From the NCBI GenBank assembly GCA_018268315.1, contig JAFDWU010000005.1, positions 1 to 64,000 on the forward strand: 64,000 bases of DNA, read 5' to 3'. Positions 1 to 64,000 of the stretch are shown here, piece by piece (the first letter of the stretch is position 1; each line of letters begins with the position of its first letter). A program made the translations under genes and the position numbers. The notes under the pieces are model-generated. The model saw only the letters and a program-made list of their open reading frames with translations. It had not been told where the DNA came from and searched no databases. The DNA comes from Armatimonadota bacterium (GTDB lineage: Bacteria > Armatimonadota > Fimbriimonadia > Fimbriimonadales > Fimbriimonadaceae).

Positions 1-414
1 GGTGGCAGCGCCGCCATACTCGCCCCCAAGGGCGAGACCCTGCAGTAGCCGCAGAAGCACCAGGAGTATCGGCGCGAATACGCCAAGGACCTCGTAGCCC
101 GGAATCAGGCCGATGAGAAAGGTTGAGCCGCCCATCATCAGTAGGGTGAGCAGGAACGTGTGCTTGCGCCCTACGATATCGCCCATGCGGCCGAATACCA
201 ACGCTCCAAATGGCCGAACGACAAAGCCGGTGGCGAAGGTGGCGAGCACCGAGAGCAGGCCCGCGGTCGGGTTGCCTTTAGGGAAGAACTGGCCGGCGAG
301 CACGGTGGCCAGCGAGCCAAAGATGTAGAAGTCGTACCACTCGATGAGCGTGCCGGCTGATGATGCGAGAATCACGCTTTGGATGGATCGTACGCCGCGT
401 TCTTGTGTTGCCAT
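1..414 (-). CDS. MFS transporter, MHS family, N-terminal part
   Basis: This is the N-terminal 138 residues of an inner-membrane major facilitator transporter, cut by the window edge. Translation from the ATG at 414 starts MATQERGVRSIQSV and shows the hallmarks of the metabolite:H+ symporter (MHS) group: EWYDFYIFG at the start of the first membrane segment, RPFGALVFGRMGDIVGRK in the loop between segments 2 and 3, and LLQGLALGGEYGGAA in segment 4. MHS members carry organic acids, osmolytes or aromatic acids, so uptake of the aromatic substrate of the neighbouring pathway is possible. The gene faces away from that operon and may be unrelated. Confidence 0.9.
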   Translation of the reverse strand, partial: MATQERGVRSIQSVILASSAGTLIEWYDFYIFGSLATVLAGQFFPKGNPTAGLLSVLATFATGFVVRPFGALVFGRMGDIVGRKHTFLLTLLMMGGSTFLIGLIPGYEVLGVFAPILLVLLRLLQGLALGGEYGGAAT

Positions 415-545
415 ATCTTTCCGGAAATCCGAATCGGATACGGGTCACGACGAGTTAGCACGTACTATCGGTGCGTTGTCCACGCTTTGTGATATGTGCG
501 AATGGCGATGGAACATCTGCCAGCAAATCAGCGACAATAGTTATG

Positions 546-1082
546 ATGAGACAACTGAGCGCCGCTCTTATTCTGCTTGTCGCATGCTGGACCGTGGTTG
601 GCTGTGGGCCCAAAGGTGCCAATTCCGCCGGTCAGGGCGCTGATTCCCACGCACAAGAACAGGCCAGCGCGCAGGACTGCAAGGCATTTGCAACCCAATA
701 CGCGCAATTGATGATGAAGCGAGACTTTAACGGCATGCGGGCTTTGGGAACGCAAGCCTATCAGGTCAGCCACACCATGGAGCAGCTTCAGGCGGGCTTC
801 GACGAGAAGTTCAACGACCTCGTCACCGGCGAACCGAATTTCAAGCTAACCAGCTACGAGATCGACAACGGCTCGCTGCCTAGCTCGGTGAAAGAGGCTC
901 AGGATACGTACGGAATCAAGGACCCTCCGGATCAGAAGACCTGGCGCGGCTGGTATTTCTGCGTCATCGGCCAGGGCGAGAAGCCGACGTCGGTGGATAA
1001 GGGCTTCGAAGCTCGGATATTCATCGTGGATGAAGGCGGACAGCTAAAGGTCGCGTACAGCGAATTCGCCTTCCCGCACTAG
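546..1082 (+). CDS. Secreted lipoprotein of unknown function
   Basis: This encodes a 178-residue protein with a lipoprotein signal peptide: MRQLSAALILLVACWTVVGC, where the Cys is the likely lipidated residue. The rest is soluble, with no membrane segment, and I do not recognise a family; a small alpha/beta fold of the NTF2-like kind is only a guess. The frame is open upstream to 471, but the signal peptide argues for the ATG at 546 (or 543). A GACAAT box 7 nt before 546 and no Shine-Dalgarno fit the leaderless pattern seen across the window. It stops next to the convergent RidA gene. Confidence 0.65.
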   Translation: MRQLSAALILLVACWTVVGCGPKGANSAGQGADSHAQEQASAQDCKAFATQYAQLMMKRDFNGMRALGTQAYQVSHTMEQLQAGFDEKFNDLVTGEPNFKLTSYEIDNGSLPSSVKEAQDTYGIKDPPDQKTWRGWYFCVIGQGEKPTSVDKGFEARIFIVDEGGQLKVAYSEFAFPH

Positions 1083-1478
1083 CTACTTCGAAGCGACAAC
1101 CGCCGTCGTCTCAATCTCAACCTTCGCGGCGTCTTCAAGGAGAGCCTTCACCACTACTACCGACATCGTTGGATAGTGGGGGCCGATGATTTCGCGATAC
1201 GCCGCCCCGACCTGGGCGATGTTGTCTAGATACTCCTGCTTGTCCGTGATGAACCACGTCATGCGGGCGATGTCCGCCGGGCTCGCGCCCGCTTCGGCAA
1301 GCACCTTCACGATGTTGCTCAGCGTCTGGTGGAACTGCGCAACAAAGTCGTCGCTAACAATGCGCTCGTTCTCATCCCAGCCAATCTGGCCAGAGACGAA
1401 GACTAATCGCCCCTCCGCAACAATCCCATTCGAATAGCCCTTGGGCCGCGGCCAGCCGGGAGGCAGCAATATCTGCAT
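1083..1478 (-). CDS. RidA family enamine/imine deaminase
   Basis: This 131-residue protein belongs to the RidA/YjgF/UK114 family. It shows the N-terminal PPGWPRPKGYSNGIVAEGRLVFVSGQIGWD segment and the C-terminal PTMSVVVVKALLEDAAKVEIETTAVV strand; the family usually hydrolyses reactive enamine/imine intermediates to ketones and ammonium. It is the last gene of the eight-gene aromatic-CoA operon, with its start touching the stop of the thioesterase gene. An amine-releasing step is expected in 2-aminobenzoyl-CoA breakdown, so a pathway role is attractive, but this is inferred from position. The Arg that binds the carboxylate in canonical RidA was not located with certainty. Confidence 0.88.
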   Translation of the reverse strand: MQILLPPGWPRPKGYSNGIVAEGRLVFVSGQIGWDENERIVSDDFVAQFHQTLSNIVKVLAEAGASPADIARMTWFITDKQEYLDNIAQVGAAYREIIGPHYPTMSVVVVKALLEDAAKVEIETTAVVASK

Positions 1479-1894
1479 CAGGCGCTCACCAAATACGGGC
1501 TCATCGCCGCGCGCAGGTTATCTGGCATCGCAACGCTCCTTAACGGCTCGCCTAGAGTGACGCAGGCAAGCGTCAGCAGAGCCTTCAGCCGTACCTCACT
1601 GCCCATTGAAGCCGTCATCGAAAGCCGGAATGACTTCGCCCCGATGTACTGGACCTGCAACGAGAATGTCACCGTTTCGCCGATCCGGCTGGCGCTCAGG
1701 AAGTCGCATTCGGCGCGCACAATCGGTACGCCCAGCTTGTTCTGCAAGTGCATGGTCTGGAACGGCATGTGAAGCTCATCGCTGAACCAATCCTCCACGA
1801 CCTGGTTGAACATTTCGAAGTAGCGCGGATAGAACACGATGCCCGCCGGGTCGCAATGCTGGAACCGAATTTTGATGTCGCGGGTGAAGGTCAT
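1478..1894 (-). CDS. Hotdog-fold acyl-CoA thioesterase (4HBT family)
   Basis: The 138-residue protein has the 4-hydroxybenzoyl-CoA thioesterase signature near its N terminus: RFQHCDPAGIVFYPRYFEMFN, in which the Asp of CDPAGI is the usual catalytic acid. Length fits a single hotdog domain acting as a tetramer in the cytosol. It overlaps the ligase gene upstream by 4 nt and abuts ridA downstream, so it is translated as part of the aromatic-CoA operon. A likely job is to release CoA from dead-end aryl-CoA or pathway intermediates, or to hydrolyse a specific ring-derived thioester; the substrate cannot be told from sequence. Confidence 0.88.
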   Translation of the reverse strand: MTFTRDIKIRFQHCDPAGIVFYPRYFEMFNQVVEDWFSDELHMPFQTMHLQNKLGVPIVRAECDFLSASRIGETVTFSLQVQYIGAKSFRLSMTASMGSEVRLKALLTLACVTLGEPLRSVAMPDNLRAAMSPYLVSA

Positions 1895-3513
1895 GGCGTC
1901 ACCTGCTGAAGAGCCGGTTCGCGAAGCTTAAAGCGCTGCACCTTGCCGCTTTCCGTGCGGGGAAGGGCGGGCAGGAATTCGATCGCGCGCGGGTACTTGT
2001 ACGGCGCAATCTGCTCCTTCACGAAATCTTGCAACGCGTGGATGGTTTCCGGGCAAGCGGTTAGCTCACCCTCGCGCAGCACCACATACGCCTTCACGAT
2101 GTTGCCGCGCATCTCGTCCGGGCAGGCGACCACCGCGCACTCCTTCACCGCGGGATGCAGTAGGAGCGCCGCCTCGACCTCGGGCCCGGCGATGTTGTAT
2201 CCGCCGGAGAGGATCATGTCGTCGGTCCGCGCCTGGAACCAGAAGTAGCCATCGGCATCCATCAGGTAGGCGTCACCAGTGATGTTCCAGCCATTCTGCA
2301 CGTACTCCAACTGGCGCTCATCGGCCAGGTATCGGCAGCCGGTTGGGCCGCGTACCGCCAACCGCCCGACACTTCCAGCAGGAAGGTCTTTGCCCTCTTC
2401 ATCGATGATCTTCGCCTCGTAACCGGGCACCGTTTTGCCGGTCGAGCCTGGCCGGATGTCGTCGCCGCTTGCGGAGATGAATACGTGAAGGATTTCGGTT
2501 GAGCCGATGCCATCGATGATGCGCACCCCGGTCTTCTCGAACCATGCGTCCGAGGTGGCTTTGGGTAGTGTCTCGCCCGCGGAAACGCACTTTCTTAGCT
2601 TGCTAAGGTTATAGCTCCCAAGGTTATCCAGCATGAAGCGGTAGCCGGTTGGTGCGGTGAACATGACGGTCGCGCCGTAGGCTTCCGCGAACTTGGCGAG
2701 GTCTGCGGGCGGCGCTTTCTCCAGCAAGACCGTCGATGCCCGGACACGCATAGGGAAGAGGAGCAGGCCCCCAAGCCCGAAGGTGAACGCCAGCGGCGGG
2801 CTGCCGATGAAGATGTCATCCTCGGTGGGCTTGACCACATGCTTCGGGAAAAGATCACAAATGGCAAGCACATCGCGGTGAAAGTGCATTGTGCCCTTGG
2901 GTACGCCGGTTGTGCCGGACGTAAAGGCGATAAGGCTGACATCGTCCGCGGCGGTGTTTACGTTGGCAAAGGTCGTAGGCTTGCCTTTCATCATGCCTTC
3001 CAGTTCGCCGTCGCCAAAGCAGACCACATCCTTCAGCACCAGCGAGTGCCCCTTCGCCTTGAGAACTTCCTCGCTTACTCTGTGGTCGCACAGTGCGATT
3101 CGCACGCGCGCTTTATCGACCACCTTGGCGATTTCCTGATCGCGAAGCAACGGCATGGTCGCGACCACGATGCCGCCCGCCTTCAGGATGGCAAACCAGC
3201 ACGCCGCCATCATGGGGTTGTTGGGCGAATGCAGCAACACCCGCTCCCCGCTTACAAAGTGCAGGTCCTCTTGAAGCACATGAGCAATTCGGTTCGCGCT
3301 TTCAAGCAGGTCTGCGTAAGTCCAATGGCCACTTGGCGCGTAGATCGCGATCTTGTCGCCGAAGCCTTCGCCCACCGCTTTGTCCAGCAGTTCCTCCGCG
3401 CAGTTGAGCCGCTCCGGGTAGCCGAGGGCTTCCAAGTTGATAATGTCCGGCCACTGGCTCAGCGGCGGCAGATTATCGTGGGCAAACGTGTCGATGTGTC
3501 CGGTCGTGCTCAT
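1891..3513 (-). CDS. Aryl-CoA ligase, probably 2-aminobenzoate/benzoate-CoA ligase
   Basis: This 540-residue acyl-adenylate-forming enzyme activates an aromatic acid with ATP and CoA. The phosphate-binding loop [18 protein letters not shown] lies near residue 200. The adenylate motif [11 protein letters not shown] and the hinge region [11 protein letters not shown] follow, and the catalytic Lys sits in [10 protein letters not shown] near the C terminus. The sequence style ([41 protein letters not shown]) is that of the benzoate-CoA ligase family. Context with a 2-aminobenzoyl-CoA-type monooxygenase suggests anthranilate as substrate, although benzoate or salicylate cannot be excluded. It overlaps both neighbours by 4 nt. 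Confidence 0.85.
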
Positions 3514-4673
3514 GGGTTTGATTCTTGAAATGCCGCCAGCACCTGCCTGGCGATGATCTGCTGCTGGACTTCCGAGGCGCCCTCGTAAATCCTTAACGCC
3601 CTGATCTCTCGGTAAAGCTGTTCTACCGGAACGCCCGACTTCACGCCTAGGCCCCCGTGCAATTGAACCGCCATATCGATCACTTCCTGGGCGGATTCGG
3701 TGGCGTATAGCTTAGCCATCGAGGCCTCGCGGGTGATGCGCTCCGCGCCTTTGTCCTTCGCCCAAGCGGCGCGATAGATGAGGAGCGCACTGGCGTCGAT
3801 GTTCAGCGCCATGTCGGCTAGCTTCGCCTGGGTGATCTGCATGGCGGCCATCGGCTCGCCGAATAGCTTCCGTGTTGTGGTGCGTTGCAGGGTTTCGTCC
3901 AGCGCCCGACGGGCGAAACCAAGGGCGGCGGCCCCGACGCTGGGGCGGAAGAGATCGAGGGTCGCCATTGCGATCTTGAAGCCCTGGCCCGGCTGGCCGA
4001 TCAAGGCGGTTTCGGGGATCTTGCAATTTACAAATTCAAGCGTGCCAAGCGGGTGGGGGGCGATGACTTCAATGCGCTCGGTCACGGTTAGGCCAGGGTT
4101 TGTGGCATCGACGATGAAGGCGCTCAATCCCTTCGCGCCCGGTCCCTCGCCCGTGCGCGCAAAGACGATGTAGTAGTCCGCGATGCCCGCGTTGGATATC
4201 CAAGTCTTGGCGCCGTTAAGCACATACTCGTTGCCCTTTCGCTCCGCCGATGTGGTGATGGCGCTAACGTCGGAGCCCGCCACCGCTTCAGAAAGCGCGA
4301 ACGCGGCAATCTTTGATCCCGCTTGCACCGCGGGGAGGTAGGAGCTTTGCTGCTCGGCGGAGCCGAAGAGGGCAATCGGCCCCGAGCCCAGCCCCTGCAT
4401 GGCGAAGGTGAAATCGGCAAGACCGGAGTGCCTTGCGAGGGTCTCCCGCATCAGGCAAAGGCTCCGGGCATCGATAGAGCCACCCGGCTCGGGAGCGGCG
4501 AAGTTAAGCCATCCGCCGGCGGCTAAAGCCTTCACCCACTGGCGGCACTCGGCGTCCACATCGTGATGGCCGTGATCAGTAGGTAGCGAGCCGCACCACG
4601 CCTCAAGCCGTTTGGCTAAGCCACGATGCGCTTCTTCAAAGAATGGCCAATCGAGAAATGTGCGATCTGGCAT
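3510..4673 (-). CDS. Acyl-CoA dehydrogenase
   Basis: This 387-residue flavoprotein has the full acyl-CoA dehydrogenase fold. [20 protein letters not shown] is the FAD/substrate loop, [24 protein letters not shown] the middle beta domain, and [38 protein letters not shown] the C-terminal helix region. The Glu of RIYEG matches the catalytic base of medium-chain enzymes. It would introduce a double bond into a ring-derived or opened-ring acyl-CoA and pass electrons to an ETF that is not encoded here. Its first base coincides with the last base of the preceding crotonase stop, showing tight coupling in the operon. Confidence 0.92.
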
Positions 4674-5482
4674 CAGTTACCCTCGAAAACTGGCTGCTCC
4701 TTGGCGGCAAACGCCTTATAAGCGCGCTCGAAATCCTTCGTTTGCATGCAAAGGGCTTGGGCCTGGGCCTCCGCCTCGATTGCTTGGTCGATGCCCATAT
4801 TCCACTCGTGGTTCAGCATCGTCTTCGTCATGCTATGGGCGAAAGTTGGCCCTTCGATAAGCCGCTTCGCCGTCTTCTCCGCCTGCTCTAATAGCGCGGC
4901 GGAGTCATGCAGCGAGTTGAAGAACCCCCATCGCTCGCCTTCCTCCGCGCTCATCGAGCGGCCAGTGAAAAGAAGCTCGGAGGCGCGGCCCTGACCGATA
5001 ATTCGCGGCAGCATCGCGCAAGCGCCCATGTCGCACCCTGCCAGTCCCACACGAACAAACAGGAAGGCGACTTTGGCCGAAGGCGTTCCCAATCTAAAGT
5101 CCGAAGCCATCGCCACCGCCGCTCCCGCCCCAACGCATACGCCATCGATGGCGGCAATAACCGGCTGGGGGCAATTGCGAATGGCTTTGATGAGATCGCC
5201 GGTCATGCGCGTAAAGGTCAGCAAACCTTTCATATCCATCTTCGTCAGGGGGCCGATGATCTCATGCACGTCGCCGCCTGAGCAGAAGTTGCCGCCCGCG
5301 CCGGTGATGACCACCGCATGCACATCCTCGGCTTCCACCAGGTTCCTAAACGTGTCCCTCAGCTCCGCGTAGGATTCGAAGGTGAGAGGGTTCTTCTTCT
5401 CGGGCCGATTGAAGGTGACGGTGGCAACGCCGTCCTTCAGGCTCCAGCCGAAGTGCTTTGGCTTAAATTCGCTAAATTTCAT
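4673..5482 (-). CDS. Crotonase-fold protein lacking the hydratase glutamates
   Basis: This 269-residue protein is clearly of the enoyl-CoA hydratase/isomerase superfamily ([56 protein letters not shown]). The two Glu residues that catalyse hydration in classical crotonases are absent: the GGGCE position reads GAGAA and the QPEI position reads FVRVGL. An Asp in [18 protein letters not shown] lines up with the active-site Asp of dienoyl-CoA isomerases. It is therefore probably an isomerase or a hydrolytic ring-opening enzyme, as in BadI, rather than a hydratase. A normal hydratase is encoded separately at 9161. It overlaps the marR gene by 4 nt. Confidence 0.85.
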
Positions 5483-5961
5483 TCTTGAATCTCCCCGAGC
5501 GGCCCTGCCGCGGCTGACCTTTTCGCCTTGCTGAGCAATTCCCCTAAGCTGCCAAGCTCATCCTCTGTAAGCTCGCCCAGCATTTCCTGAACCCACTCCT
5601 CATGCCTTCTCGCCATTTTGGCGAATGCAGACTTCCCGGTGGGGGTGAGGGCGATGTAATGCACCCTTCTATCCGTGGAAGATGCGGTGCGTTTCACAAA
5701 TCCCGCCCGTTCTAGGCGATCCACAACGCCGGTCACGTTGGCGTTCGAGACGAGGAGCTGCCTCGATAGCTCGGACATTGTTTGCGGCGCTTCCGCTCGG
5801 TCGAGCTCGGCAAGAATGTCGAACTGGGGCAGGGTCACGTCGAATTCGTCTCTCAGCTTTGTTCGCAGGCGGCTTTCCACCAGGATTGTGCAGGAGATCA
5901 TCCTGATCCAGGTGCGAAGGGAAGCCTTGCTTCTCCCGCCCTGCTTAACCGCCGCGCTCAT
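5479..5961 (-). CDS. MarR-family transcriptional regulator
   Basis: This 160-residue protein has the MarR winged-helix layout: dimerisation helix around residues 15-40, [48 protein letters not shown] as helix-turn-helix, then the wing [22 protein letters not shown]. MarR proteins commonly repress aromatic catabolism genes and are released by the acid or its CoA thioester. It sits inside the operon it probably controls, overlapping genes on both sides by 4 nt. The palindromes at 9085-9126 between the two divergent operons are its most likely operators. Confidence 0.93.
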
Positions 5962-6716
5962 CTTGCCACCTCGCCGCCATCAATGGCGATGGCCTGTCCG
6001 GTAACCGATTCCGCCCCCGGCGAGCAGAGCCACACTGCGCAGGCGGCCACTTCTTCTGGCTGGATGAATCGGCCTTGGGGATTGCCAGCCATCAGCATCT
6101 TCTTCACCTCGTCCTCGCTGCGCCCGGTGGTGGCCATTATGTTGGAAATCGATCCGGTCAAAAGGTCGGATTCGGTATAGCCGGGGCAGACGGCGTTGAC
6201 CGTAATGTTACGCTTTGCCATCTCGGCAGCAAGTGCTCGGGTGAGCCCCAAGAGCGCATGCTTTGCCGCGCAATAAGCGCTAACGTACGGATAGCCTTTT
6301 AGGGCTGCCGTGCTTGCTACGTTAACGATTCGCCCGTAGCCGCGCTTTTGCATGCCGCTCAGAACGGTTTGGGTGCAGTAGAACGCCCCCGTTACGTTGA
6401 CCGCCATCATTCGGTTCCAAAGCTCAACGCTTGTGCGCTCAAATGAAGCGCTTCCCGCGGCGCCCGCGTTATTGATGAGGATATCCACCTCGCCTGCTTC
6501 TGCGAAAGCCCGCTTTACGGACTCTGCATCAGTGACGTCGCATACTACGGCCCGCGCGCCGCTGATTAAGCCTGCCGCCGCCTGAAGAACCGCTAAATCC
6601 CTGCCCATCACAACCACCTGCGCCCCTTCCGCGCCGAGTGCGCGGGCAATCGCCAATCCGATGCCACGACCGCCGCCGGTTACAACCGCCCTCTTTCCAT
6701 CAAGTAACTTAGACAT
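5958..6716 (-). CDS. SDR-family dehydrogenase (3-hydroxyacyl-CoA type)
   Basis: This 252-residue short-chain dehydrogenase binds NAD(P) through [15 protein letters not shown] at the N terminus and has NNAG (INNAGAAGS), the catalytic Ser in [11 protein letters not shown], and the YxxxK pair in [14 protein letters not shown]. The C-terminal AIDGGEVAR is typical. The frame is open to 6773, but the ATG at 6716 overlaps the stop of the upstream monooxygenase gene by 8 nt and gives the normal [15 protein letters not shown] start, so I chose it. It probably oxidises or reduces a hydroxyl/keto group on the alicyclic CoA intermediate. Confidence 0.92.
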
Positions 6717-9024
6717 TGATTGCCATCTCCGCTGCTCGTTGAAGGTTTCGGTAAAGCTGATCACGCCCACCAAGGTAGGGAAGCGGCCATTCGATGCCGC
6801 GATAGTTCTGCTGGGCAGCCGCGTGCAAGGTCCAGAATGGGTCGGCTAGGTGCGGTCGGGCAAGGCAGCATAGGTCGGCGCGGCCTGCCGCGATGATGCT
6901 GTTCACATGATCGAACTCGAAGATGTTGCCGACCGCCAGGGTCGCAATCCCTGCCTCGTTGCGGATTCGATCCGAGAAAGGTGTTTGGTACATGCGTCCG
7001 TACACCGGCTTTTCCAGCTTGCTGGTCTGGCCGGACGAGACGTTGATCATATCGGCGCCCGCCTCCTTGAACGCCTTCGCGATCTCGACCGCCTCATCCG
7101 GGGTTACCGCGTGCTTTGCCATCTCGGGATCGTGGGTCACCCAATCCATCGCCGAAATCCTGACCGACATCGGCTTTTCTTCCGGCCAAACCGCGCGCAT
7201 CGCGCGGAAGACCTCAAGCGGGAACCGCAGCCGGTTCTCAAGGCTGCCTCCGTACTCGTCGGGGCGTTGGTTAGCAAGGGGAGTGATGAAGGAGGACAGC
7301 AGGTAGCCGTGGGCGCAGTGCAGCTCAATCATATCGAAGCCCGCTTCGATGGAGGCTTTCGTTGCCTCAACAAACGCATCCCGTATCTGATCCATATCCG
7401 CCCGGCTCATTTCGCGGGGCAATTGGTGGACCGGCGACCACCGAACGGCGGAAGGCGCCAGCAATTCCCAGCCGCCGGCTTCTAACGGCTGGTCGTTGCC
7501 CTCCCAGCCCAGCTTCGTAGCGCCCTTCGGCCCTGAGTGGCCAAGCTGAATCGCGATTTTGGCGGGCGTTTGGTGGACGAAGTCGCAAATGCGCCGCCAC
7601 ATCTTTGTCTGCTCGGGGCTGTACATGCCCGTGCAGCCGGGGGTGATGCGGCCTTCCGGGGTCACGCAGGTCATCTCGGTAAAGATGAGGCCCGCCCCGC
7701 CCTGAGCGCGCGATCCGTAGTGGACGAGGTGAAAGTCGTTGGGCACGCCATCATGCGCGCTGTAAGTCGCCATCGGGGAAACCGCGACCCGGTTGGGCAG
7801 CTTCAGCCCGCGAATATTGAAAGGCGTGAACATCGGGGGAATCGCGGCATCGCCTCCGCCGGATCGCGCGGCAAACCACCGCTCCATCCCTTCAAGCCAG
7901 GTCTTGTCGCGTAGCCGAAGGTTCTCATGGCTGACTCGTTGGCTGCGGGTCAGCAGGGAATAGGCAAACTGCATCGGCTCCATGCGCGCGTAGCGAGGCA
8001 CGTTCTCGAACCAGTCAGTCGAGTTTCTTGCCGCGCTTTGCAGCTTCAGCACCTCGACGCGCCTGGCTTCCTGATAGGCATCAAGCGCCGCTTCCCGATT
8101 TGGATACTGAGGGGAATGCAAAGCATCGGCGAGGAAGATGGCGTCCTCAAAGGCGAGCTTCGTGCCTGCGCCGATTGAGTAGTGCGCGGTGTGGGCGGCA
8201 TCGCCCATCAGGACTACATTGCCGTGATGCCAGTGCTCGCAGGTGATCCTTGGGAAGTTAAGCCAAGCTGAACCCCGTAGATGCCTGGCATTGCTCATCA
8301 GCTTTTCGCCGCAAAGATATTTGGCAAATAGCTGCTCGCAAAGGGCGATGTTCTGCGCTTGGTCTTCGGTGTCTAACCCAAGAGCGCGCCAGGTGGATTC
8401 CTGACACTCGATGATGAAGGTGGAGGTGTCCTTATCGAACCGGTAGGCGTGCGCCCAAATCCAGCCGTGGGGCGTTTCCTCGAAGATGAAGGTAAAGGCG
8501 TCGAAGACTTTGTGGGTGCCTAGCCAGATGAATTTGTTCTTGCGAACGTCGATATCGGGCTTGAAAGCCTCCGGCATCTGGCTTCGTATCGCGCTGTTGA
8601 TGCCATCGGAGGCGATGATCAGGTCGGCGTCGGGGTACGCCTCGACGCTGGTTGACTCCATGCCAAACGCCAGCTTGATGCCAAGCTCACACGCCCGTTC
8701 TTGGAGGATGTTTAGCATCTTCTGGCGAGCGATGCCGCAGAAGCCATGGCCGCTCGAGGTGATGGTCTGACCCTTAAAGTGGACGTCGATATCATCCCAA
8801 TGGGCGAACTGGCTGAGGATAGCCTCGGCGGAAGCGGGGTCGTTTTCCCGCAGATTCCCCATCGTCTGATCGGAGAACACCACCCCCCAACCAAAAGTGT
8901 CGTCAGGCTGGTTGCGCTCGATCACGGTGATATCGTGCCGCGCATCGCGCAGCTTCATCGAGATGGCAAAGTAAAGGCCCGCAGGGCCGCCACCAATGCA
9001 GACGATTTTCAGCGGGGCACCCAT
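6709..9024 (-). CDS. Bifunctional flavin monooxygenase/reductase (2-aminobenzoyl-CoA or salicylyl-CoA type)
   Basis: This 771-residue protein fuses two flavoenzymes. Residues 1 to about 370 form a group A aromatic hydroxylase: [22 protein letters not shown] binds [15 protein letters not shown] is the DG motif, and [27 protein letters not shown] is the GD motif. Residues about 395-771 form an old-yellow-enzyme domain: [57 protein letters not shown] and YGGSLENR. This architecture is that of 2-aminobenzoyl-CoA monooxygenase/reductase of aerobic anthranilate metabolism and of salicylyl-CoA 5-hydroxylase. The enzyme hydroxylates and dearomatises an aryl-CoA. It is the first gene of the operon. 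Confidence 0.93.
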
Positions 9025-9084
9025 GTCTTGTCAGCTTTCATATGGCTGAAATCGCAGTCTATACCCATTGATCGGGATATTTGC

Positions 9085-9126
9085 AACATAAAACTTTAAT
9101 GTTATGGTGTTTTCGCATTAAAACAC
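9085..9126. promoter_or_regulatory. Two operator-like palindromes in the divergent promoter
   Basis: AACATAAAACTTTAATGTT (9085-9103) is a 19-nt inverted repeat with one mismatched pair. GTGTTTT (9107-9113) and AAAACAC (9120-9126) form a second, perfect 7-bp repeat with a 6-nt spacer. Their centres are about 22 bp apart, near two helical turns. They lie between the aromatic-CoA operons that start at 9024 (minus) and 9161 (plus). I infer that they bind the MarR protein encoded in the minus operon. Confidence 0.55.
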
Positions 9127-9160
9127 ATCTGGGGTAGGCTCCGCGAGAGTCGGAGGAGCT

Positions 9161-9943
9161 ATGGCTAAATCACAGACGTTTCAGGATTTGCTGATTGACA
9201 CGCCCTGTGAGGGGGTTCTTCGAATAACGCTCAATCGCCCCGATGCACGCAACGCGCTGCGAACTCAACTGCTTGGGGAACTTAGGGACGTGCTTATGGA
9301 GGCGGTTACGGATGAGAGCGTTCGATGCGCGATAATCACCGGCGGTCCGAAGGTATTTGCCGCTGGCGCGGACATTCGCGAGATGGCAGATAAGACGCCG
9401 GTTGAGGCGATGACCGATTCACGCCAAGCCTGCTGGCAGGTGATCCAAGATTTTCCCAAGCCCCTCATCGCCGCCGTTGACGGTTATTGCCTTGGCGGGG
9501 GGAATGAGCTGGCGATGATGTGCGATGTGATTGTGGCGGGCGCGGGCGCGACTTTCGGCCAGCCTGAAATCAAGCTGGGCATGATCCCCGGCGCGGGCGG
9601 CACTCAGCGCTTAACCGCCGCAGTCGGTAAGGCTCGCGCCATGAAGGCGATTTTGACCGGTGAGTTCATGAGCGCCCAGGAAGCTTTTGAAGCTGGGTTA
9701 GTATCCGAAGTAAGCGAAAACGCTCAGGAGAGAGCTCTTGACCTGGCCAAGATCATCGCTGCGAAATCTCCGATCGCCTTGCGGCTGGCAAAGGAAGCCG
9801 TGCGTAGGGCGGCAGAAGGCGGGCTTGCGGGTGGATTTGCGCTGGAGCGCAAATCGGCGGCGCTGCTTTTCGCAACGGAGGATCGCAAAGAGGGGATCAG
9901 CGCGTTTCTGGAGAAACGGGAGCCGAAGTTCAAGGGTCGTTGA
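9161..9943 (+). CDS. Enoyl-CoA hydratase (PaaF-like)
   Basis: This 260-residue crotonase has both catalytic glutamates of true hydratases: the Glu in DGYCLGGGNELAMMCD and the Glu in FGQPEIKLGMIPGAGGTQRL. The oxyanion-hole segments FAAGADIREM and the C-terminal KSAALLFATEDRKEGISAFLEKREPKFKGR are standard. It hydrates an open-chain enoyl-CoA, probably a dehydroadipyl-CoA-like compound. A GGAGGAG Shine-Dalgarno lies just upstream. It is the first of three overlapping genes that complete beta-oxidation; its stop overlaps the next start in ATGA. Confidence 0.94.
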   Translation: MAKSQTFQDLLIDTPCEGVLRITLNRPDARNALRTQLLGELRDVLMEAVTDESVRCAIITGGPKVFAAGADIREMADKTPVEAMTDSRQACWQVIQDFPKPLIAAVDGYCLGGGNELAMMCDVIVAGAGATFGQPEIKLGMIPGAGGTQRLTAAVGKARAMKAILTGEFMSAQEAFEAGLVSEVSENAQERALDLAKIIAAKSPIALRLAKEAVRRAAEGGLAGGFALERKSAALLFATEDRKEGISAFLEKREPKFKGR

Positions 9944-11430
9944 TGAGCGGGATTAGCAAGGAAGCGGTAATCGGAGTCGTTGGGGCGGGCGCAATGGGCG
10001 CGGGCATCGCTCAAGTCGCTGCGGCGGCTGGACATCCGGTTTTGCTTTTCGACGTTCAGCCGGGGGCTGCCGAAAAGGCGCTGGGCAAGATCGCTTCTGA
10101 TCTCGCGCGCCTTGTGGAGAAAGGGAAGTTCACCGCGGAGTATCGCGACGATCTGCTTGCCCGGATAACCGTTTGTAGCCAGCTTGAAGAACTCGCGCCT
10201 TCGCAGCTTGTGATTGAAGCCATCGTTGAGAACGTTCAGGTTAAGCGCGATCTGTTCCAGAAGCTGGAAGCTTTGGTCAGTCCGGAAGCGATTTTGACCA
10301 GCAACACCTCCTCGCTTTCAATTACAGAAATAGCCGCGGCGCTCGCAAAGCCGGAGCGCTTTGCCGGGCTCCATTTCTTCAATCCCGCGCCGACGATGCC
10401 ACTTGTCGAAGTCGTTTCAGGCTTGCAAACCTCCCCTTCAGTGGCGCAAGCGCTTTTCGTGACCGCCACCGCCTGGGGGAAGCAGCCTGTGCATGTGAGG
10501 AATTCGCCCGGTTTCATCGTGAACCGTGGCGCGCGCGCCTTTTACGGCGAAGCGCTTCGAGTCTTGGAAGAGCACGGCGCGGACGCCCCAACTATTGATG
10601 CCCTGCTTCGGGCTAACGGCTTCCGATTGGGGCCGCTGGAACTGATAGATCTGGTTGGCCTCGATATAAACCTTGCCGCTAGCCGAGGGATATTCGACGC
10701 CCACTACGGTGATCCCCGCTACAAGCCTTCCGCGCTGGTTCAGGAGATGGTATCGGCGGGCCGACTTGGCAGGAAGACGAAGAGCGGTTTTTACGAATAC
10801 GGCGATGCGCCAAAGCCAGAGCCCAAAGTTTTGCCTGAGAGCCCCGCGCCTAAGGAGATTACGATTCACGGGGACCTTGGCCCCGCCGAGGCGCTAGCCC
10901 CCATGTGGGAGGCGGCCGGCATCATTGTTAAGCGGGCCGAAGGGGACGCGGGCATCAGCGCTGGCGTCATGCAGCTTAAGTTAACGAACGGCGGGTTTGC
11001 AGATGCTAACGCCATCCATTTCGACCTATCGCTGGACTACCCAAACTGTCCGCTAATTGCCCTCGCCGTTGGTGAGAAGACGCCGCCAGAGGCAATCGCC
11101 CTTGCCACCGGGCTTTTCCAGGCGATAGGCAAGCAAGTTGTGCGTGTTCAAGACCTGCCCGGCATGGTGGTCGCGAGGACGATCTGCATGCTTGTCAACG
11201 AAGCTGCCGAATCCCTTCACCGTGGCCTTTCATCGGCGGCTGAAATCGATCGCGCGATGACGCTGGGCCTCAATTTCCCCGGCGGGCCACTGGCATGGTG
11301 CGATCGGCTGGGCGCGAAGTACGTGCTCGAAGTGCTCGATGACATGGCGGCTCTTTACGGGGAAGAGCGGTACCGTGCCAATATCCTTCTGCGCCGAATG
11401 GCAATGAACCAGACCAAATTCCATGAGTAA
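9940..11430 (+). CDS. 3-hydroxyacyl-CoA dehydrogenase (PaaH-like)
   Basis: This 496-residue NAD-dependent enzyme starts with the Rossmann motif VIGVVGAGAMGAGIAQVAAAAG. It continues with TSNTSSLSITEIA and the His of HFFNPAPTMPLVEVV, which belongs to the catalytic His-Glu pair. Two C-terminal 3HCDH helical domains follow, at roughly residues 190-285 and 395-490. The long two-domain form is typical of phenylacetate-type 3-hydroxyadipyl-CoA dehydrogenases (PaaH). It overlaps the hydratase gene by 4 nt and the thiolase gene by 8 nt. The expected product is a 3-oxoacyl-CoA for the thiolase. Confidence 0.93.
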   Translation: MMSGISKEAVIGVVGAGAMGAGIAQVAAAAGHPVLLFDVQPGAAEKALGKIASDLARLVEKGKFTAEYRDDLLARITVCSQLEELAPSQLVIEAIVENVQVKRDLFQKLEALVSPEAILTSNTSSLSITEIAAALAKPERFAGLHFFNPAPTMPLVEVVSGLQTSPSVAQALFVTATAWGKQPVHVRNSPGFIVNRGARAFYGEALRVLEEHGADAPTIDALLRANGFRLGPLELIDLVGLDINLAASRGIFDAHYGDPRYKPSALVQEMVSAGRLGRKTKSGFYEYGDAPKPEPKVLPESPAPKEITIHGDLGPAEALAPMWEAAGIIVKRAEGDAGISAGVMQLKLTNGGFADANAIHFDLSLDYPNCPLIALAVGEKTPPEAIALATGLFQAIGKQVVRVQDLPGMVVARTICMLVNEAAESLHRGLSSAAEIDRAMTLGLNFPGGPLAWCDRLGAKYVLEVLDDMAALYGEERYRANILLRRMAMNQTKFHE

Positions 11431-12619
11431 GGCCTACATCTGCGACGGCATCCGAACCCCGATTGGGCGATATGGAGGGGCGCTTGCTTCGGTCCGGACC
11501 GACGACCTCGCGACAATCCCAATCACCGAGCTCATTAATCGCAACCTCAGCGTGGATTGGGCGAAATTGGATGAAGTGGTTCTCGGCTGCGCCAACCAGG
11601 CGGGTGAAGACAACCGAAACGTTGCTCGCATGGCGGTATTGCTGTCCGGTCTTCCGGTCTCCGTTGCGGGAATCACCGTCAACCGGCTTTGCGCATCCGG
11701 GATGGATGCGGTGGGTCAAGCGGCGCGCGCCATTGAGTGCGGTGCGGCCGACCTCATGATCGCGGGCGGTGTTGAAAGCATGTCTCGCTCCCCGTTTGTG
11801 ATGGCAAAGGCCACCGCCGCTTACGACCGCAACGCGGAAATCTACGACTCCACTATCGGATGGCGGTTTGTAAACAAGAAGATTGCCAGCCAATATGGCA
11901 TCGACTCGATGCCGGAGACTGCAGAGAACCTTGCCGCGGAGCGCGGCATTTCGCGGGAGGATCAGGACGCCTATGCTTTTCGCTCCCAGCAGCGCACGGA
12001 GGCCGCCAGGGCGCTTCTGGCAGAGGAGATTGTGCCGGTAACGCTTCCATCCAAGCGAGGCGAACCCCAAGTAGTGGCGCAAGATGAGCACCCGCGAGAA
12101 ACCACGTTGGAGGACTTGGCGAGGCTAAAAGCGCCGTTCCGAGACGGCGGCTCGATCACGGCGGGGAATGCTTCGGGCGTGAACGATGGGGCATGTGCGT
12201 TGCTCATCGCCTCCGAGGCGGCAGTGAAGAGCTATGGCCTCAAGCCAATCGCGAAGATTATGGGCATGGCAAGCGCCGGAGTTCCTCCGCGCATCATGGG
12301 CATCGGCCCAGTTCCCGCCAGCCAAAAGCTTTTGTCTCGCCTTGGCCACTCCTTGGCTGACATGGATCTGATTGAAATCAATGAAGCCTTCGCGGCTCAA
12401 GTCTTGGCGGTCACCAGAGAGCTTGGCTTGAAAGATGACGACCCCAGGGTCAATCCAAATGGAGGCGCCATCGCCCTCGGTCACCCGCTTGGAATGAGCG
12501 GCGCTCGGCTGGTACTGTCGGCGGCGTTACAGCTCAAGCGAAGCGGTGGGCGCCATGCCCTTTGCACTCTGTGCGTTGGGGTTGGGCAGGGTGTGTCACT
12601 GATGCTTGAAGGCGTGTGA
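11423..12619 (+). CDS. Acyl-CoA thiolase, 3-oxoadipyl-CoA thiolase-like
   Basis: This 398-residue thiolase has the acyl-accepting Cys in VNRLCASGMDAVGQA, the His in NPNGGAIALGHPLGMSGARL and the second Cys in ALCTLCVGVGQG. The N-terminal pattern SKAYICDGIRTPIGRYGGALASVRTDDLA resembles PcaF/PaaJ enzymes that split 3-oxoadipyl-CoA into succinyl-CoA and acetyl-CoA. It would be the last step of the divergent operon and links the aromatic pathway to the TCA cycle. The start overlaps the upstream stop by 8 nt. Confidence 0.93.
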   Translation: MSKAYICDGIRTPIGRYGGALASVRTDDLATIPITELINRNLSVDWAKLDEVVLGCANQAGEDNRNVARMAVLLSGLPVSVAGITVNRLCASGMDAVGQAARAIECGAADLMIAGGVESMSRSPFVMAKATAAYDRNAEIYDSTIGWRFVNKKIASQYGIDSMPETAENLAAERGISREDQDAYAFRSQQRTEAARALLAEEIVPVTLPSKRGEPQVVAQDEHPRETTLEDLARLKAPFRDGGSITAGNASGVNDGACALLIASEAAVKSYGLKPIAKIMGMASAGVPPRIMGIGPVPASQKLLSRLGHSLADMDLIEINEAFAAQVLAVTRELGLKDDDPRVNPNGGAIALGHPLGMSGARLVLSAALQLKRSGGRHALCTLCVGVGQGVSLMLEGV

Positions 12620-12631
12620 CACTCTAGCCGC

Positions 12632-12671
12632 GAGGCTTTCAGCAGCTGAAAGTCTCTGACAGCCCCGTCAG
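12632..12671 (+). terminator. Tandem hairpins after the thiolase gene
   Basis: CTTTCAGC and GCTGAAAG (12636-12652) form a perfect 8-bp stem that extends to about 12 bp with one G-T pair. CTGAC and GTCAG (12656-12671) form a second short stem. There is no T-run, so an intrinsic terminator is not certain; the pair may act as an mRNA 3' end or a Rho-dependent site. Confidence 0.4.
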
Positions 12672-12836
12672 TTCAATGAGATCGCGTTGAAGTTCTGTCT
12701 AATTACCTAGCAAGGGAATCGCCGTTGGTGTGACTTTTGGATATCTAATAAGCGGAACTAAACATTACGAGAAACCATTCGTCTTGGTTCTTATCAGTTG
12801 GCTTACAAGAGGGCTGACTGGCTCAAGGAGAAAATG

Positions 12837-13136
12837 ATGAATATTCGAAATCTAATCAAGACATCTATGCTTGTAGTGCCTCTTTCGATCGGTCTCGCTA
12901 GCGCCGCGATCGCCCAGCAGTCCCCAGTCGCGAAGCCAACCAGTGGCACGCCCGTGAGGCGCCTAAAGGCTGAGCGGCACCCTGAGATTCGGAAGGCACT
13001 GAACAATTTGAACCGGGCCAAGGAAGCCTTGTCGAAAGCTGCTCATGACTTCGGCGGGCATCGTGAGAAAGCATTGGACTTGGTCGAGCAGGCGATCAAA
13101 GAGTGCAATGCTGCCCTAGCGTCCGATAAGAAGTAA
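12837..13136 (+). CDS. Small secreted helical protein of unknown function
   Basis: This encodes 99 residues. Residues 1-27 form a signal peptide (TSMLVVPLSIGLASAAIAQQ, cleavage after AIA). After a short Pro/Thr linker comes one amphipathic helical hairpin, RHPEIRKALNNLNRAKEALSKAAHDFGGHREKALDLVEQAIKEC. The HDFGGHR turn is a recurring motif in small exported bacterial proteins whose role is not known to me. The second ATG at 12837 has AAGGAG at good spacing; 12834 is the alternative. A strong hairpin terminator follows. About 200 nt upstream hold only the thiolase hairpins and no other gene that I can see. Confidence 0.75.
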   Translation: MNIRNLIKTSMLVVPLSIGLASAAIAQQSPVAKPTSGTPVRRLKAERHPEIRKALNNLNRAKEALSKAAHDFGGHREKALDLVEQAIKECNAALASDKK

Positions 13137-13168
13137 GAATGCTTCATTGGCACATATTGATGAAGGTT

Positions 13169-13198
13169 TGGGAAGAGGGCCAAGTGGCCCTCTTCCCA
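13169..13198. terminator. Strong bidirectional hairpin terminator
   Basis: A 14-bp perfect stem (GGAAGAGGGCCA paired with TGGCCCTCTTCC, extended by two pairs) with a 2-nt loop lies between the convergent genes ending at 13136 and 13227. It should end transcription from both sides. Confidence 0.8.
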
Positions 13199-13226
13199 CC
13201 GAGTTGTTTAGGGGCGACTAAGCACT

Positions 13227-14714
13227 CTAGACCCGAATGTAAACCTTATAGGTATAACTCAAAGTCGTCGATTTTCCCGGCTCAATCGTAGGGTTCCACT
13301 TTAACTCACTTTGCACGTTCTGTGCTGTCAACCCTTTAGCCAGTTTCACGACCTTCGCCCCCGATGCATCATCCGTGATTTCGCCCGTCAAATGCTTGGT
13401 AATCTCCATGACTGCTGGTTCACGTTTGCCATTGACGATCTGAATCGTGCCCTTAACGGTGACGAGGTCCCAATAGTTGCCGTAGCGGTTCAGTTGATTC
13501 CGCTCGCGGGAAACCTCCTCCTCAACCATTTGCGCTTTGATGTCCAGGGCCTTGCTTATCTGAATGTTGGCCTCGCCGCCAACGCTGGTGTAGTTAAGGA
13601 TGCCCTGGCCGATCAGTCGGTCGTTCTCATACACAGCGGCGGGCGCAGTTGTCAGTGGAGAGGCAATCGGATTCTTAAACCGCAGCGTGTTCCAAACCTC
13701 GATCGGGCCCTGCTGAGCCTGATACCGATCCTCAAGGGTCACTGAATCGGGAATCTCGAGAGTGTAGACATTGCGCGCCTTGGCTTTCCCACTAAACAGA
13801 TGAGCGTAATATCGCTCGCCCGGATTTAGCGAGGCGAGATCGAAACTGTAGTAGGCAAGGTCGCCTTCCTGCTCAACGCTTCCAGGGAGATTCGGCATAG
13901 GGGCCGCCGAAGGCGCATAGCTGGACTCTCGAGCCGAGTTTTGCAACTGGTAAGCACCCCCGCCGGCGTCCCTCTTCGCCATATCGAGCATTGATAGCAT
14001 TCCCATCACATTGCCGATAGCCGTGAACGGATCGGAGACCGTTATAAACGGCAGGTTGGGAAAGCCAGTGACGAGGCTAAGCTTTACTCCAGAAAGGGGC
14101 GCCAAGTCATCGGCAATCGTGCACTTGCCGGTGAGATCGGCATTCATTTGGGAATCAAGCTGCACTGTGTAACTGGGAATCCACGTTAAACCCTGCTCAA
14201 TGCCGGTCATTCGCAGCTTGCCCTTACCGCGCGACTTAACCTTTATCACCCGGCGGGAGGACGAACCCGAACGCTTCGTCTCGGCATCACGGATGGATGC
14301 GCGGTAAACCATACTGGTCGCGAGGCTTGTGACCCCGTCGGTGGTTTCCACGCTGATCAGTTCGGCGGTGGCAATCAGCAGCTTGCCCTCGATGGGTCCG
14401 CCAACTGACGTAACGAGGCTCACTTGCTTGCCTATGTTGAGCGTAAGCATGTCCAGCATGCTCGCTGCATTGGCATTCGAAGCCACAATCTGGGTTCCGT
14501 TGATGATGCTTTCAAGCTTTGCCCCATCAGTCGATTCAATCCAAAGCGTTCCCATTGCGTAGTTTGGGATATCAAGGATCTCGGTAACGCCGGAGGGATC
14601 AAGCGGGACTTCGCGAGTGACGACTGCGTAGCCGTTCTTGAAAAGGGTGGCTTTCGTGATCGAGGGCTGCGCGTGGGTAGCCGTAAGGCAAGCAATGAGA
14701 GCAAGTAACGTCAT
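13227..14714 (-). CDS. DUF4139 domain secreted protein
   Basis: This 495-residue protein has a signal peptide (MTLLALIACLTATHAQ) followed by a DUF4139 architecture: N-terminal strands ITKATLFKNGYAVVTREVPLDPSGVTEILDIP, a central domain with GLTWIPSYTVQLDSQMNADLTGKCTIADDLAPLSGVKLSLVTGFPN, and a C-terminal beta-rich domain ending in SELKWNPTIEPGKSTTLSYTYKVYIRV. There are no further membrane segments, so it is probably periplasmic. The biochemical role of this family is not established. No obvious operon partner is adjacent. Confidence 0.85.
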   Translation of the reverse strand: MTLLALIACLTATHAQPSITKATLFKNGYAVVTREVPLDPSGVTEILDIPNYAMGTLWIESTDGAKLESIINGTQIVASNANAASMLDMLTLNIGKQVSLVTSVGGPIEGKLLIATAELISVETTDGVTSLATSMVYRASIRDAETKRSGSSSRRVIKVKSRGKGKLRMTGIEQGLTWIPSYTVQLDSQMNADLTGKCTIADDLAPLSGVKLSLVTGFPNLPFITVSDPFTAIGNVMGMLSMLDMAKRDAGGGAYQLQNSARESSYAPSAAPMPNLPGSVEQEGDLAYYSFDLASLNPGERYYAHLFSGKAKARNVYTLEIPDSVTLEDRYQAQQGPIEVWNTLRFKNPIASPLTTAPAAVYENDRLIGQGILNYTSVGGEANIQISKALDIKAQMVEEEVSRERNQLNRYGNYWDLVTVKGTIQIVNGKREPAVMEITKHLTGEITDDASGAKVVKLAKGLTAQNVQSELKWNPTIEPGKSTTLSYTYKVYIRV

Positions 14715-14777
14715 AACAAACTTCCGGGCATTTGACGGCTAGGCGTAGGCCTGGTTTCTATTTGCAATATCCGAGAC

Positions 14778-15323
14778 TTACAGGCGCTTGGCTTTTCGCT
14801 CATCCCACTCGCTTCGAAGGAGCGAGTACATGGAGATGTCTCTGGCCTTGCCCCGCATGACCAGCGCCTGGCGCATCGTGCCCTCGTGGGTGAATCCGCA
14901 CTTTTCCGCCACACGTTTGGAAGGGATATTCCCAGGTTCGATTTGCAGCTGGACACGGGTAATCGGATAGGCATCGAATAGGTGCTGGGTCAGTAATTCG
15001 ACTGCTTCGGGCATGATGCCTTTGCCGCGATAATCGGTGCGCCAAAGGATGTATCCCATCTCGTAGGCGCTATAGAAGAAGACCGGCTTATAGTAGGCGA
15101 TCGAGCCAAGGATTTCGTCAGTCTCCTTGTCAACGATAAGGAGATTGCCCTTCTCCTCGGAGATCATGCCGTCTTCATTAAAGCGCTTGCGCAGACCAGT
15201 TTCAGTGGTCAAGTAGACGGGGAAGAATTCACCACGAGCCTCCATGTCGGAGCTTAGTGTCAGCATCGTCTCAAGATCGCGTTCGCGAACAGTGCGCAGG
15301 TTAATTTTCTTGCCCTTCAACAT
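14778..15323 (-). CDS. GNAT acetyltransferase, RimJ/RimL-like
   Basis: This 181-residue protein is a GNAT N-acetyltransferase of the RimJ/RimL kind: MLKGKKINLRTVRERDLETMLTLSSD at the N terminus, GYILWRTDYRGKGIMPEAVELLTQHLF as the acetyl-CoA loop (R/QxxGxG/A form), and VQLQIEPGNIPSKRVAEKCGFTHEGTMRQALVMRG in the last strands. Substrates of such proteins include ribosomal-protein N termini, small amines and antibiotics, and none can be assigned here. It is a single gene on the minus strand. Confidence 0.9.
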   Translation of the reverse strand: MLKGKKINLRTVRERDLETMLTLSSDMEARGEFFPVYLTTETGLRKRFNEDGMISEEKGNLLIVDKETDEILGSIAYYKPVFFYSAYEMGYILWRTDYRGKGIMPEAVELLTQHLFDAYPITRVQLQIEPGNIPSKRVAEKCGFTHEGTMRQALVMRGKARDISMYSLLRSEWDERKAKRL

Positions 15324-15368
15324 GGAACGTTCATGCTACCGCGTTGCTTGAAGTGGGTGGGTAAACAA

Positions 15369-15398
15369 TTGACCCAGCAATTCAACGAACGCTACAAT
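15369..15398 (+). promoter_or_regulatory. Sigma-70-like promoter with immediate start codon
   Basis: TTGACC (15369-15374) and TACAAT (15393-15398) are separated by 18 nt. The ATG of the next gene is at 15404, only 5 nt after the -10 box, and there is no ribosome-binding site. Transcription probably starts at or next to the start codon. Confidence 0.6.
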
Positions 15399-15403
15399 CA
15401 TGC

Positions 15404-15772
15404 ATGAGAGTTCGTAACTATCTTTCCTTGCTCGTCGCTGTCGTCGTTACTGCTGTAGGTCTATCCGCTTTCGCACAGCCTAAGGCAAACCTCGCAAAAG
15501 CTGCCGCTGCGACTCAATACGCCACCGTCGGTATGAAAGACAAGGTGGTTGTTTATAACGGATATGGCGAAAATGGCGCTAATCTCCTGTCGGAAGTTGA
15601 TGTCCAGACTGCCCTCATCCAGCTCCCTAAAGACGGCTGGAAGCTCCATTCCGTGGTGAGTGTTGTGCGAGGCGGAACCTACGAAATTCATAAGGATGGA
15701 CCGACGCCGGCAACACCTCACACGATGTATAGCGTGCCTACCACCTACTACATGATCATCGCCGAGAAGTAG
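15404..15772 (+). CDS. Small secreted protein of unknown function
   Basis: This 122-residue protein begins with a signal peptide (NYLSLLVAVVVTAVGLSAFAQP, cleavage after AFA). The mature part contains a compact alpha/beta domain, DVQTALIQLPKDGWKLHSVVSVVRGGTYEIHKDG...TTYYMIIAEK, whose G-W-x-L-H pattern is reminiscent of DUF4177-type small domains. I do not assign a function. It has its own promoter with the -10 box abutting the start codon and a hairpin with a T-run after the stop. Confidence 0.7.
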   Translation: MRVRNYLSLLVAVVVTAVGLSAFAQPKANLAKAAAATQYATVGMKDKVVVYNGYGENGANLLSEVDVQTALIQLPKDGWKLHSVVSVVRGGTYEIHKDGPTPATPHTMYSVPTTYYMIIAEK

Positions 15773-15786
15773 ACGGCAGAGCCTAT

Positions 15787-15810
15787 GGGACGCCGATTAG
15801 GCGCCCTTTT
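15787..15810 (+). terminator. Hairpin with T-run
   Basis: GGGACGCC and GGCGCCC, separated by GATTA, form a stem with one bulged base and are followed by TTTT. It follows the gene at 15404 and overlaps the end of the convergent gene at 15797. Confidence 0.5.
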
Positions 15811-16240
15811 CCTTTGCTAACTTCTCGAGGCGCTCAAGGATGGCGTTAATCGCGTCATCCTGCTCCTTGAGGTGCATTTGAATCTGCTTGGCTTCTTCGA
15901 ACGTGGCTTCCGCATCTTTGTAAGTCATTTCCGCGCGCTTATCCGAAGCCTGACCCATGATGTTCTGGCCGACCATGATAACGGAGAGCATGACAAGCTG
16001 GATGAAGGTCTGGCTAAGCCACTGCACCATGGTAAGCAGGCCGCCTTTCATTGCGTCCGGCAGTGCGAAGAGAGCCAGAGCGGAGAAGAAGTAAGCGCAC
16101 CACATCGTGCCGACGACGGTTGTGAGGAAGATGGCGATCTTTCCGTTGATGCCAACGTGTTCGTCCCTGACCTTGGACGGGCCCTTCTTCTTTCTCTCTT
16201 CAACGTGGGCGTGCGGTTTATGCTCAAACTTGATGCTCAT
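15797..16240 (-). CDS. Two-helix membrane protein, DUF1003-like
   Basis: This 147-residue protein has a charged N terminus rich in His and Lys. Two membrane segments follow (IAIFLTTVVGTMWCAYFFSALALFAL and LSQTFIQLVMLSVIMVGQNIM), then a cytoplasmic coiled-coil-like tail (DAEATFEEAKQIQMHLKEQDDAINAILERLEKLAKEKGA). The membrane part resembles the DUF1003 group, in which two helices precede the RAE...DAE segment. Function is unknown. The ATG at 16240 has AAGGAA at good spacing. It is transcribed divergently from the cyclase gene at 16377. Confidence 0.75.
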   Translation of the reverse strand: MSIKFEHKPHAHVEERKKKGPSKVRDEHVGINGKIAIFLTTVVGTMWCAYFFSALALFALPDAMKGGLLTMVQWLSQTFIQLVMLSVIMVGQNIMGQASDKRAEMTYKDAEATFEEAKQIQMHLKEQDDAINAILERLEKLAKEKGA

Positions 16241-16376
16241 TTCCTTGTGTTTCCTACCTTTTGCTCATAACGAGCGCAATGTAATCACAGACGGACCAGC
16301 GTCCGAGGAAGGAGGCGTGCTTGTTGCCGCGTTACGTTGAACGCCTTCGCAAGACTGCAACAAGTAAGATAGCTTT

Positions 16377-18080
16377 GTGCGGCGGTTGCAGCTAATCCGA
16401 TCTTGGCCCTGGATAGTCGCGCTGCTGGCCACCGCCTTTGGCGCCTGGTTGCCTTGGCAGCGGCTTGAGTTGGCCACCCAAGACTTGCGATTTCAGTTCC
16501 GTGGCCCACGGCCGACTCGATCCGACATCGTTCTGATCTGCCTGGATAACGACACCGAGGCGGCTTGGACGAAGGAGCCCGTTGCTTTCTGGGGCAGCCA
16601 CCTGGGAGCGCTGATCGACGCCGCGCGCGAAGGCGGAGCGAGCGCCATCGGCCTCGATATGATCATGAGCGTCGATGCCGACGGTTATTTGCAGGACGTT
16701 GGCCAAGGCGCGCGCCATCCGAATCTGGACCTTGAGCGCGCGGTTGCGCTTACCAAGGGCAAGATTGTGCTAGCCAGAACCAGGGGCGTGCCGACTCTTG
16801 AGGAACTTGGAGAAGCGGCAGAAGGGGCGGTGGGACTTATCGAGTTTCCGCACCATGGCGATGAAAAGGCGCGCACCGTGGTTGTCCACGATTCGGCGTT
16901 AGGGGTGTACGGATTTGCGTGGGCAATCGCGGACCTCCTGTCCGAATCTCATTCGGCGAAAACTCAAACCGAAGAATTGCAGATCAACTATCTTGGACGC
17001 CCGCTGCCTCGGTTGTCCGCGAAAAGCGTCCTTGAACCGGGATTCGACCGTAAGGTATTCGCTGGGAAGACGGTTCTTATCGGTGTGACCTTCGAGCAGG
17101 GAGGAGACCTTCACGATACGCCGGTCGGGCTGCTGCAAGGTGTTGAAATCCAGGGTAACGCCGTCGCCACGGTGATCGATAACCGGCCGCTCATCACTCC
17201 GCCTATTTGGGTGAAGTGGGCCCTGTGCGCTTTCCTTGCCGGCATCTGCTCGGTGTCCGCGGCTCGATTCGACTGGAAGCTCAGCATCCCGGTTGCGGTG
17301 GTCATTCCGGTCGCCTTTGCCGGCGCCGCGCAAGTCTTGTTCAATGCACGCGACATCACGGTCCCGGTGGCGGGTCCGCTTCTTAGCACGGCCTTAGCTC
17401 TGGTCCTTGCGTTCACTGGCAAGGTGATTAGCGATTCTTACTCTCGTCTCAAGCTCGAGGCGGTGTTCGGCGCGTTCCTCTCTCCCTCCCTCGCCAAGCG
17501 TCTGGTCGCCGATAGCGAAGGCTTTGCCAGTAAGGGATCCGAGGAGCAGGTCACCATAATCTTCTTTGACCTGCGAAATTCCACCGCTATCACTGCCGCT
17601 GCGGGGGCCGCGGAAATGGTCGACTTCCTAAACGGATTGTTTCTCAGCATCTACCCCCTTGTTGAAAAACACGGTGGCCACATCTACTCATTTATCGGCG
17701 ATGGCTTCATGGCTGCCTTCGGCTCTCCGGAGCAATCGGAAGACCACGCAGCTATGGCGCTCAAATGCTCGCGCGCGATCCTCGCTCTTTGCAAGGGTAA
17801 GCATGCTCCAGACGGAACAGAACTTAGCGTTGGAATTGGCGTGAACACGGGGGCGGTTCTGGCGGGATATGTGGGTACGGCCGATAGACACAGCTACACC
17901 GTTATGGGGAGCACGGTCAATGTTGCCGCGAGGCTGCAAGATGCGAACAAGGAATTTGAGTCGTCCCTCGTCTTCAGCGCATCGACGGTTGAAGCGGGAG
18001 GGGAAGCTGGAAGTGCCAAAGGACCCATTAGTTATACAGTGCGAGGCTTAAACGAGCAAGTGCTTATATATTATGAATAG
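16377..18080 (+). CDS. CHASE2 sensor adenylate/guanylate cyclase
   Basis: This 567-residue protein has an N-terminal membrane helix, an extracytoplasmic CHASE2 domain (about residues 35-270, with RSDIVLICLDNDT and VLIGVTFEQGGDLHDTPVGLLQGVEIQGNAVATVI) and three C-terminal membrane helices (about 277-350). A class III nucleotide cyclase domain follows (390-567). The two metal-binding Asp are seen at 398 (FFDLRNST) and 442 (GDGFMAAFG), and GIGVNTGAVLAGYVG and TVMGSTVNVAARLQ are present. ATP versus GTP specificity cannot be fixed. It starts with GTG, 6 nt after TAAGAT, with no ribosome site, and is followed 12 nt later by a FecR-like gene. Confidence 0.9.
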   Translation: MRRLQLIRSWPWIVALLATAFGAWLPWQRLELATQDLRFQFRGPRPTRSDIVLICLDNDTEAAWTKEPVAFWGSHLGALIDAAREGGASAIGLDMIMSVDADGYLQDVGQGARHPNLDLERAVALTKGKIVLARTRGVPTLEELGEAAEGAVGLIEFPHHGDEKARTVVVHDSALGVYGFAWAIADLLSESHSAKTQTEELQINYLGRPLPRLSAKSVLEPGFDRKVFAGKTVLIGVTFEQGGDLHDTPVGLLQGVEIQGNAVATVIDNRPLITPPIWVKWALCAFLAGICSVSAARFDWKLSIPVAVVIPVAFAGAAQVLFNARDITVPVAGPLLSTALALVLAFTGKVISDSYSRLKLEAVFGAFLSPSLAKRLVADSEGFASKGSEEQVTIIFFDLRNSTAITAAAGAAEMVDFLNGLFLSIYPLVEKHGGHIYSFIGDGFMAAFGSPEQSEDHAAMALKCSRAILALCKGKHAPDGTELSVGIGVNTGAVLAGYVGTADRHSYTVMGSTVNVAARLQDANKEFESSLVFSASTVEAGGEAGSAKGPISYTVRGLNEQVLIYYE

Positions 18081-18092
18081 GGAGTTTGCAAG

Positions 18093-18950
18093 ATGATGAC
18101 ACTGTTCTTACTGACGATCATAGCCAGAGCCGATATGCCTGGTCTTGCTCGGCTCTATAGCGCAAGCCATGGCGTGACGGTCGAGCGGACCGGCGCTTCT
18201 TCGGTGGTTCGGGGCGTTGAGCTTCTCCAACCAAGCGACAAGATCGTAGTTCCGGGCGGAGCAACTGCGACGCTCTGGTGCAAGTCATCTACCGGCCGCT
18301 GGTTGCTCAAAGGGCCAAGTTCGACCGTATGGGATGGGAAGGTCCTACAGTGGCTCTCCGGAAACAGGGCGCTTGCCACCAGTCGGGGCGGCGATGCCAT
18401 TAGCAAGGTCATCTTTGGAAGGGAAGTGGCCGGGGGTGGCTACCGGGTGCGTGGAAGTGGAACAACGATTCTTCCGAGCGGCGGCCTTGTCCGAGTGCCT
18501 GACAGCATTGAGTGGCGGGTTGGAAAGCAAGCCAAGCAATACAAGGTCAGCATCACCGATCCTGAAACCGGCAAGGAGTTGTGGAGTGAGGTTGCCGCGC
18601 GCGGCGTGAACAGGCTTCGCTTCCCGGCAGGAATCGCCACGCCTGGCCGAACACTGTCGATCACGGTTACGGCTTTCGAAGACGACGATCTTGTTGAATC
18701 GTCGCAGCGCAGTTTCCGAGTCTTCAGCAGCGAAGACAATCAGGCAGTTCTCGACGCTTTGCAGGACCTCAAGTCGTTGCCCGAAGACTTCGATCCGGGC
18801 ACTCGCTATCTTCTTCAGGCGGACGTATTTGAGCATTACATGCTCTATTCCGATGCGCTTGCAAGCCTGAAGAAGGCGAAGGCAGCCGGGGTAGAGGTGG
18901 ACGACAAACGATTGCTCAATCTCGAAAACCGCTCAAAGGGCGGAGGTTAG
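18093..18950 (+). CDS. FecR-like secreted protein
   Basis: This 285-residue protein starts with a hydrophobic signal (MMTLFLLTIIARAD). A FecR-like beta domain follows around residues 25-120 (GVTVERTGASSVVRGVELLQPSDKIVVPGGATATLWCKSSTGRWLLKGPS), then an Ig-like stretch with RVPDSIEWRVGKQAKQYKVSITDPETGKELW, and finally a short TPR-like helical tail. It lies 12 nt after the CHASE2-cyclase gene, so both are probably cotranscribed. A FecR-like periplasmic partner beside CHASE2 and CHAT proteins recurs in several phyla, and a sensory role is inferred from that. Confidence 0.7.
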   Translation: MMTLFLLTIIARADMPGLARLYSASHGVTVERTGASSVVRGVELLQPSDKIVVPGGATATLWCKSSTGRWLLKGPSSTVWDGKVLQWLSGNRALATSRGGDAISKVIFGREVAGGGYRVRGSGTTILPSGGLVRVPDSIEWRVGKQAKQYKVSITDPETGKELWSEVAARGVNRLRFPAGIATPGRTLSITVTAFEDDDLVESSQRSFRVFSSEDNQAVLDALQDLKSLPEDFDPGTRYLLQADVFEHYMLYSDALASLKKAKAAGVEVDDKRLLNLENRSKGGG

Positions 18951-18994
18951 ACGAAGCACCGAATTGTTGCGCCGTTTAGCTACTGGGCTGTGTG

Positions 18995-19396
18995 CTACTT
19001 AACTCGTTCCCAGTTCGGCAATTCGAGGTGTTCATCGTCCTGCACAGTCCTGAGCAAATTCTTGCCGTCGAAGTTGTGTTTATATCCTGATCCTGTGCCA
19101 CCCAAGCGGATCAAAAGGTTGCCTTTCATCTTCCACGTTCCCTTATTGCCATTGGCTTCAGTCACAGGGTTATTTGGGTCCCCATAACCAAAGTTCACCC
19201 AAGTGTGATCGGCTTTAATCCTGAGCCGGACAGTATCGCCGGCATCCGGATTATCAGTCACCATTCGATAAAGCCCAACAACCTTGGCCTCTAACGACGT
19301 TTTCGATCGGTTTTGGTGTGGCGGCCGAGAGGCATGGGATGCTCCAGTAAGGCCAATTGCAAGTGCTCCAATAACGATGACTGATGCGATTTTCAT
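18995..19396 (-). CDS. Small secreted protein, lipocalin-like pattern
   Basis: This encodes 133 residues with a signal peptide (MKIASVIVIGALAIGLTGASHA). The mature domain VVGLYRMVTDNPDAGDTVRLRIKADHTWVNFGY...GTWKMKGNLLIRLGG looks like a small beta-barrel that reads a G-x-Y/W start and a strand pair, as in DUF-type lipocalin-like domains. No enzyme motif is visible and I give no function. The ATG lies 7 nt after TAGTAT on the minus strand with no ribosome site, so it may be leaderless. Confidence 0.65.
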   Translation of the reverse strand: MKIASVIVIGALAIGLTGASHASRPPHQNRSKTSLEAKVVGLYRMVTDNPDAGDTVRLRIKADHTWVNFGYGDPNNPVTEANGNKGTWKMKGNLLIRLGGTGSGYKHNFDGKNLLRTVQDDEHLELPNWERVK

Positions 19397-19458
19397 ATCA
19401 AAAATACTACCACAACAAAGTTATTCAATTTGGCGATTTTCAGCTTCGAATGTTGGCG

Positions 19459-22400
19459 CTATCGGTAAACCGAAAAGGCTGCCCAGTAATAAGGATGCTG
19501 GAAGCGTGGATCCTTACGCACGCTTTCCATCGCGAGCCGCAGGCTTCGCTCAGGGCTGAGTCCTTCTTTCAGCTTTTCGTAGAACGCCTCGATGAGCATG
19601 GCGGTCGCGGTATCGTCAACCGCCCATTGGGACATGACCTTCGACTTGGCGCCCGCTGCTGAGAGCGCCCACGAAAGCCCCATCTGCCCCTCGCCGCTAA
19701 TGAATTGCCCTTGGCCTGTGTTGCAAGCGGAAAGAACCACAAGGTCTGCCTTCAGGTGCATGCCGAGGATTTCCTGTGCGGTTAAGAAGCCGTCCTCGGA
19801 GTTGTCGTCAGGATCAGAGAGGACGATGCTGGAATAGAGAGGCGCGATGTCGTTGAAAACCCCGTGGGATGCAAGGTGGAGGATTCGGTAATCGCTCGCG
19901 ACTTTTTTAAATTCGCGCTCTTGGGCCGTTTCCCTTGTGAATATCTTGGCGTTGGGGAAGACCTTGGCGATGGAGTTCGCTTCCTGGCGGGTGCCTGGGA
20001 GTTCGGCAAGCATCCCGCCGCGCGATATGCGGTAGGACTCTGGCGCAGAGTAAGAAGCCAGTTTGAATTGCTCTTTAGGCAGGTTGAACGAACTTCCGGG
20101 AGGCACATCCTCATCGGACGTTGGTAGAGGACGCGCCTCGCCTTGTGGCTCAGCCGCCACTTCAACTTTCTTACCAAATCGTTGCTGGTCGGCAAGAAGT
20201 GGATCAGCAAATACTAAGGGTGAGTAGTTTTCAAGGCTAGGTGATGCGGTTTTCGTGAGAATTTGGTAGGTCAAAAGGCTTGGAGTCAAAACTACATCCA
20301 CATATTCGCAAAGCCTTCGGCTAGAAGAATCTTGAAGCACACCAAACGGGATAGCCCATAGGAATGTATCTGGGCAAATGATTAGGCGACTCTTTCCTGC
20401 AAGCTGCTTGGCAAATGGGGCAATTAAGTCTGTGTAAAGCAAAGAAGCAGCTTGGCGATAGCTCCCGGTCGGGTTTTGACACGCCTGGGTGAGGTCTGTT
20501 GATAATTTTCTAACCCGATCAGCATTTTCAGGGACCACAAATTGACTGATCCTCCCGGTGCGACCATCCAAGCAGAAGGCAACGATGCGGGAAGCAAGAT
20601 TCAGACGTTTCGCCTGGGCCTCCGTAAGGACCTCATCCTCCTTTGACAGAAGTGAGTAGCTAATGTAGCACTCGTCTTTCCCCACCTTACTCGGGGTAAG
20701 GCGCCCAGAGGCTAATTCTGGTGAATCTAGATGCTTTGATTCTTGAGCAGGGTAACGGAATGTAAGAAAGTCTTCCTGGAATTGTAACTTGCGCGAAGCT
20801 TTGTCTGCCATCACATGCAAAGGACCCGATGCATCAGTTTCATTGCCTGCCAGAATTGCGTCTGTCGCCTCCCTAGCTTCCGTCCAGCGACGAGACAAAA
20901 TATCTAACTCTGAGGATGGAGCTAGCTTTGAATCGTACTTAGGGATTACGCCAAGAGCAACTCTCCTTAGAATGGCGGCCTTAGCTGCCTCCGCCTCGTT
21001 AAACGCATCTTCGCCCCTGCCAAGTTTTGTAAGAACTCGAAGCGGGGCACGAATCAGCTGAGCATAGTTGTCTCGCCATCGCATCTGAAGCCAGATAGCA
21101 TCGGGTGCAACCTCCACCATTGTGTCCAATTCTTTCTGGGCGCGAGAGAAGCAATCGAGTGCCTCTTCCAACTTACCGAGCCGCTCCGCATATAGACCCT
21201 TATACATGAGCGGGTTGAGAAGCCAATATCCATCTTTATGCGACCGGCCGGCCAGACACATATTAATGTAGTCGTAAGCCAGTGAATCCTTCCCAGCGCA
21301 GGAACAACTACTTGCCAGCCGGAAGTAAACTTTCCAAAGATTCATGCCTCGGCCCACTCGGGACATGCGTAGGCAGTTCTCAAATAACTGTTGGGTTTCT
21401 TCAGAATCAACTGAATAAGTGTCCGCCAAGAACCAATAAGGTCTTAGATCTAGCCAGCCGGTTGGCGCCTCTGCCGCTATAGCTTGCTGAAGGAGTTTTC
21501 GCGTTTCCTCTCTGGTCCCGGCGAGGCGAGCCTCAATTAGCAGCTTTCCGATATGTCCTAGAGTTCCTGAATTGCTCCCTGATTGCAAGAGTTCCTGCAA
21601 CTCGCTGGTTGAAAGTCCTAGCACGCGATCCAAGACTTGCAGGCTCCTGAAGACAATCCCAGAATTGCTCAAACGATGTCCGGTCGTGAGAGCATCCTGC
21701 GCGTAGTGGTAGGCAAGGAAATCTATGTTGAAAGTCACTGCAACGTTTGCCTGATTTAGGAGGAGGTCCGCGGCCTGGATTTGGTCACCTAAATCGTTCA
21801 GCCTGGCTACGAAGCGGTCTCCAAGTGCAAGACTCTGGGTGACATCACCCCTTGTGGCCAAGGCCCAACATATCCAATGGCCGTAAGCGTAAACGGTATT
21901 GGCGTTATGCCGGGAGAGCATGCCATCCACAAGAGATCGGCCTAAATCGATTACCTCACGGAAGTCATTGCCAACCGGCCAGAGGTTGGAGGCATTCATA
22001 AATCCCCACATGATGTCAGCGTCGTTGGGGGCCAATGTATAAGCTTCAATTGCTTTCTTAAGAAGAGGGATAGACTGCTCTCGTTGCTCTCGCGTTACGA
22101 TTGCCTGCGCAATCAGGCAGTCCCCGACAGAAACCGTGCCGTGGATCTTCTCGAAAACTTTCTGGCTGTGTTGAAAGGCGGCAACTGCCTTGGTTATGTA
22201 GGGACCTCCGTGCCCAACGTGCGTGGCGACCTCCTGATAGTTCCAACCGAGCCTCCACCAAAGGTGGCCGGCAGAGCCTTGATCGCGCGTTTCCTCCTCG
22301 AATTGCCTAAGCTCTTTCAAGCAATCCGACTCTTGCTGAGGGGCGTGGCGCAGGAACCAATAAGGCGCCTGATAGGCGCGCACCAAGGCAAGCGCATAGG

Positions 22401-22587
22401 CCGGATTTTGCTCATTGCGCGCTCGATTTTCCGCCTGCTGCAGAATGTCGGCGGCTTCATCCAGCGCCATGCTGGAGTATTTCGCTCTCGCATCATCCAA
22501 GACCTGATCGATGGTCTTCGCCTGTTGCAAAGTTGACGGCAACCCAGTCCAAGCCAGAGAAACGCTGAGGATGAAAGGAAGCAGCAT
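19459..22587 (-). CDS. TPR-CHAT protein (caspase-like protease domain)
   Basis: This 1042-residue protein has a signal peptide-like N terminus (MLLPFILSVSLAWTGLP) and a long helical region with tetratricopeptide-type repeats (about 30-560). The C-terminal CHAT domain (about 690-1042) carries His908 in LHLASHG and Cys955 in LSACNTG, the catalytic dyad of the caspase-HetF-associated protease family. The conserved end HPYYWAAFSVYR is present. The start is preceded at 7 nt by TATAAT with no ribosome site. It lies beside a CHASE2-cyclase and FecR-like pair, partners often found with CHAT proteins. Substrate is unknown. Confidence 0.9.
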   Translation of the reverse strand: MLLPFILSVSLAWTGLPSTLQQAKTIDQVLDDARAKYSSMALDEAADILQQAENRARNEQNPAYALALVRAYQAPYWFLRHAPQQESDCLKELRQFEEETRDQGSAGHLWWRLGWNYQEVATHVGHGGPYITKAVAAFQHSQKVFEKIHGTVSVGDCLIAQAIVTREQREQSIPLLKKAIEAYTLAPNDADIMWGFMNASNLWPVGNDFREVIDLGRSLVDGMLSRHNANTVYAYGHWICWALATRGDVTQSLALGDRFVARLNDLGDQIQAADLLLNQANVAVTFNIDFLAYHYAQDALTTGHRLSNSGIVFRSLQVLDRVLGLSTSELQELLQSGSNSGTLGHIGKLLIEARLAGTREETRKLLQQAIAAEAPTGWLDLRPYWFLADTYSVDSEETQQLFENCLRMSRVGRGMNLWKVYFRLASSCSCAGKDSLAYDYINMCLAGRSHKDGYWLLNPLMYKGLYAERLGKLEEALDCFSRAQKELDTMVEVAPDAIWLQMRWRDNYAQLIRAPLRVLTKLGRGEDAFNEAEAAKAAILRRVALGVIPKYDSKLAPSSELDILSRRWTEAREATDAILAGNETDASGPLHVMADKASRKLQFQEDFLTFRYPAQESKHLDSPELASGRLTPSKVGKDECYISYSLLSKEDEVLTEAQAKRLNLASRIVAFCLDGRTGRISQFVVPENADRVRKLSTDLTQACQNPTGSYRQAASLLYTDLIAPFAKQLAGKSRLIICPDTFLWAIPFGVLQDSSSRRLCEYVDVVLTPSLLTYQILTKTASPSLENYSPLVFADPLLADQQRFGKKVEVAAEPQGEARPLPTSDEDVPPGSSFNLPKEQFKLASYSAPESYRISRGGMLAELPGTRQEANSIAKVFPNAKIFTRETAQEREFKKVASDYRILHLASHGVFNDIAPLYSSIVLSDPDDNSEDGFLTAQEILGMHLKADLVVLSACNTGQGQFISGEGQMGLSWALSAAGAKSKVMSQWAVDDTATAMLIEAFYEKLKEGLSPERSLRLAMESVRKDPRFQHPYYWAAFSVYR

Positions 22588-22757
22588 TGCTGCAATTATA
22601 CAAACACTGCTTCGTTACAGCCGACAACTGATGGCTACGCGGTACCAACGTTGTAAGTGAGCACTCTGACAAGGCTTCTCATGACTCCGCGCAAACAGCC
22701 CGCCAAATATAATGATTTCAGATTCGATTGAATCTACTCCTCTTGAAAGGAAGAGAA

Positions 22758-23423
22758 ATGAAAGTCAGTGCTTTGCTTGCATGTTTTGGTTCGATTTGCG
22801 CAGTAAGCGCGACGGGTGCCGCTAGTGTGTTGTTCGATTTTAACAACGGACCACAATACAGCGGCACCCCCTTAGATCAGGTCGCAGGCGGAATTCGAGC
22901 CCACTTCGATAGCATCGGCGGGCAAGGATATTCCATTCAAGACATTGGCCAGGTCATTGGCATGTTGCCGACGGGGTTTTCAGGGCTCGGGCTCTCACCG
23001 AACAGCGTGTTCCCCAGTGATCTCACGATTTCGTTTCATGATGCGGTTACAAGTAACCCCCTGTTCCTTTCGGACGTTTCGATGATGGTTGCTCCCCAGG
23101 AACTGGCATGTGATTCCTCCTCAACAATGAAGATGAGCGCTTATAACGGCAGCACCTTCGTTGGTTCAGTTACGGCAGTGGCAGTGGCGGACGTTTACAC
23201 GTGGCCCACGATTGACCTCGCGTTTTCGTCCGCACTGCCATTCGATAACGTCGTCATTCACTTCCAGTCTGGGCCGCCAACCGGTGGGGACTGGGGACCG
23301 ATTTTCGTTGCGGATAATCTTCTGGTGAATCCGGCTCCCGTACCGGAGCCGGCTACGCTGACCGCTCTTGGAATAGCCGCAATTACATTTGCTCGATTTG
23401 GCAGGCAACGCAAACAACCCTAA
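22758..23423 (+). CDS. PEP-CTERM sorting domain protein
   Basis: This 221-residue exported protein has a signal peptide (MKVSALLACFGSICAVSATGAAS) and a C-terminal PEP-CTERM tail (PAPVPEPATLTALGIAAITFARFGRQRKQP), consisting of the PEP motif, a membrane helix and a basic end that are recognised by exosortase. The middle is a beta-rich domain of unknown role. The frame is open to 22728, but the ATG at 22758 has GAAAGGAAGAG upstream and starts the signal peptide. A G/C-rich hairpin terminator follows the stop. Confidence 0.88.
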   Translation: MKVSALLACFGSICAVSATGAASVLFDFNNGPQYSGTPLDQVAGGIRAHFDSIGGQGYSIQDIGQVIGMLPTGFSGLGLSPNSVFPSDLTISFHDAVTSNPLFLSDVSMMVAPQELACDSSSTMKMSAYNGSTFVGSVTAVAVADVYTWPTIDLAFSSALPFDNVVIHFQSGPPTGGDWGPIFVADNLLVNPAPVPEPATLTALGIAAITFARFGRQRKQP

Positions 23424-23482
23424 CGCCTTCAGAGTTGCCTAGCCAGCCCCAGACGCGCTTCCCCAATGAAGACTCTGGGAAG

Positions 23483-23522
23483 GGCCCGGGCCGCAGTTTC
23501 CGATATTTCTGCGGTTCGGGCC
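23483..23522. terminator. Hairpin terminator between convergent genes
   Basis: A 14-bp stem with two G-T pairs (23483-23496 with 23509-23522, core CCGCAG/CTGCGG) and a 12-nt loop is followed by an A/T-rich stretch. It lies between the PEP-CTERM gene ending at 23423 and the cupin gene ending at 23530. Confidence 0.7.
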
Positions 23523-23529
23523 GAATTAT

Positions 23530-23892
23530 TTATGCTTGGGATGCCGACTTGAGCTCGACTACAAGCACGTGAATTGGCCCATCGCCCACGTTCTCAAGAG
23601 TATGCGGACCCATCGGCGCGCTCCACGTTGCGGTTCCCGGTTCGGCTGAGACCCCCATCGCTTTCGTGTCAACAAGAACATCGCCGTTTTCGTCACGGCG
23701 GATGAAGTCGTTCCAAGCAAAGATGTAATGCATGATCGGCCACGGGTGGGTGTGGAGCGGCACGATTTGGCCCGGCTCTACTCGGGTATCAAGCACGCGC
23801 ACGTGCTCGTTCTCGAACAAGAGTTTGTGGAAGCTCGGCGCGGCAATTGTCGCATCAAGCTCAGGCGGCCAGTTGGCCGGATTCTGATTCAT
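23530..23892 (-). CDS. Cupin-domain protein
   Basis: This 120-residue protein has one cupin beta-barrel: HVRVLDTRVEPGQIVPLHTHPWPIMHYIFAW holds the two metal-binding His residues of motif 1, and GTATWSAPMGPHTLENVGDGPIHVLVVELK is motif 2. It probably binds a metal in the cytosol. The family includes sugar isomerases, dioxygenases and binding proteins, and I cannot choose among them. A CATAAT box 5 nt before the ATG suggests leaderless expression. Confidence 0.85.
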   Translation of the reverse strand: MNQNPANWPPELDATIAAPSFHKLLFENEHVRVLDTRVEPGQIVPLHTHPWPIMHYIFAWNDFIRRDENGDVLVDTKAMGVSAEPGTATWSAPMGPHTLENVGDGPIHVLVVELKSASQA

Positions 23893-23962
23893 TCGAGATT
23901 ATGGTCGCAAAAGTCTGATTGCGACGTTGCGAGCCCTTGAGGCAGAGGGTAAAAGGTTAAAG

Positions 23963-26491
23963 ATGTGGCGTCTCTTGCTTCTCGGGTTAATTGCGTCTGG
24001 TCCTGCTCAAAATCAGCTGCCCACCGGCAAGCGGATCACACCTCTCGGGAAACATGTTTCGGTTGGTAGCTATCCGATCAATATGGTCCTCACGAAGGAC
24101 AAGCGCTTTGCGGTCGTCACTACTATTGGCTTTCGAGAGTTCCTTAGCGTGATTCGCCTCAGCGACGGCAAAATCACTTCGCAGGTTGACCAGAACAAGG
24201 AGGGGCAGGGGCTTTACTACGGGCTGGCTGTCGATCCCATAAGCGGACTGCTCTATGTTTCCAACGGCGCCGCCGACACTGTTTCTAGGTTCACGATCAG
24301 CGCGAGTGGCGCGTTGAAGGAAGCCGGGAAGCCAATTCACTTGCCAAGCAGCAAAGAGAGGGAATTGCCGTGGCACCCGGCGGGCCTAGCCGTAACGAGC
24401 GATGGTCGCAAGCTAGTCACCATCAACAACCAAACAAACGAGAAGAGCGACTTCAAAGGGGCATTTAGTGTCTTCGACGTGGCTTCTGGTAAGGAACTCG
24501 TGCGCGGCGCAACCGCAGGCTTTCCATTCGCAGGCGCCTTGGTCACGAAGGGAGTTGATAAGGATCGAAAGCTCTACGTAGGAAGCGAGCGTGATGGCGT
24601 GGTTGAAGCCTTTGATATTCGAGATGGCAGAAGGTTGGCCACCATTCGAACAGGCGCTGCCCCCACCGGCCTTTTGCTCTCTAATGATCAGAAGACCCTA
24701 TATGTAACGAACGCAGAGAGCGATACGGTTAGCTTTGTCGACACTGCGACCGACCGCGTGCGAGCAACCGTGCTTCTGAGGCCAGCTCTCATGCGCGGGC
24801 TTCAGGGAGCAACCCCAACGGGACTTTGCGTTTCCGAAGACGGGCAGCGCCTATATGTTGCACTCGCGGACATGAACGCGATTGGAGTGGTGGACGTCAA
24901 GCGGGAGCGGCTTACTGGCTATGTTCCAACCGGCTGGCTACCCACAAGTGTCCTTGCGCTGGACGGCAAGCTCTTTGTGGCGAACGCAAAAGGTGAGTCT
25001 GCGCGAAACCCAAACAGCCGTCAATTCCAACTTCCTGGAATGGCAAAGCCAGGGCACTACATCCAAGACTTGATCGATGGCTCAGTCCGCATCATGTCCG
25101 AGCCCAAGCCGTCCGCCCTTCGGACGATGACCAGTCAGGTGATTGCAAATAACGGAGTCCGGGCGGGCCTGGATCAAGCCTATGTCAGTTCAATCCAAAA
25201 CCCTGGCATCAAGCATGTGATCTACATCATCAAAGAGAACCGAACCTATGACAACATTCTCGGCGACTTGCCGCAAGGAAACGGAGATGCCAAGCAATGC
25301 CTGTTTCCCCGCAAGATAACTCCCAACTTGCACGCCTTAGCAGAACGCTTCGCGCTGCTCGATAACTTTAACGTTTGCGCCGAGGTGAGTCAGGATGGAT
25401 GGCTGTGGTCTACCGCCGGCATGATAACGCCTTACGCGAGCCGAAATACGCCCTACAACTACAGCGACCGCGGTCGAAACTACGATACGGAAGGCAGCAA
25501 CAACGGTGTTCCGATTGACCTCCTGGATATCCCCGACGTCACGACGCCAAGCAGCGGATACATTTGGGACAATTGCCGACGGCACAACGTCTCGTACCGC
25601 AACTACGGCTTTTTCAACCAATTTGATGATCCTGCCGACAAGCGGTTTGATTCAAAACTAATCGGGACAGATAACGCAACCAAGAAAGCGCTTCTTGGTC
25701 ATACCTGCAACGCCTACAAGGCTTACGACACCAACTACTCGGACAGCGACGCTTACCATCTGAATGGATTCACATGGAAAAGCTTTGAGCCAACTTACGG
25801 GCCGCGCAAATTGCCAAGCCGCTTCGCAGCTTGGAAGGAGGAATTCGAAGCATTCGTCGCACAAGGGACCTTGCCTCAATTCATGATGGTCCGCATGGGG
25901 AACGACCACACGATGGGAACCCGAGAGGGGATGCCGACGCCACAGAGCATGGTTGCCGATAACGACTATGCGGTGGCGGAGCTGGTTGAGGCTGTTTCGA
26001 AGAGCTCGGTATGGAATTCAACGGCAATCTTTGTGGTCGAGGATGACGCGCAAAGCGGGTACGACCACGTCGACGCCCATCGCGCCACCGCTTATGTGAT
26101 CAGTCCGTTCGTCAAGCGAGGGGTCGTCGATTCTCGTTTCTACAACACGGATTCTGTCCTGCGCACGATGGAACTGCTGCTTGGCATTCCACCGATGAAC
26201 CAATATGACGCGGTGGCGGCTCCGCTCGACATTTTCTCAAAGGAGCCATCGAATGCCGAGCCGTTTGAGGCTACCAAGCCTGACCCTGCGATACTCTGCG
26301 CCCTCAACAAGCACACAGCCTATCGCGCATCGTACAGTAGCAGACTGAGCGCGTTGAAGGAAGAAAGCGAAAGCGACGAAGAACTGAACGACATCCTTTG
26401 GGGTGCGATAAAGGGAGCAAACGTCCCACGCCCTGAAATCAAGAACCCGTGGAGAGTTGCCATCTCGACACGAAAATCTCGCGCCCACTAA
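23963..26491 (+). CDS. YVTN beta-propeller / phosphoesterase fusion, secreted
   Basis: This 842-residue protein has a signal peptide (MWRLLLLGLIASGPAQ) and a YncE-like beta-propeller (about 30-390) with repeats such as LLSNDQKTLYVTNAESDTVSFVDTATDRV. A C-terminal alkaline-phosphatase-fold phosphoesterase domain follows (about 410-800): KHVIYIIKENRTYDNILGDLPQGNGD carries the metal site, with DGWLWSTAG, MMVRMGNDHTMGT and VEDDAQSGYDHVDAHR as further metal ligands. The architecture is common in Bacteroidota, Acidobacteriota and related groups; the substrate is unknown. An upstream TTG-started extension exists, but the ATG at 23963 has AAAGG upstream and gives the signal peptide. Confidence 0.9.
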   Translation: MWRLLLLGLIASGPAQNQLPTGKRITPLGKHVSVGSYPINMVLTKDKRFAVVTTIGFREFLSVIRLSDGKITSQVDQNKEGQGLYYGLAVDPISGLLYVSNGAADTVSRFTISASGALKEAGKPIHLPSSKERELPWHPAGLAVTSDGRKLVTINNQTNEKSDFKGAFSVFDVASGKELVRGATAGFPFAGALVTKGVDKDRKLYVGSERDGVVEAFDIRDGRRLATIRTGAAPTGLLLSNDQKTLYVTNAESDTVSFVDTATDRVRATVLLRPALMRGLQGATPTGLCVSEDGQRLYVALADMNAIGVVDVKRERLTGYVPTGWLPTSVLALDGKLFVANAKGESARNPNSRQFQLPGMAKPGHYIQDLIDGSVRIMSEPKPSALRTMTSQVIANNGVRAGLDQAYVSSIQNPGIKHVIYIIKENRTYDNILGDLPQGNGDAKQCLFPRKITPNLHALAERFALLDNFNVCAEVSQDGWLWSTAGMITPYASRNTPYNYSDRGRNYDTEGSNNGVPIDLLDIPDVTTPSSGYIWDNCRRHNVSYRNYGFFNQFDDPADKRFDSKLIGTDNATKKALLGHTCNAYKAYDTNYSDSDAYHLNGFTWKSFEPTYGPRKLPSRFAAWKEEFEAFVAQGTLPQFMMVRMGNDHTMGTREGMPTPQSMVADNDYAVAELVEAVSKSSVWNSTAIFVVEDDAQSGYDHVDAHRATAYVISPFVKRGVVDSRFYNTDSVLRTMELLLGIPPMNQYDAVAAPLDIFSKEPSNAEPFEATKPDPAILCALNKHTAYRASYSSRLSALKEESESDEELNDILWGAIKGANVPRPEIKNPWRVAISTRKSRAH

Positions 26492-26519
26492 GCCAGTGCT
26501 CGGCAAGGCAGGTTGCCGA

Positions 26520-27770
26520 TTACTCGTAGCGCAGAGCGTCGATCGGGTGCATGGCCGCTGCGCGGCCAGCCGGATATAGGCCAAAGAAGATTCCGGTAGC
26601 AGCAGAAACTACCAACGCGCCAATCATGGCAAACGGGCTAACGATCGTGGTCCAGCCCTGGATCGCAGCCAAGGCGGCAGAGGATCCAATGCCGAGAAGC
26701 ACTCCGAACATGCCGCCGATTACGGCGATGATTGCAGACTCGATTAGGAACTGATTTTTGATGTCTGCGGGCGTTGCGCCAATGGCCTTGCGAATGCCAA
26801 TTTCCCGCGTGCGCTCCGTAACGGAAACGAGCATGATGTTCATGATGCCGATTCCACCTACGATCAACGAGATGACGGCAACCGCAGTGAGGAGCGTCGT
26901 CATGGTTGTGGTCACGCTTTGCTGCCTCACGAGCAAGTCGGTTTGGCTCGTCACCTGAAAATCGTCGTTGGTGGGGAAGGGAGGCTGAAGATGGTGGCGG
27001 CTGCGCAAGAACGCGGTCACTTGCTGCTGCACGAGAGCCATGTCGCTCTGATCTACACAGCTAAGCGAGATCATGTCCAGCTTCGTCTTCGCAAGGACGC
27101 GGTGCATCGCCGCAGTGATGGGCATGATGACGAGATCGTCCTGATCCTGCCCGAATGCGCCGGAACCCTTCGGGGCTAGCATTCCAACGATGAGGTAGTT
27201 CGAGCGGTTGATTGACAAAGACATGCCGGTTAGGTCGGCGTTTTCATTGCCGGTCAATTTCGAGGCGACCGTGTTGCCAACTACGCAAACCTTCTGGTTG
27301 CCTTGATCCTCAAATTGAGTGAAGAATCGACCCTTGCGGACGGTGGTGTTGTTCACCGTCATGTACTCCAGCGTGGTGCCGATGATCTGAGTGGTCGCAT
27401 CGGCGCCTTGTAGCCGCACTTGGGCGTTCCCTCGCACCTGCGGGGCTACTGCCGCGATCGTATCGGCAAACTGGCGTCCCATCAGCTTCGCATCCGCTAG
27501 AGTGAGTTTATTTGAGGATTCCGGCGAACCAGAAGTCGCGCGCCCGGCGGCAGTAAGCTGAATGCGGCGAGGGCCAGGGCGAACCATGATGAGGTTTGTG
27601 CCGAGTGAGTTGATCGTGGCAGCAACGCTTTCTCGCGCGCCCTGGCCGATAGCGACAACCACGATGGTGACGGCGACGCCGATGATGATGCCAAGCATTG
27701 TAAGCGCGGTGCGCATCTTGTTACTATTCAGCGCGCGAATCGCAAGCCTTAGGTTTTCGCCGAGATTCAT
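26520..27770 (-). CDS. MacB-type ABC transporter permease
   Basis: This 416-residue inner-membrane protein is a MacB-type permease without its own ATPase domain. It has an N-terminal helix (MRTALTMLGIIIGVAVTIVVVAIGQGARESV) and a large periplasmic MacB core. Three C-terminal helices follow (TAVAVISLIVGGIGIMNIMLVSVTERTREIGIRKAIGATPADIKNQFLIESAIIAVIGGMFGVLLG and a last pair ending in GLYPAGRAAAMHPIDALRYE). The partner ATPase lies 8 nt upstream and the adaptor before that. Together they form a tripartite export pump; the outer-membrane channel is not encoded here. Confidence 0.94.
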   Translation of the reverse strand: MNLGENLRLAIRALNSNKMRTALTMLGIIIGVAVTIVVVAIGQGARESVAATINSLGTNLIMVRPGPRRIQLTAAGRATSGSPESSNKLTLADAKLMGRQFADTIAAVAPQVRGNAQVRLQGADATTQIIGTTLEYMTVNNTTVRKGRFFTQFEDQGNQKVCVVGNTVASKLTGNENADLTGMSLSINRSNYLIVGMLAPKGSGAFGQDQDDLVIMPITAAMHRVLAKTKLDMISLSCVDQSDMALVQQQVTAFLRSRHHLQPPFPTNDDFQVTSQTDLLVRQQSVTTTMTTLLTAVAVISLIVGGIGIMNIMLVSVTERTREIGIRKAIGATPADIKNQFLIESAIIAVIGGMFGVLLGIGSSAALAAIQGWTTIVSPFAMIGALVVSAATGIFFGLYPAGRAAAMHPIDALRYE

Positions 27771-27778
27771 TCATCGCC

Positions 27779-28511
<733 letters not shown>

Positions 28512-28522
<11 letters not shown>

Positions 28523-30316
28523 CGCCACCTCCTGGTCCACGGCCGCCGCCACGCTGAGGCGTGAAGGGACTTGACGAGCCTGACGTTCCTGCCCGCGATT
28601 CTTGGTTTGGCTCGCTGCGCCGGCGAGCACCACTTGGTCTCCCTCTTTCAGTCCGCTAATAATCTCAACGTTAACGCCATCGGTTCCGCCCGTGACTACC
28701 TTCACCGGGGTGATTTCCCGGTTCCCATTCTTCATGGTGACCACGTTGACGGTTGACCCGCGGGTACTGGCTTGGACGGCGATCGCCGGGACGAGGAGAA
28801 CGTTGGAGCGGCTACCGGTTTCGATTGTAACGTTGGCGGTCATATCGGGCTTCAAGGAGTGGTTCGTATCCTTGATTTGCACGGTGACATCGTAGGTCAC
28901 CACGCCCTGTTGGATCGTCGATCCGGAGGCGATCTTCTGGACTTTGCCCTCAAAGACTTTATCGGGAAAGGCATCGACACTGATGCGGACCCTTTGCCCG
29001 AGCGCTACCTTGGCAATGTCGGTTTCATCCACATAGGCGTCCACCTGAAGGCGGCTTAGGTCGGCCACGATGATCAGGGTCGGGGCGGATATCCCGGCTG
29101 CGAGAGTTTCACCCTGCTGAGTCGCAAGTTGAAGGACGGTGCCAGAGATCGGCGTGCGAATGAAGGCTTTGGCGTACTGCGCGGTATTGATTGCGACTGA
29201 CGCCTCGGCTTGCTTCACGGCGTCTGCCGCCGCCATCACACTCTGTGATTTGATGGTGTTGTTAGCCTGTCCGGCGTTCGCGACCTGGATTGCCGCGCCT
29301 GCTTGGGCGACGTTCGCTTGCGCATCGCTGACGTCGGCGACTCTCGCGCTGATGACGTTGGTTTCAGCCTTGGCAGCTCTGAGCGCCGCCTGGGCGGCGA
29401 TGACCGCCTGCTTGGCCTGCGCAATCTGGTTTTCGGCGGTTTGCTTATCCAGCACAACTTTCTGCTTCGTCAGGCTTACGTTCTGCTCGGCAGCGCGAAC
29501 CTGGGAACTGTTCACTTCGGCTTGAGCCTTAGCAGCATCGTATGCCGCCTGCGATGTAAATCCTTCGGCTAGGAGTTCCTTCTCACGCTTCTCGTTCGCG
29601 GCGGAACTTGCGGCATTCGCCTTGGCTTGGGAAAGCTGTTCCGTCGCGTTTGTGATGGCTAAGTTTGAGTTGAACTGAACGACTTTCAGATTTGACTGCG
29701 CCGTATTCAGGGCCGCGTTGGCCACATCGAGCCCGCTGGCTGCCCGCTCGATATCGCTCGCCGTACCAACAGTTTGCTGCTGCAGGTTCGCTTGGGCTAC
29801 CCTCAACCTCGCTTGCGCGCTTTCCGCCGCCTTTTGCGCTTGAGTGATGCCTGAGGAGGTTTGAGTTGCGGTCAAGCCCACTCCTGCGACCTCCTGCTGA
29901 TACCGCATTCGGGACTGGGCAAGGGCGGCATTGGCTTGATCGAGCTGGGCTTTCAGGTCAGGCAAATCAAGCTCGGCGATTAGCTCCCCTGCCTTAACCT
30001 GGGTACCCACATCGGCATAGAGCTTTTTGATTCGGCCCGTAATCTGAGAGCCAATATGAACCTCTGCGCCGGTTTGCGCATTGATGGAGCCGGTGGCGGT
30101 AATTGTTTCTGTTAGGTCGCCAAGAACGGCCTTGCCGATCACCATCTTGCCAGCTACGGGAGCAGACCGAGCTTGGTAGAAGACCACTGCGCCAATGGCG
30201 AGAGCAACAAGACCGATCAGCCATAAAAGGCGACCGAGCTTAAAGGGTCGTTTGTGATTCTTGGCTACTTGGGGTGTAACACGTGCGTGTTCAGGTTGTA
30301 TCGGCGTTGCGTGCAT
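28512..30316 (-). CDS. MacA-like periplasmic adaptor, apparent C-terminal frameshift
   Basis: This encodes an HlyD/MacA-type adaptor of about 600 residues. It has an N-terminal membrane anchor (LLWLIGLVALAIGAVVFYQA, about 30-49) and a lipoyl/barrel half (GSINAQTGAEVHIGSQITGRIKKLYADVGTQVKAGELIAELD). A very long Ala/Gln-rich coiled-coil hairpin (about 110-375) and a barrel domain up to GLKEGDQVVLAG follow. As written, the frame then fuses to the ATPase. Near 28611-28618 a one-base change would instead lead into a tail ending RGGGRGPGGGGGR and a stop at 28512. I read this as an original adaptor gene with a one-base loss, either a mutation or an assembly error. Confidence 0.8.
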
Positions 30317-30502
30317 TTAGCATAGCCCTTGAGCGCCAAGACGCTAGAGACACCGAGTTGTTCTAACTAATCCGTTTCCCCAGGAATTGGGACCCTAATT
30401 CAAGATACGCCCCGACTGGAGTTAACTTCTCGACTCTGGGAGCCCCGTCAGGAGTTTAAAGGACATCTTCAAAGCAGACCCGGCAGCGTGGACGAAAGTG
30501 TT

Positions 30503-31549
30503 TCAGCGCAAAGATGTCTTAGAGCCCTCGTCGAGAAGTTCGGCGGCCATCTGCTGAAGTTCCTTGCGATGCACATCGGCTTCTATTCGTTTGAATCCGA
30601 GTACGCCAACAATAAACGATGCCAAGAGGCTGGCGATCGTTCCGAGAAGCCAGACGGTTCGCTCAAGTGCTTTAACTTTGGAGAATAACACTGGGTCTCG
30701 GGCTGGCTCGATGCGAAGTAACAGCTTCCTCCCACCTATCTCAAGTGTGTTCGTGTGCAAGTTTCCGTTGGGCATTTCCGCTGCGCTAAAAATCCGATGG
30801 CTAAGGGAATCGGTCGTGTCCAATATTTCAACAATCGCAGCTCGATCCATGGCTGCGTTCACCTTTTGTGCGATGAGCGAGACCCTGAAAATTGAATTCA
30901 CCAGCAGCTTTGGCTTCTCATTTCGCACCCAACCAACCGCTTTGACCATCATGATGCTGGGGGCTGCCTTGTTGTCGTCTTGAACCGGAATGATCGGTTC
31001 CGATAGCGTGACTTCGCCCGTGTTACAAGCTCGCTCTACGGCATCACGGCGCCTTGGCTCCGAAAGAAGGTCAAGTCCGATCGCCTTCCTGTTGCGGGCC
31101 ATCGGCTCAACCGAGCGGACGACGTAGTAGTCCGGCTTGTCAATTGAGGGGCGTAAGACACCGCTCTCCAGCGAGAAGATGGGCTTGCCACCCAGATCCA
31201 GCCTTTCAAATGAAGATCGTTCACTTAAGCTGACGTGCTCGACGATTCCAAGGCCATCCAATCCGCGACGTCCGTCGGTAAGTTGCTGTGCCAGGCGGGA
31301 TTGATCAGCCTTCCTAAGACTTGATGACTCCAGGATTATCGCAAGATCTGAAAGGACCGTTTCCATAATGTTCACGGAAACTCGGAACTGCTGCAGCGCG
31401 TCGTAGCAATCTCTCTCGGCCTGCAATTCTTGCTGGGCTTTCATGCGACCATCGAGTTCACTTTGGTATAGCGAAAGGCAACCCATGAGGGCAAGAAATG
31501 TCAGAAAGGCCAATATGGAGGCTCCTTTCTTCTTAAGGTAGAGACTCAT
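30503..31549 (-). CDS. CHASE-domain membrane sensor without output domain
   Basis: This 348-residue protein has an N-terminal membrane helix (ILAFLTFLALMGCLSLYQS), an extracytoplasmic CHASE domain (LDGLGIVEHVSLSERSSFERLD, VVRSVEPMARNRKAIGLDLLSEPRRRDAVERACNTGEVTLSEPI), a second helix (TVWLLGTIASLLASFIVGVLGF) and only about 35 cytoplasmic residues. CHASE domains normally feed a kinase, GGDEF or cyclase domain, and none follows within the 190 nt before the next gene. I chose the ATG at 31549 over a TTG one codon upstream. The 30317-30502 gap holds no gene or clear terminator. Confidence 0.75.
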   Translation of the reverse strand: MSLYLKKKGASILAFLTFLALMGCLSLYQSELDGRMKAQQELQAERDCYDALQQFRVSVNIMETVLSDLAIILESSSLRKADQSRLAQQLTDGRRGLDGLGIVEHVSLSERSSFERLDLGGKPIFSLESGVLRPSIDKPDYYVVRSVEPMARNRKAIGLDLLSEPRRRDAVERACNTGEVTLSEPIIPVQDDNKAAPSIMMVKAVGWVRNEKPKLLVNSIFRVSLIAQKVNAAMDRAAIVEILDTTDSLSHRIFSAAEMPNGNLHTNTLEIGGRKLLLRIEPARDPVLFSKVKALERTVWLLGTIASLLASFIVGVLGFKRIEADVHRKELQQMAAELLDEGSKTSLR

Positions 31550-31651
31550 CAATTCGCTTTATGATTGCAAGCGCCAGCCCGATTGAACGTACTCTTAAGA
31601 GTAGTTACCGAGCTGGCGTAATTTATAGTTCCCTAATGTTACAATAAGACG

Positions 31652-31711
31652 ATGTGTCCCACGTGGTGGGGTGTTGTTGCCGCTCCATTGCGGGCTATCC
31701 TATCAACATGA
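31652..31711 (+). CDS. Possible leaderless upstream ORF
   Basis: This is a 19-codon frame (MCPTWWGVVAAPLRAILST) that starts 6 nt after TACAAT (31640-31645). It ends in a TGA that overlaps the ATG of the phosphoesterase gene as ATGA. The arrangement fits a leaderless upstream ORF coupled to the next gene. The peptide has no recognisable function, and a chance frame is possible. Confidence 0.3.
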   Translation: MCPTWWGVVAAPLRAILST

Positions 31712-32655
31712 GATCAAGCGGATACCTCGCCGTTCTTAGTCTTACCCTCCTCGCTCCCCACGCCGTATCGCAAGAACATCTACGCTTCGTTGTCACCGGC
31801 GATGACCGCGGGGACGACACTGGCGTCAACACGGTTGCCATGAAGCGGTGGATCAAGGCTGTGCTGCAAGAGAAGCCCTCGATCCTGCTGTTTAACGGCG
31901 ATCTGGTTGCCGGAGCCGGCAGCGACGAAGCTGAACTCGCGCAATTTAAGACCTGGTTGAACGTGATGCAGCCGATCTACAAGGCCGGGATCAAGGTGCT
32001 CACTTGCCGAGGTAACCACGAGACGTTATGCCCGCATCCCGACAAGGTTTGGCGTCAGGTCTTCTCAGGCCGTTACGCAAACCCAAGCCCGCAGGCGAAG
32101 GGCGAAGAGCAGGAAACCTACGCCTACACGGCAGGCAATGTCCTTTTCTTGGCGCTGGACCAGTTCCATGGGCAGCAGCCGGAGGTCAATCAGAAATGGC
32201 TTGACCAACAGCTTGCCGCCAATCCGAAGCTGCACGTGTTTCCCTTCACCCACAAGATGGCCTTCCGCGTGGGGCTTCACGACGATGGAATGGACATCCA
32301 TCCAGCGGCACGAGACCGTTTCCTCGACTCAATCCTGAACGCAGGCGGCCATGTGTTGTTCTTTGGGCATGATCACCTTTACGATCACACCTACATCTCG
32401 AAGCCAGGGAAGGGAATCCACCAAATTGTTGTTGGCACCGCTGGCGCGCCGTTCTATAACGGCGCCGACCATGGCGGCCAAAACGGTGATTGGAAGCTCA
32501 ACACCGTTAGCCACATCGAAAGGAAAATTGGCTACTGCGTGGTGGACGTCGATGGAGCGAAGGTGACGGTGACCTTCAAAGCGGAGACCAGCCCTGGAGT
32601 GTTCAAAGCAGCAGATAAGTTCTCTTGGGTGGCCACGCCGCGGCGGAAGAAGTAA
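31708..32655 (+). CDS. Secreted metallophosphoesterase
   Basis: This 315-residue protein has a signal peptide (MRSSGYLAVLSLTLLAPHAVSQ) and a calcineurin-like phosphoesterase domain. The metal-binding blocks are FVVTGDDRG (with Asp where Asp/His are expected), ILLFNGDLVAGAG, LTCRGNHETL, FPFTHKMAF and LFFGHDHLYDHTY. It probably hydrolyses phosphate esters outside the cytoplasm. A longer frame begins with GTG at 31654, but it would place 18 extra residues before the signal peptide, so I prefer the ATG at 31708. A bidirectional terminator follows. Confidence 0.88.
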   Translation: MRSSGYLAVLSLTLLAPHAVSQEHLRFVVTGDDRGDDTGVNTVAMKRWIKAVLQEKPSILLFNGDLVAGAGSDEAELAQFKTWLNVMQPIYKAGIKVLTCRGNHETLCPHPDKVWRQVFSGRYANPSPQAKGEEQETYAYTAGNVLFLALDQFHGQQPEVNQKWLDQQLAANPKLHVFPFTHKMAFRVGLHDDGMDIHPAARDRFLDSILNAGGHVLFFGHDHLYDHTYISKPGKGIHQIVVGTAGAPFYNGADHGGQNGDWKLNTVSHIERKIGYCVVDVDGAKVTVTFKAETSPGVFKAADKFSWVATPRRKK

Positions 32656-32660
32656 AGCAA

Positions 32661-32689
32661 AAGGCCGATGGAGTAACCCCATCGGCCTT
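32661..32689. terminator. Bidirectional hairpin terminator
   Basis: AAGGCCGATGG and CCATCGGCCTT form an 11-bp perfect stem with a 7-nt loop. An A-run lies on the left and a T-rich stretch on the right. It separates the phosphoesterase gene from the convergent PEP-CTERM gene. Confidence 0.85.
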
Positions 32690-32711
32690 CATATCTTTTG
32701 AAGGAGGCAGC

Positions 32712-33320
32712 TTATCGTCGCTTGCGCTTGAGAAGAGCGACTGCCATCGTACCGAGCCCGATCATGGTTGCCGGTTCCGGCACTGCCGTCATTTGCCCCT
32801 GACCACCGCTACCAGCCACCGGCTGGAAGTAGACCGCATGAGCATCAACCGTTCGATAGGCGTAGTAGGTTTGCGCCCAGGCATCGGCTGCTGCCGTCTC
32901 GCCGGTGGACTTGAAGTTACCGACGCTGAGGTCCAGAGTGGCGCCGCCGTCGTAAATTGCTTCCCACATTGCAAGCTGCAAGCCAGCGGCCTTATCGGCG
33001 TTATCTGCCTGGAAGAATGCGTTGCCGAGAATGTTGCCGGCTTCCTTCAGGCCGCCTGAAAGCGATTGGGAGTCAAGCACGTTGGCATCCCAGTTGTCGC
33101 CAGCATGGATATAGTTGTCCAGGTCGACGCAGTAGGTGTAAATGTTGCCGTAAATTGCGCTAGACGTGAAGTTTAGGCTTGAAGCATAAGCCTGGCCATC
33201 CCAGTGGCCCGATACCGTGACGAGCTGACCAAGCCCGATATAGTTAAAGGTCATGTGGGTAACAAGAGCGTTAGACACGCCTGCCAAAGCTACCGCAGAG
33301 CAAACAGCTACGAATTTCAA
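32712..33320 (-). CDS. PEP-CTERM sorting domain protein
   Basis: This 202-residue exported protein has a signal peptide (MKFVAVCSAVALAGVSNA) and a C-terminal tail VPEPATMIGLGTMAVALLKRKRR. The central part (TYCVDLDNYIHAGDNWDANVL..., QLAMWEAIYDGG) resembles the thioester-like Cys-Val-Asp domain seen in some PEP-CTERM proteins that begin a sheet with YCVD and contain an A-x-W-E-x-x-Y motif. The start is TTG with GGAGG at proper spacing. Function is unknown. Confidence 0.88.
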   Translation of the reverse strand: MKFVAVCSAVALAGVSNALVTHMTFNYIGLGQLVTVSGHWDGQAYASSLNFTSSAIYGNIYTYCVDLDNYIHAGDNWDANVLDSQSLSGGLKEAGNILGNAFFQADNADKAAGLQLAMWEAIYDGGATLDLSVGNFKSTGETAAADAWAQTYYAYRTVDAHAVYFQPVAGSGGQGQMTAVPEPATMIGLGTMAVALLKRKRR

Positions 33321-33498
33321 TTCAGCCTCCGATTCAAATGGGGCCCAGCAAAAGTGTCTGAGCCGAAACTTATATGCATTGTACGACTTATTGGTAATAG
33401 CGCAAGAAACTTTAGTTCAAAAGCCAGTAAGAATACGGGGCAATTGGCAATGGGGTCTGTTAGACGTCGGTTCGTACAATGTAGGGTAGATTCTGCGC

Positions 33499-35115
33499 AT
33501 GATCACCGCCTACCTCTTGGTTGCTCTCGCGCAGCAGCCGGGCAAGCCCGAAGCGTTAATGACCCGTCTGGGAGGCTTTCACCGGGCGGTATCAACCAAG
33601 AATCGAACTTGCCAGCAGTTCTTCGATCAGGGGCTTGCGTGCCTTTACGGCTACCAATACAGCACGGCGCTTAGATCGTTCCAGCAAGCCATCAACGCTG
33701 ACCCTGAATGTGCGATGGCCTATTGGGGCTTGGCGGCCTCTTATGGCCCGACCATTAACACTCCCGATGTGGATGCCGAGGACTCAAAGAAGGCGCTGGA
33801 AGCGCTGGACCATGCCGACAAAGCGAAAGAAGCTTCAGAGCTTGAAAGGGAACTAATTGCGGCGCAAAGGCTTCGCTTCAACGCCTCCGGGCCAAAAGAT
33901 CGAACGGCACTGAATGCCGCGTTCTCCAATCGCATGCGCACGGTTTGGGAACATCACCGCCGGGATTCTGATGTGGGTTCGCTTTTCGCGGAGGCCCTAC
34001 TTGACGAGCGGCCCTGGGATCAATGGACGCTAGACGGCAAGCCAAACCCGGGAACGGAAGAAGCGGTTTCAACCGTCGAAGAGGTTCTGCGGCAGAGCCC
34101 CCGCCATCCGATGGCCCTGCACGTTTATATCCATGCAGTGGAAGCCTCGCCGCATCCCGAGAAGGCACTGAAGGCAGCGGATACCTTGTTCGATCTTCAG
34201 CCGGACCTTTCCCACATGCAGCACATGCCGTGCCACATCTACGCTCGCACGGGGCAATGGGCAAAGTCGATTCACTCCAATATTGTCGCCATCGCGCGGG
34301 TGAAGGAATATCAGCTCTCGCGCGGAATTAGTCCGAAAGCAGCGCCGAACGTGGGGCACTACAGCCACGCCTTAGCGTTCGCCGCCGGAATGCGCGGTCA
34401 ATCGAAGATCGCACTGCATTCCATGGATCTGGGCGGCTTGAGTAACGAGTACTTGGAAAAGAATGCCGCCAACTTTGACGGAGAGCTGGCGATGCCGCTG
34501 GAAGTCCAGCAGCAATTTGGAAAATGGGATGACGTTCTTTCCGCTCAGATTTTTGGGAAAGGTCTTCCAATCGCCCGAACGATGCAGGCCGGCGCTCGAG
34601 CCGTCGCCTTTGCCGCCACCGGCGAACTCGAGCAAGCAAAGAAAGAGCTTGTGCGCTTTGCTGAGGCCAAGCAGCTGATTCCAGCTGACAAGGCGGACGG
34701 CCGCACCATGATTCACGATGTTCTCGCGGTTGAGCAGCACCTTGCCACCGGCGAAGTCCTGATTAGGGAAGCGGGGAAGGAGGAAGAGGGGCTCCAGGAG
34801 ATGCGTAAAGCCGTCGAGCTGGAAGATCATCTTCCCTATTCCGAGCCGCCAGATTGGATCATGCCAACCCGCCATGCGCTTGGGGCGGCCCTGCTGATGC
34901 TCGGCAAGTATCCAGAAGCGCTTGATGTCTTCAATGAGAACCTGCGTCGGCTTCCGAATGATGGCTGGGCGACAATGGGGCTATCAAAGGCGCTTCGTGG
35001 GCTTGGTCAAGTCAAAGAGGCAGATAAAACGCTGGCGAAGTTCAAAACGTTATGGAAGGATGCCGATATCACCATCAGCACCTCTTGCATGTGCCTAGAA
35101 CCTAGAACGAAGTAG
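33499..35115 (+). CDS. TPR-repeat protein
   Basis: This 538-residue protein contains tetratricopeptide-like repeats. The segment CQQFFDQGLACLYGYQYSTALRSFQQAINADPECAMAYWGLAASYGPTINTP is a family signature in many uncharacterised bacterial proteins. Later parts include HMQHMPCHIYARTGQWAKSI and a last repeat near GKYPEALDVFNENLRRLPNDGWATMGLSKALRGLGQ. The N-terminal hydrophobic stretch MITAYLLVALAQQP may be a short signal peptide. The start is 6 nt after TAGATT and lacks a ribosome site. It overlaps the convergent RidA gene by 14 nt. Confidence 0.85.
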   Translation: MITAYLLVALAQQPGKPEALMTRLGGFHRAVSTKNRTCQQFFDQGLACLYGYQYSTALRSFQQAINADPECAMAYWGLAASYGPTINTPDVDAEDSKKALEALDHADKAKEASELERELIAAQRLRFNASGPKDRTALNAAFSNRMRTVWEHHRRDSDVGSLFAEALLDERPWDQWTLDGKPNPGTEEAVSTVEEVLRQSPRHPMALHVYIHAVEASPHPEKALKAADTLFDLQPDLSHMQHMPCHIYARTGQWAKSIHSNIVAIARVKEYQLSRGISPKAAPNVGHYSHALAFAAGMRGQSKIALHSMDLGGLSNEYLEKNAANFDGELAMPLEVQQQFGKWDDVLSAQIFGKGLPIARTMQAGARAVAFAATGELEQAKKELVRFAEAKQLIPADKADGRTMIHDVLAVEQHLATGEVLIREAGKEEEGLQEMRKAVELEDHLPYSEPPDWIMPTRHALGAALLMLGKYPEALDVFNENLRRLPNDGWATMGLSKALRGLGQVKEADKTLAKFKTLWKDADITISTSCMCLEPRTK

Positions 35116-35506
35116 CCCACTGGCCCATCGCAATAAAGCTCATGGTGAGCAGCGCTTCGGGCTTCGGCAGGTTGGATACTTCGACCACGGTTCTGGCGGT
35201 CAGGTTCTCGCCCAGCACCTCCACGAAGGCTCGATTCATCTCATCGAAATCGGCGATATTCTTCATGTACACCGTGATCTGCGCCAGATGCTCGGGTCCA
35301 TATCCCCGGTTGCCCAGCATCGTCCGAATGAGATGCAGCACCTGCTTTGCCTGCTCGTAGGCAGTGGTCCCCACCAAGTCCCCAGTTTCAGGATCAAACG
35401 CGGCGATGGCGGAACCGAAGATATATGGACCCGCCTGAACCATCGGCGCGTACGGCCCGATAGGTTTCGGCGCAGAAGCCGGGAAGATTCGTTCGACTGT
35501 CACCAC
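35102..35506 (-). CDS. RidA family protein, second copy
   Basis: This 134-residue protein is a second RidA/YjgF homologue, with PASAPKPIGPYAPMVQAGPYIFGSAIAAFDPETGDLVG at the N terminus and LTARTVVEVSNLPKPEALLTMSFIAM at the C terminus. The Arg in TARTVVEVSNLPKPEALL matches the conserved substrate-binding Arg of canonical RidA. It is a single gene, distinct in sequence from the operon copy at 1083, and is likely the housekeeping deaminase of reactive enamines. It overlaps the end of the convergent TPR gene by 14 nt. Confidence 0.9.
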   Translation of the reverse strand: MVTVERIFPASAPKPIGPYAPMVQAGPYIFGSAIAAFDPETGDLVGTTAYEQAKQVLHLIRTMLGNRGYGPEHLAQITVYMKNIADFDEMNRAFVEVLGENLTARTVVEVSNLPKPEALLTMSFIAMGQWATSF

Positions 35507-35568
35507 CTGATCTTACCGTTCGGTCTGCCTTACGTCAGATTTTTGGGGCGTACAAATCGGAGCCGTTT

Positions 35569-36108
35569 CTAATGCTTCTGCTTCGGCTTTAGCCATTTCT
35601 TGAATTTGTCAAGAGATCCTGGAGCCGTTAGGGCAATGCGAATGCGTTTGGCTGCTGGGCTGACATTGCACGTAGCGTCAGTTGGAACGCCAGTCATATT
35701 CAAACTCATACCCGGGCCACCGGACGCGCCATTTGCGCTCGCCGAGGTTCCTTGCGCTCCGATGACATCGCGAAGGATGCCGGTTGGCCCAATGATCAGC
35801 TTAAGGGCGAAGGGATCGGCAGCAGTCAACTGAGTGGGAAGTTCTTTGGTGTCGGCATCGCCATCGTGCTTGGCAGTGCTGATGACCTCCACTCGGTCCA
35901 CGCCCTTCGGGATCGTGATAAGAACCCCCACCTTATCGGTTGAGATCGAAGACATGGCAACGCCCTCGATACCCACGACGTCCCCAAGGTCGTTAGTTCG
36001 GATCACCAGCAGCCGCTTGCTAGGCGATGCGATGGAAGAATGGGTCGTGCTTGGTGAGGAGGCTCCCAATATAGAGAGGGAACAGACTAAGGCATAGAGC
36101 ATACGCAT
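35569..36108 (-). CDS. Secreted protein of unknown function
   Basis: This 179-residue protein has a signal peptide (MRMLYALVCSLSILGASS) and a beta-rich body (LLVIRTNDLGDVVGIEGVAMSSISTDKVGVLITIPKGVDRVEVISTAKHDGD) with no motif I recognise. The lysine-rich end KFKKWLKPKQKH is unusual for an exported protein. A TATAAT box lies 10 nt before the ATG. Some 90 nt to the neighbouring aldo-keto reductase gene contain nothing clear. Confidence 0.6.
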   Translation of the reverse strand: MRMLYALVCSLSILGASSPSTTHSSIASPSKRLLVIRTNDLGDVVGIEGVAMSSISTDKVGVLITIPKGVDRVEVISTAKHDGDADTKELPTQLTAADPFALKLIIGPTGILRDVIGAQGTSASANGASGGPGMSLNMTGVPTDATCNVSPAAKRIRIALTAPGSLDKFKKWLKPKQKH

Positions 36109-36194
36109 GGTATTTAAAATTATATCAATACATTTGAGACTAGAGCGTCTCGGTAGGGCTATGGTCTCTTTCAGATCGTCTAGGTCAGGGCATC

Positions 36195-37166
36195 TTAGCG
36201 GGTTGGCGGAGGCAGGGGATATTCGTCCAGCGCCGCCTGAATAGCGCTTTTAACACTATCGGAAAGGGTAAGGGAAGTGGCTCTCACTGCCGGGGCGGGC
36301 TCATCGGGGCTTTGCATGCCAACGATCGCCGCCTTTACCGCGGGGTTGTTCAGCAGCCAGGCAAGCGACAGTTCCGCCATCGAGCAGCCCAGATCGCCAG
36401 CGATTTCCGCCAGTTTGGCGCGAAGGACCTTTAGCGGAGTGGCGTTTGGCTCCTTGGCTAACGCTCGGCCGCGGCGAAAGTCGTTTGCGTCCAGCGTTTC
36501 CAGGTCAAAGCCGTCCACCAAGAAGCCGCTGGCGAGGGGCGACCACGCCAGAAAGCCGATGGAATTGGCATGGACGAAGGGAAGAGAGGTCTCTTCCACT
36601 CGGCGGGCAAGAAGGCTGTACTGATCCTGCAAGCTCACCACCGGGCCGACCGTCATCGCCCTGGCGATAAGCTCCGCAGAGTGGTTGGAGAGGCCGCCAT
36701 GGCGCACCTTCCCCTCCTTGATCAGCTCCTGAACCGCGCCCCAAGATTCCTCGATGGGCACGCTCGGGTCCGGCTCGTGGAACTGGTAGAGGTCCACATG
36801 GTCCGTTTGCAGGCGCTGAAGGCTTCCCTCGATCTCCGTTTTGAGGCTTTCTGGGCGCAAATCGACGATTACCCGCTTTCCTGGGTCGTTATAGATGCCC
36901 GCCTTGGTGAAGATGTACGCCTTGTCCCTTCGGCCTTTCAGGGCGTTGCCAACCACGGTCTCCGCCCGCCCCCAGCCGTAGCAGGGCGCGGTGTCGATCC
37001 AGTTGATGCCGACGTCGAGAGCGGCGTGGATGGTTCGGATGGAGGCGTCCTCAGCCTGCGGCCCCCAGTAGACGAACCAATCGGGCGTCGAGCCCATCGG
37101 CGCGGATCCCACGCCGACGGGAGAAATCTGCAGATCGCTGGAGCCGAGTTGTCGCAGGGGGAGCAT
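36195..37166 (-). CDS. Aldo/keto reductase
   Basis: This 323-residue NADPH-dependent reductase has the AKR barrel. It starts LRQLGSSDLQISPVGVGSAPMG, with the catalytic Asp and Tyr in INWIDTAPCYGWGRAETVVGNALKGRRDKAYIFTKAG (Asp, Tyr) and the Lys in FTKAG. The substrate-side His is in VDLYQFHEPDP. It is most like YajO/YdjG-type general stress reductases that act on aldehydes. A TAAAAT box is 7 nt before the ATG, and a Fur-like palindrome lies 91-109 nt upstream. Confidence 0.92.
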   Translation of the reverse strand: MLPLRQLGSSDLQISPVGVGSAPMGSTPDWFVYWGPQAEDASIRTIHAALDVGINWIDTAPCYGWGRAETVVGNALKGRRDKAYIFTKAGIYNDPGKRVIVDLRPESLKTEIEGSLQRLQTDHVDLYQFHEPDPSVPIEESWGAVQELIKEGKVRHGGLSNHSAELIARAMTVGPVVSLQDQYSLLARRVEETSLPFVHANSIGFLAWSPLASGFLVDGFDLETLDANDFRRGRALAKEPNATPLKVLRAKLAEIAGDLGCSMAELSLAWLLNNPAVKAAIVGMQSPDEPAPAVRATSLTLSDSVKSAIQAALDEYPLPPPTR

Positions 37167-37256
37167 CTGGTGAATTTTATCCCTGGCGGCGGATTCGCGA
37201 TTCTGGAAGTGGGGAATTGGACTCAGAGAAGTGGTTCTTGAATTACAAGCTACTTC

Positions 37257-37275
37257 TGATAATCATTATTATGAT
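37257..37275. promoter_or_regulatory. Fur-family-like palindrome
   Basis: TGATAATCATTATTA (37257-37271) matches a 7-1-7 Fur-type box with one mismatch in the arms, and ATCATTATTATGAT (37262-37275) is a second overlapping inverted repeat. It is about 90 bp upstream of the aldo-keto reductase start and far from any iron gene in this window. AT-rich palindromes also arise by chance, so the call is tentative. Confidence 0.35.
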
Positions 37276-37324
37276 AGTAAGCAGAGTGGCGGCTTTTGCC
37301 AGCTGTACGTTTCTTCCCCCTCCG

Positions 37325-37363
37325 CAAAAACGAAAACCGGGCTCAAGCTTAGCGCCTGAGCCC
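37325..37363 (-). terminator. Terminator of the PEP-CTERM gene at 37389
   Basis: On the minus strand GGGCTCA and TGAGCCC form a 7-bp stem with an 11-nt loop, followed by GGTTTTCGTTTTTG. It lies 26 nt after the stop of the minus-strand PEP-CTERM gene and is a good intrinsic terminator. Confidence 0.8.
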
Positions 37364-37388
37364 AGTCTGTAATCGCTAGGCGCGAGCC

Positions 37389-37991
37389 TTAGCTCTTGCG
37401 TCGCTTGCGGATCAAAGCCGCAACGCCAAGGCCGAGAGCGGCCATGCTTGCCGGCTCCGGAACCGCGTCGCCGGTGAAATCAAGCTTCGACATCACCTGA
37501 TAAGCGCTCGAGTTGTTCGGAGCGATTTCCCATACGCCGCTCGCATCACCCGTAAATCCACCCAGTGCAGCCGGGTTCTGGAAGCCGCTGGAATACTCCA
37601 GTCCAGAGTTTGCCCCACCGTCATCCAGATGAACGTAAACGAGGTAGTTGGTCCCGACGTTCAAGCCGAAATTGATCGGCTCCCAATGAAGATCCACTGG
37701 TCCACCAGAGCTCATAAAGAAAGAGCCTAGCTGAACCGGGCCGGTAACCAGAGAGCCGGATGCCTCGCTGTACTCGCCGATGAACAGTTCTCCGGTCAGG
37801 CTAGACGTGCTACGGTTTTGCACATAGAAATCAACGGAGTATAGGTTCGCGGTGGGTGCTGTGAATTCCTCGCCGACATTCGCCCAGCCACCGGAGATGC
37901 CACCATCCCAGCTTGCGGTGTTATCGATCAGCACATCTGCGTTCGCAAGCGCAGCCACTCCCAAAATAGAAAGTAAAGCAATCCTCTTCAT
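37389..37991 (-). CDS. PEP-CTERM sorting domain protein
   Basis: This 200-residue exported protein has a signal peptide (MKRIALLSILGVAALANA) and the sorting tail VPEPASMAALGLGVAALIRKRRKS. The middle (LIDNTASWDGGISGGWANVGEEFTAPTANLYSVDFYVQNRS, GTNYLVYVHLDD) is a beta-sandwich pattern common to PEP-CTERM proteins annotated with choice-of-anchor domains. A TATAAT box lies 9 nt before the ATG, with AGGTG in between. It has a clear terminator. Confidence 0.9.
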   Translation of the reverse strand: MKRIALLSILGVAALANADVLIDNTASWDGGISGGWANVGEEFTAPTANLYSVDFYVQNRSTSSLTGELFIGEYSEASGSLVTGPVQLGSFFMSSGGPVDLHWEPINFGLNVGTNYLVYVHLDDGGANSGLEYSSGFQNPAALGGFTGDASGVWEIAPNNSSAYQVMSKLDFTGDAVPEPASMAALGLGVAALIRKRRKS

Positions 37992-38108
37992 AACACCTAC
38001 ATTATAACAGCAGCAAGGCTCAGGCTTTGGAAAACCTCGTAATTGTGCTTGTCACGCGTCTTTGTAGCTGTGGCGTTACCGTGGCTGATCCACGGATACA
38101 CTAGGGTT

Positions 38109-38594
38109 ATGCATAGCCAATTTTCGGTCGCCTGGGGCATCTCCCGCGGACGATTCGTCGATACCATTTCTGACCTAAGCGACGAGCAGATGCGCTGGCG
38201 CAGTCAGCCGGGCGCGCTTACCATTGGCGAAGCGGCGCTACACGTCGCGGGGGTGGAAACAATGTTCATCAGTCAACTGCTGGACCTTCAGCTAACCCCT
38301 GAGCAGACCCGAATCAAACTGTGCGCGGTGGATGGCGCGGTTAACAGCAATCCCTTCCCGTTCAAGCTGGAGGAAATCACCACCAAGCTCGCGCTCGAAG
38401 CTTTGGAAATGTCAAAGGCGATGACCGAGCCGGTGATCACGCACCCCACCGAGGAGGTTCTGAGGAAGGAGATCATCAGCGCGCTCGGGCCGATTATCAC
38501 CGGCGAGGGCGCCCTCGGCCGTCTCAGCTTCCATGCCGGCTACCATCAGGGGCAGGCTTATCTTCAGCGCAATGCCCCCGGATTCCCGAAATAG
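38109..38594 (+). CDS. DinB family protein
   Basis: This 161-residue four-helix protein of the DinB/YfiT type has the metal-binding His pattern in EAALHVAGVE and near the C terminus in LSFHAGYHQGQAYLQR. DinB proteins are metal enzymes or thiol transferases of mostly unknown substrate. The frame is open from 38043, but the ATG at 38109 gives the usual length and lies exactly 6 nt after TACACT with no ribosome site, so I take it as a leaderless start. Confidence 0.82.
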   Translation: MHSQFSVAWGISRGRFVDTISDLSDEQMRWRSQPGALTIGEAALHVAGVETMFISQLLDLQLTPEQTRIKLCAVDGAVNSNPFPFKLEEITTKLALEALEMSKAMTEPVITHPTEEVLRKEIISALGPIITGEGALGRLSFHAGYHQGQAYLQRNAPGFPK

Positions 38595-38625
38595 GGTCTT
38601 CCCTGCTTCCCCGCTGGTACGAAGG

Positions 38626-39729
38626 TCAGTCGAAGCGCAGAATGCCGCGTGTGATCGCGCCGGAAAGCATGTCGGCGTACGCCTCGTTGATCTGCTCTAG
38701 CGGATAGCTTCGGGTGATGAGGCGATCGATGGGTAACTGGCCCTTCAGGTAAAGATCGCCGAACTTCGGAAAGTCCTCGTGCGGGATTGCGGTGCCGTAG
38801 TACGAGCCCATCACCGCCTTTTCCTGCCTCACCAGCAGCGCTCCCGAGAGAGGAAAAGTGCTGTCCACCGGCGATAGCCCCGAAAAGACCACCGTTCCGC
38901 CGCGCCGAGCGGCTTTGATTGCGAGCTCTTGCACCGCCGAGGAACCGGCGGCCTCGAAAACATAGTCCGCGCCTCGCCCTTCGGTGATTTCGAATATCTG
39001 ATCGATGACCGAGTCGCTTGGCTGCAAGCCGTGGGTCGCGCCAAACGATTTCGCAGCCTCCAGGCGGGATTCGAGAGGATCGATGGCGATGATGCTCCGC
39101 GCACCAGCCAGCTTCGCGCCCATGACGGTACACAGACCCACGCCACCCGCGCCAAACACTGCAATCGAGGCATCGGGTTCCACTTGTGCGGTATTCAGCA
39201 CCGAGCCAACTCCGGTGGTCACCGCGCAACCGATTGCCGCCGCCACCGAGGAAGGCACTGCGTCCGGCATCTTCACGCAGCTTGAGCGCGGTACAACGGC
39301 GTGATCGGCGAAACACGCCAGCGCGCAGTACTGCCTCACCGGCTCGCCGTTTAGCGAAAGGCGACTGGTTCCGTCGGGCATGAAGCCCGCTTTGTTCGTC
39401 TTGAAGAAGGTTTCGCAAAGGCCGGGGCGGCCACGCTTGCAGTAATAGCACTCGCCGCAGTAGTTGGCCCAGTTCAGCGACACCTTGTCGCCCACTTTTA
39501 GACCGGTTACGCCCTCACCCAATGCGGCAACGATTCCTGCCCCTTCATGGCCCGCCACCAGCGGCATCGGATGCTTGGAGTCTCCGGTGACGAGGTGCCA
39601 GTCGCTGTGGCAGACCCCCGCCGCTTCCATCTTCACCAACACTTCCCCTTTCTGTGGCCCTTGCAGATCCAGAGTTTCCATCTTGAAGGGTGTTTGGGGA
39701 GCGAAGAGGACGGCGGCCTTTATTTTCAC
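38626..39729 (-). CDS. Zinc-dependent alcohol dehydrogenase
   Basis: This 367-residue medium-chain dehydrogenase has the catalytic zinc ligands in GVCHSDWH and AGHEGAGIV, and the structural zinc Cys set in CGECYYCKRGRPGLC. The Rossmann motif AVFGAGGVGLCTVMGAKLAG and the following DPLESRLEAAKSFGATHGL suggest NAD use. It resembles the NDMA-dependent/class III type alcohol or formaldehyde dehydrogenases. The GTG start at 39729 lies 6 nt after TAATAT with no ribosome site. It is a single gene. Confidence 0.92.
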   Translation of the reverse strand: MKIKAAVLFAPQTPFKMETLDLQGPQKGEVLVKMEAAGVCHSDWHLVTGDSKHPMPLVAGHEGAGIVAALGEGVTGLKVGDKVSLNWANYCGECYYCKRGRPGLCETFFKTNKAGFMPDGTSRLSLNGEPVRQYCALACFADHAVVPRSSCVKMPDAVPSSVAAAIGCAVTTGVGSVLNTAQVEPDASIAVFGAGGVGLCTVMGAKLAGARSIIAIDPLESRLEAAKSFGATHGLQPSDSVIDQIFEITEGRGADYVFEAAGSSAVQELAIKAARRGGTVVFSGLSPVDSTFPLSGALLVRQEKAVMGSYYGTAIPHEDFPKFGDLYLKGQLPIDRLITRSYPLEQINEAYADMLSGAITRGILRFD

Positions 39730-39914
39730 GTCCGGATATTACTATTTGAAAGCGCAAGTCGGTGGGTCCGCACCCCTGGAATCGCGTAGTGACCAATTGC
39801 GTTATTACGCGCATCAAACGGATTACGAGAGGGCGCGCAAGCGAAACCAGGATCAATTGCCCTAGGGAATGGATTGCGTACCTTTTTGGTTATCTATTGC
39901 AACAGGAGGTCAAC

Positions 39915-40916
39915 ATGACCAAGAAAATCAAACTGTCGCCAATCCTTTGGCTCCTCCCGCTGATGCTCATCGGTTGCGGAGGCTCCGACAAGGGCCCGTC
40001 TGTTCAAGGCATCGTAGCGTCGGGCGAGGCGAAAGCCGCCAAGGTGATGCGAAGGCCCTCGATGAAGGAGGATGTGGGCGGGTACAAGTCTGACACGACG
40101 GTGGATGAAGCGATGGCCCCACAAGCTGAAGATGGGGCTGTTACGGCTTCCGCGCCCACGCCTGCGGTACCGGAAAAGTCGATGAACGCGATGCCGCGAA
40201 AGATCATCTACACGGGCAGCGTCGCCCTGAAGACCGATGATCTCGATGCCGCCGCGCAGAAGCTAGAGCTATTGATTGCCAGAAGCAACGCCTACCTTGG
40301 CAGCGCCAAGCGCGAGGGAGCGAAGGGCGGAAAGCGAACCGGCATCTGGACGATCCGCATTCCAAGCGGCGGATATCAGGAGTTTGTGAAGGAAGCCTCG
40401 AAGATCGGCGAACTGCAAAGCGCCAACCAGACTGCCGACGATGTGAGCGAAGAGTATTACGACGCGGTCGCGCGGCTGAAGAACAAGCGGATTGAGGAGC
40501 AGCGCTTAATTGATCTGCTTCAGCGGGCATCCGGCAAGCTGGGCGAAATTCTGACGGTCGAACGAGAGATATCGCGTGTGAGGGGCGAGGTCGAGGAAAT
40601 TGAGGGTCGCCTCAGGTTCCTATCCAACCAAGCAACTTTCTCGACGGTCACGGTGACGATCGAAGAAGTGAAAGACTTCCAGCCGGTTGGCCCTCCGGGT
40701 TTTGGCACAGAGATCGGCCGTTCATTCACGGGTTCGGCGATGGGGCTGCTGGATAACGGGAAGAACCTTGTGATCCTGCTCGCGTCGCTTCTTCCCTACT
40801 TTGCGATCTTCGTTGGAATGCTCTCGCTGGCGAGAAAGCCGATCATGCGATGGCTGATGGCAGTTAAGAAGTTGCTCACGCCGGTGGCGAAGCCTCCGGT
40901 GCTTCAGCAAGAGTAG
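39915..40916 (+). CDS. DUF4349 lipoprotein
   Basis: This 333-residue protein has a lipoprotein signal (ILWLLPLMLIGCGG) and a DUF4349 domain: MPRKIIYTGSVALKTDDLDAAAQKLELLIARSNAYLGSAKREG and WTIRIPSGGYQEFVKEASKIGELQSANQTADDVSEEYYDAVARLKNKRIEEQRLIDLLQRA, a long coiled coil. A membrane helix (NLVILLASLLPYFAIFVGMLSLA) follows near the C terminus. The family is widespread with no settled role. The ATG at 39915 has a perfect AGGAGGT site; upstream extension of the frame to 39762 is not used. Confidence 0.9.
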   Translation: MTKKIKLSPILWLLPLMLIGCGGSDKGPSVQGIVASGEAKAAKVMRRPSMKEDVGGYKSDTTVDEAMAPQAEDGAVTASAPTPAVPEKSMNAMPRKIIYTGSVALKTDDLDAAAQKLELLIARSNAYLGSAKREGAKGGKRTGIWTIRIPSGGYQEFVKEASKIGELQSANQTADDVSEEYYDAVARLKNKRIEEQRLIDLLQRASGKLGEILTVEREISRVRGEVEEIEGRLRFLSNQATFSTVTVTIEEVKDFQPVGPPGFGTEIGRSFTGSAMGLLDNGKNLVILLASLLPYFAIFVGMLSLARKPIMRWLMAVKKLLTPVAKPPVLQQE

Positions 40917-40929
40917 CTCTTGTTGTTGG

Positions 40930-40954
40930 GGCAAGCATGCAGTGGGCTTGCCCT
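40930..40954. terminator. Hairpin between convergent genes
   Basis: GGGCAAGC and GCTTGCCC form an 8-bp perfect stem with a 9-nt loop between the DUF4349 gene and the aromatic amino acid gene, whose stop codon it overlaps. There is no long T-run. Confidence 0.5.
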
Positions 40955-42977
40955 AACTCGTCTTTCTCAGCTTCGCTTGGATGCGAAGCGATTCGTGATG
41001 GACCTGCTCGAAGAGAGCCTCGATAAGCAGTGGGTTAAGCTCCAAGCTCTCGCCATGCGCCAGGCGCCGCTCCATTAGCGCGTTCCAGCGGTTCTCCTGG
41101 AAGACTTCGAGGCCGTGGATCTTCTTGTATTCGCCGATCTGCTGGACGACCTTCATGCGCGATGCCAGCAGCTCTATGAGCTCATGGTCAAGGCGGTCTA
41201 CCGACGAACGTAGTGTTTCCAGCTTGGCCCAGTTCTCGCCATCAAGGCTTTCTTCTACCAGCGAAGCTGGTCGCCAGGTAAGGCCCGCCATCATTTCCCC
41301 GTAGGCTGAGGGAGTAAGTTGCTGCGAGGCGTCGGTCCAGGCTTCCTCGGGGTTGTGGTGGACTTCCAGCATGAGGCCGCTCATGCCAAGGTCTAGCGCC
41401 CTTTGCGAAATTTCCGCAAGACCCTCGCGCTTACCCACGATATGGCTTGGATCGCAGATAAGCGGGATTTGCGGCAGCCTTTGCATAAATTGCAGAGCGA
41501 GGCTCCACTCCGGAGGATTTCTTAAGCCGGATCGATTAAGGGAGGCGAAGCCGCGGTGAATAGCGCCAAGGCGAGTGAGTCCGGCGCGCGCGAGGCGCTC
41601 AATCGCCCCGATCCAGAGGTCGACGTCTGGACTGATGGGATTCTTGACAAGCACTATTGCGTCGGTGCCGCGCAAGGCATCGGCGATTTCTTGGACAGAG
41701 AAGGGGTTTCCGGTCGTTCGCGCCCCAACCCAGACGATGTCGACTCCATAAGCAAGGCAAGCTTCGACATGGCTAGCGCCAGCGACCTCGACGGCGACCG
41801 GGAGGCTGGTCTCGCGCTTTGCCTCGCGAAGCCATTCAAGCGCCTGGATGCCGTGGCCCTCAAAACCGCCCGCGCGGGTGCGGGGCTTCCAAATGCCTGC
41901 CCGCAAGATGCACGGCCAGCCGGTGGCTTTAAGTTCGCGCGCGGTTTGCAGCAGCTGGTCTTCGGATTCAGCGCTGCACGGGCCCGCGATGAGGGCGAAA
42001 TCGGGCTGATGGGCGGAGCGGGTGAAGACCCAATCGCGCCAATCGGATGCTGGAAGAAATCCTGCGTTTGGGTGGTCGTCCACCGTCGCGACCGGCTTCG
42101 CTTGAAGAGCGCTCGGGTAGGTGTGCTGCGCCATCGACTGCAGGTCGCTATCGCCTTGGCGATATACGCCAAGGACGCAGACTTCCAGCGCACGTTCGCC
42201 CAGCGTCGCGAGGGCATTGCGGTAATCGCGCAGGTCTTCCCAAATCAGGTCTAGGTGAATCGCGTATTCGAACGGCACATCGACAATCGGCACGGATTGA
42301 ATTTTCGAGAGGTTGATGTGGTGCTGCTTTAGGATGGCAAGCGCTTCGGCAAGCGCGCCTGCGCGGTGGGAAACACGGATGGAAAGGGTCGCCTTGTTGA
42401 GGGTGGAGTCGATCTCCAAGGGCGCGGGGGCAAGTGCAAGGAACCGCGTGTAGTTGTGCTCGACGTTCTCGATTCTTTCGGCAAGAATTTCCAGACCGTA
42501 CAAGCTGGCGGCGCCGTAACCGGCGATGGCGGCGACGCCCGCAAGGCGATTCTGCTGGATGTGGCGAGCAGAACTGGCGGTATCGAAGAACTCTTCAACC
42601 CGCATGTCCGGATGGGCTTGCAGGAATTCCGAGCACTGAGGGACCGCAACCGGGTGGCCCAAGACCTTATGAATATCGCCAAGCCTTTGACCGGGGAGGG
42701 CCACCAGGTGGTGCTGAATGCGCACGTAGACTTCGCCGGTGATGGAGACGGCGTTCTGTTCTAGGAGGTGGTAGTTGCCGAGGATGCTGCCCGCGATCGA
42801 GTTTTCGATAGCGACCATGGCGGCATCTGCCTGCCCCGAGCGAAGGGCGGCAAATGTGTCCTCAAAGCTCTTGCACTCCACCATCTGCAGCTCTTCGCCG
42901 GGATGGCGAGCGCCGTAGAACCGCCGAGCGGCGATGTCGTGGAATGATCCGGCTATTCCTTGGATGGCTATGCGCAT
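40953..42977 (-). CDS. Trifunctional prephenate dehydratase / DAHP synthase / chorismate mutase
   Basis: This 674-residue protein joins three steps of aromatic amino acid synthesis. Residues 1-185 are prephenate dehydratase, with the catalytic Thr in NYTRF (177-179). Residues 195-275 are an ACT domain with GAL (207-209), in which the Phe-binding ESRP motif reads QSVP (227-230). Residues 315-570 are a type I-beta DAHP synthase (AGPCSAES at 331, KPRTRAGGFEGHG, VKNPISPDVDLW, DPSHIVGKR). Residues 585-674 are an AroQ chorismate mutase (RSSVDRLDHELIELLASRM). AGGAG precedes the ATG. An attenuator lies just upstream. Confidence 0.93.
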   Translation of the reverse strand: MRIAIQGIAGSFHDIAARRFYGARHPGEELQMVECKSFEDTFAALRSGQADAAMVAIENSIAGSILGNYHLLEQNAVSITGEVYVRIQHHLVALPGQRLGDIHKVLGHPVAVPQCSEFLQAHPDMRVEEFFDTASSARHIQQNRLAGVAAIAGYGAASLYGLEILAERIENVEHNYTRFLALAPAPLEIDSTLNKATLSIRVSHRAGALAEALAILKQHHINLSKIQSVPIVDVPFEYAIHLDLIWEDLRDYRNALATLGERALEVCVLGVYRQGDSDLQSMAQHTYPSALQAKPVATVDDHPNAGFLPASDWRDWVFTRSAHQPDFALIAGPCSAESEDQLLQTARELKATGWPCILRAGIWKPRTRAGGFEGHGIQALEWLREAKRETSLPVAVEVAGASHVEACLAYGVDIVWVGARTTGNPFSVQEIADALRGTDAIVLVKNPISPDVDLWIGAIERLARAGLTRLGAIHRGFASLNRSGLRNPPEWSLALQFMQRLPQIPLICDPSHIVGKREGLAEISQRALDLGMSGLMLEVHHNPEEAWTDASQQLTPSAYGEMMAGLTWRPASLVEESLDGENWAKLETLRSSVDRLDHELIELLASRMKVVQQIGEYKKIHGLEVFQENRWNALMERRLAHGESLELNPLLIEALFEQVHHESLRIQAKLRKTS

Positions 42978-42996
42978 GGGTTTCTCCTGGTTGGCA

Positions 42997-43027
42997 ACAA
43001 AAAACCCGGCCTGAATCAGGCCGGGTT
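42997..43027 (-). terminator. Attenuator terminator
   Basis: AACCCGGCCTGA and TCAGGCCGGGTT form a 12-bp perfect stem with a 1-nt centre (43003-43027), followed on the minus strand by TTTTTTG. It lies between the Tyr/Phe leader peptide and the ATG at 42977, so readthrough is needed to express the enzyme. A competing antiterminator can form from 43015-43022 with 43032-43042. Confidence 0.85.
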
Positions 43028-43031
43028 AGTA

Positions 43032-43047
43032 GGCTTGCTGATGAAGC
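43032..43047 (-). promoter_or_regulatory. Candidate antiterminator and protector segments
   Basis: On the minus strand ATCAG and GCC (within 43032-43042) can pair with GGC-CTGAT (43015-43022), which is the inner part of one terminator arm. GCTTCAT (43041-43047) can instead pair with ATGAAGC at the start of the leader peptide (43112-43118). The two pairings share bases and are mutually exclusive. This is a model based on base complementarity only. Confidence 0.5.
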
Positions 43048-43052
43048 GTGAC

Positions 43053-43118
43053 CTATCCCCCGACCCCTTCGGGATAAAAATAATAGCTAAACGTATAGTT
43101 CAGGGCGGACAGCTTCAT
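43053..43118 (-). CDS. Tyr/Phe-rich leader peptide (attenuation)
   Basis: This is a 21-residue frame whose core reads YTFSYYFYPEG: four Tyr and two Phe in eight residues, all with TAT/TTT codons. It precedes an intrinsic terminator and the gene for prephenate dehydratase/DAHP synthase/chorismate mutase. This is the layout of ribosome-mediated attenuation in enterobacterial phe and trp leaders. Stalling when charged tRNA-Tyr or tRNA-Phe is scarce would favour antitermination. The start lies only 12 nt after the -10 box and has no Shine-Dalgarno, so it is probably read from an almost leaderless transcript. Confidence 0.75.
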   Translation of the reverse strand: MKLSALNYTFSYYFYPEGVGG

Positions 43119-43130
43119 TGCGTAAGGAGC

Positions 43131-43159
43131 AGTGTAACAAAGTTCGGCCCAGATCCCAA
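43131..43159 (-). promoter_or_regulatory. Promoter of the aromatic attenuator operon
   Basis: On the minus strand TTGGGA (43154-43159) and TACACT (43131-43136) are 17 nt apart, a good sigma-70-type match. Transcription would start about 5-6 nt before the leader peptide ATG at 43118. Confidence 0.65.
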
Positions 43160-43183
43160 ACCGCTCAGCAAAACCTAGCGGTT
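43159..43183 (-). terminator. Hairpin after the SPFH operon
   Basis: AACCGCT and AGCGGTT form a 7-bp stem with an 11-nt loop, 13 nt after the stop of the SPFH lipoprotein gene. The following T-run is short, so the call is moderate. It touches the -35 box of the next operon. Confidence 0.5.
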
Positions 43184-43195
43184 CTTGCGGGCAAA

Positions 43196-44026
43196 CTACT
43201 TCAGGCGCACAGTAGTGAACGGAATCGAGTTGTCACCCACTGCTGGCGGCTGGCCATCCCACTTTTCGATCGCGGCGCGCTTATTCTCGATTCGCTTTAG
43301 CTGAAGGATCGAATCACCCTGCTGGCTCAGCATCTCGTTCATCTGCGCCTGCTTATTTGCGTTCGTAAGAATGGTTTGCTTATCGATCTTCGCCTGCTCA
43401 AGCCGGTTCTTTGCAACCCCAAGCTCGTTGAACTTGTTGAGGCGCTCGTTGACCTTTGCAAGCACGTCTTCGTTTGGATAGACCTCACCCACGTACACTT
43501 CGTCCACCGTGATGCCGTATTCATCCATGATCGGCCGAAGCGCCTGCTTCACTTCGCCGCCGATACCCGCGCGATCCTTGGAGGTCACGTCGAATATCGA
43601 CTTCTTACCGGTCACGCAATTGAGGCAGTAGCTTGTGTAGTAGCGAATGAAGGTGCGTTGAATGAAGTCGAGGTCCTCGGTGCCGAAGCTTGCGAACATC
43701 TTGTCGACGTTTCCAGCATCTACGTGCCAAGCGACGGTTATGTCCATCGGGAGCTGCCCACCTTCGCTTGTGCTCGCCACGATGCTGTCGTCAACCGCTC
43801 GCTCACCCTCTTTTGCGTTACGCACGTAGGTGGCGTTGCGGATGCTGGTTGGGTAAACGATGATTCGCTGGTTCCACCCGCGATAGACCACTTGCGGGGT
43901 TAACAGCTTCTCGGAGATGCCGCTGGAGCCGTCGAACTTTACGCCAACCGAGGCTGGCGGGATTTGAACCATGCACCCGCCCATCAGCGCAAGGCAGAAG
44001 AGAAGTGGTAGCCCCTTCCCTTTCAT
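43196..44026 (-). CDS. SPFH/Band 7 domain lipoprotein
   Basis: This 276-residue protein has a lipoprotein signal (LLFCLALMGGC) and an SPFH (prohibitin/stomatin-like) domain: VQIPPASVGVKFDGSSGISEKLLTPQVVYRGWNQRIIVYPTSIRN, then DITVAWHVDAGNVDKMFASFG. A C-terminal coiled coil (NERLNKFNELGVAKNRLEQAKIDKQTILTNANKQAQMNEML) follows. It overlaps the upstream SPFH gene by 4 nt and likely forms a hetero-oligomeric membrane assembly with it. An SPFH lipoprotein is less usual than the helix-anchored type. Confidence 0.85.
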   Translation of the reverse strand: MKGKGLPLLFCLALMGGCMVQIPPASVGVKFDGSSGISEKLLTPQVVYRGWNQRIIVYPTSIRNATYVRNAKEGERAVDDSIVASTSEGGQLPMDITVAWHVDAGNVDKMFASFGTEDLDFIQRTFIRYYTSYCLNCVTGKKSIFDVTSKDRAGIGGEVKQALRPIMDEYGITVDEVYVGEVYPNEDVLAKVNERLNKFNELGVAKNRLEQAKIDKQTILTNANKQAQMNEMLSQQGDSILQLKRIENKRAAIEKWDGQPPAVGDNSIPFTTVRLK

Positions 44027-44916
44027 CGGCCCCTCGGGACTGGCGTTACGCCGTTGCCGGAGCCGTCAACAACAAGAGTTTGTCCTGGCTGCGGTTGGAT
44101 GGGTGAAAGGTGGCCATTCCACTTTCGGATGGCGTCTGCTTCAAGTTCAAGGTTTAGCATTTCTAGGCTCTTTTGCTGCGTCTTGTTAGCGGTAATTGAT
44201 CTTGCCTGCCGTTCGGCGTCGGCTCGGACGAGTTCGGCCGCGCTGTTGATCTGGGCGATCTGGCTCTCTAGCTGGGAGATGCCGATTTGGGTGTAGGAGT
44301 TGATCGAGCTGTAGACCCGTTGCTCGGTCTCCTTGGTGAGATACGGTCGTAGAATCATCGCTTGGTCGATGGTTATTCCCTTCTTTTCAAGGCGATCCCG
44401 CAGCTCTTGGGCGAGCTTCTCGCTGGCTTCCTGGCGCTTGCTGCCGATAAGCTGGAATACCGTGTACTGGCTGCCGATGCTGCTTGCGCCGTCCCTTACC
44501 GCCCGGCGTATGTGGTTCGCCTGAATCTCCTCGATCGTTATCGGACCAAACGTGTTGAACACCGTCCGCACGTTCTCCTTCTTCACGCGATAAACGATGG
44601 AAATATCGAAAGTAGTATTGGCGTTGTCGCTAGTGGTGATCAAGATGCCATCAGCCGCCTTGACCTCGCCTTCGCTTGCATCCTGGCTATAGACGGCGTT
44701 CTGGGGCTTTGTTGGGTATTGATACAGCTGCTGCCGCCAGCCTACAAAAACGGACTGCGGCTCATAGACCTTGTCAAGAATGCCGCGCGAGGCATCGTAG
44801 ATTAGTCCGACGTGGCCGGCTTCAATCCAGACCGTGTTCTGTCTCCAGTAGAGGACGCCAATGCCGACGGTGCCCAGCACGAATACGCCGATGGCGAATG
44901 AGCGTTTAAGCTTCAT
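44023..44916 (-). CDS. SPFH/Band 7 domain membrane protein
   Basis: This 297-residue paralogue of the next gene is anchored by an N-terminal helix (SFAIGVFVLGTVGIGVLYW). The SPFH core reads VWIEAGHVGLIYDASRGILDKVYEPQSVFVGWRQQLYQYPTKPQNAVYSQD and DISIVYRVKKENVRTVFNTFG. The coiled-coil end contains QLESQIAQINSAAELVRADAERQARSITANKTQQKSLEMLNLE. I chose the ATG at 44916, which overlaps the upstream stop, over a TTG at 44934. Together with the small membrane protein upstream it forms a three-gene operon. Confidence 0.87.
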   Translation of the reverse strand: MKLKRSFAIGVFVLGTVGIGVLYWRQNTVWIEAGHVGLIYDASRGILDKVYEPQSVFVGWRQQLYQYPTKPQNAVYSQDASEGEVKAADGILITTSDNANTTFDISIVYRVKKENVRTVFNTFGPITIEEIQANHIRRAVRDGASSIGSQYTVFQLIGSKRQEASEKLAQELRDRLEKKGITIDQAMILRPYLTKETEQRVYSSINSYTQIGISQLESQIAQINSAAELVRADAERQARSITANKTQQKSLEMLNLELEADAIRKWNGHLSPIQPQPGQTLVVDGSGNGVTPVPRGR

Positions 44917-45118
44917 CGTCGGTGTCCTCTTCAAGCAGGTCGTTCAGTTCTTCTTCCGCCTGGCGGCGGTAAGGCTCATCGGCTAACTTGCGCTGTCGTT
45001 CCAGCTCTTCCCTCTTGGCCCTTTGTTCCTGTAAAGGCATGACCACAAAGACGTAGAACCCTGCCACGAGGATGGCGCCAAGCAGCACGATCGTAAGAAT
45101 AATCTTGTAAACCAGCAC
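44906..45118 (-). CDS. Small single-helix membrane protein
   Basis: This 70-residue protein has one membrane helix (IILTIVLLGAILVAGFYVFVVMPL) and a long charged helical tail (QEQRAKREELERQRKLADEPYRRQAEEELNDLLEEDTDDEA), probably cytoplasmic. It starts with GTG. It overlaps the SPFH gene downstream and may be an accessory subunit of that complex. I do not recognise a named family. Confidence 0.65.
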   Translation of the reverse strand: MLVYKIILTIVLLGAILVAGFYVFVVMPLQEQRAKREELERQRKLADEPYRRQAEEELNDLLEEDTDDEA

Positions 45119-45165
45119 CGAAAATTAACACGGTGTATCGGGCAGGATGGTTGCGTTCCTGCTGC

Positions 45166-45660
45166 TTAATCCAGCCCGTCGGTCTCGCCAAGCACCCATA
45201 TCTGCGCGCCGCAGATGCAGATGTTGAAGATGAGGAAGAGGGCCAATAGTAACCCTGTCCACCCCATGCCGAGCATCATCAGGAAGGAAAAGAAGAGATC
45301 AAGGACATAGCCGATCAGCCCGATAAACGCGATGTAGTTGGCGATGTTGCGGATGAGCGGAATGCGTAGGATCAGCCCGAGGCCAAAAGCCAAGCAGAGA
45401 GTGCCGCAGACCAATAGGAACGTGCTGAAGAACCTAACCTGTTGGCTTAGGAAGAGCAGGCCGGCGCCATCCAGAATCCACCAAGCCGCGAAGAAGTAAT
45501 AGAGACCCCAGATGAGGGCTGGGTTTGAGTAGCCCGAGCCAACCCGAACCTGCTTCTTTACCGGCTTTGGCCGAACGACCTTCTTGGTGTCTGCACCGCA
45601 GAACTGGCAGCTCTGCACCCAATCGGGCAAGGTCTGGTTGCAATTCGGACACTGGATCAT
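45166..45660 (-). CDS. Zinc-ribbon membrane protein
   Basis: This 164-residue protein has an N-terminal zinc ribbon (CPNCNQTLPDWVQSCQFCGADTKK) and then four or five membrane helices (NPALIWGLYYFFAAWWILDGAGLLFL, FFSTFLLVCGTLCLAFGLGLIL, IANYIAFIGLIGYVLDLFFSFLMML and TGLLLALFLIFNICICGAQIWVL). Function is unknown. It lies 47 nt upstream of the SPFH operon on the same strand and could be cotranscribed with it. Confidence 0.75.
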   Translation of the reverse strand: MIQCPNCNQTLPDWVQSCQFCGADTKKVVRPKPVKKQVRVGSGYSNPALIWGLYYFFAAWWILDGAGLLFLSQQVRFFSTFLLVCGTLCLAFGLGLILRIPLIRNIANYIAFIGLIGYVLDLFFSFLMMLGMGWTGLLLALFLIFNICICGAQIWVLGETDGLD

Positions 45661-45765
45661 GGCTACCCCGCATTTTATTGCGTTAGCGCCAGATATTACA
45701 ATGTCATGGGACTGATTACGTCCCGTTTTCTAGTTCCTTCTCGTGAAGAGGTTTATGCGCCCTTG

Positions 45766-46674
45766 CTATTGCTTGCCGAAATGGATGCCGTTGTCAACCT
45801 CGATTGCTTGGATAGCCTCGGCGCTTTCAACAATGGAAACAGCCCTGAACTGCGGTATCCGGCCGACCGAGTCAACGCCACCAAGCGCGGCGATCTGCTC
45901 CTTACTCAACTTGAATTTGCGCCACTCCGTGCGAGTTATCGCTTGGCCCACGCCACCAGAATGCTGGCAATAGCTCAGCAAGAGGGTTAGCTCGTCGGTG
46001 GCTGGATCAAAGCTTCTTGGATAGCCTTCGTAGCGCACAGCGCCTGGAGCTAGCTTGGCATCGAAGAGGGGATAAGAAATCGGCGTCGAAATCTTGGTGG
46101 CCGCGGCAAGCGAGGGCATCGGGTTGCGCAACCGCTCCTGCGTCCTCCCATTGCCTGGAGCGTAGATCTCAAAGTGCATGTGAGGGCTGGTGGCATCTCC
46201 GCTCGTTCCCACATAGCCGATAAACTGACCGCGCTCCACCCGACGGAAAGGCCGTAGGCCGGGGGCGAATGCAACGTCGCGATTTCCAGCATGGTCTTTG
46301 GTTCCCGGGTTATCGTCGTTCAGATGGGTTCCAAGGACAGCAAAGCCGTCATCCCCATATATCCAGAAGCTGCAGGGGTTCATCTTGAATCCGATCACGC
46401 CGGATATCGGCGCCACAATCGGGCTCATCTTGGGGGCCAAAATGTCGATGCCGGTGTGGAGAAGGTTCGCCCTTCGCTCGCCATAACCGTCCTTGAAGCG
46501 AACGGCTCCGATCACTGGGAAGATCATCGGCAGGACGACATGATCAGATGGAAGCGGATTGAACCCGAAGGGGGCGACGGGCGGGGCTGGCCCCCAAGCT
46601 TCCCTGCCGGGATCCGGACGCGGAATGCCAGGACCAGCAATTAGGCTGAGAAGGAAGAGCGTCTTGATCGCCAA
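45766..46674 (-). CDS. M23-family (LytM-like) peptidase
   Basis: This 302-residue secreted protein has a short signal (MAIKTLFLLSLIAGPGIP) and an M23 metallopeptidase domain. The zinc ligands are seen in LLHTGIDILAP (His and Asp) and SPHMHFEIYAPG (HxH). Such enzymes cut peptidoglycan cross-links or act as degenerate activators of amidases; the complete motif suggests activity. It begins with TTG, with AGAGGT at good spacing. The last 150 residues after ISYPLFD are without a known domain. Confidence 0.88.
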   Translation of the reverse strand: MAIKTLFLLSLIAGPGIPRPDPGREAWGPAPPVAPFGFNPLPSDHVVLPMIFPVIGAVRFKDGYGERRANLLHTGIDILAPKMSPIVAPISGVIGFKMNPCSFWIYGDDGFAVLGTHLNDDNPGTKDHAGNRDVAFAPGLRPFRRVERGQFIGYVGTSGDATSPHMHFEIYAPGNGRTQERLRNPMPSLAAATKISTPISYPLFDAKLAPGAVRYEGYPRSFDPATDELTLLLSYCQHSGGVGQAITRTEWRKFKLSKEQIAALGGVDSVGRIPQFRAVSIVESAEAIQAIEVDNGIHFGKQ

Positions 46675-46677
46675 TTC

Positions 46678-47142
46678 TTACCTCTTGCTTTTCGCCGCCG
46701 ATCTGGCCGCCAACGCCGCTCGGTACTCGGCGACGTACTGTGCGCAATCAAACTTCGCCACTAACCGCCCGATGACTTCGAACGGGATATCGCCTGGCTT
46801 CTTGAACCGAATGCACCCCGCGCCCATATCCAGCTTCTTGCCAGTCTTGGCGTACTCTTCCTTAAACCAAGCCGTCATCGGTTGGTTCATGTATAGCGCC
46901 AGGAAGTGAAGGGCAATGTGCCCCTTCGTGTTGTCGATTGCGCAAAGCGCCAAGGGCTGCTTCGGGTCGCAGTGATACCCCTCCGGCAGAATCGAGTGAG
47001 GGACAACGTAATAGATTCCTTTCTCGCTGACCCGCTCCTCAAACCCAGCGCCGAGGTTTGCGAAAATCGTATCGCGCAGTTGCTGGATGGCTTCCCTGCG
47101 CTCCTCGGGAGTGGTTTCGAGAAATGCGGCAATGCTGCTCAT
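46678..47142 (-). CDS. DUF1801 family protein
   Basis: This 154-residue protein fits the DUF1801/YdhG-like group: IAAFLETTPEERREAIQQLRDTIFANLGAGFEERVSEKGIYYVVPHSI, then LALCAIDNTKGHIALHFLALYMNQPMTAWFKEEYAKTGKKLDMGAGCIRFKKPGDIPFEVIGRLVAKF. The family is small, cytosolic and unassigned. I chose the ATG at 47142 over a TTG 15 nt upstream. It is followed by the M23 gene 4 nt later, so the two could be cotranscribed. Confidence 0.82.
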   Translation of the reverse strand: MSSIAAFLETTPEERREAIQQLRDTIFANLGAGFEERVSEKGIYYVVPHSILPEGYHCDPKQPLALCAIDNTKGHIALHFLALYMNQPMTAWFKEEYAKTGKKLDMGAGCIRFKKPGDIPFEVIGRLVAKFDCAQYVAEYRAALAARSAAKSKR

Positions 47143-47159
47143 GCGTTCTTGTGGCAATC

Positions 47160-47813
47160 TTACTTTGAATCTGGTCGATAGACAAGTGTGATAGCATCCA
47201 AGCAGATTTGCCCCGACCAGTTGATGACCTTGCTCTCCACAACTCTCAATCCAGATTTGATTGCGTAGTGCGCGAAGAGCTTAACGCTCATGAAGTTCCG
47301 CCAATGGGTGTTGTCTTGATAGTTTGCGCCGGGGCTGGCATCGTTATTCGAATGGTGGAACAGCCCAAATCCGCCCGGCTTGAGAACACGATACGTTTCC
47401 TGTAGGTATGACAGAACGACTTCGGAATCGAAGTGGACCATGGCGTCATAGCAAAAGGCGGCGGTCATAGACGAGTCTTCAATCGGCCGCAGATCGTAGC
47501 CGTTGCCAACAAAGGCGTGAAAATCGGCCATGCCTTTGAAGCGCTTCTGGCAGTGCTCGATGTTGGGCACGTTGATATCGCTCATCCACTTCTCGCCCGG
47601 CTTGCCGATAAGTTGGGCGGAGTGCCTACCGCGGCCGCATGCGATTTCAAGAATGCGGGTGGTGTCGAGCCGATCGAACATCGGTCGGAACGCGGAGTTC
47701 GGCGCCCAAAAGATGTTGGTCCATTCCTCGCTTTCGGCCTTGTCGTAGTAGTCGGTTTCGATCCAATCTTGCCCAACTTTTCTGGCAATTTCCGCGAGTC
47801 TGCCTTGATCCAT
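47160..47813 (-). CDS. Class I SAM-dependent methyltransferase
   Basis: This 217-residue protein has the methyltransferase fold: ILEIACGRGRHSAQL is the SAM loop (motif I), DFHAFVGNGYDLRPIEDSSMTAAFCYDAMVHFDSEVVLSYLQETYRVLKPGGFGLFHHSN covers motifs II-III. The target is unknown. The ATG lies exactly 6 nt after TACACT, with TTGGCA 17 nt further up; this is one of the best leaderless promoters in the window. Confidence 0.9.
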   Translation of the reverse strand: MDQGRLAEIARKVGQDWIETDYYDKAESEEWTNIFWAPNSAFRPMFDRLDTTRILEIACGRGRHSAQLIGKPGEKWMSDINVPNIEHCQKRFKGMADFHAFVGNGYDLRPIEDSSMTAAFCYDAMVHFDSEVVLSYLQETYRVLKPGGFGLFHHSNNDASPGANYQDNTHWRNFMSVKLFAHYAIKSGLRVVESKVINWSGQICLDAITLVYRPDSK

Positions 47814-47819
47814 CCCGCC

Positions 47820-47848
47820 AGTGTATCACTGGTTCGGCATTTTGCCAA
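47820..47848 (-). promoter_or_regulatory. Leaderless-type promoter of the methyltransferase gene
   Basis: TTGGCA (47843-47848 on the minus strand) and TACACT (47820-47825) are 17 nt apart. The start codon at 47813 begins 6 nt after the -10 box, at the expected transcription start. Confidence 0.7.
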
Positions 47849-47862
47849 AGGCGAATACTGGC

Positions 47863-48081
47863 TTAACGTTCGCTTGAGGTTTCGCTCGCACCTGTGTTGA
47901 TCTTGAATGGCCGGTAGACCGGGCAGATGCGGCTTACGCCGCTACAGAACAGAGCGCCCGAGAACCACATCATTGGGACCAGGAAGACCTTCGGAATGGG
48001 CAGGGCAACCGCGAGCGCAAGGAAGGCAAAGCTCAGAAGGAAGCGGATGATCCGGTCAACATTGCCCACGTTTGGCTTCAT
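47863..48081 (-). CDS. DUF2892 small membrane protein
   Basis: This 72-residue protein has the YgaP-like DUF2892 pattern: MKPNVGNVDRIIRFLLSFAFLALAVALP, a second helix VPMMWFSGALFCSGVSRICPVYRPFKI and the Gly-x-CPVY-type turn. It spans the membrane twice. It is related to the anchor half of rhodanese YgaP but lacks the rhodanese domain. Role unknown. The ATG lies 6 nt after CATAAT, without a ribosome site. Confidence 0.85.
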   Translation of the reverse strand: MKPNVGNVDRIIRFLLSFAFLALAVALPIPKVFLVPMMWFSGALFCSGVSRICPVYRPFKINTGASETSSER

Positions 48082-48122
48082 GCAACCATTATGCGCCTAC
48101 CACCCGCAACACATGAGTTAGC

Positions 48123-48650
48123 TTAGGGCGCTAGCATGCCGTAGACATCGACATCGACCCACTCGCCCCAATGCTTCCGGTGGTGGCGCAGGCGGCCCTC
48201 GAACTCGAAGCCAAGCTTGCCAAGCAGCTTTATCGAAGCCTCGTTATCGGGCAGCACCGTCGCTCCAAGCCGGTGGAGCTTCAACTCCTTCCAGCCATAA
48301 TCCATCGCGATCAGCGCGGCTTCCGTCATCAGGCCCTGACCCCAATATTCCTGGGCAAGCGCGTAGCTCAAGTTCGCTCGCTCGTTGTCACGGCTCCAAT
48401 CGGAAAGTTCGACCCGACCAATCACCTTGCCATCCGCTCGATGCTCCAGCGCCCACCACATCAGGTCGCGCTCATAAAGACCGACTAGTTGCTGAACATG
48501 GCGCTCGCACTCCTCGAACGAGGCGTATGGCTCCCACATGCCCGGACGGGCCACCTGCTCATCCTGAGCGTAGGCGAACATATCGGCGGCATCGGTTGCC
48601 CGCAGCGGCCGCAAAATAAGCCGTTCAGACATGAAGGTGGGGATGGACAT
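48123..48650 (-). CDS. GNAT acetyltransferase, RimJ/RimL-like
   Basis: This 175-residue N-acetyltransferase has MSERLILRPLRATDAADMFAYAQDEQVARPGMWEPYASFEECERHV at the N terminus, ANLSYALAQEYWGQGLMTEAALIAMDYGWKELKLHRLGATVLPDNEASIKLLGKLGFEFEGRLRHH in the acetyl-CoA core, and DVDVYGMLAP at the end. It is distinct from the homologue at 14778. The acceptor is unknown. A TATAAT box lies 17 nt before the ATG at 48650; the ATG at 48632 is an alternative start. Confidence 0.9.
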   Translation of the reverse strand: MSIPTFMSERLILRPLRATDAADMFAYAQDEQVARPGMWEPYASFEECERHVQQLVGLYERDLMWWALEHRADGKVIGRVELSDWSRDNERANLSYALAQEYWGQGLMTEAALIAMDYGWKELKLHRLGATVLPDNEASIKLLGKLGFEFEGRLRHHRKHWGEWVDVDVYGMLAP

Positions 48651-48720
48651 GGGGGGTTAAGATGTTCATTATAGTCGCGCTTGCCCACGTGAACTACCGG
48701 GAACCTGCCCTTGCTTGGGT

Positions 48721-49671
48721 ATGTTGGTAAGCATAATGACCGCGCTTCTAGCTGCCAGCCTCCTCTTTTCCTACCCCCAGCAGGGTGACACCACGTATCC
48801 GATCAAAGGCGCTCCCCTCGTAACCTACACCATCGATTACGAACCGTTTTGGTCGCCCGATGGGAAGCGGATTGCGCTTATTTCCAGCAGGCACGGCGGC
48901 CTAAAGCTTCACGTTCTGAATCTTTCGGACGCGCCTGACAATGCTTGGAAGATGAAGCAACTCACCTTTGGAGACACTGAAGAAGACTCCCCGGCGTGGT
49001 CGCCTGATGGCAAGCAGATCGCTTTTGTTTCGGTTCGCAAGGGCGTGTCGCAGATATGCGTGATGAACGCCGATGGCACAGGCGTGAAGCAGCTGACAAA
49101 TGGCGCCTACGACAATATCCACCCTGCCTGGACGCCCGACAGCAAGCGGGTGTTGTTCGACACCTCGCGGTATATCGAGGAGAACAAGAAGAAGCGCGGG
49201 GACATCGGGGGCCACCCCACAATCGGCGAGCCTCAGGATAGCTTTATCGACTTGGCGAGCGTGAATCGCGACGGCTCTGGCTGGAAACGGATTACAACCG
49301 GCGGTGGCTACACGTACGCCTTCTATTCACCGGACGGCAAATACATACTCCACCGCAGGCCGGTTGGGGAGAAGACTCAAATTTGGCTGATGAACGCTGA
49401 TGGCTCGGGGGATCACAACATTTCCGGCGATGAGACTCAGGACGGCTGGCCAAGCTGGGCGCCGGATGGCAAGCGCATCTGCTTCGTGCGGCGCATTAAC
49501 GGGAAGCTTTGCATTTGCGCGATGAACCGAGATGGCTCCGGTTTCATTCAGCTGACCGACGTGCTTCGGGACAGCACAAACCCGCGTTGGTCGCCGGATG
49601 GAAAGCAGATACTGTTCAGCCGAAGAATGGGAAGCATCTTTCTTTCAGTCATCCCTGCCCCGCCGGGCTAG
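48721..49671 (+). CDS. TolB/WD40-like beta-propeller protein
   Basis: This 316-residue exported protein has a signal peptide (MLVSIMTALLAASLLFSYPQQG) and six TolB-type PD40 blades, each with a W-S-P-D-G-K-x-I turn (FWSPDGKRIALIS, AWSPDGKQIAFVS, AWTPDSKRVLF, FYSPDGKYIL, SWAPDGKRICFV, RWSPDGKQILF). It is not a TolB with its N-terminal domain, so a general periplasmic protein-binding propeller is more likely. The ATG at 48721 or 48736 may be used. It is convergent with the phosphoesterase gene at 49684, with a 12-nt gap. Confidence 0.85.
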   Translation: MLVSIMTALLAASLLFSYPQQGDTTYPIKGAPLVTYTIDYEPFWSPDGKRIALISSRHGGLKLHVLNLSDAPDNAWKMKQLTFGDTEEDSPAWSPDGKQIAFVSVRKGVSQICVMNADGTGVKQLTNGAYDNIHPAWTPDSKRVLFDTSRYIEENKKKRGDIGGHPTIGEPQDSFIDLASVNRDGSGWKRITTGGGYTYAFYSPDGKYILHRRPVGEKTQIWLMNADGSGDHNISGDETQDGWPSWAPDGKRICFVRRINGKLCICAMNRDGSGFIQLTDVLRDSTNPRWSPDGKQILFSRRMGSIFLSVIPAPPG

Positions 49672-49683
49672 CCTAGAAATAGG

Positions 49684-50418
49684 TTACAGGCTCTCGAACC
49701 GGCGGGCCGAGTTCTCCGCGTGGGGCGCGCCGCTTTTGAGAATGATCTCTCTCACCTTGGCTGCTTCGTAAGGAATTCGCCGAAACTCGATCGAGAACTG
49801 GCCGTGATTGAAGGTGAGAATGGCGTACTCGGCCCACGGGTCGGCGCGGAAGTTCTCCATATCCTGCATATGCGAGTAGGCAAAGCCGACGCTACCAGGG
49901 TTGATGAAAACCTTCTGTTTGATTCGGCGGATCTGTTGGACGTGGGTATGCCCACCGGTGAAGAACATCTGCGGGTAGCCGCCCAGTTTCTCCTCGAACT
50001 CCTCGTTGGTGCTGGTGGGTAGCAAAACACCGTTATAGCTGGCCGGGGAACCGTGGAAGCAAAGCAATTGCTCTCCGCCCAAATCGAGGTTGACCGTCGG
50101 CTGGAAGTTTTGGATGAACTCGCGGTCGGGCGGACTCAACTGTTCCATTTGCCACTCGCGGATATCCAGCGTTCGCTGGTCGATAGGCCCGTCCGAGCCG
50201 TCGTCCTTCAATGTCAACATAAAGTCATCGGCGTTGCCGAGCACTATTGGGCATGCAAGTTCGCGAAGAAGAGCTACGCATTCCGAAGGCTGCGGACCCC
50301 CTTGGATGGCGTCTCCCAGGCACACCATCTGATCCAGTCTCTGCGCCTTCATGTCAGATATCGCCTGCTCAAAGGCATAGGCGTTGCCATGAATATCCCC
50401 GAAGATCCCAACCCTCAT
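49684..50418 (-). CDS. YfcE/MJ0936-like metallophosphoesterase
   Basis: This 244-residue cytosolic phosphoesterase has the metal blocks GIFGDIHGNAYAFEQAI, DQMVCLGDAIQGGP, IVLGNADDFM, LLCFHGSPASYNG and FFTGGHTHVQQI, then FINPGSVGFAYS. It belongs to the YfcE/MJ0936 cluster of calcineurin-like enzymes, which act on phosphodiesters in vitro. The canonical GNHD His is replaced, as GNAD is seen at that position, a variation found in this subfamily. It is a single gene on the minus strand. Confidence 0.9.
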   Translation of the reverse strand: MRVGIFGDIHGNAYAFEQAISDMKAQRLDQMVCLGDAIQGGPQPSECVALLRELACPIVLGNADDFMLTLKDDGSDGPIDQRTLDIREWQMEQLSPPDREFIQNFQPTVNLDLGGEQLLCFHGSPASYNGVLLPTSTNEEFEEKLGGYPQMFFTGGHTHVQQIRRIKQKVFINPGSVGFAYSHMQDMENFRADPWAEYAILTFNHGQFSIEFRRIPYEAAKVREIILKSGAPHAENSARRFESL

Positions 50419-50491
50419 CCTGAGTTAGTGACGTGAAGCGGATCGCCGGATGTTACGCAAGAATCTCGTACAGGCCCACATTTACAACAAA

Positions 50492-50519
50492 GCGGCCGAG
50501 ACCTTGTGGTCTCAGCCGC
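50492..50519 (-). terminator. PEP-array terminator copy 1
   Basis: GCGGCCGAGACC and GGTCTCAGCCGC pair over 12 bp with one mismatch and a 4-nt loop, just after the PEP-CTERM gene ending at 50543. It is a member of the repeated hairpin family found after each array gene. Confidence 0.75.
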
Positions 50520-50542
50520 CTGTATATTCTTTACGAGGAGGC

Positions 50543-51190
50543 TTAGGCCTTCTTAGCGCGACGTCGCAAGAGAGCTGCTACGCCAAGACCAAGAGCGGCC
50601 ATTGAGGCTGGCTCGGGCACTGCGTCCGAAGCAACTTGGATGTCGTCAACGTTTATCTGAAGACCCGCCGTCTTGAGGAACTGAAGCCCGATTGCTTGGC
50701 CGACCAGAGGATCATTCGCCGCGGCATCGTATGAGATTGTGAATTGCGTCCAGGTTCCCGGAGGCTGATTGGTTTCCGCGATATTGAGGGCGTTCAGAAC
50801 AGAGCCACCAACAATGGCGCCGTCCGTAGCCGATCCGCCAGCCGTCATCGTCGCGGTGAAATCGCCTACATACCCATCCAGCCGACGACCGACGTAGAAG
50901 CTGACTTCATTGTGCCCAACACCAACGAGGTTATTGCTTACCTGGGCGATACTGCCTGAGTTGATATAGGCTACTTGGTGGCCATCAGGAGTCGGGTCTG
51001 AAAAGTAACCGGTTGGGTACGGATACCAGACGCCAACTTGTCCGCTCGGGGACTCGCTCCAGCTGGGAATAAAGTCGTTGAACACCCCTACCCCGAGGGC
51101 CGGGTTCTCGAAGCTGTTGTTAACGAAGGCAGCGAATGACGAAGCGCCTGCAAGCGCAAGCAAACTGATTGCACCAAACCTCAATTTCAT
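50543..51190 (-). CDS. PEP-CTERM sorting domain protein
   Basis: This 215-residue exported protein has a signal peptide (MKLRFGAISLLALAGASSFA) and the tail VPEPASMAALGLGVAALLRRRAKKA. The body begins FVNNSFENPALGVGVFNDFIPSWSESPSGQVGVWYPYPTGYFSDPTPDGHQVAYINSGSIAQ, a carbohydrate-binding-like jelly roll of the kind seen in HAF/DUF642-type exported proteins. It differs from its array neighbours except in the tail. SD-like AGGTG lies upstream. It is the last gene of the five-gene PEP-CTERM array. Confidence 0.9.
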   Translation of the reverse strand: MKLRFGAISLLALAGASSFAAFVNNSFENPALGVGVFNDFIPSWSESPSGQVGVWYPYPTGYFSDPTPDGHQVAYINSGSIAQVSNNLVGVGHNEVSFYVGRRLDGYVGDFTATMTAGGSATDGAIVGGSVLNALNIAETNQPPGTWTQFTISYDAAANDPLVGQAIGLQFLKTAGLQINVDDIQVASDAVPEPASMAALGLGVAALLRRRAKKA

Positions 51191-51275
51191 GGCAAAACAC
51201 CTAACACGTATATTTTACAGCAGGTAGTAGTACCTGGTCCGTGTTTCGCATCGAATCCCAACTTTCTAGTAAGAA

Positions 51276-51287
51276 TACTTGTCACAC
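51276..51287 (-). promoter_or_regulatory. Upstream motif GTGTGAC-N2-GTA, variant copy
   Basis: GTGTGACAAGTA on the minus strand lies 86-97 nt upstream of the PEP-CTERM start at 51190. It matches the 15-mer found at almost the same distance before the genes at 52005 and 54533. Confidence 0.45.
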
Positions 51288-51313
51288 CGCTGCGAAGGGC
51301 ATCGTCGCAAAGC

Positions 51314-51349
51314 AGAACGGTCGGGGACCTTTTGGTTCCCGACCGTTCT
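51314..51349 (-). terminator. PEP-array terminator copy 2
   Basis: A 16-bp stem (51314-51329 with 51334-51349, one G-T pair) with core AACGGTCGGG/CCCGACCGTT follows the PEP-CTERM gene ending at 51370. It is followed on the minus strand by GCTTTGC, as in copies 3 and 5. Confidence 0.85.
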
Positions 51350-51369
51350 CAAGTATTACTTGCTGAGGC

Positions 51370-52005
51370 TCAGGCCTTTTTAGCGCGACGTCGGATCAAG
51401 GTTGCAATACCGAGACCGAGTGCAGCCATGGAAGCTGGCTCAGGGACAGCGCCGTTAGCGGTAATGTCGTCGACGATCGGCGCGGAGTTGCCGGTAAGAA
51501 CCATGGTCTTGATTCCGCCTGCATCGCTCCAACCACGCCACTGGAAGGCGTTGCCGGCTTGTACCCAACTGTCAGTTCCGATAAGGTTGTTGCCCGCATC
51601 GTAAAACGATACGTTAACATTGCCGTAGTTGCTGTCGCAGGTCTGCCAGTAGCCGCCGAAGTCGGTGACTGCATTTGCGAATGTCAAAGTGATTGTAGGA
51701 CCGATCCCGCCATCATAAAAGCCCAAAGACTGTACGCCTGAGTTCGCCCCACCGGAGCCGTTTCCACCGAGGCCCCAGAATGTGGTGTTGACGTTTACAA
51801 CCCACATGCCCGGAGAACCATCCGGATTCCCCGTGAAGGTAGCGGCTCCCCCCATAACGGCCATGGACGTGTATGTACCACCATTGTTATAGTCTGGGTA
51901 AGACTCGAAATTATCGTTCAGGCTGCCCGAGAACACACCAACATTAGAAAATGCCAAAGCTGAAGAAGCTAGAGCTAGGCTCCCACCAACCAAAATAGTT
52001 TTCAT
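51370..52005 (-). CDS. PEP-CTERM protein, paralogue of 52187 and 53892
   Basis: This 211-residue exported protein has a signal peptide (MKTILVGGSLALASSALA) and the body FSNVGVFSGSLNDNFESYPDYNNGG...TDFGGYWQTCDSNYGNVNVSFYDAGNNLIGTDSWVQAGNAFQWRGWSDAGGIKTMVLTGNSAPIVDDITA. It ends in VPEPASMAALGLGIATLIRRRAKKA. The body is closely similar to two other genes in the array, so the three arose by tandem duplication. The conserved FGGYW...YD...G.DSWVQ core is a beta-sandwich of unknown ligand. TATACT lies 10 nt before the ATG. Confidence 0.9.
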   Translation of the reverse strand: MKTILVGGSLALASSALAFSNVGVFSGSLNDNFESYPDYNNGGTYTSMAVMGGAATFTGNPDGSPGMWVVNVNTTFWGLGGNGSGGANSGVQSLGFYDGGIGPTITLTFANAVTDFGGYWQTCDSNYGNVNVSFYDAGNNLIGTDSWVQAGNAFQWRGWSDAGGIKTMVLTGNSAPIVDDITANGAVPEPASMAALGLGIATLIRRRAKKA

Positions 52006-52089
52006 GACTCTAAATAGTATAAGACACGCTTACTTGCGTGAAGTCACTTGCTAACAATATCCAGGGTGGTCTCTGCTCAGAACTAGTAT

Positions 52090-52104
52090 CTTTACCAGTC
52101 ACAC
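52090..52104 (-). promoter_or_regulatory. Upstream motif GTGTGACTGGTAAAG
   Basis: This 15-mer on the minus strand lies 85-99 nt upstream of the PEP-CTERM start at 52005. Near-identical copies lie at the same distance before the gene at 54533 and somewhat further before the gene at 55613. Confidence 0.5.
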
Positions 52105-52131
52105 CACATTAACCGCTTGTACGCAAAGTAA

Positions 52132-52162
52132 AACGGTCGGGCTCTGTGTGGTCCCGACCGTT
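52132..52162 (-). terminator. PEP-array terminator copy 3
   Basis: AACGGTCGGG and CCCGACCGTT form a 10-bp perfect stem with an 11-nt loop after the PEP-CTERM gene ending at 52187, followed on the minus strand by TTACTTTGC. Confidence 0.8.
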
Positions 52163-52186
52163 CTCAAGGATTACGAGCTGAGGGGC

Positions 52187-52831
52187 TTAAGCCTTCTTAG
52201 CGCGTCGACGAAGCAGCGCTGCCACGCCTAGTCCAAGGGCGGCCATCGAAGCAGGCTCAGGAACCGCAGCGGTATTCGCCTGCATGTCGTCAAGGACAGG
52301 AGCCGCGTTGCCCTGAAGCACGACGGTTTTAATGCCGCCTGCATCGGCCCAGCCGCGCCACTGGTAAGCGTTGCCGGTTTGGACCCAACTGTCCGTTCCG
52401 ATCATCGTTCCGTTGATATCGTAGAAGTAGGCGTTCAGGTTGCCATAGCCCTGATCGCAAGTCTCCCAATACCCGCCGAACGATGTCACCGTTGAATTGA
52501 ACGTTAGGGATACGGAACCCTTATCGTTGTTAAAGAATCCAAGAGCTTGCTGGCCGGTGTTAGCCATGGCGCTTCCGTTCGCACCAAGCAGCCAACCTGC
52601 GCCGCCGTTCGGGTTAATCACCCACATGCCTGGGTAGCCGGTGGTTGTGCCGTTAAAGAACGCGGCGCCACCAAATGCGGAAAGGGTGTTAACCCCGATG
52701 TTGCCATTTTGGCCATAGTTTGAGTCCGTCTCGAACCCATCGCTAAGATTGCCGACAAACTGTCCGACGTTGGTAAATGCCAAAGCCGAACCTGACAGAG
52801 CAAAGCCTCCAATAATCAAGAAATGTTTCAT
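52187..52831 (-). CDS. PEP-CTERM protein, paralogue of 51370 and 53892
   Basis: This 214-residue exported protein has a signal peptide (MKHFLIIGGFALSGSALA), a body starting FTNVGQFVGNLSDGFETDSNYGQNGNIG with the FGGYWETCDQGYGNLNAYFYDINGTMIGTDSWVQTGNAYQWRGW core, and the tail VPEPASMAALGLGVAALLRRRAKKA. It is a diverged member of the tandem triplet. CATACT lies 7 nt before the ATG with no ribosome site. It lacks the GTGTGAC motif of its two paralogues. Confidence 0.9.
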   Translation of the reverse strand: MKHFLIIGGFALSGSALAFTNVGQFVGNLSDGFETDSNYGQNGNIGVNTLSAFGGAAFFNGTTTGYPGMWVINPNGGAGWLLGANGSAMANTGQQALGFFNNDKGSVSLTFNSTVTSFGGYWETCDQGYGNLNAYFYDINGTMIGTDSWVQTGNAYQWRGWADAGGIKTVVLQGNAAPVLDDMQANTAAVPEPASMAALGLGVAALLRRRAKKA

Positions 52832-52946
52832 AGTCTTGAGTATGGGTACCCCGGGAACCGAAAGACGGTTTCTAACCCCCTTTATTGAGGGGGATTCAAA
52901 CCTCGCAAGATTACTTACATTAAGTCCCCGGAGGTTAATTCAAGAA

Positions 52947-52976
52947 AACGGCCGAAACCAAGCGGTTTCGACCGTT
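52947..52976 (-). terminator. PEP-array terminator copy 4
   Basis: AACGGCCGAAACC and GGTTTCGACCGTT pair over 13 bp with one mismatch and a 4-nt loop, after the PEP-CTERM gene ending at 53000. It is followed on the minus strand by TTTTCTTG. Confidence 0.8.
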
Positions 52977-52999
52977 CAAATGAGCTTTGCTGAAAAGGT

Positions 53000-53638
53000 T
53001 TAGGCCTTCTTAGCGCGGCGTCGGATGAGCGTTGCAACGCCGAGTCCGAGAGCTGCCATCGAAGCAGGCTCAGGAACTGCGGTGTCTCCACCGAGCGCTA
53101 GAGCAATCGACGTACCGAGCTGGCTTCTGCTGCCGAAGAAGTCCTGGTAAGCCAAAGGACCGCTGGTACCTTCGCACAGGCCCCACTGAGGCGGGAAAGC
53201 GAGGTCCGGAACGATAGCCAGCCAGCCGTCGCCGTTCCAGGCCACGCCCGAATTCAGTACTTGATCGTACACGAACTGCGGATAGCCGTTTGCAGACACG
53301 CCAAGCGAGGTCTCGCCGGAAGTGCCATTGAAGTGCTGAGAGCTGACAAGGCTACCGACGGTGCCGGCGTTGTCGCTATAGAAGCCGAGGGTAAAGCCAG
53401 TAATCGGGCCCTGGGTCTGCGGGTTGAAGTACTCGCCAACCCACGCGGCTTCGTTGATCGTGCCCGTTGCATTGAATCCAACGTACACGGTTGCAAAGTT
53501 GCCATTGCCGCCGCCGGTGTCGTTCTGCGAGGAGTAGGCGTTGTCGCCTCCGTTCCAGGGGTTGAGATAAAGAGTGCTAGCGAAAGCGCTGCCGGTGAGC
53601 ACAGCAGACGCCGCTAAGATTGCAATTGACTTGTTCAT
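53000..53638 (-). CDS. PEP-CTERM sorting domain protein
   Basis: This 212-residue exported protein has a signal peptide (MNKSIAILAASAVLTGSAFAS) and the tail VPEPASMAALGLGVATLIRRRAKKA. The body (STLYLNPWNGGDNAYSSQNDTGGGNGNFATVYVGFNATGTINEAAWVGEYFNP) is a beta-sandwich unlike the neighbouring triplet. A good GGAGGAA site precedes the ATG. The gene splits the tandem triplet, so the array has been built by both duplication and insertion of unrelated PEP-CTERM genes. The 253-nt gap upstream holds no other gene, only the next terminator. Confidence 0.9.
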   Translation of the reverse strand: MNKSIAILAASAVLTGSAFASTLYLNPWNGGDNAYSSQNDTGGGNGNFATVYVGFNATGTINEAAWVGEYFNPQTQGPITGFTLGFYSDNAGTVGSLVSSQHFNGTSGETSLGVSANGYPQFVYDQVLNSGVAWNGDGWLAIVPDLAFPPQWGLCEGTSGPLAYQDFFGSRSQLGTSIALALGGDTAVPEPASMAALGLGVATLIRRRAKKA

Positions 53639-53837
53639 TGTATGGTTCCTCCAAATTCACGGGAGCATTCGTTCCCAAATTGAAAGGCTCCGGTCGAGCC
53701 CGAAGTCTTCCAAAATCTTCTGAGGCAGATTGCCTCCGACTAACGAGTTAGTATAAAGCTCGCCCCGCTTGAAACCAAGGCTATTCGCGTAAAGCCAGCA
53801 TCCTTGCCGTTACCTGTTTTTGAGGCGCTGCAAAGCA

Positions 53838-53869
53838 AAACGGTCGAGACCGTTTGGTCTCGACCGTTT
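53838..53869 (-). terminator. PEP-array terminator copy 5
   Basis: AAACGGTCGAGACC and GGTCTCGACCGTTT form a perfect 14-bp stem with a 4-nt loop after the PEP-CTERM gene ending at 53892, followed on the minus strand by TGCTTTGC. It is the best-preserved member of the family. Confidence 0.9.
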
Positions 53870-53891
53870 CAAGTCTGCTTAGCTGAGAGGC

Positions 53892-54533
53892 TTAGGCCTT
53901 CTTAGCGCGGCGTCGGATCAGAGCAGCAACGCCAAGTCCGAGAGCAGCCATCGAAGCCGGCTCAGGAACAGCGCCGTTAGCGGTGATGTCATCCACTACC
54001 GGAGCAGCGTTACCCTGGAGGAGGACGGTCTTGATTCCGCCAGCATCGCTCCAACCGCGCCACTGGTAAGCGTTTCCGCTCTGCACCCAGCTATCGGAAC
54101 CGATCAAGTTGCCGTTGCCGTCGTAGAAGAAAGCGTTTACGTTTCCATAGTTGGCGTCGCAGGTCTCCCAGTAGCCGCCGAAGTCGGTCACTGCGGAGTT
54201 GAAGGTCAAGGCGACGTATCCACTGTCGTTATTGAATAGGCCAAGAGCCTGCTGACCCGAATTAGCCATGGCGACCCCGTTCGAACCAAGAAGCCAGGAA
54301 GCGCCAGCATTCGGGTTGATGATCCACATGCCCGGATATCCGCTTGTGGTGCCGCTGAAAGCAGCTGCACCGCCCATTACGCCAAGGTTGTTAACACCGG
54401 TGTAACCGTTCTGCACGTAGTTCGAATAGGACTCGAAATCGTCGTTGAGGTTGCCCGAGAAGACACCTACATTAGAAAAGGCCAAAGCCGAAGAAGCAAG
54501 AGCAAGACTCCCACCAATTAAATATGCTTTCAT
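53892..54533 (-). CDS. PEP-CTERM protein, paralogue of 51370 and 52187
   Basis: This 213-residue exported protein has a signal peptide (MKAYLIGGSLALASSALA) and the body FSNVGVFSGNLNDDFESYSNYVQNGYTGVNNLGVMGG...FGGYWETCDANYGNVNAFFYDGNGNLIGSDSWVQSGNAYQWRGWSDAGGIKTVLLQGNAAPVVDDITA. The tail is VPEPASMAALGLGVAALIRRRAKKA. It is closest to the gene at 51370 in the signal peptide and to 52187 in the middle. The frame is open to 54557, but the ATG at 54533 gives the paralogues' start. TATACT lies 9 nt before it. Confidence 0.9.
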   Translation of the reverse strand: MKAYLIGGSLALASSALAFSNVGVFSGNLNDDFESYSNYVQNGYTGVNNLGVMGGAAAFSGTTSGYPGMWIINPNAGASWLLGSNGVAMANSGQQALGLFNNDSGYVALTFNSAVTDFGGYWETCDANYGNVNAFFYDGNGNLIGSDSWVQSGNAYQWRGWSDAGGIKTVLLQGNAAPVVDDITANGAVPEPASMAALGLGVAALIRRRAKKA

Positions 54534-54615
54534 GGTCTTTGCAGTATAAGACAACATCCTGTCAGAAGGAACCCTTCTTAACCGCGCTTTAGCAAGATAG
54601 AAGCAAAACCGGTAA

Positions 54616-54630
54616 CTTTACTGGTCACAC
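54616..54630 (-). promoter_or_regulatory. Upstream motif GTGTGACCAGTAAAG
   Basis: This 15-mer on the minus strand lies 83-97 nt upstream of the PEP-CTERM start at 54533, at the same place as the copy before 52005. It differs from that copy at two positions. Confidence 0.5.
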
Positions 54631-54702
54631 TATCGAGGAGTCACTCGCGGCCGTGTTCTCCCACGAACGAGGGAATCGAGCATTCCTGAGGAGAAAGCAA
54701 AA

Positions 54703-54785
54703 GGGTCGCGACCGGAAAATCTCGACCGTCTATGGGGATTACTTAGCTAGAAAGGTTTAAGCCTGCTTTACGCAGCCGTAAAACG
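54703..54785 (-). pseudogene. Decayed 3' end of a sixth PEP-CTERM array unit
   Basis: GGTCG...CGACC (54704-54727) is a degraded version of the array terminator. It is followed, in the same order and spacing as at copies 1-5, by CTTAGCT...GGTTTAAGCCTGCTTTACGCAG, which aligns with the RRRAKKA-stop ends of the array genes. The stop codon is still recognisable but the reading frame is broken. No body of a gene is left in 54786-54972, where I see only short inverted repeats. The >300-nt gap between 54533 and 55014 therefore holds this remnant, the GTGTGAC motif and the terminator at 54973. Confidence 0.5.
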
Positions 54786-54972
54786 TGGAACGGTTGGTGT
54801 CGAGACAACCGGTGGTTTTCCGTCCCATCATGCCTTGGGATGAGGTCGCCTAGGGGGGACTTTCTCGCCCCGTTTGGACCAAACGATTCCGCGGGATAAC
54901 GTCCAGGAATTTGTGTTTTGATAACTAACAGCTACGAACCGATTAAGTCCCGCGGTTTGGACACTCTCGAGC

Positions 54973-55006
54973 CCAAAGTGAGGTCGAGAGAACGACCTCA
55001 CTTTGG
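54973..55006 (-). terminator. Terminator of the discoidin-like gene
   Basis: CCAAAGTGAGGTCG and CGACCTCACTTTGG form a perfect 14-bp stem with a 6-nt loop, 7 nt after the stop of the gene ending at 55014. Its sequence is unrelated to the array terminators. Confidence 0.8.
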
Positions 55007-55013
55007 AAGTGAC

Positions 55014-55613
55014 TTAAGAAGAAGCGGTAACTTCGTACAACCTCAGGTAAGGTACGGAGGTATAGTGGTCGCCAACTTCCATCGTGAAGCAAAACCGGAC
55101 ATAACGACCAATCATAGTCCCAGCCACATACGTGGTGCCGAGCCAGCCGGTGCTGCCAGGAATGCTTCCCGAAGCCGCTGTAGTCCAAGAGCTACCATCG
55201 CTGGAATAAGAGACATCGTAGGATCCTGTGTCGACGAAATGCTCAGCTGTGTAGAAGTTATAGTCAATATTATAAGTTGACTGGCCGAAATCGATAATCG
55301 CTGTGGCATACCAAGTGCCCGGTCCACCGTTAAAGAGGCTCGAGGCTGCGTATGTCGTGGTGTTCCCATCCCCAATATTCGAATTCAAAGAACACGAGGA
55401 TAAGTTGCTATGATCACCAGTACTCCAATAGTAACTAGTCGCCAGGCTGTTCGATGACCCAAGTATCGGTTTGCTAAAGTCGCTCCGGGTGGACCAGCCA
55501 AGCCTTTTCTGCTCCCCATCGAGCTTCAACGGAGATGCAACCGCGAAAGAAGTGGCCAGCCCGACTAGGGAAAGGCATACCATGCGCCGAGACAGATTAA
55601 AGAGATTTTGCAT
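55014..55613 (-). CDS. Secreted discoidin (F5/8 type C)-like protein
   Basis: This 199-residue protein has a signal peptide (MVCLSLVGLATSFAVAS) and a jelly-roll pattern of the F5/8 type C domain: SNIGDGNTTTYAASSLFNGGPGTWYATAIIDFGQSTYNIDYNFYTAEHFVDTGSYDVSYSSDGSSWTTA and the closing strands IGRYVRFCFTMEVGDHYTSVPYLRLYEVTASS. Such domains bind carbohydrate or protein surfaces. There is no PEP-CTERM tail, so it is probably free in the periplasm or outside. AGGAG precedes the ATG. A perfect palindrome sits between its promoter and start. Confidence 0.78.
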   Translation of the reverse strand: MQNLFNLSRRMVCLSLVGLATSFAVASPLKLDGEQKRLGWSTRSDFSKPILGSSNSLATSYYWSTGDHSNLSSCSLNSNIGDGNTTTYAASSLFNGGPGTWYATAIIDFGQSTYNIDYNFYTAEHFVDTGSYDVSYSSDGSSWTTAASGSIPGSTGWLGTTYVAGTMIGRYVRFCFTMEVGDHYTSVPYLRLYEVTASS

Positions 55614-55622
55614 TCAAACTCC

Positions 55623-55643
55623 TGACAACAATACTTGTTGTCA
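55623..55643. promoter_or_regulatory. Perfect operator-like palindrome at the transcription start
   Basis: TGACAACAA and TTGTTGTCA are perfect 9-bp arms with a TAC spacer. The element covers about +1 to +20 of the transcript from the promoter at 55649-55677 and ends 9 nt before the start codon at 55613. It may be a repressor operator or an mRNA hairpin that hides the ribosome site. Confidence 0.6.
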
Positions 55644-55648
55644 ATTAC

Positions 55649-55677
55649 ATGCTATCAGATCTCAGTCATAAAGTCAA
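55649..55677 (-). promoter_or_regulatory. Sigma-70-like promoter of the discoidin-like gene
   Basis: On the minus strand TTGACT (55672-55677) and TAGCAT (55649-55654) are 17 nt apart. The predicted start of transcription is near 55642, inside the palindrome. Confidence 0.65.
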
Positions 55678-55717
55678 CAGACCAGAGCGCCTTTTGCAAA
55701 GATGAGGCGGACCGAAA

Positions 55718-55732
55718 CCTTACTGGTCACAC
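55718..55732 (-). promoter_or_regulatory. Upstream motif GTGTGACCAGTAAGG
   Basis: This is the fourth copy of the GTGTGAC motif, 105-119 nt upstream of the start at 55613. It is about 40 nt upstream of the -35 box and overlaps the stop of the DinB gene. Confidence 0.45.
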
Positions 55733-56248
55733 GGCTGAGAGCTTCTTCCACATCTCGTGTAACAGCACCATTTGACCTCCGCAGTACGAATCGTGCTGAA
55801 CGAGGTGAGCCACGATCCACCGGTAAGTGGCGGTGCTGCTCTTGCGCTCAAACTGCTTGGCAGGGTCTTTTTGGCGTGAAATGAGCTTGAACATCTCCTT
55901 GCGGCTATCGGCGAGCATCTTGTAGTACCACTCGATTGGCTCGTTTGGCGGCGCGGGCCAAAAGGGCTTGTATTGGTCGATCGTCATGTCGAACTCCATT
56001 GCCGGGTGATCAGCCGCGAATTCCTTCCCTTCGGCAAAGCATGCCAGCCAATAGCGGTCGCAGGAGATTAGGTGCATCATGATCGCGCCAATACTTGGGC
56101 CGTCTTGATATGCCTGCCAAGTCATTGCTTCTAAGCAGGGATGTTCAAGGTTTTCCTGCCACTCGCGAGTGCCGTCTTGCCAGGCGGCAACCAGTGTTCC
56201 GAGCTCTCCGTGCATACCGGAGATTGGCGCAACATCGTAATGCTCCAT
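55727..56248 (-). CDS. DinB family protein
   Basis: This 173-residue four-helix protein of the DinB type has PSIGAIMMHLISCDRYWLACFAEGKEFAADHP with the first metal-binding His and TATYRWIVAHLVQHDSYCGGQMVLLHEMWKKL with the other two. It is larger than the homologue at 38109 and not closely similar. The ATG lies 6 nt after TAGGCT and has no ribosome site. It is transcribed away from the thioredoxin gene at 56312. Confidence 0.85.
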   Translation of the reverse strand: MEHYDVAPISGMHGELGTLVAAWQDGTREWQENLEHPCLEAMTWQAYQDGPSIGAIMMHLISCDRYWLACFAEGKEFAADHPAMEFDMTIDQYKPFWPAPPNEPIEWYYKMLADSRKEMFKLISRQKDPAKQFERKSSTATYRWIVAHLVQHDSYCGGQMVLLHEMWKKLSAV

Positions 56249-56311
56249 GACGACAGCCTACCTGTCAATTCGGACCTATTCGTGTTGAAACAGGCTTCGT
56301 ATACTACTGTT

Positions 56312-57436
56312 ATGAGCTTGATCGCGCCCCTGCTCGTCATCGCTTCGCTTGGCCATTCACAAGATGTTAAGCCGACCCTGAATATCGGCGACCCTGCTCC
56401 AGCGCTTGCTTATGGCAAATGGCTTAAAGGGGACCAAGTCCAACAGTTTGAGAAAGGCAAGACCTACGTGGTTGAGTTCTGGGCGACATGGTGCGGACCC
56501 TGCGTGCGCTCCATGCCTCACCTCACCGAGCTTCGCCGCAAATACGAGGGCAAGGTCCAGTTCATTTCGATGGATGTGTGGGAGCACGACTGGGCTGGCG
56601 TTCCCGGCTTCATTACAAAGCAAGGCGAGCGGATGGATTACCCAATCGCGCAGGATGAACTGCTTGAGCCCGCCCCTGCCGCCGCCGCGCCCGGCGCTAA
56701 GGTTCGCTGGGCGGCTGAGCATGGCAAGGCTTCGACTTCATGGCTGGTTGCCTCTGGCTACGACAAGGTGGGAATCCCTTGCAGCTTCGTGGTCGACAAA
56801 GACGGCAAGGTGGCCTGGATCGGCGATCCCAACGGCATCGACAGCATCCTAGAATCAGTAACGCGTGGAAGCTGGGATATGGGAGCGGCGGCGAAGAATA
56901 ACGTCGCCTATCTGCAAATGACCAGTGAACGTAGGGAGATCGATAAGCGCGTGGCCAAGATGCGCGACGCGAAGGATTACGCTGGCGCGGTTAAGGCGAT
57001 TAAAGACTTTGTAAATGTCGACCCAGCTAACCGAGCCGACTACCTTGCCGATGCCTTTTCGATCGAGCAGGCAGACATGAAGGATGCCGCTGCGGCAACC
57101 GCGACCGCCGAAGAAGCTTTGCGCATCACGACTATCCCTTGGATCCAAGGACTCTCGGAGATCGCTTTCGCCATGGCCTTTCCCGCCGATGGCGCGGCGA
57201 AGCTTGATAACTCGCTTTGCATGCGAGTAGCGGCTAAGGCCGACGAGTACGAGCGTGGCCAGCGGGTGACGGTTAAGCGCGCGCTTGCGAAATTTGCTTA
57301 CGCGGCGGGCAACCGAGACGAGGCAATGAAGTATTCAAACGATGCCCTGGCGCTTGCTAAGGTCATCGCGCCCACGCAGTTAACCGATATCGAAAAGGAA
57401 CTGAGCGTGTACTCGAGCGCGCCGAAGCTACGCTAA
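56312..57436 (+). CDS. TlpA-like thioredoxin-domain protein
   Basis: This 374-residue exported protein has a signal peptide (MSLIAPLLVIASLGHSQ) and a TlpA/ResA-type thioredoxin domain (about 20-185) with GKTYVVEFWATWCGPCVRSMPHLTEL; the WCGPC site is intact and the cis-Pro loop is GIPCSFVVDKDGKVAWIGDP. About 180 residues of helical C-terminal region follow (AVKAIKDFVNVDPANRADYLADAFSIEQADMKDAAAATATAEEALRI). The frame is open to 56141, but the ATG at 56312 lies 6 nt after TATACT and begins the signal peptide. It overlaps the convergent gene by 9 nt. Confidence 0.9.
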   Translation: MSLIAPLLVIASLGHSQDVKPTLNIGDPAPALAYGKWLKGDQVQQFEKGKTYVVEFWATWCGPCVRSMPHLTELRRKYEGKVQFISMDVWEHDWAGVPGFITKQGERMDYPIAQDELLEPAPAAAAPGAKVRWAAEHGKASTSWLVASGYDKVGIPCSFVVDKDGKVAWIGDPNGIDSILESVTRGSWDMGAAAKNNVAYLQMTSERREIDKRVAKMRDAKDYAGAVKAIKDFVNVDPANRADYLADAFSIEQADMKDAAAATATAEEALRITTIPWIQGLSEIAFAMAFPADGAAKLDNSLCMRVAAKADEYERGQRVTVKRALAKFAYAAGNRDEAMKYSNDALALAKVIAPTQLTDIEKELSVYSSAPKLR

Positions 57437-57877
57437 AGTCTTCTTCATGCAGACGCTGCTCTCAACTCCGTCGTAATGGCCGTAGTTGGGAATCGGCTCG
57501 TAGCCGCTTGCGCGGTATAGCCCGACGGCGGGAGCGAAGGTCTTATTGGTTTCCAGGATCAGCTCGTGGAAGCCTAGTTCAGCCGCCCACTTTTCAAGCT
57601 CCTGTAAGACGTTGCGCGAGAGGCCCCTCCCGCGGTGCTCGGGCCGAACGTACATGCGCTTGACCTCAATTACGCCTTCCGAGTAGGGGCGCAGCGCACC
57701 GCAAGCGATAGCCTGTTCGCCTTCCAATACGACAACCGCATAAGGCACCGAATCCAGCTTGTTGAACTGCTGGAAGAACGGCGCATCATCTCCATCGTGA
57801 CCGGCAAGCTCGGCGTCCAACTCGCGAACAAGCACGGCAAGGCCAGGATGCGTTGCGTCAGTGCGGACAATCTGCAT
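57428..57877 (-). CDS. GNAT acetyltransferase
   Basis: This 149-residue GNAT protein reads MQIVRTDATHPGLAVLVRELDAELAGHDGDDAPFFQQFNKLDSVPYAVVVLEGEQAIACGALRPYSEGVIEVKRMYVRPEHRGRGLSRNVLQELEKWAAELGF; PEHRGRGLSRN is the acetyl-CoA loop. The frame continues up to 58075, but the low-complexity upstream part overlaps the transketolase gene and lacks family similarity, so I use the ATG at 57877. Substrate unknown. Confidence 0.88.
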   Translation of the reverse strand: MQIVRTDATHPGLAVLVRELDAELAGHDGDDAPFFQQFNKLDSVPYAVVVLEGEQAIACGALRPYSEGVIEVKRMYVRPEHRGRGLSRNVLQELEKWAAELGFHELILETNKTFAPAVGLYRASGYEPIPNYGHYDGVESSVCMKKTLA

Positions 57878-57939
57878 AGCAATGATTGAACCAGACAGGT
57901 CAGCCCGCCGACTAGGCACAGTGGAAGACAGACAGCGCC

Positions 57940-59931
57940 CTATGCTTGGAGCAACGCTCGGCAATGCGCAACGAGGTTCTCGGCAGTCATACCAAGCTCC
58001 TTCATCACGGTGTCGCCGGGCGCGGATAGGCCAAAGCGGTCGATGCCCAACGCGGCGTCGGCGTACTTGTACCAACCAAGGGTTGCCCCTGCTTCCATGG
58101 CAATTCGCTTAACTCCAGCTGGGAATACGCCGTTGCGATAGACTTCCGGCTGCCGCTCGAACAGGAACCAACTCGGCATGCTGACAACCCGAACGCCAAT
58201 GCCTTCTGCCTGCAAGGTTTCCCGCGCGGCAAGCGCGTGCTGGACCTCGCTGCCGGTGGCGATAATCACCAGCTTCAGCGCGCCTTCGGCTTCCTTCAGG
58301 ATGTAAGCGCCCTTCTCAAGCGGGTGGTTCTTGGTGTCCGCCGGGGTTACGCACGGCAGCGCCTGACGGCTTAGGGCGAACAGGGTTGGATGATCCTTCG
58401 ATTCCAGCGCGACCTTCCAAGCGGCCGCCGTCTCGTTGGCATCGGCGGGCCTAATAAGGTTCAAATTCGGAATCGCCCGTAGCGAGGTCAGGTGCTCGAT
58501 CGGCTCATGGGTGGGGCCGTCTTCTCCCACACCCACAGAATCGTGGGTGAAAACGAAGATCGAGGGGCAATGCATCAACGCCGCCAGCCTTAGGCTGGGG
58601 CGGCAATAGTCGGAGAAGATGAGGAACGTGCTACCGATCGCCCTTAGGCCGCCGTGCAGGCAAATGCCGTTCACCGCCGCGCCCATCGCGTGCTCGCGGA
58701 TGCCGTAAAAAACGTTGCGTCCCTCGGGAGTATCGGGCTGGAAGTTGCCGCCATCTGCGATCTCGGTCAGGTTGCTCTCGAAAAGGTCCGCGCTGCCCGT
58801 CATCAGTAGCGGGGTGACTGGCGCAAGCGCGTTCAGCACCTTCGAGGACGCCTGGCGGGTGGCCATCTTGTCCGCCTCACCATAGGTAGGCAGAGCCTTG
58901 AGCCAATCTTTGCCAAAATCTCCGTTTAGGGCCGAATCCAGCATCGCCGCCTTCTCTGGATGAGCCTTGCGATAGGCCGCAAGCTTCTCATTCCAATCGG
59001 CCTCTGCCTTTGCGCCCCGCGTTCCGCACTCGCCAAAGTGGCTGCGAACATCGCCGCTCACGTAGAAATCAGGCTCAAGCGGAATACCCAGCGCCTGCTT
59101 CGTCAGCTTTACTTCATCGGGGCCGAGGGGAGCGCCGTGTGCCTTCTTGGAATTCGCCTTGTTTGGGCTGCCAAAGCCGATGATGGTGTTGCAAATAATC
59201 AGCGAGGGCTGCTCGGTCTGCGCCTTTGCCGTCTGAATTGCGCCGTCAATGGCATCGACATCGAAGCCGTCCACATGCTGGATGTGCCAGCCGTAAGCCT
59301 GGTAGCGCGCGCCGACATCTTCGGTAAAAGCCAGACTTGTATTGCCGTCAATCGTGATGTGGTTCGAATCGTACAGGAAGATCAGCTTGCCAAGCTTCAA
59401 ATGACCCGCCAGTGAAGCCGCCTCGCCGGAGATTCCTTCCATCAAGTCGCCATCGGAGCAGATGCCCATCGTGTAATGGTCGATGATCTCGTGGCCCGGC
59501 TCGTTAAAGATCGCGGCAAGGTGCTTCTCAGCGATCGCGAAGCCGGTTGCGGTAGAGATTCCCTGACCCAGCGGGCCGGTTGCCATCTCGACGCCAGGAG
59601 TTAAGCCGTTCTCCGGGTGGCCAGGCGTGCGGCTGTGAAGCTGGCGAAAGCGCATCAGCTCCTCAATCGGCAGATCATAGCCGGTCAGGTGCAGCAAGGA
59701 ATAAAGCAGCATCGAGCCGTGTCCGGCGGAGAGGATAAAGCGATCCCGATTGAACCAGTGCGGATTCTTGGGGTTGAAGGTCAAGTGCCGCATCCACATG
59801 GTGTAGGCCATCGCCGCCGCGCCAAGCGGCAAACCCGGGTGGCCGCTGTTGGCTTTCTGAACGCCATCGATGGAGAGGCCGCGAATAGTGTTGATGGCTT
59901 CGCCAACAATCGCACGGTTTTCGGTAATCAC
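57940..59931 (-). CDS. Transketolase
   Basis: This 663-residue thiamine-diphosphate enzyme moves two-carbon units between sugar phosphates in the pentose phosphate pathway. Family motifs are complete: [123 protein letters not shown], and [19 protein letters not shown]. Length is normal. The GTG start at 59931 lies 6 nt after TACTCT, without a ribosome site. Confidence 0.95.
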
Positions 59932-59937
59932 CCGATT

Positions 59938-59966
59938 AGAGTACCAGGTTCCTTTTTCGCCTTAAA
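59938..59966 (-). promoter_or_regulatory. Leaderless-type promoter of transketolase
   Basis: TTTAAG (59961-59966 on the minus strand) and TACTCT (59938-59943) are 17 nt apart, and the GTG at 59931 follows after 6 nt. A divergent TAGTCT box (59989-59994) lies 7 nt before the GTG of the next gene at 60002. Confidence 0.6.
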
Positions 59967-60001
59967 CGAACCGCTTGGACACCTCTGGTAGTCTGCAATT
60001 T

Positions 60002-62323
60002 GTGCGATTCCTATCGGTCCTTCTCGCCGTTTCCTGCTGCGCCTTGGCAAGCGCGAATTGGGAGGTCGGCAGCGATCACCTCCTGCGATGGGATAGCGAG
60101 CCCTACGCCCCGATTGGCGCGCGGGTGTTTGGCAGCGACGACCAAATTGACGCCGCTCTTCAGGCAGGCGTTCGAGACCTGATTGTTGAAGCGCCGGTGA
60201 ACCCGGCCGCATGGCCGGGCATGGTGAGCAAACTGGAAGCCGCCCACGCGCGGTACTTCATCAGCATCTCCAGCCTTTGCCCGCCGGGCAAGGGGTACAT
60301 CGTCGATCCGCAAGGCTATCGCATTGCGAACATCAACCATCACTACCATCTGCAGACCACCATCCTTGGCTCCGAGCGAGCGCTATTGGTGCTCGTCGCG
60401 CCGGATAAATCGGTATCGCAGATCCAGACGGTAGAGGCGAAGGACGGCCTCATCGTGGCCGACATCGAGCCGTATAGCTCGAACGATTACACGCTTTTGA
60501 TGTATCCGCTTGCGCCGATCATCGACACCCCCGATCTTTGGGAGGCTTTCGATATCCACCGCGATTCCCTGCTGATGGCGCTGAAAGGCATTGGCCAACC
60601 GGCCGGCTTGCGCGGCATCATCAATCCGCTTGGCGCGCAGATCAACGTTCGCTATAACGGCCCCCGCGTGGTGCCTACCAGCCCTGCCGCACGCTCCGAG
60701 TTTCGGGCGTTCCTTGAGGCCCGGTACCACCAGGCGGAAACGGTGGAAAGGGCATGGGGCTTGCAGCAGATTAGCGGCGACTGGAACCGGGTGGTGCGAC
60801 TGGTGCCGCTTTGGTGGAAGGATCGCGGCATTCCCTACATGTGGGACCCGGAGAACCCGGACAAGCTGATTGGCTGCGACGCCAAACACTCGGTGGTTTG
60901 GAATGATCGCAACGGCCTTGCCAGCGACACTGTGGAGCGGCGGACCGAGCATCTGATGTTCTCCCTGCGCAAGCTGATCGACGTGCCGATTCTAGAGGAC
61001 TGGAACGGCTTCGGAGTCGGTGCGCGCAGCCGCTCTGAGCTTTACGACGGCATCGGAGCTCAGTCCAGCGGGCTTTCTTCCGAGGAATCGCTGGAGCTTG
61101 CCGCTCAAGCATGCAGCGAGGTCGCGCGCGGCGCGAAGAACGCCTTCGCGCTTGCCAGCCAGCTTGATATGCCGCTGAACGCCACCGCTGCGGACCTGAA
61201 CGAAGAAGTGAACTCGATGAGCGCGTTTGGCATTCGCGGAGCGTTCTTCCGGACTTCCAACCCGGCGCAGCTCAAGGTCATCGCCGCCGCGAACGGTTCC
61301 AACAGCGCGCCCTCTGGTTTTCCCGCAACACTCTTTTATCCTGAAGCCGCTCGCAACCCGGCCCGTACCCAGCTTCTGCCCGGCCCGATCGCCTGGCTTC
61401 CCTGCCCCTACGCGGGCAATCGGATGGATTTCGGCTCGCGCATTCACGCTTATCGGCTAGAAGACATGAACGGGAACGGCCAGCTTGTGCTGTGGTGCGA
61501 TGGCGAGCCGATTCGCACCCGCTTCCAGGTGGTGAACGCGCCGAAGATTAAGGTCCAGCAGGTGGGCATCGCCGACCCCAAGCCCAACTTCAGCGCGAAC
61601 TACTTCGACCTGACGATTAGCCAGCTTCCGGTGGTGGTCACCGGCTTCAGCGATCTCCCAATTCCCAAGATCGCCTTTGATGAAACCACCCAGCGCTACG
61701 GCACCATCATCACCGCCGCCACCACCCGCCACCTTTCGGTGGATGACGACAACTTCACGATCCAGGACAGCATGGCGAGCTACAAAGACACGCCCAGCGC
61801 CAGCTACCAGCGCCTGCGTGAGAGCTACCTAAAGCTACAGCGCCGCCTCGGCTCGGCAACCTGGATCGAGGGCGAGAACGCCACTAAGACGAACTTTGGC
61901 GCGGTGGAGATTGCGCCGGGAACGAGCGGCGGACGCGCGCTATCGGTCGATTCGACATTGAACCTGGCCGACCTTGTTTACTATGCCGAGTACACGGTGA
62001 ATAGCCGCTCGGCGGACGATCAAGAGGTGTGGATCGCGGCCCAGATTCCAGTTTCGCTGCGCGGCAAAGTGAAGCTGCGGCTGGGGAGCCAAGTGCTTAC
62101 CTTGCCGGATCGCTCGGTAAGCCCTTACGGAATGGGTTTTGCTTGGTATCGGCTCGGTGTCACCCGGCTGCCGCTTGGCGAAAGCACGATTCGGCTGGAG
62201 GTCGAGGGCTCCTCGGGCGCCAGCATGATGGTGGATTCGATCGTCCTCAGCCCCGGCGTCTTCAAACCGAACGGCACGTTCGGGCCGGAACTCACGCCCA
62301 GCGACGTGATCAAGGGGGGCTAA
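60002..62323 (+). CDS. Glycoside-hydrolase-like secreted protein
   Basis: This 773-residue exported protein has a signal peptide (VRFLSVLLAVSCCALASA) and an N-terminal TIM-barrel-like region. It includes GAQINVRYNGPRVVPTSPAARSEFRAFLEARYHQAETVERAWGLQQ, which is similar to the beta-galactosidase (GH42) helix where a fraction of the barrel contacts a chain of R/W residues. The C-terminal stretch TWIEGENATKTNF...GGRALSVDS...GSSGASMMVDSIVLSPG looks like a carbohydrate-binding CBM35/CBM6-like jelly roll. Catalytic Glu residues are not certain. The GTG at 60002 lies 7 nt after TAGTCT. trmD follows directly. Confidence 0.65.
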   Translation: MRFLSVLLAVSCCALASANWEVGSDHLLRWDSEPYAPIGARVFGSDDQIDAALQAGVRDLIVEAPVNPAAWPGMVSKLEAAHARYFISISSLCPPGKGYIVDPQGYRIANINHHYHLQTTILGSERALLVLVAPDKSVSQIQTVEAKDGLIVADIEPYSSNDYTLLMYPLAPIIDTPDLWEAFDIHRDSLLMALKGIGQPAGLRGIINPLGAQINVRYNGPRVVPTSPAARSEFRAFLEARYHQAETVERAWGLQQISGDWNRVVRLVPLWWKDRGIPYMWDPENPDKLIGCDAKHSVVWNDRNGLASDTVERRTEHLMFSLRKLIDVPILEDWNGFGVGARSRSELYDGIGAQSSGLSSEESLELAAQACSEVARGAKNAFALASQLDMPLNATAADLNEEVNSMSAFGIRGAFFRTSNPAQLKVIAAANGSNSAPSGFPATLFYPEAARNPARTQLLPGPIAWLPCPYAGNRMDFGSRIHAYRLEDMNGNGQLVLWCDGEPIRTRFQVVNAPKIKVQQVGIADPKPNFSANYFDLTISQLPVVVTGFSDLPIPKIAFDETTQRYGTIITAATTRHLSVDDDNFTIQDSMASYKDTPSASYQRLRESYLKLQRRLGSATWIEGENATKTNFGAVEIAPGTSGGRALSVDSTLNLADLVYYAEYTVNSRSADDQEVWIAAQIPVSLRGKVKLRLGSQVLTLPDRSVSPYGMGFAWYRLGVTRLPLGESTIRLEVEGSSGASMMVDSIVLSPGVFKPNGTFGPELTPSDVIKGG

Positions 62324-63010
62324 GTGCTGCTTTCGTTTGTCACCCTGTTCCCTGCGATGATCGAGGAGTCGCTGCAGTACGGCGTCATCGGTCGGGCGAT
62401 TTCCGGCGGGCTGTGCCAGGTGCGGACGGTGGACCCGCGCGCCTTCACCACCGATAACCACAAGACAGTCGACGATTCACCTTACGGCGGCGGCCCGGGG
62501 ATGCTGATGAAGGCGGAGCCGCTGATTAAGGCGCTGGCATCGCTCGGCGTCCAGCCTTTTGAGCGCTTGCCTTCGCGGGCGGTGGTGATGACCGACCCCA
62601 GCGGCGGGCTCTTTACTCAGCCGGTGGCCGCCTCTTTGGCTTCGTTCGAAGAAGTGGTGTTTGTTTGCGGGCGGTATGAGGGGATCGATGGCCGCATCGA
62701 GGAGGCGTTCGCTACCCACGTGCTGAGCATCGGGGATTTCGTGCTTTCGGGCGGGGAGCTGCCGGCGCTGGTGATGGCAGATGCCGTTCTGCGGCTGCTG
62801 CCGGGGGTTTTGGGAAACAGCGAGAGCCTTGCGATTGACTCGTTTTCGGATGGGCTGCTCAGCGCGCCGCAATACACCCGGCCCGAGGAGATCATGGGGC
62901 TGAAGGTTCCGAGTGTGCTGCTCAGCGGCGATCACGCCGCGGTCGCGAAGTGGAAGGCGCAAGCCGCTCGTGAACGGACAGAGCGGTTTAGACCGGATTT
63001 GCTCGATTAG
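62324..63010 (+). CDS. trmD: tRNA (guanine-N1)-methyltransferase
   Basis: This 228-residue TrmD methylates G37 of tRNAs with a G36 using SAM. The SPOUT/trefoil-knot motifs are clear: DDSPYGGGPGMLMKAEPL, VCGRYEGIDGRIEEAF and SIGDFVLSGGELPALVMADAVLRLLPGVL. It starts with GTG, with a GGGGGG site at the end of the preceding gene and a start immediately after that stop, so the two are cotranscribed. The usual rimM and rplS neighbours are absent. Confidence 0.95.
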   Translation: MLLSFVTLFPAMIEESLQYGVIGRAISGGLCQVRTVDPRAFTTDNHKTVDDSPYGGGPGMLMKAEPLIKALASLGVQPFERLPSRAVVMTDPSGGLFTQPVAASLASFEEVVFVCGRYEGIDGRIEEAFATHVLSIGDFVLSGGELPALVMADAVLRLLPGVLGNSESLAIDSFSDGLLSAPQYTRPEEIMGLKVPSVLLSGDHAAVAKWKAQAARERTERFRPDLLD

Positions 63011-63080
63011 ACTTGTCATAACGCATGGGGTCAGATCAGGGTAGATTCTCGTTTCCGAAGCACCACGAAAGGAATCCACT

Positions 63081-63524
63081 ATGAAAAGAAGCCTCTGCCT
63101 CCTCCTCCTCGCCTCTGCCGCCCTTGCCAGCGCCGGACATGTCCCGCAAGAGTGGAAGGACCGGTACGCATACGAGAAGAAGGTGATTGTGGGCAAGGAC
63201 CTGGAAGCCTTCAAGGCGATGTACGCCGAGGACTACGTGTGGACCCAGCCCGACGGCAAAAAGAAGAACAAGAAGGAGACCTTTGAAGAGGTCGGCCCGA
63301 TGTTCCAGGCCGACAAGATCGAGATGCATGAGACGCTAAAGAGCGTGACCAAGCGCGGCGACATCGTGGACGTCAGCTTCGATGCCACCCTAAAGCTGAC
63401 CTTCAAAGGCAAGCCAACCATGGCTTACCACGAGATTGGGATCGACAGCTGGAAGAAGGTCAAGGGCAAGTGGCTCATCGTCGGGACGGTGGACAAGGTC
63501 TCGGAAGAAATCAAAGCCAAGTAG
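63081..63524 (+). CDS. Secreted NTF2-like (DUF4440) protein
   Basis: This 147-residue protein has a signal peptide (MKRSLCLLLLASAALASAG) and an NTF2-like fold of the DUF4440 type: ...YAYEKKVIVGKDLEAFKAMYAEDYVWTQPDGKKKNKKETFEEVGPMFQADKIEMHETLKSVTKRGDIVDVSFDATLKLTFKGKPTMAYHEIGIDSWKKVKGKWLIVGTVDK. Such domains bind small ligands or act as isomerases, and no active-site residue is recognised here. AAGGA precedes the ATG at 63081. The P-type ATPase gene is convergent, with a 3-nt gap. Confidence 0.82.
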   Translation: MKRSLCLLLLASAALASAGHVPQEWKDRYAYEKKVIVGKDLEAFKAMYAEDYVWTQPDGKKKNKKETFEEVGPMFQADKIEMHETLKSVTKRGDIVDVSFDATLKLTFKGKPTMAYHEIGIDSWKKVKGKWLIVGTVDKVSEEIKAK

Positions 63525-63527
63525 CGG

Positions 63528-64000
63528 CTAAGCCGCGAAAGAGCGTAGGCGCAGTGAGTTCAGCACCACCGAAATGCTGGAGAAAGCCATTGCGCCTGCG
63601 GCAAGCATCGGGTTAAGCAGCCCAAGCGCCGCCAGCGGAATCATTACAACGTTGTAGATGAACGCCCAAAACAGGTTGCCGCGAATCGTGCTGAGCGTTG
63701 TGCGGGCAAGGCGCACCGCCTGAGGAACCCCGCGCAGGTCCGCCCGCAGCAGCGTAACGCCTGCCGTCTCCATCGCCACGTCGGTTCCCGTGCCCATCGC
63801 GATTCCCAAGTCCGCCTGCGCCAACGCGGGCGCATCGTTGATGCCATCGCCGACCATCGCGGTCGCGCCTTGCGCCTGATACTTCTGCACGAACCCCGCC
63901 TTATCCGCCGGGAGAACCTGGGCTTCCACTAGCTCAATGCCGACCCGCTTCGCAACCGCCTCAGCGGCCCGCTGGTTATCACCGGTCACCATCACCGGCG
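63528..64000 (-). CDS. Copper-type P1B ATPase, C-terminal part
   Basis: This is the last 157 residues of a heavy-metal P-type ATPase, cut by the window edge. It covers the end of the phosphorylation/nucleotide domain ([37 protein letters not shown], then [38 protein letters not shown]) and the last two membrane helices ([43 protein letters not shown]). The N-V and M-x-x-S-S residues in these helices are those of copper exporters (CopA group). Confidence 0.93.

Follow-up and report, generated by a model that had tools for sequence, protein, structure and literature searches.

A probable tyrosine/phenylalanine attenuator upstream of a fused aromatic biosynthesis gene of Bacteroidota ancestry in a member of the Fimbriimonadaceae

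The window analysed here is a 64-kb stretch of DNA (64,000 nucleotides) whose host belongs to the Fimbriimonadaceae, the Fimbriimonas family of the Armatimonadota. On its minus strand, a short open reading frame (ORF) and an intrinsic terminator lie ahead of a gene fusing prephenate dehydratase (PDT), ACT, DAHP synthase and chorismate mutase (CM) domains. The features of the locus, in minus-strand order, are:

43131-43159, minus strand: candidate promoter, TTGGGA (43159-43154), a 17-nt spacer and TACACT (43136-43131), from the sequence
43118-43053, minus strand: leader peptide ORF of 21 codons encoding MKLSALNYTFSYYFYPEGVGG, with ATG at 43118 and TAG at 43053
43066-43059, minus strand: putative antiterminator segment GGGUCGGG, leader codons 18-20, from folding and complementarity in 36 relatives
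43027-43003, minus strand: intrinsic terminator with an 11-bp stem (AACCCGGCCTG/CAGGCCGGGTT), loop ATT and a T-run extending to 42999, from a terminator scan
43025-43018, minus strand: putative antiterminator partner CCCGGCCU within the terminator 5' arm, from folding and complementarity
42984-42988, minus strand: Shine-Dalgarno sequence AGGAG of the structural gene, from the sequence
42977-40953, minus strand: structural gene for a PDT-ACT-DAHP synthase-CM fusion of 674 aa, from Pfam, homologues and trees

Pfam placed the PDT domain of the fusion at residues 3-183, ACT at 197-233, DAHP synthase I at 326-558 and chorismate mutase II at 589-667. A profile search of the window genome returned one PDT match and one CM_2 match, both inside the fused gene. 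The native PDT gene of the family is CM-PDT-ACT (one example scanned by Pfam, L015). With both single matches located in the fusion, the acquired gene has replaced this native CM-PDT gene. Of 291 Armatimonadota genomes searched, the 290 besides the host lacked the fused enzyme. Full-length fused homologues of 52-53% identity do occur in a few Bacteroidota. A scan of genome contigs yielded one partial relative, and a viral scan yielded none.

In a tree of the PDT part, the window gene fell on a long branch (0.84) in a clade with the rare Bacteroidota fusions (100/97 support). This fused clade joined a split Bacteroidota clade (97/91), apart from the native genes. The DAHPS-CM tree likewise placed the window gene and the fused rows with Bacteroidota and not with the natives, their branching order being unsettled. 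On this phylogenetic evidence, the fused gene is horizontally acquired and of Bacteroidota ancestry.

Beside the fused gene lie two adjacent SPFH/Band_7 genes (43196-44934), a pair whose order is kept in 12 other Fimbriimonadaceae genomes. The window pair shares about 45-59% identity with those of its relatives, where it occurs without the fused gene. In the 1.5 kb covered at these loci there was no DUF4349 neighbour, and so no exact empty insertion site could be delimited. The fused gene also matches local GC and GC3. The shared Band_7 neighbours and local base composition argue against contamination, which is unlikely, and for an old, adapted acquisition.

The leader ORF carries six Tyr/Phe codons in eight (Y8, F10, Y12, Y13, F14 and Y15). 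The 64-kb window contains 2,575 ORFs with a length of 8-40 codons, of which it alone had at least five Tyr/Phe codons in nine, and none of 46,351 ORFs simulated from a Markov sequence attained its six in nine. All six core codons end in U (P ~0.0015). U-ending Tyr/Phe codons are a minority in the neighbouring genes, which, unlike the leader, prefer UAC and UUC. No Shine-Dalgarno sequence was found ahead of the leader ORF; Shine-Dalgarno initiation is largely absent from Bacteroidota. A short Tyr/Phe-enriched ORF thus precedes an enzyme gene for Tyr/Phe synthesis, the arrangement sought in an attenuator, and the leader is presumably translated in the host.

The terminator sits between leader and structural gene, 25 nt beyond the leader TAG. 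Its hairpin has a computed energy of -20.4 kcal/mol, and no other terminator-like site within the 4.3 kb scanned is as strong. An initial annotation of this DNA described it as a perfect 12-bp terminator; the terminator and its T-run are there, but the stem consists of 11 base pairs closed by a loop of 3 nt. It probably terminates transcription in vivo. As a Band_7 gene ends ~170 nt upstream on the same strand, the terminator could merely close the Band_7 operon, the leader being a chance ORF. This is very improbable given a Tyr/Phe density unequalled in the window or the simulations, and given that the leader-terminator unit is retained before the homologous enzyme in relatives.

The promoter letters TTGGGA-17-TACACT reported by the initial annotation are present, but they match only 8 of 12 consensus bases, and comparable sites occur at ~0.8 per kb per strand, which is chance level. 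A stricter promoter scan listed no promoter at the leader region. The extended -10 (TGT-TACACT) is the sole feature favouring this candidate, so that the promoter and transcription start site are tentatively placed here. Reckoned from the candidate promoter, the leader would be nearly leaderless.

To model the switch, we folded nascent RNA ending at the terminator 5' arm while masking the ribosome footprint codon by codon. Constrained folding of the shortest nascent RNA gave a pairing probability for GGGUCGGG:CCCGGCCU of about 0.87 to 0.97-0.99 while the A site stood anywhere from Y8 to F14, and with RNA six bases longer the range was 0.79-0.99. Pairing was zero with the A site anywhere from Y15 to the stop. 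Other footprint sizes kept the switching point within codons 12-15, where the Tyr/Phe run ends. In the model, the antiterminator is thus exposed by a stalled ribosome, masked by an advancing one and exclusive with the terminator. Once the full terminator is present it wins at equilibrium, so the decision would be kinetic, as in classical attenuation. In the fold model, the leaders of the fused relatives L038, L039, L040 and L068 switched like that of the window; the L041-type leader gave no clean switch.

Nascent RNA without a ribosome also preferred the antiterminator in the fold model. No stable protecting 1:2 hairpin was predicted in the leader RNA, and the expected UAUCCC:GGGAUA hairpin had a probability <0.01 in free nascent RNA. 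As a model result, the lack of a stable protecting hairpin predicts that untranslated RNA is read through. Such a hairpin favours termination without translation in trp but is not obligatory for every attenuator.

A different antiterminator had been put forward in the initial annotation, namely a local hairpin in which AUCAG..GCC pairs with GGC..CUGAU; pairing of AUGAAGC at the leader start with GCUUCAU would release or sequester it. The complementary letters are present, and the fold with the ribosome at the stop codon contains part of the hairpin. The 7-bp AUGAAGC:GCUUCAU match is, however, about what chance would give in 150 nt. Moreover, a stalled ribosome would not cover the hairpin and hence would not directly control it, and in relatives the complement of the terminator arm is located in the leader tail, corresponding to GGGUCGGG. 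We consider the local hairpin improbable and retain GGGUCGGG:CCCGGCCU as the predicted antiterminator.

We also compared the regions upstream of related genes, as the initial annotation had advised. Tyr/Phe leaders and terminators precede six of seven Bacteroidota fused genes (L038, L039, L040, L041, L068 and L148, the last being the upstream region of L069). The leader of L039 is the least Tyr/Phe-rich of these, and the seventh fused gene, L042, has no recognisable leader upstream. Among 38 Bacteroidota operons with split genes, 32 likewise had a Tyr/Phe leader, such as MNTFATYFFFFFYYFYFSNEVKREFVYVR and MKFNNAYFYGYYFYFTSKSRD. In a strand control run through the same pipeline, the same 38 Bacteroidota loci gave 30 matches in the sense direction and none in antisense.

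The stretch following the Tyr/Phe codons complemented the terminator 5' arm beyond shuffled sequences in all 37 measurable cases (36 relatives and the window). All 37 reached p<0.05 and 31 reached p<=0.01, although a combined p-value is not to be read literally because the rows are related and the shuffles preserve base composition alone. The window's own pairing was marginal (p=0.048) owing to the high G content of its leader tail. The paired letters vary among lineages (GCCGGGACT, CGGGGCC, GAGGCTTT, CGAGACC and CCGGAGG). The attenuator is thus conserved across related operons with compensatory changes between leader tail and terminator arm, and the comparison of leader, stop, terminator and compensatory pairing came out positive.

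Many aromatic genes employ other sensors, and here a T-box, a riboswitch, an RNA-binding protein or another such untranslated RNA or factor acting in trans could sense Tyr/Phe, the leader being incidental. We regard this as barely plausible, since conservation centres on a run of Tyr/Phe codons in a reading frame and no Rfam family reached its gathering score in the window region. In seven relatives, nothing but a tRNA did so. At E<=10 the best Rfam candidate in the window was the Pseudomonas P9 sRNA, far under its cut-off and apparently a generic terminator match.

From sequence comparison and fold modelling, we conclude with high confidence that the locus carries a ribosome-mediated Tyr/Phe transcription attenuator, which a Bacteroidota donor very probably contributed along with the gene. 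A shortage of charged tRNA-Tyr or tRNA-Phe would make the ribosome stall on the UAU/UUU run at codons 8-14. The stalled ribosome would leave GGGUCGGG free to pair with CCCGGCCU during transcription, and this pairing would block the terminator and let RNA polymerase proceed into the fused gene. When both charged tRNAs are plentiful, the ribosome would reach the stop codon and cover GGGUCGGG, allowing the terminator to form. Expression is thus expected to respond to Tyr/Phe supply. The central proposal of the initial annotation, a ribosome-mediated Tyr/Phe attenuator before a trifunctional aromatic enzyme, is upheld by the leader, the terminator, the exclusive pairing and their conservation.

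The attenuator itself could instead have evolved in place, by convergence, after the gene was acquired. The N-terminal half of the leader gives no clear alignment with the leader of any donor. Short leaders also evolve recurrently, convergence having been argued for Firmicutes leader peptides (PMC2965389). We nevertheless think this origin unlikely, as leaders already stand before most of the other fused genes and split operons, while no Tyr/Phe-rich short ORF was found upstream of 40 native Fimbriimonadaceae PDT genes. The window core YxFxYYFY and tail PEGxGG also resemble FSFPEGGG of L146. More generally, the window and donor leaders have the same layout and a similar core, their sequences being short and divergent. 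This divergence would be compatible both with descent from a donor leader and with re-evolution after transfer. Co-transfer of the leader with the gene, making the attenuator horizontally acquired too, is very likely. Whether the whole enzyme-plus-attenuator unit crossed from Bacteroidota to Armatimonadota, replaced the native CM-PDT and still works via a near-leaderless leader, with readthrough as its untranslated default, is in our view evenly balanced.

Native attenuation of this kind was not found at two other genes of the window genome, a further point against convergence. There is no Trp-rich ORF upstream of its trpE and no such leader upstream of its pheS. A terminator-like hairpin (CCCCG...CGGGGCGTTTTT) does lie just upstream of trpE (L150). 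It possibly reflects attenuation by some other mechanism, or marks where a transcript from upstream ends.

To the initial annotation, a Tyr-plus-Phe control element of this kind in a distant lineage appeared undescribed. The element is not an innovation peculiar to such a lineage: the gene sits in a Bacteroidota clade, the same control is common in Bacteroidota operons and a prediction dates from 2005. Table 7 of Song et al. 2005 (PMC1173090) lists a putative attenuator before pheA>hisHb>aroAIbeta-aroQ>tyrA in Bacteroides thetaiotaomicron, an entry predicted from Merino's attenuator database. As in the window, that attenuator precedes PDT and DAHPS-CM genes, which are homologous to those of the fusion. 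The window differs in that its enzyme is a single fused protein and its host a member of the Armatimonadota; the table gives no leader peptide for its putative attenuator. A transcriptome of Flavobacterium psychrophilum, also in the Bacteroidota, gave strong clues to leader-peptide attenuation of amino-acid operons, backed by 5' transcript data (PMC9723704), and the part of that report concerned with these leaders names neither Phe/Tyr nor the operon.

Like E. coli pheA and trp, the window has regulatory codons followed by mutually exclusive antiterminator and terminator. It differs from these in mixing Tyr and Phe codons, in placing the antiterminator segment in the last leader codons and in having no predicted stable 1:2 hairpin, and from known leader families in having no Rfam leader-family match above threshold. 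Leader-peptide attenuators outside Proteobacteria have been described in Actinobacteria (PMC1262725) and for Firmicutes hisS (PMC2965389). These share the mechanism but involve other amino acids, genes and lineages. Within the open-access literature, we found no description of these Tyr/Phe leader peptides as such, nor of any in Armatimonadota. An attenuator of a Bacteroides pheA operon was already predicted in 2005, and what stands out here is the cross-phylum acquisition and the breadth of such leaders in Bacteroidota.

If the proposal is true, a metabolic gene and its translation-dependent RNA switch were transferred between phyla. Such a transfer would show attenuators to be potentially portable, their only requirements being a ribosome, RNA polymerase and charged tRNAs. 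A unit that crossed phyla and still works would also imply close transcription-translation coupling in both. Because Tyr/Phe leaders are so widespread in Bacteroidota, this coupling could be tested there at the scale of a phylum, and the leaders could serve as ready native reporters for aromatic amino-acid starvation.

Some of the Bacteroidota loci showed more elaborate arrangements. Two serial Tyr/Phe leaders precede the PDT operon in L116, L118 and L135 (genomes G363, G457 and G678, respectively), each apparently with its own terminator, forming tandem attenuators. Both leaders of L135 passed the complementarity test. At two fused-gene loci an ORF lies between attenuator and enzyme: a small unidentified one in L041 and an apparently DNA methyltransferase-like one in L069/L148. 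Control of the fused enzyme may be uncoupled or extended by these intervening ORFs.
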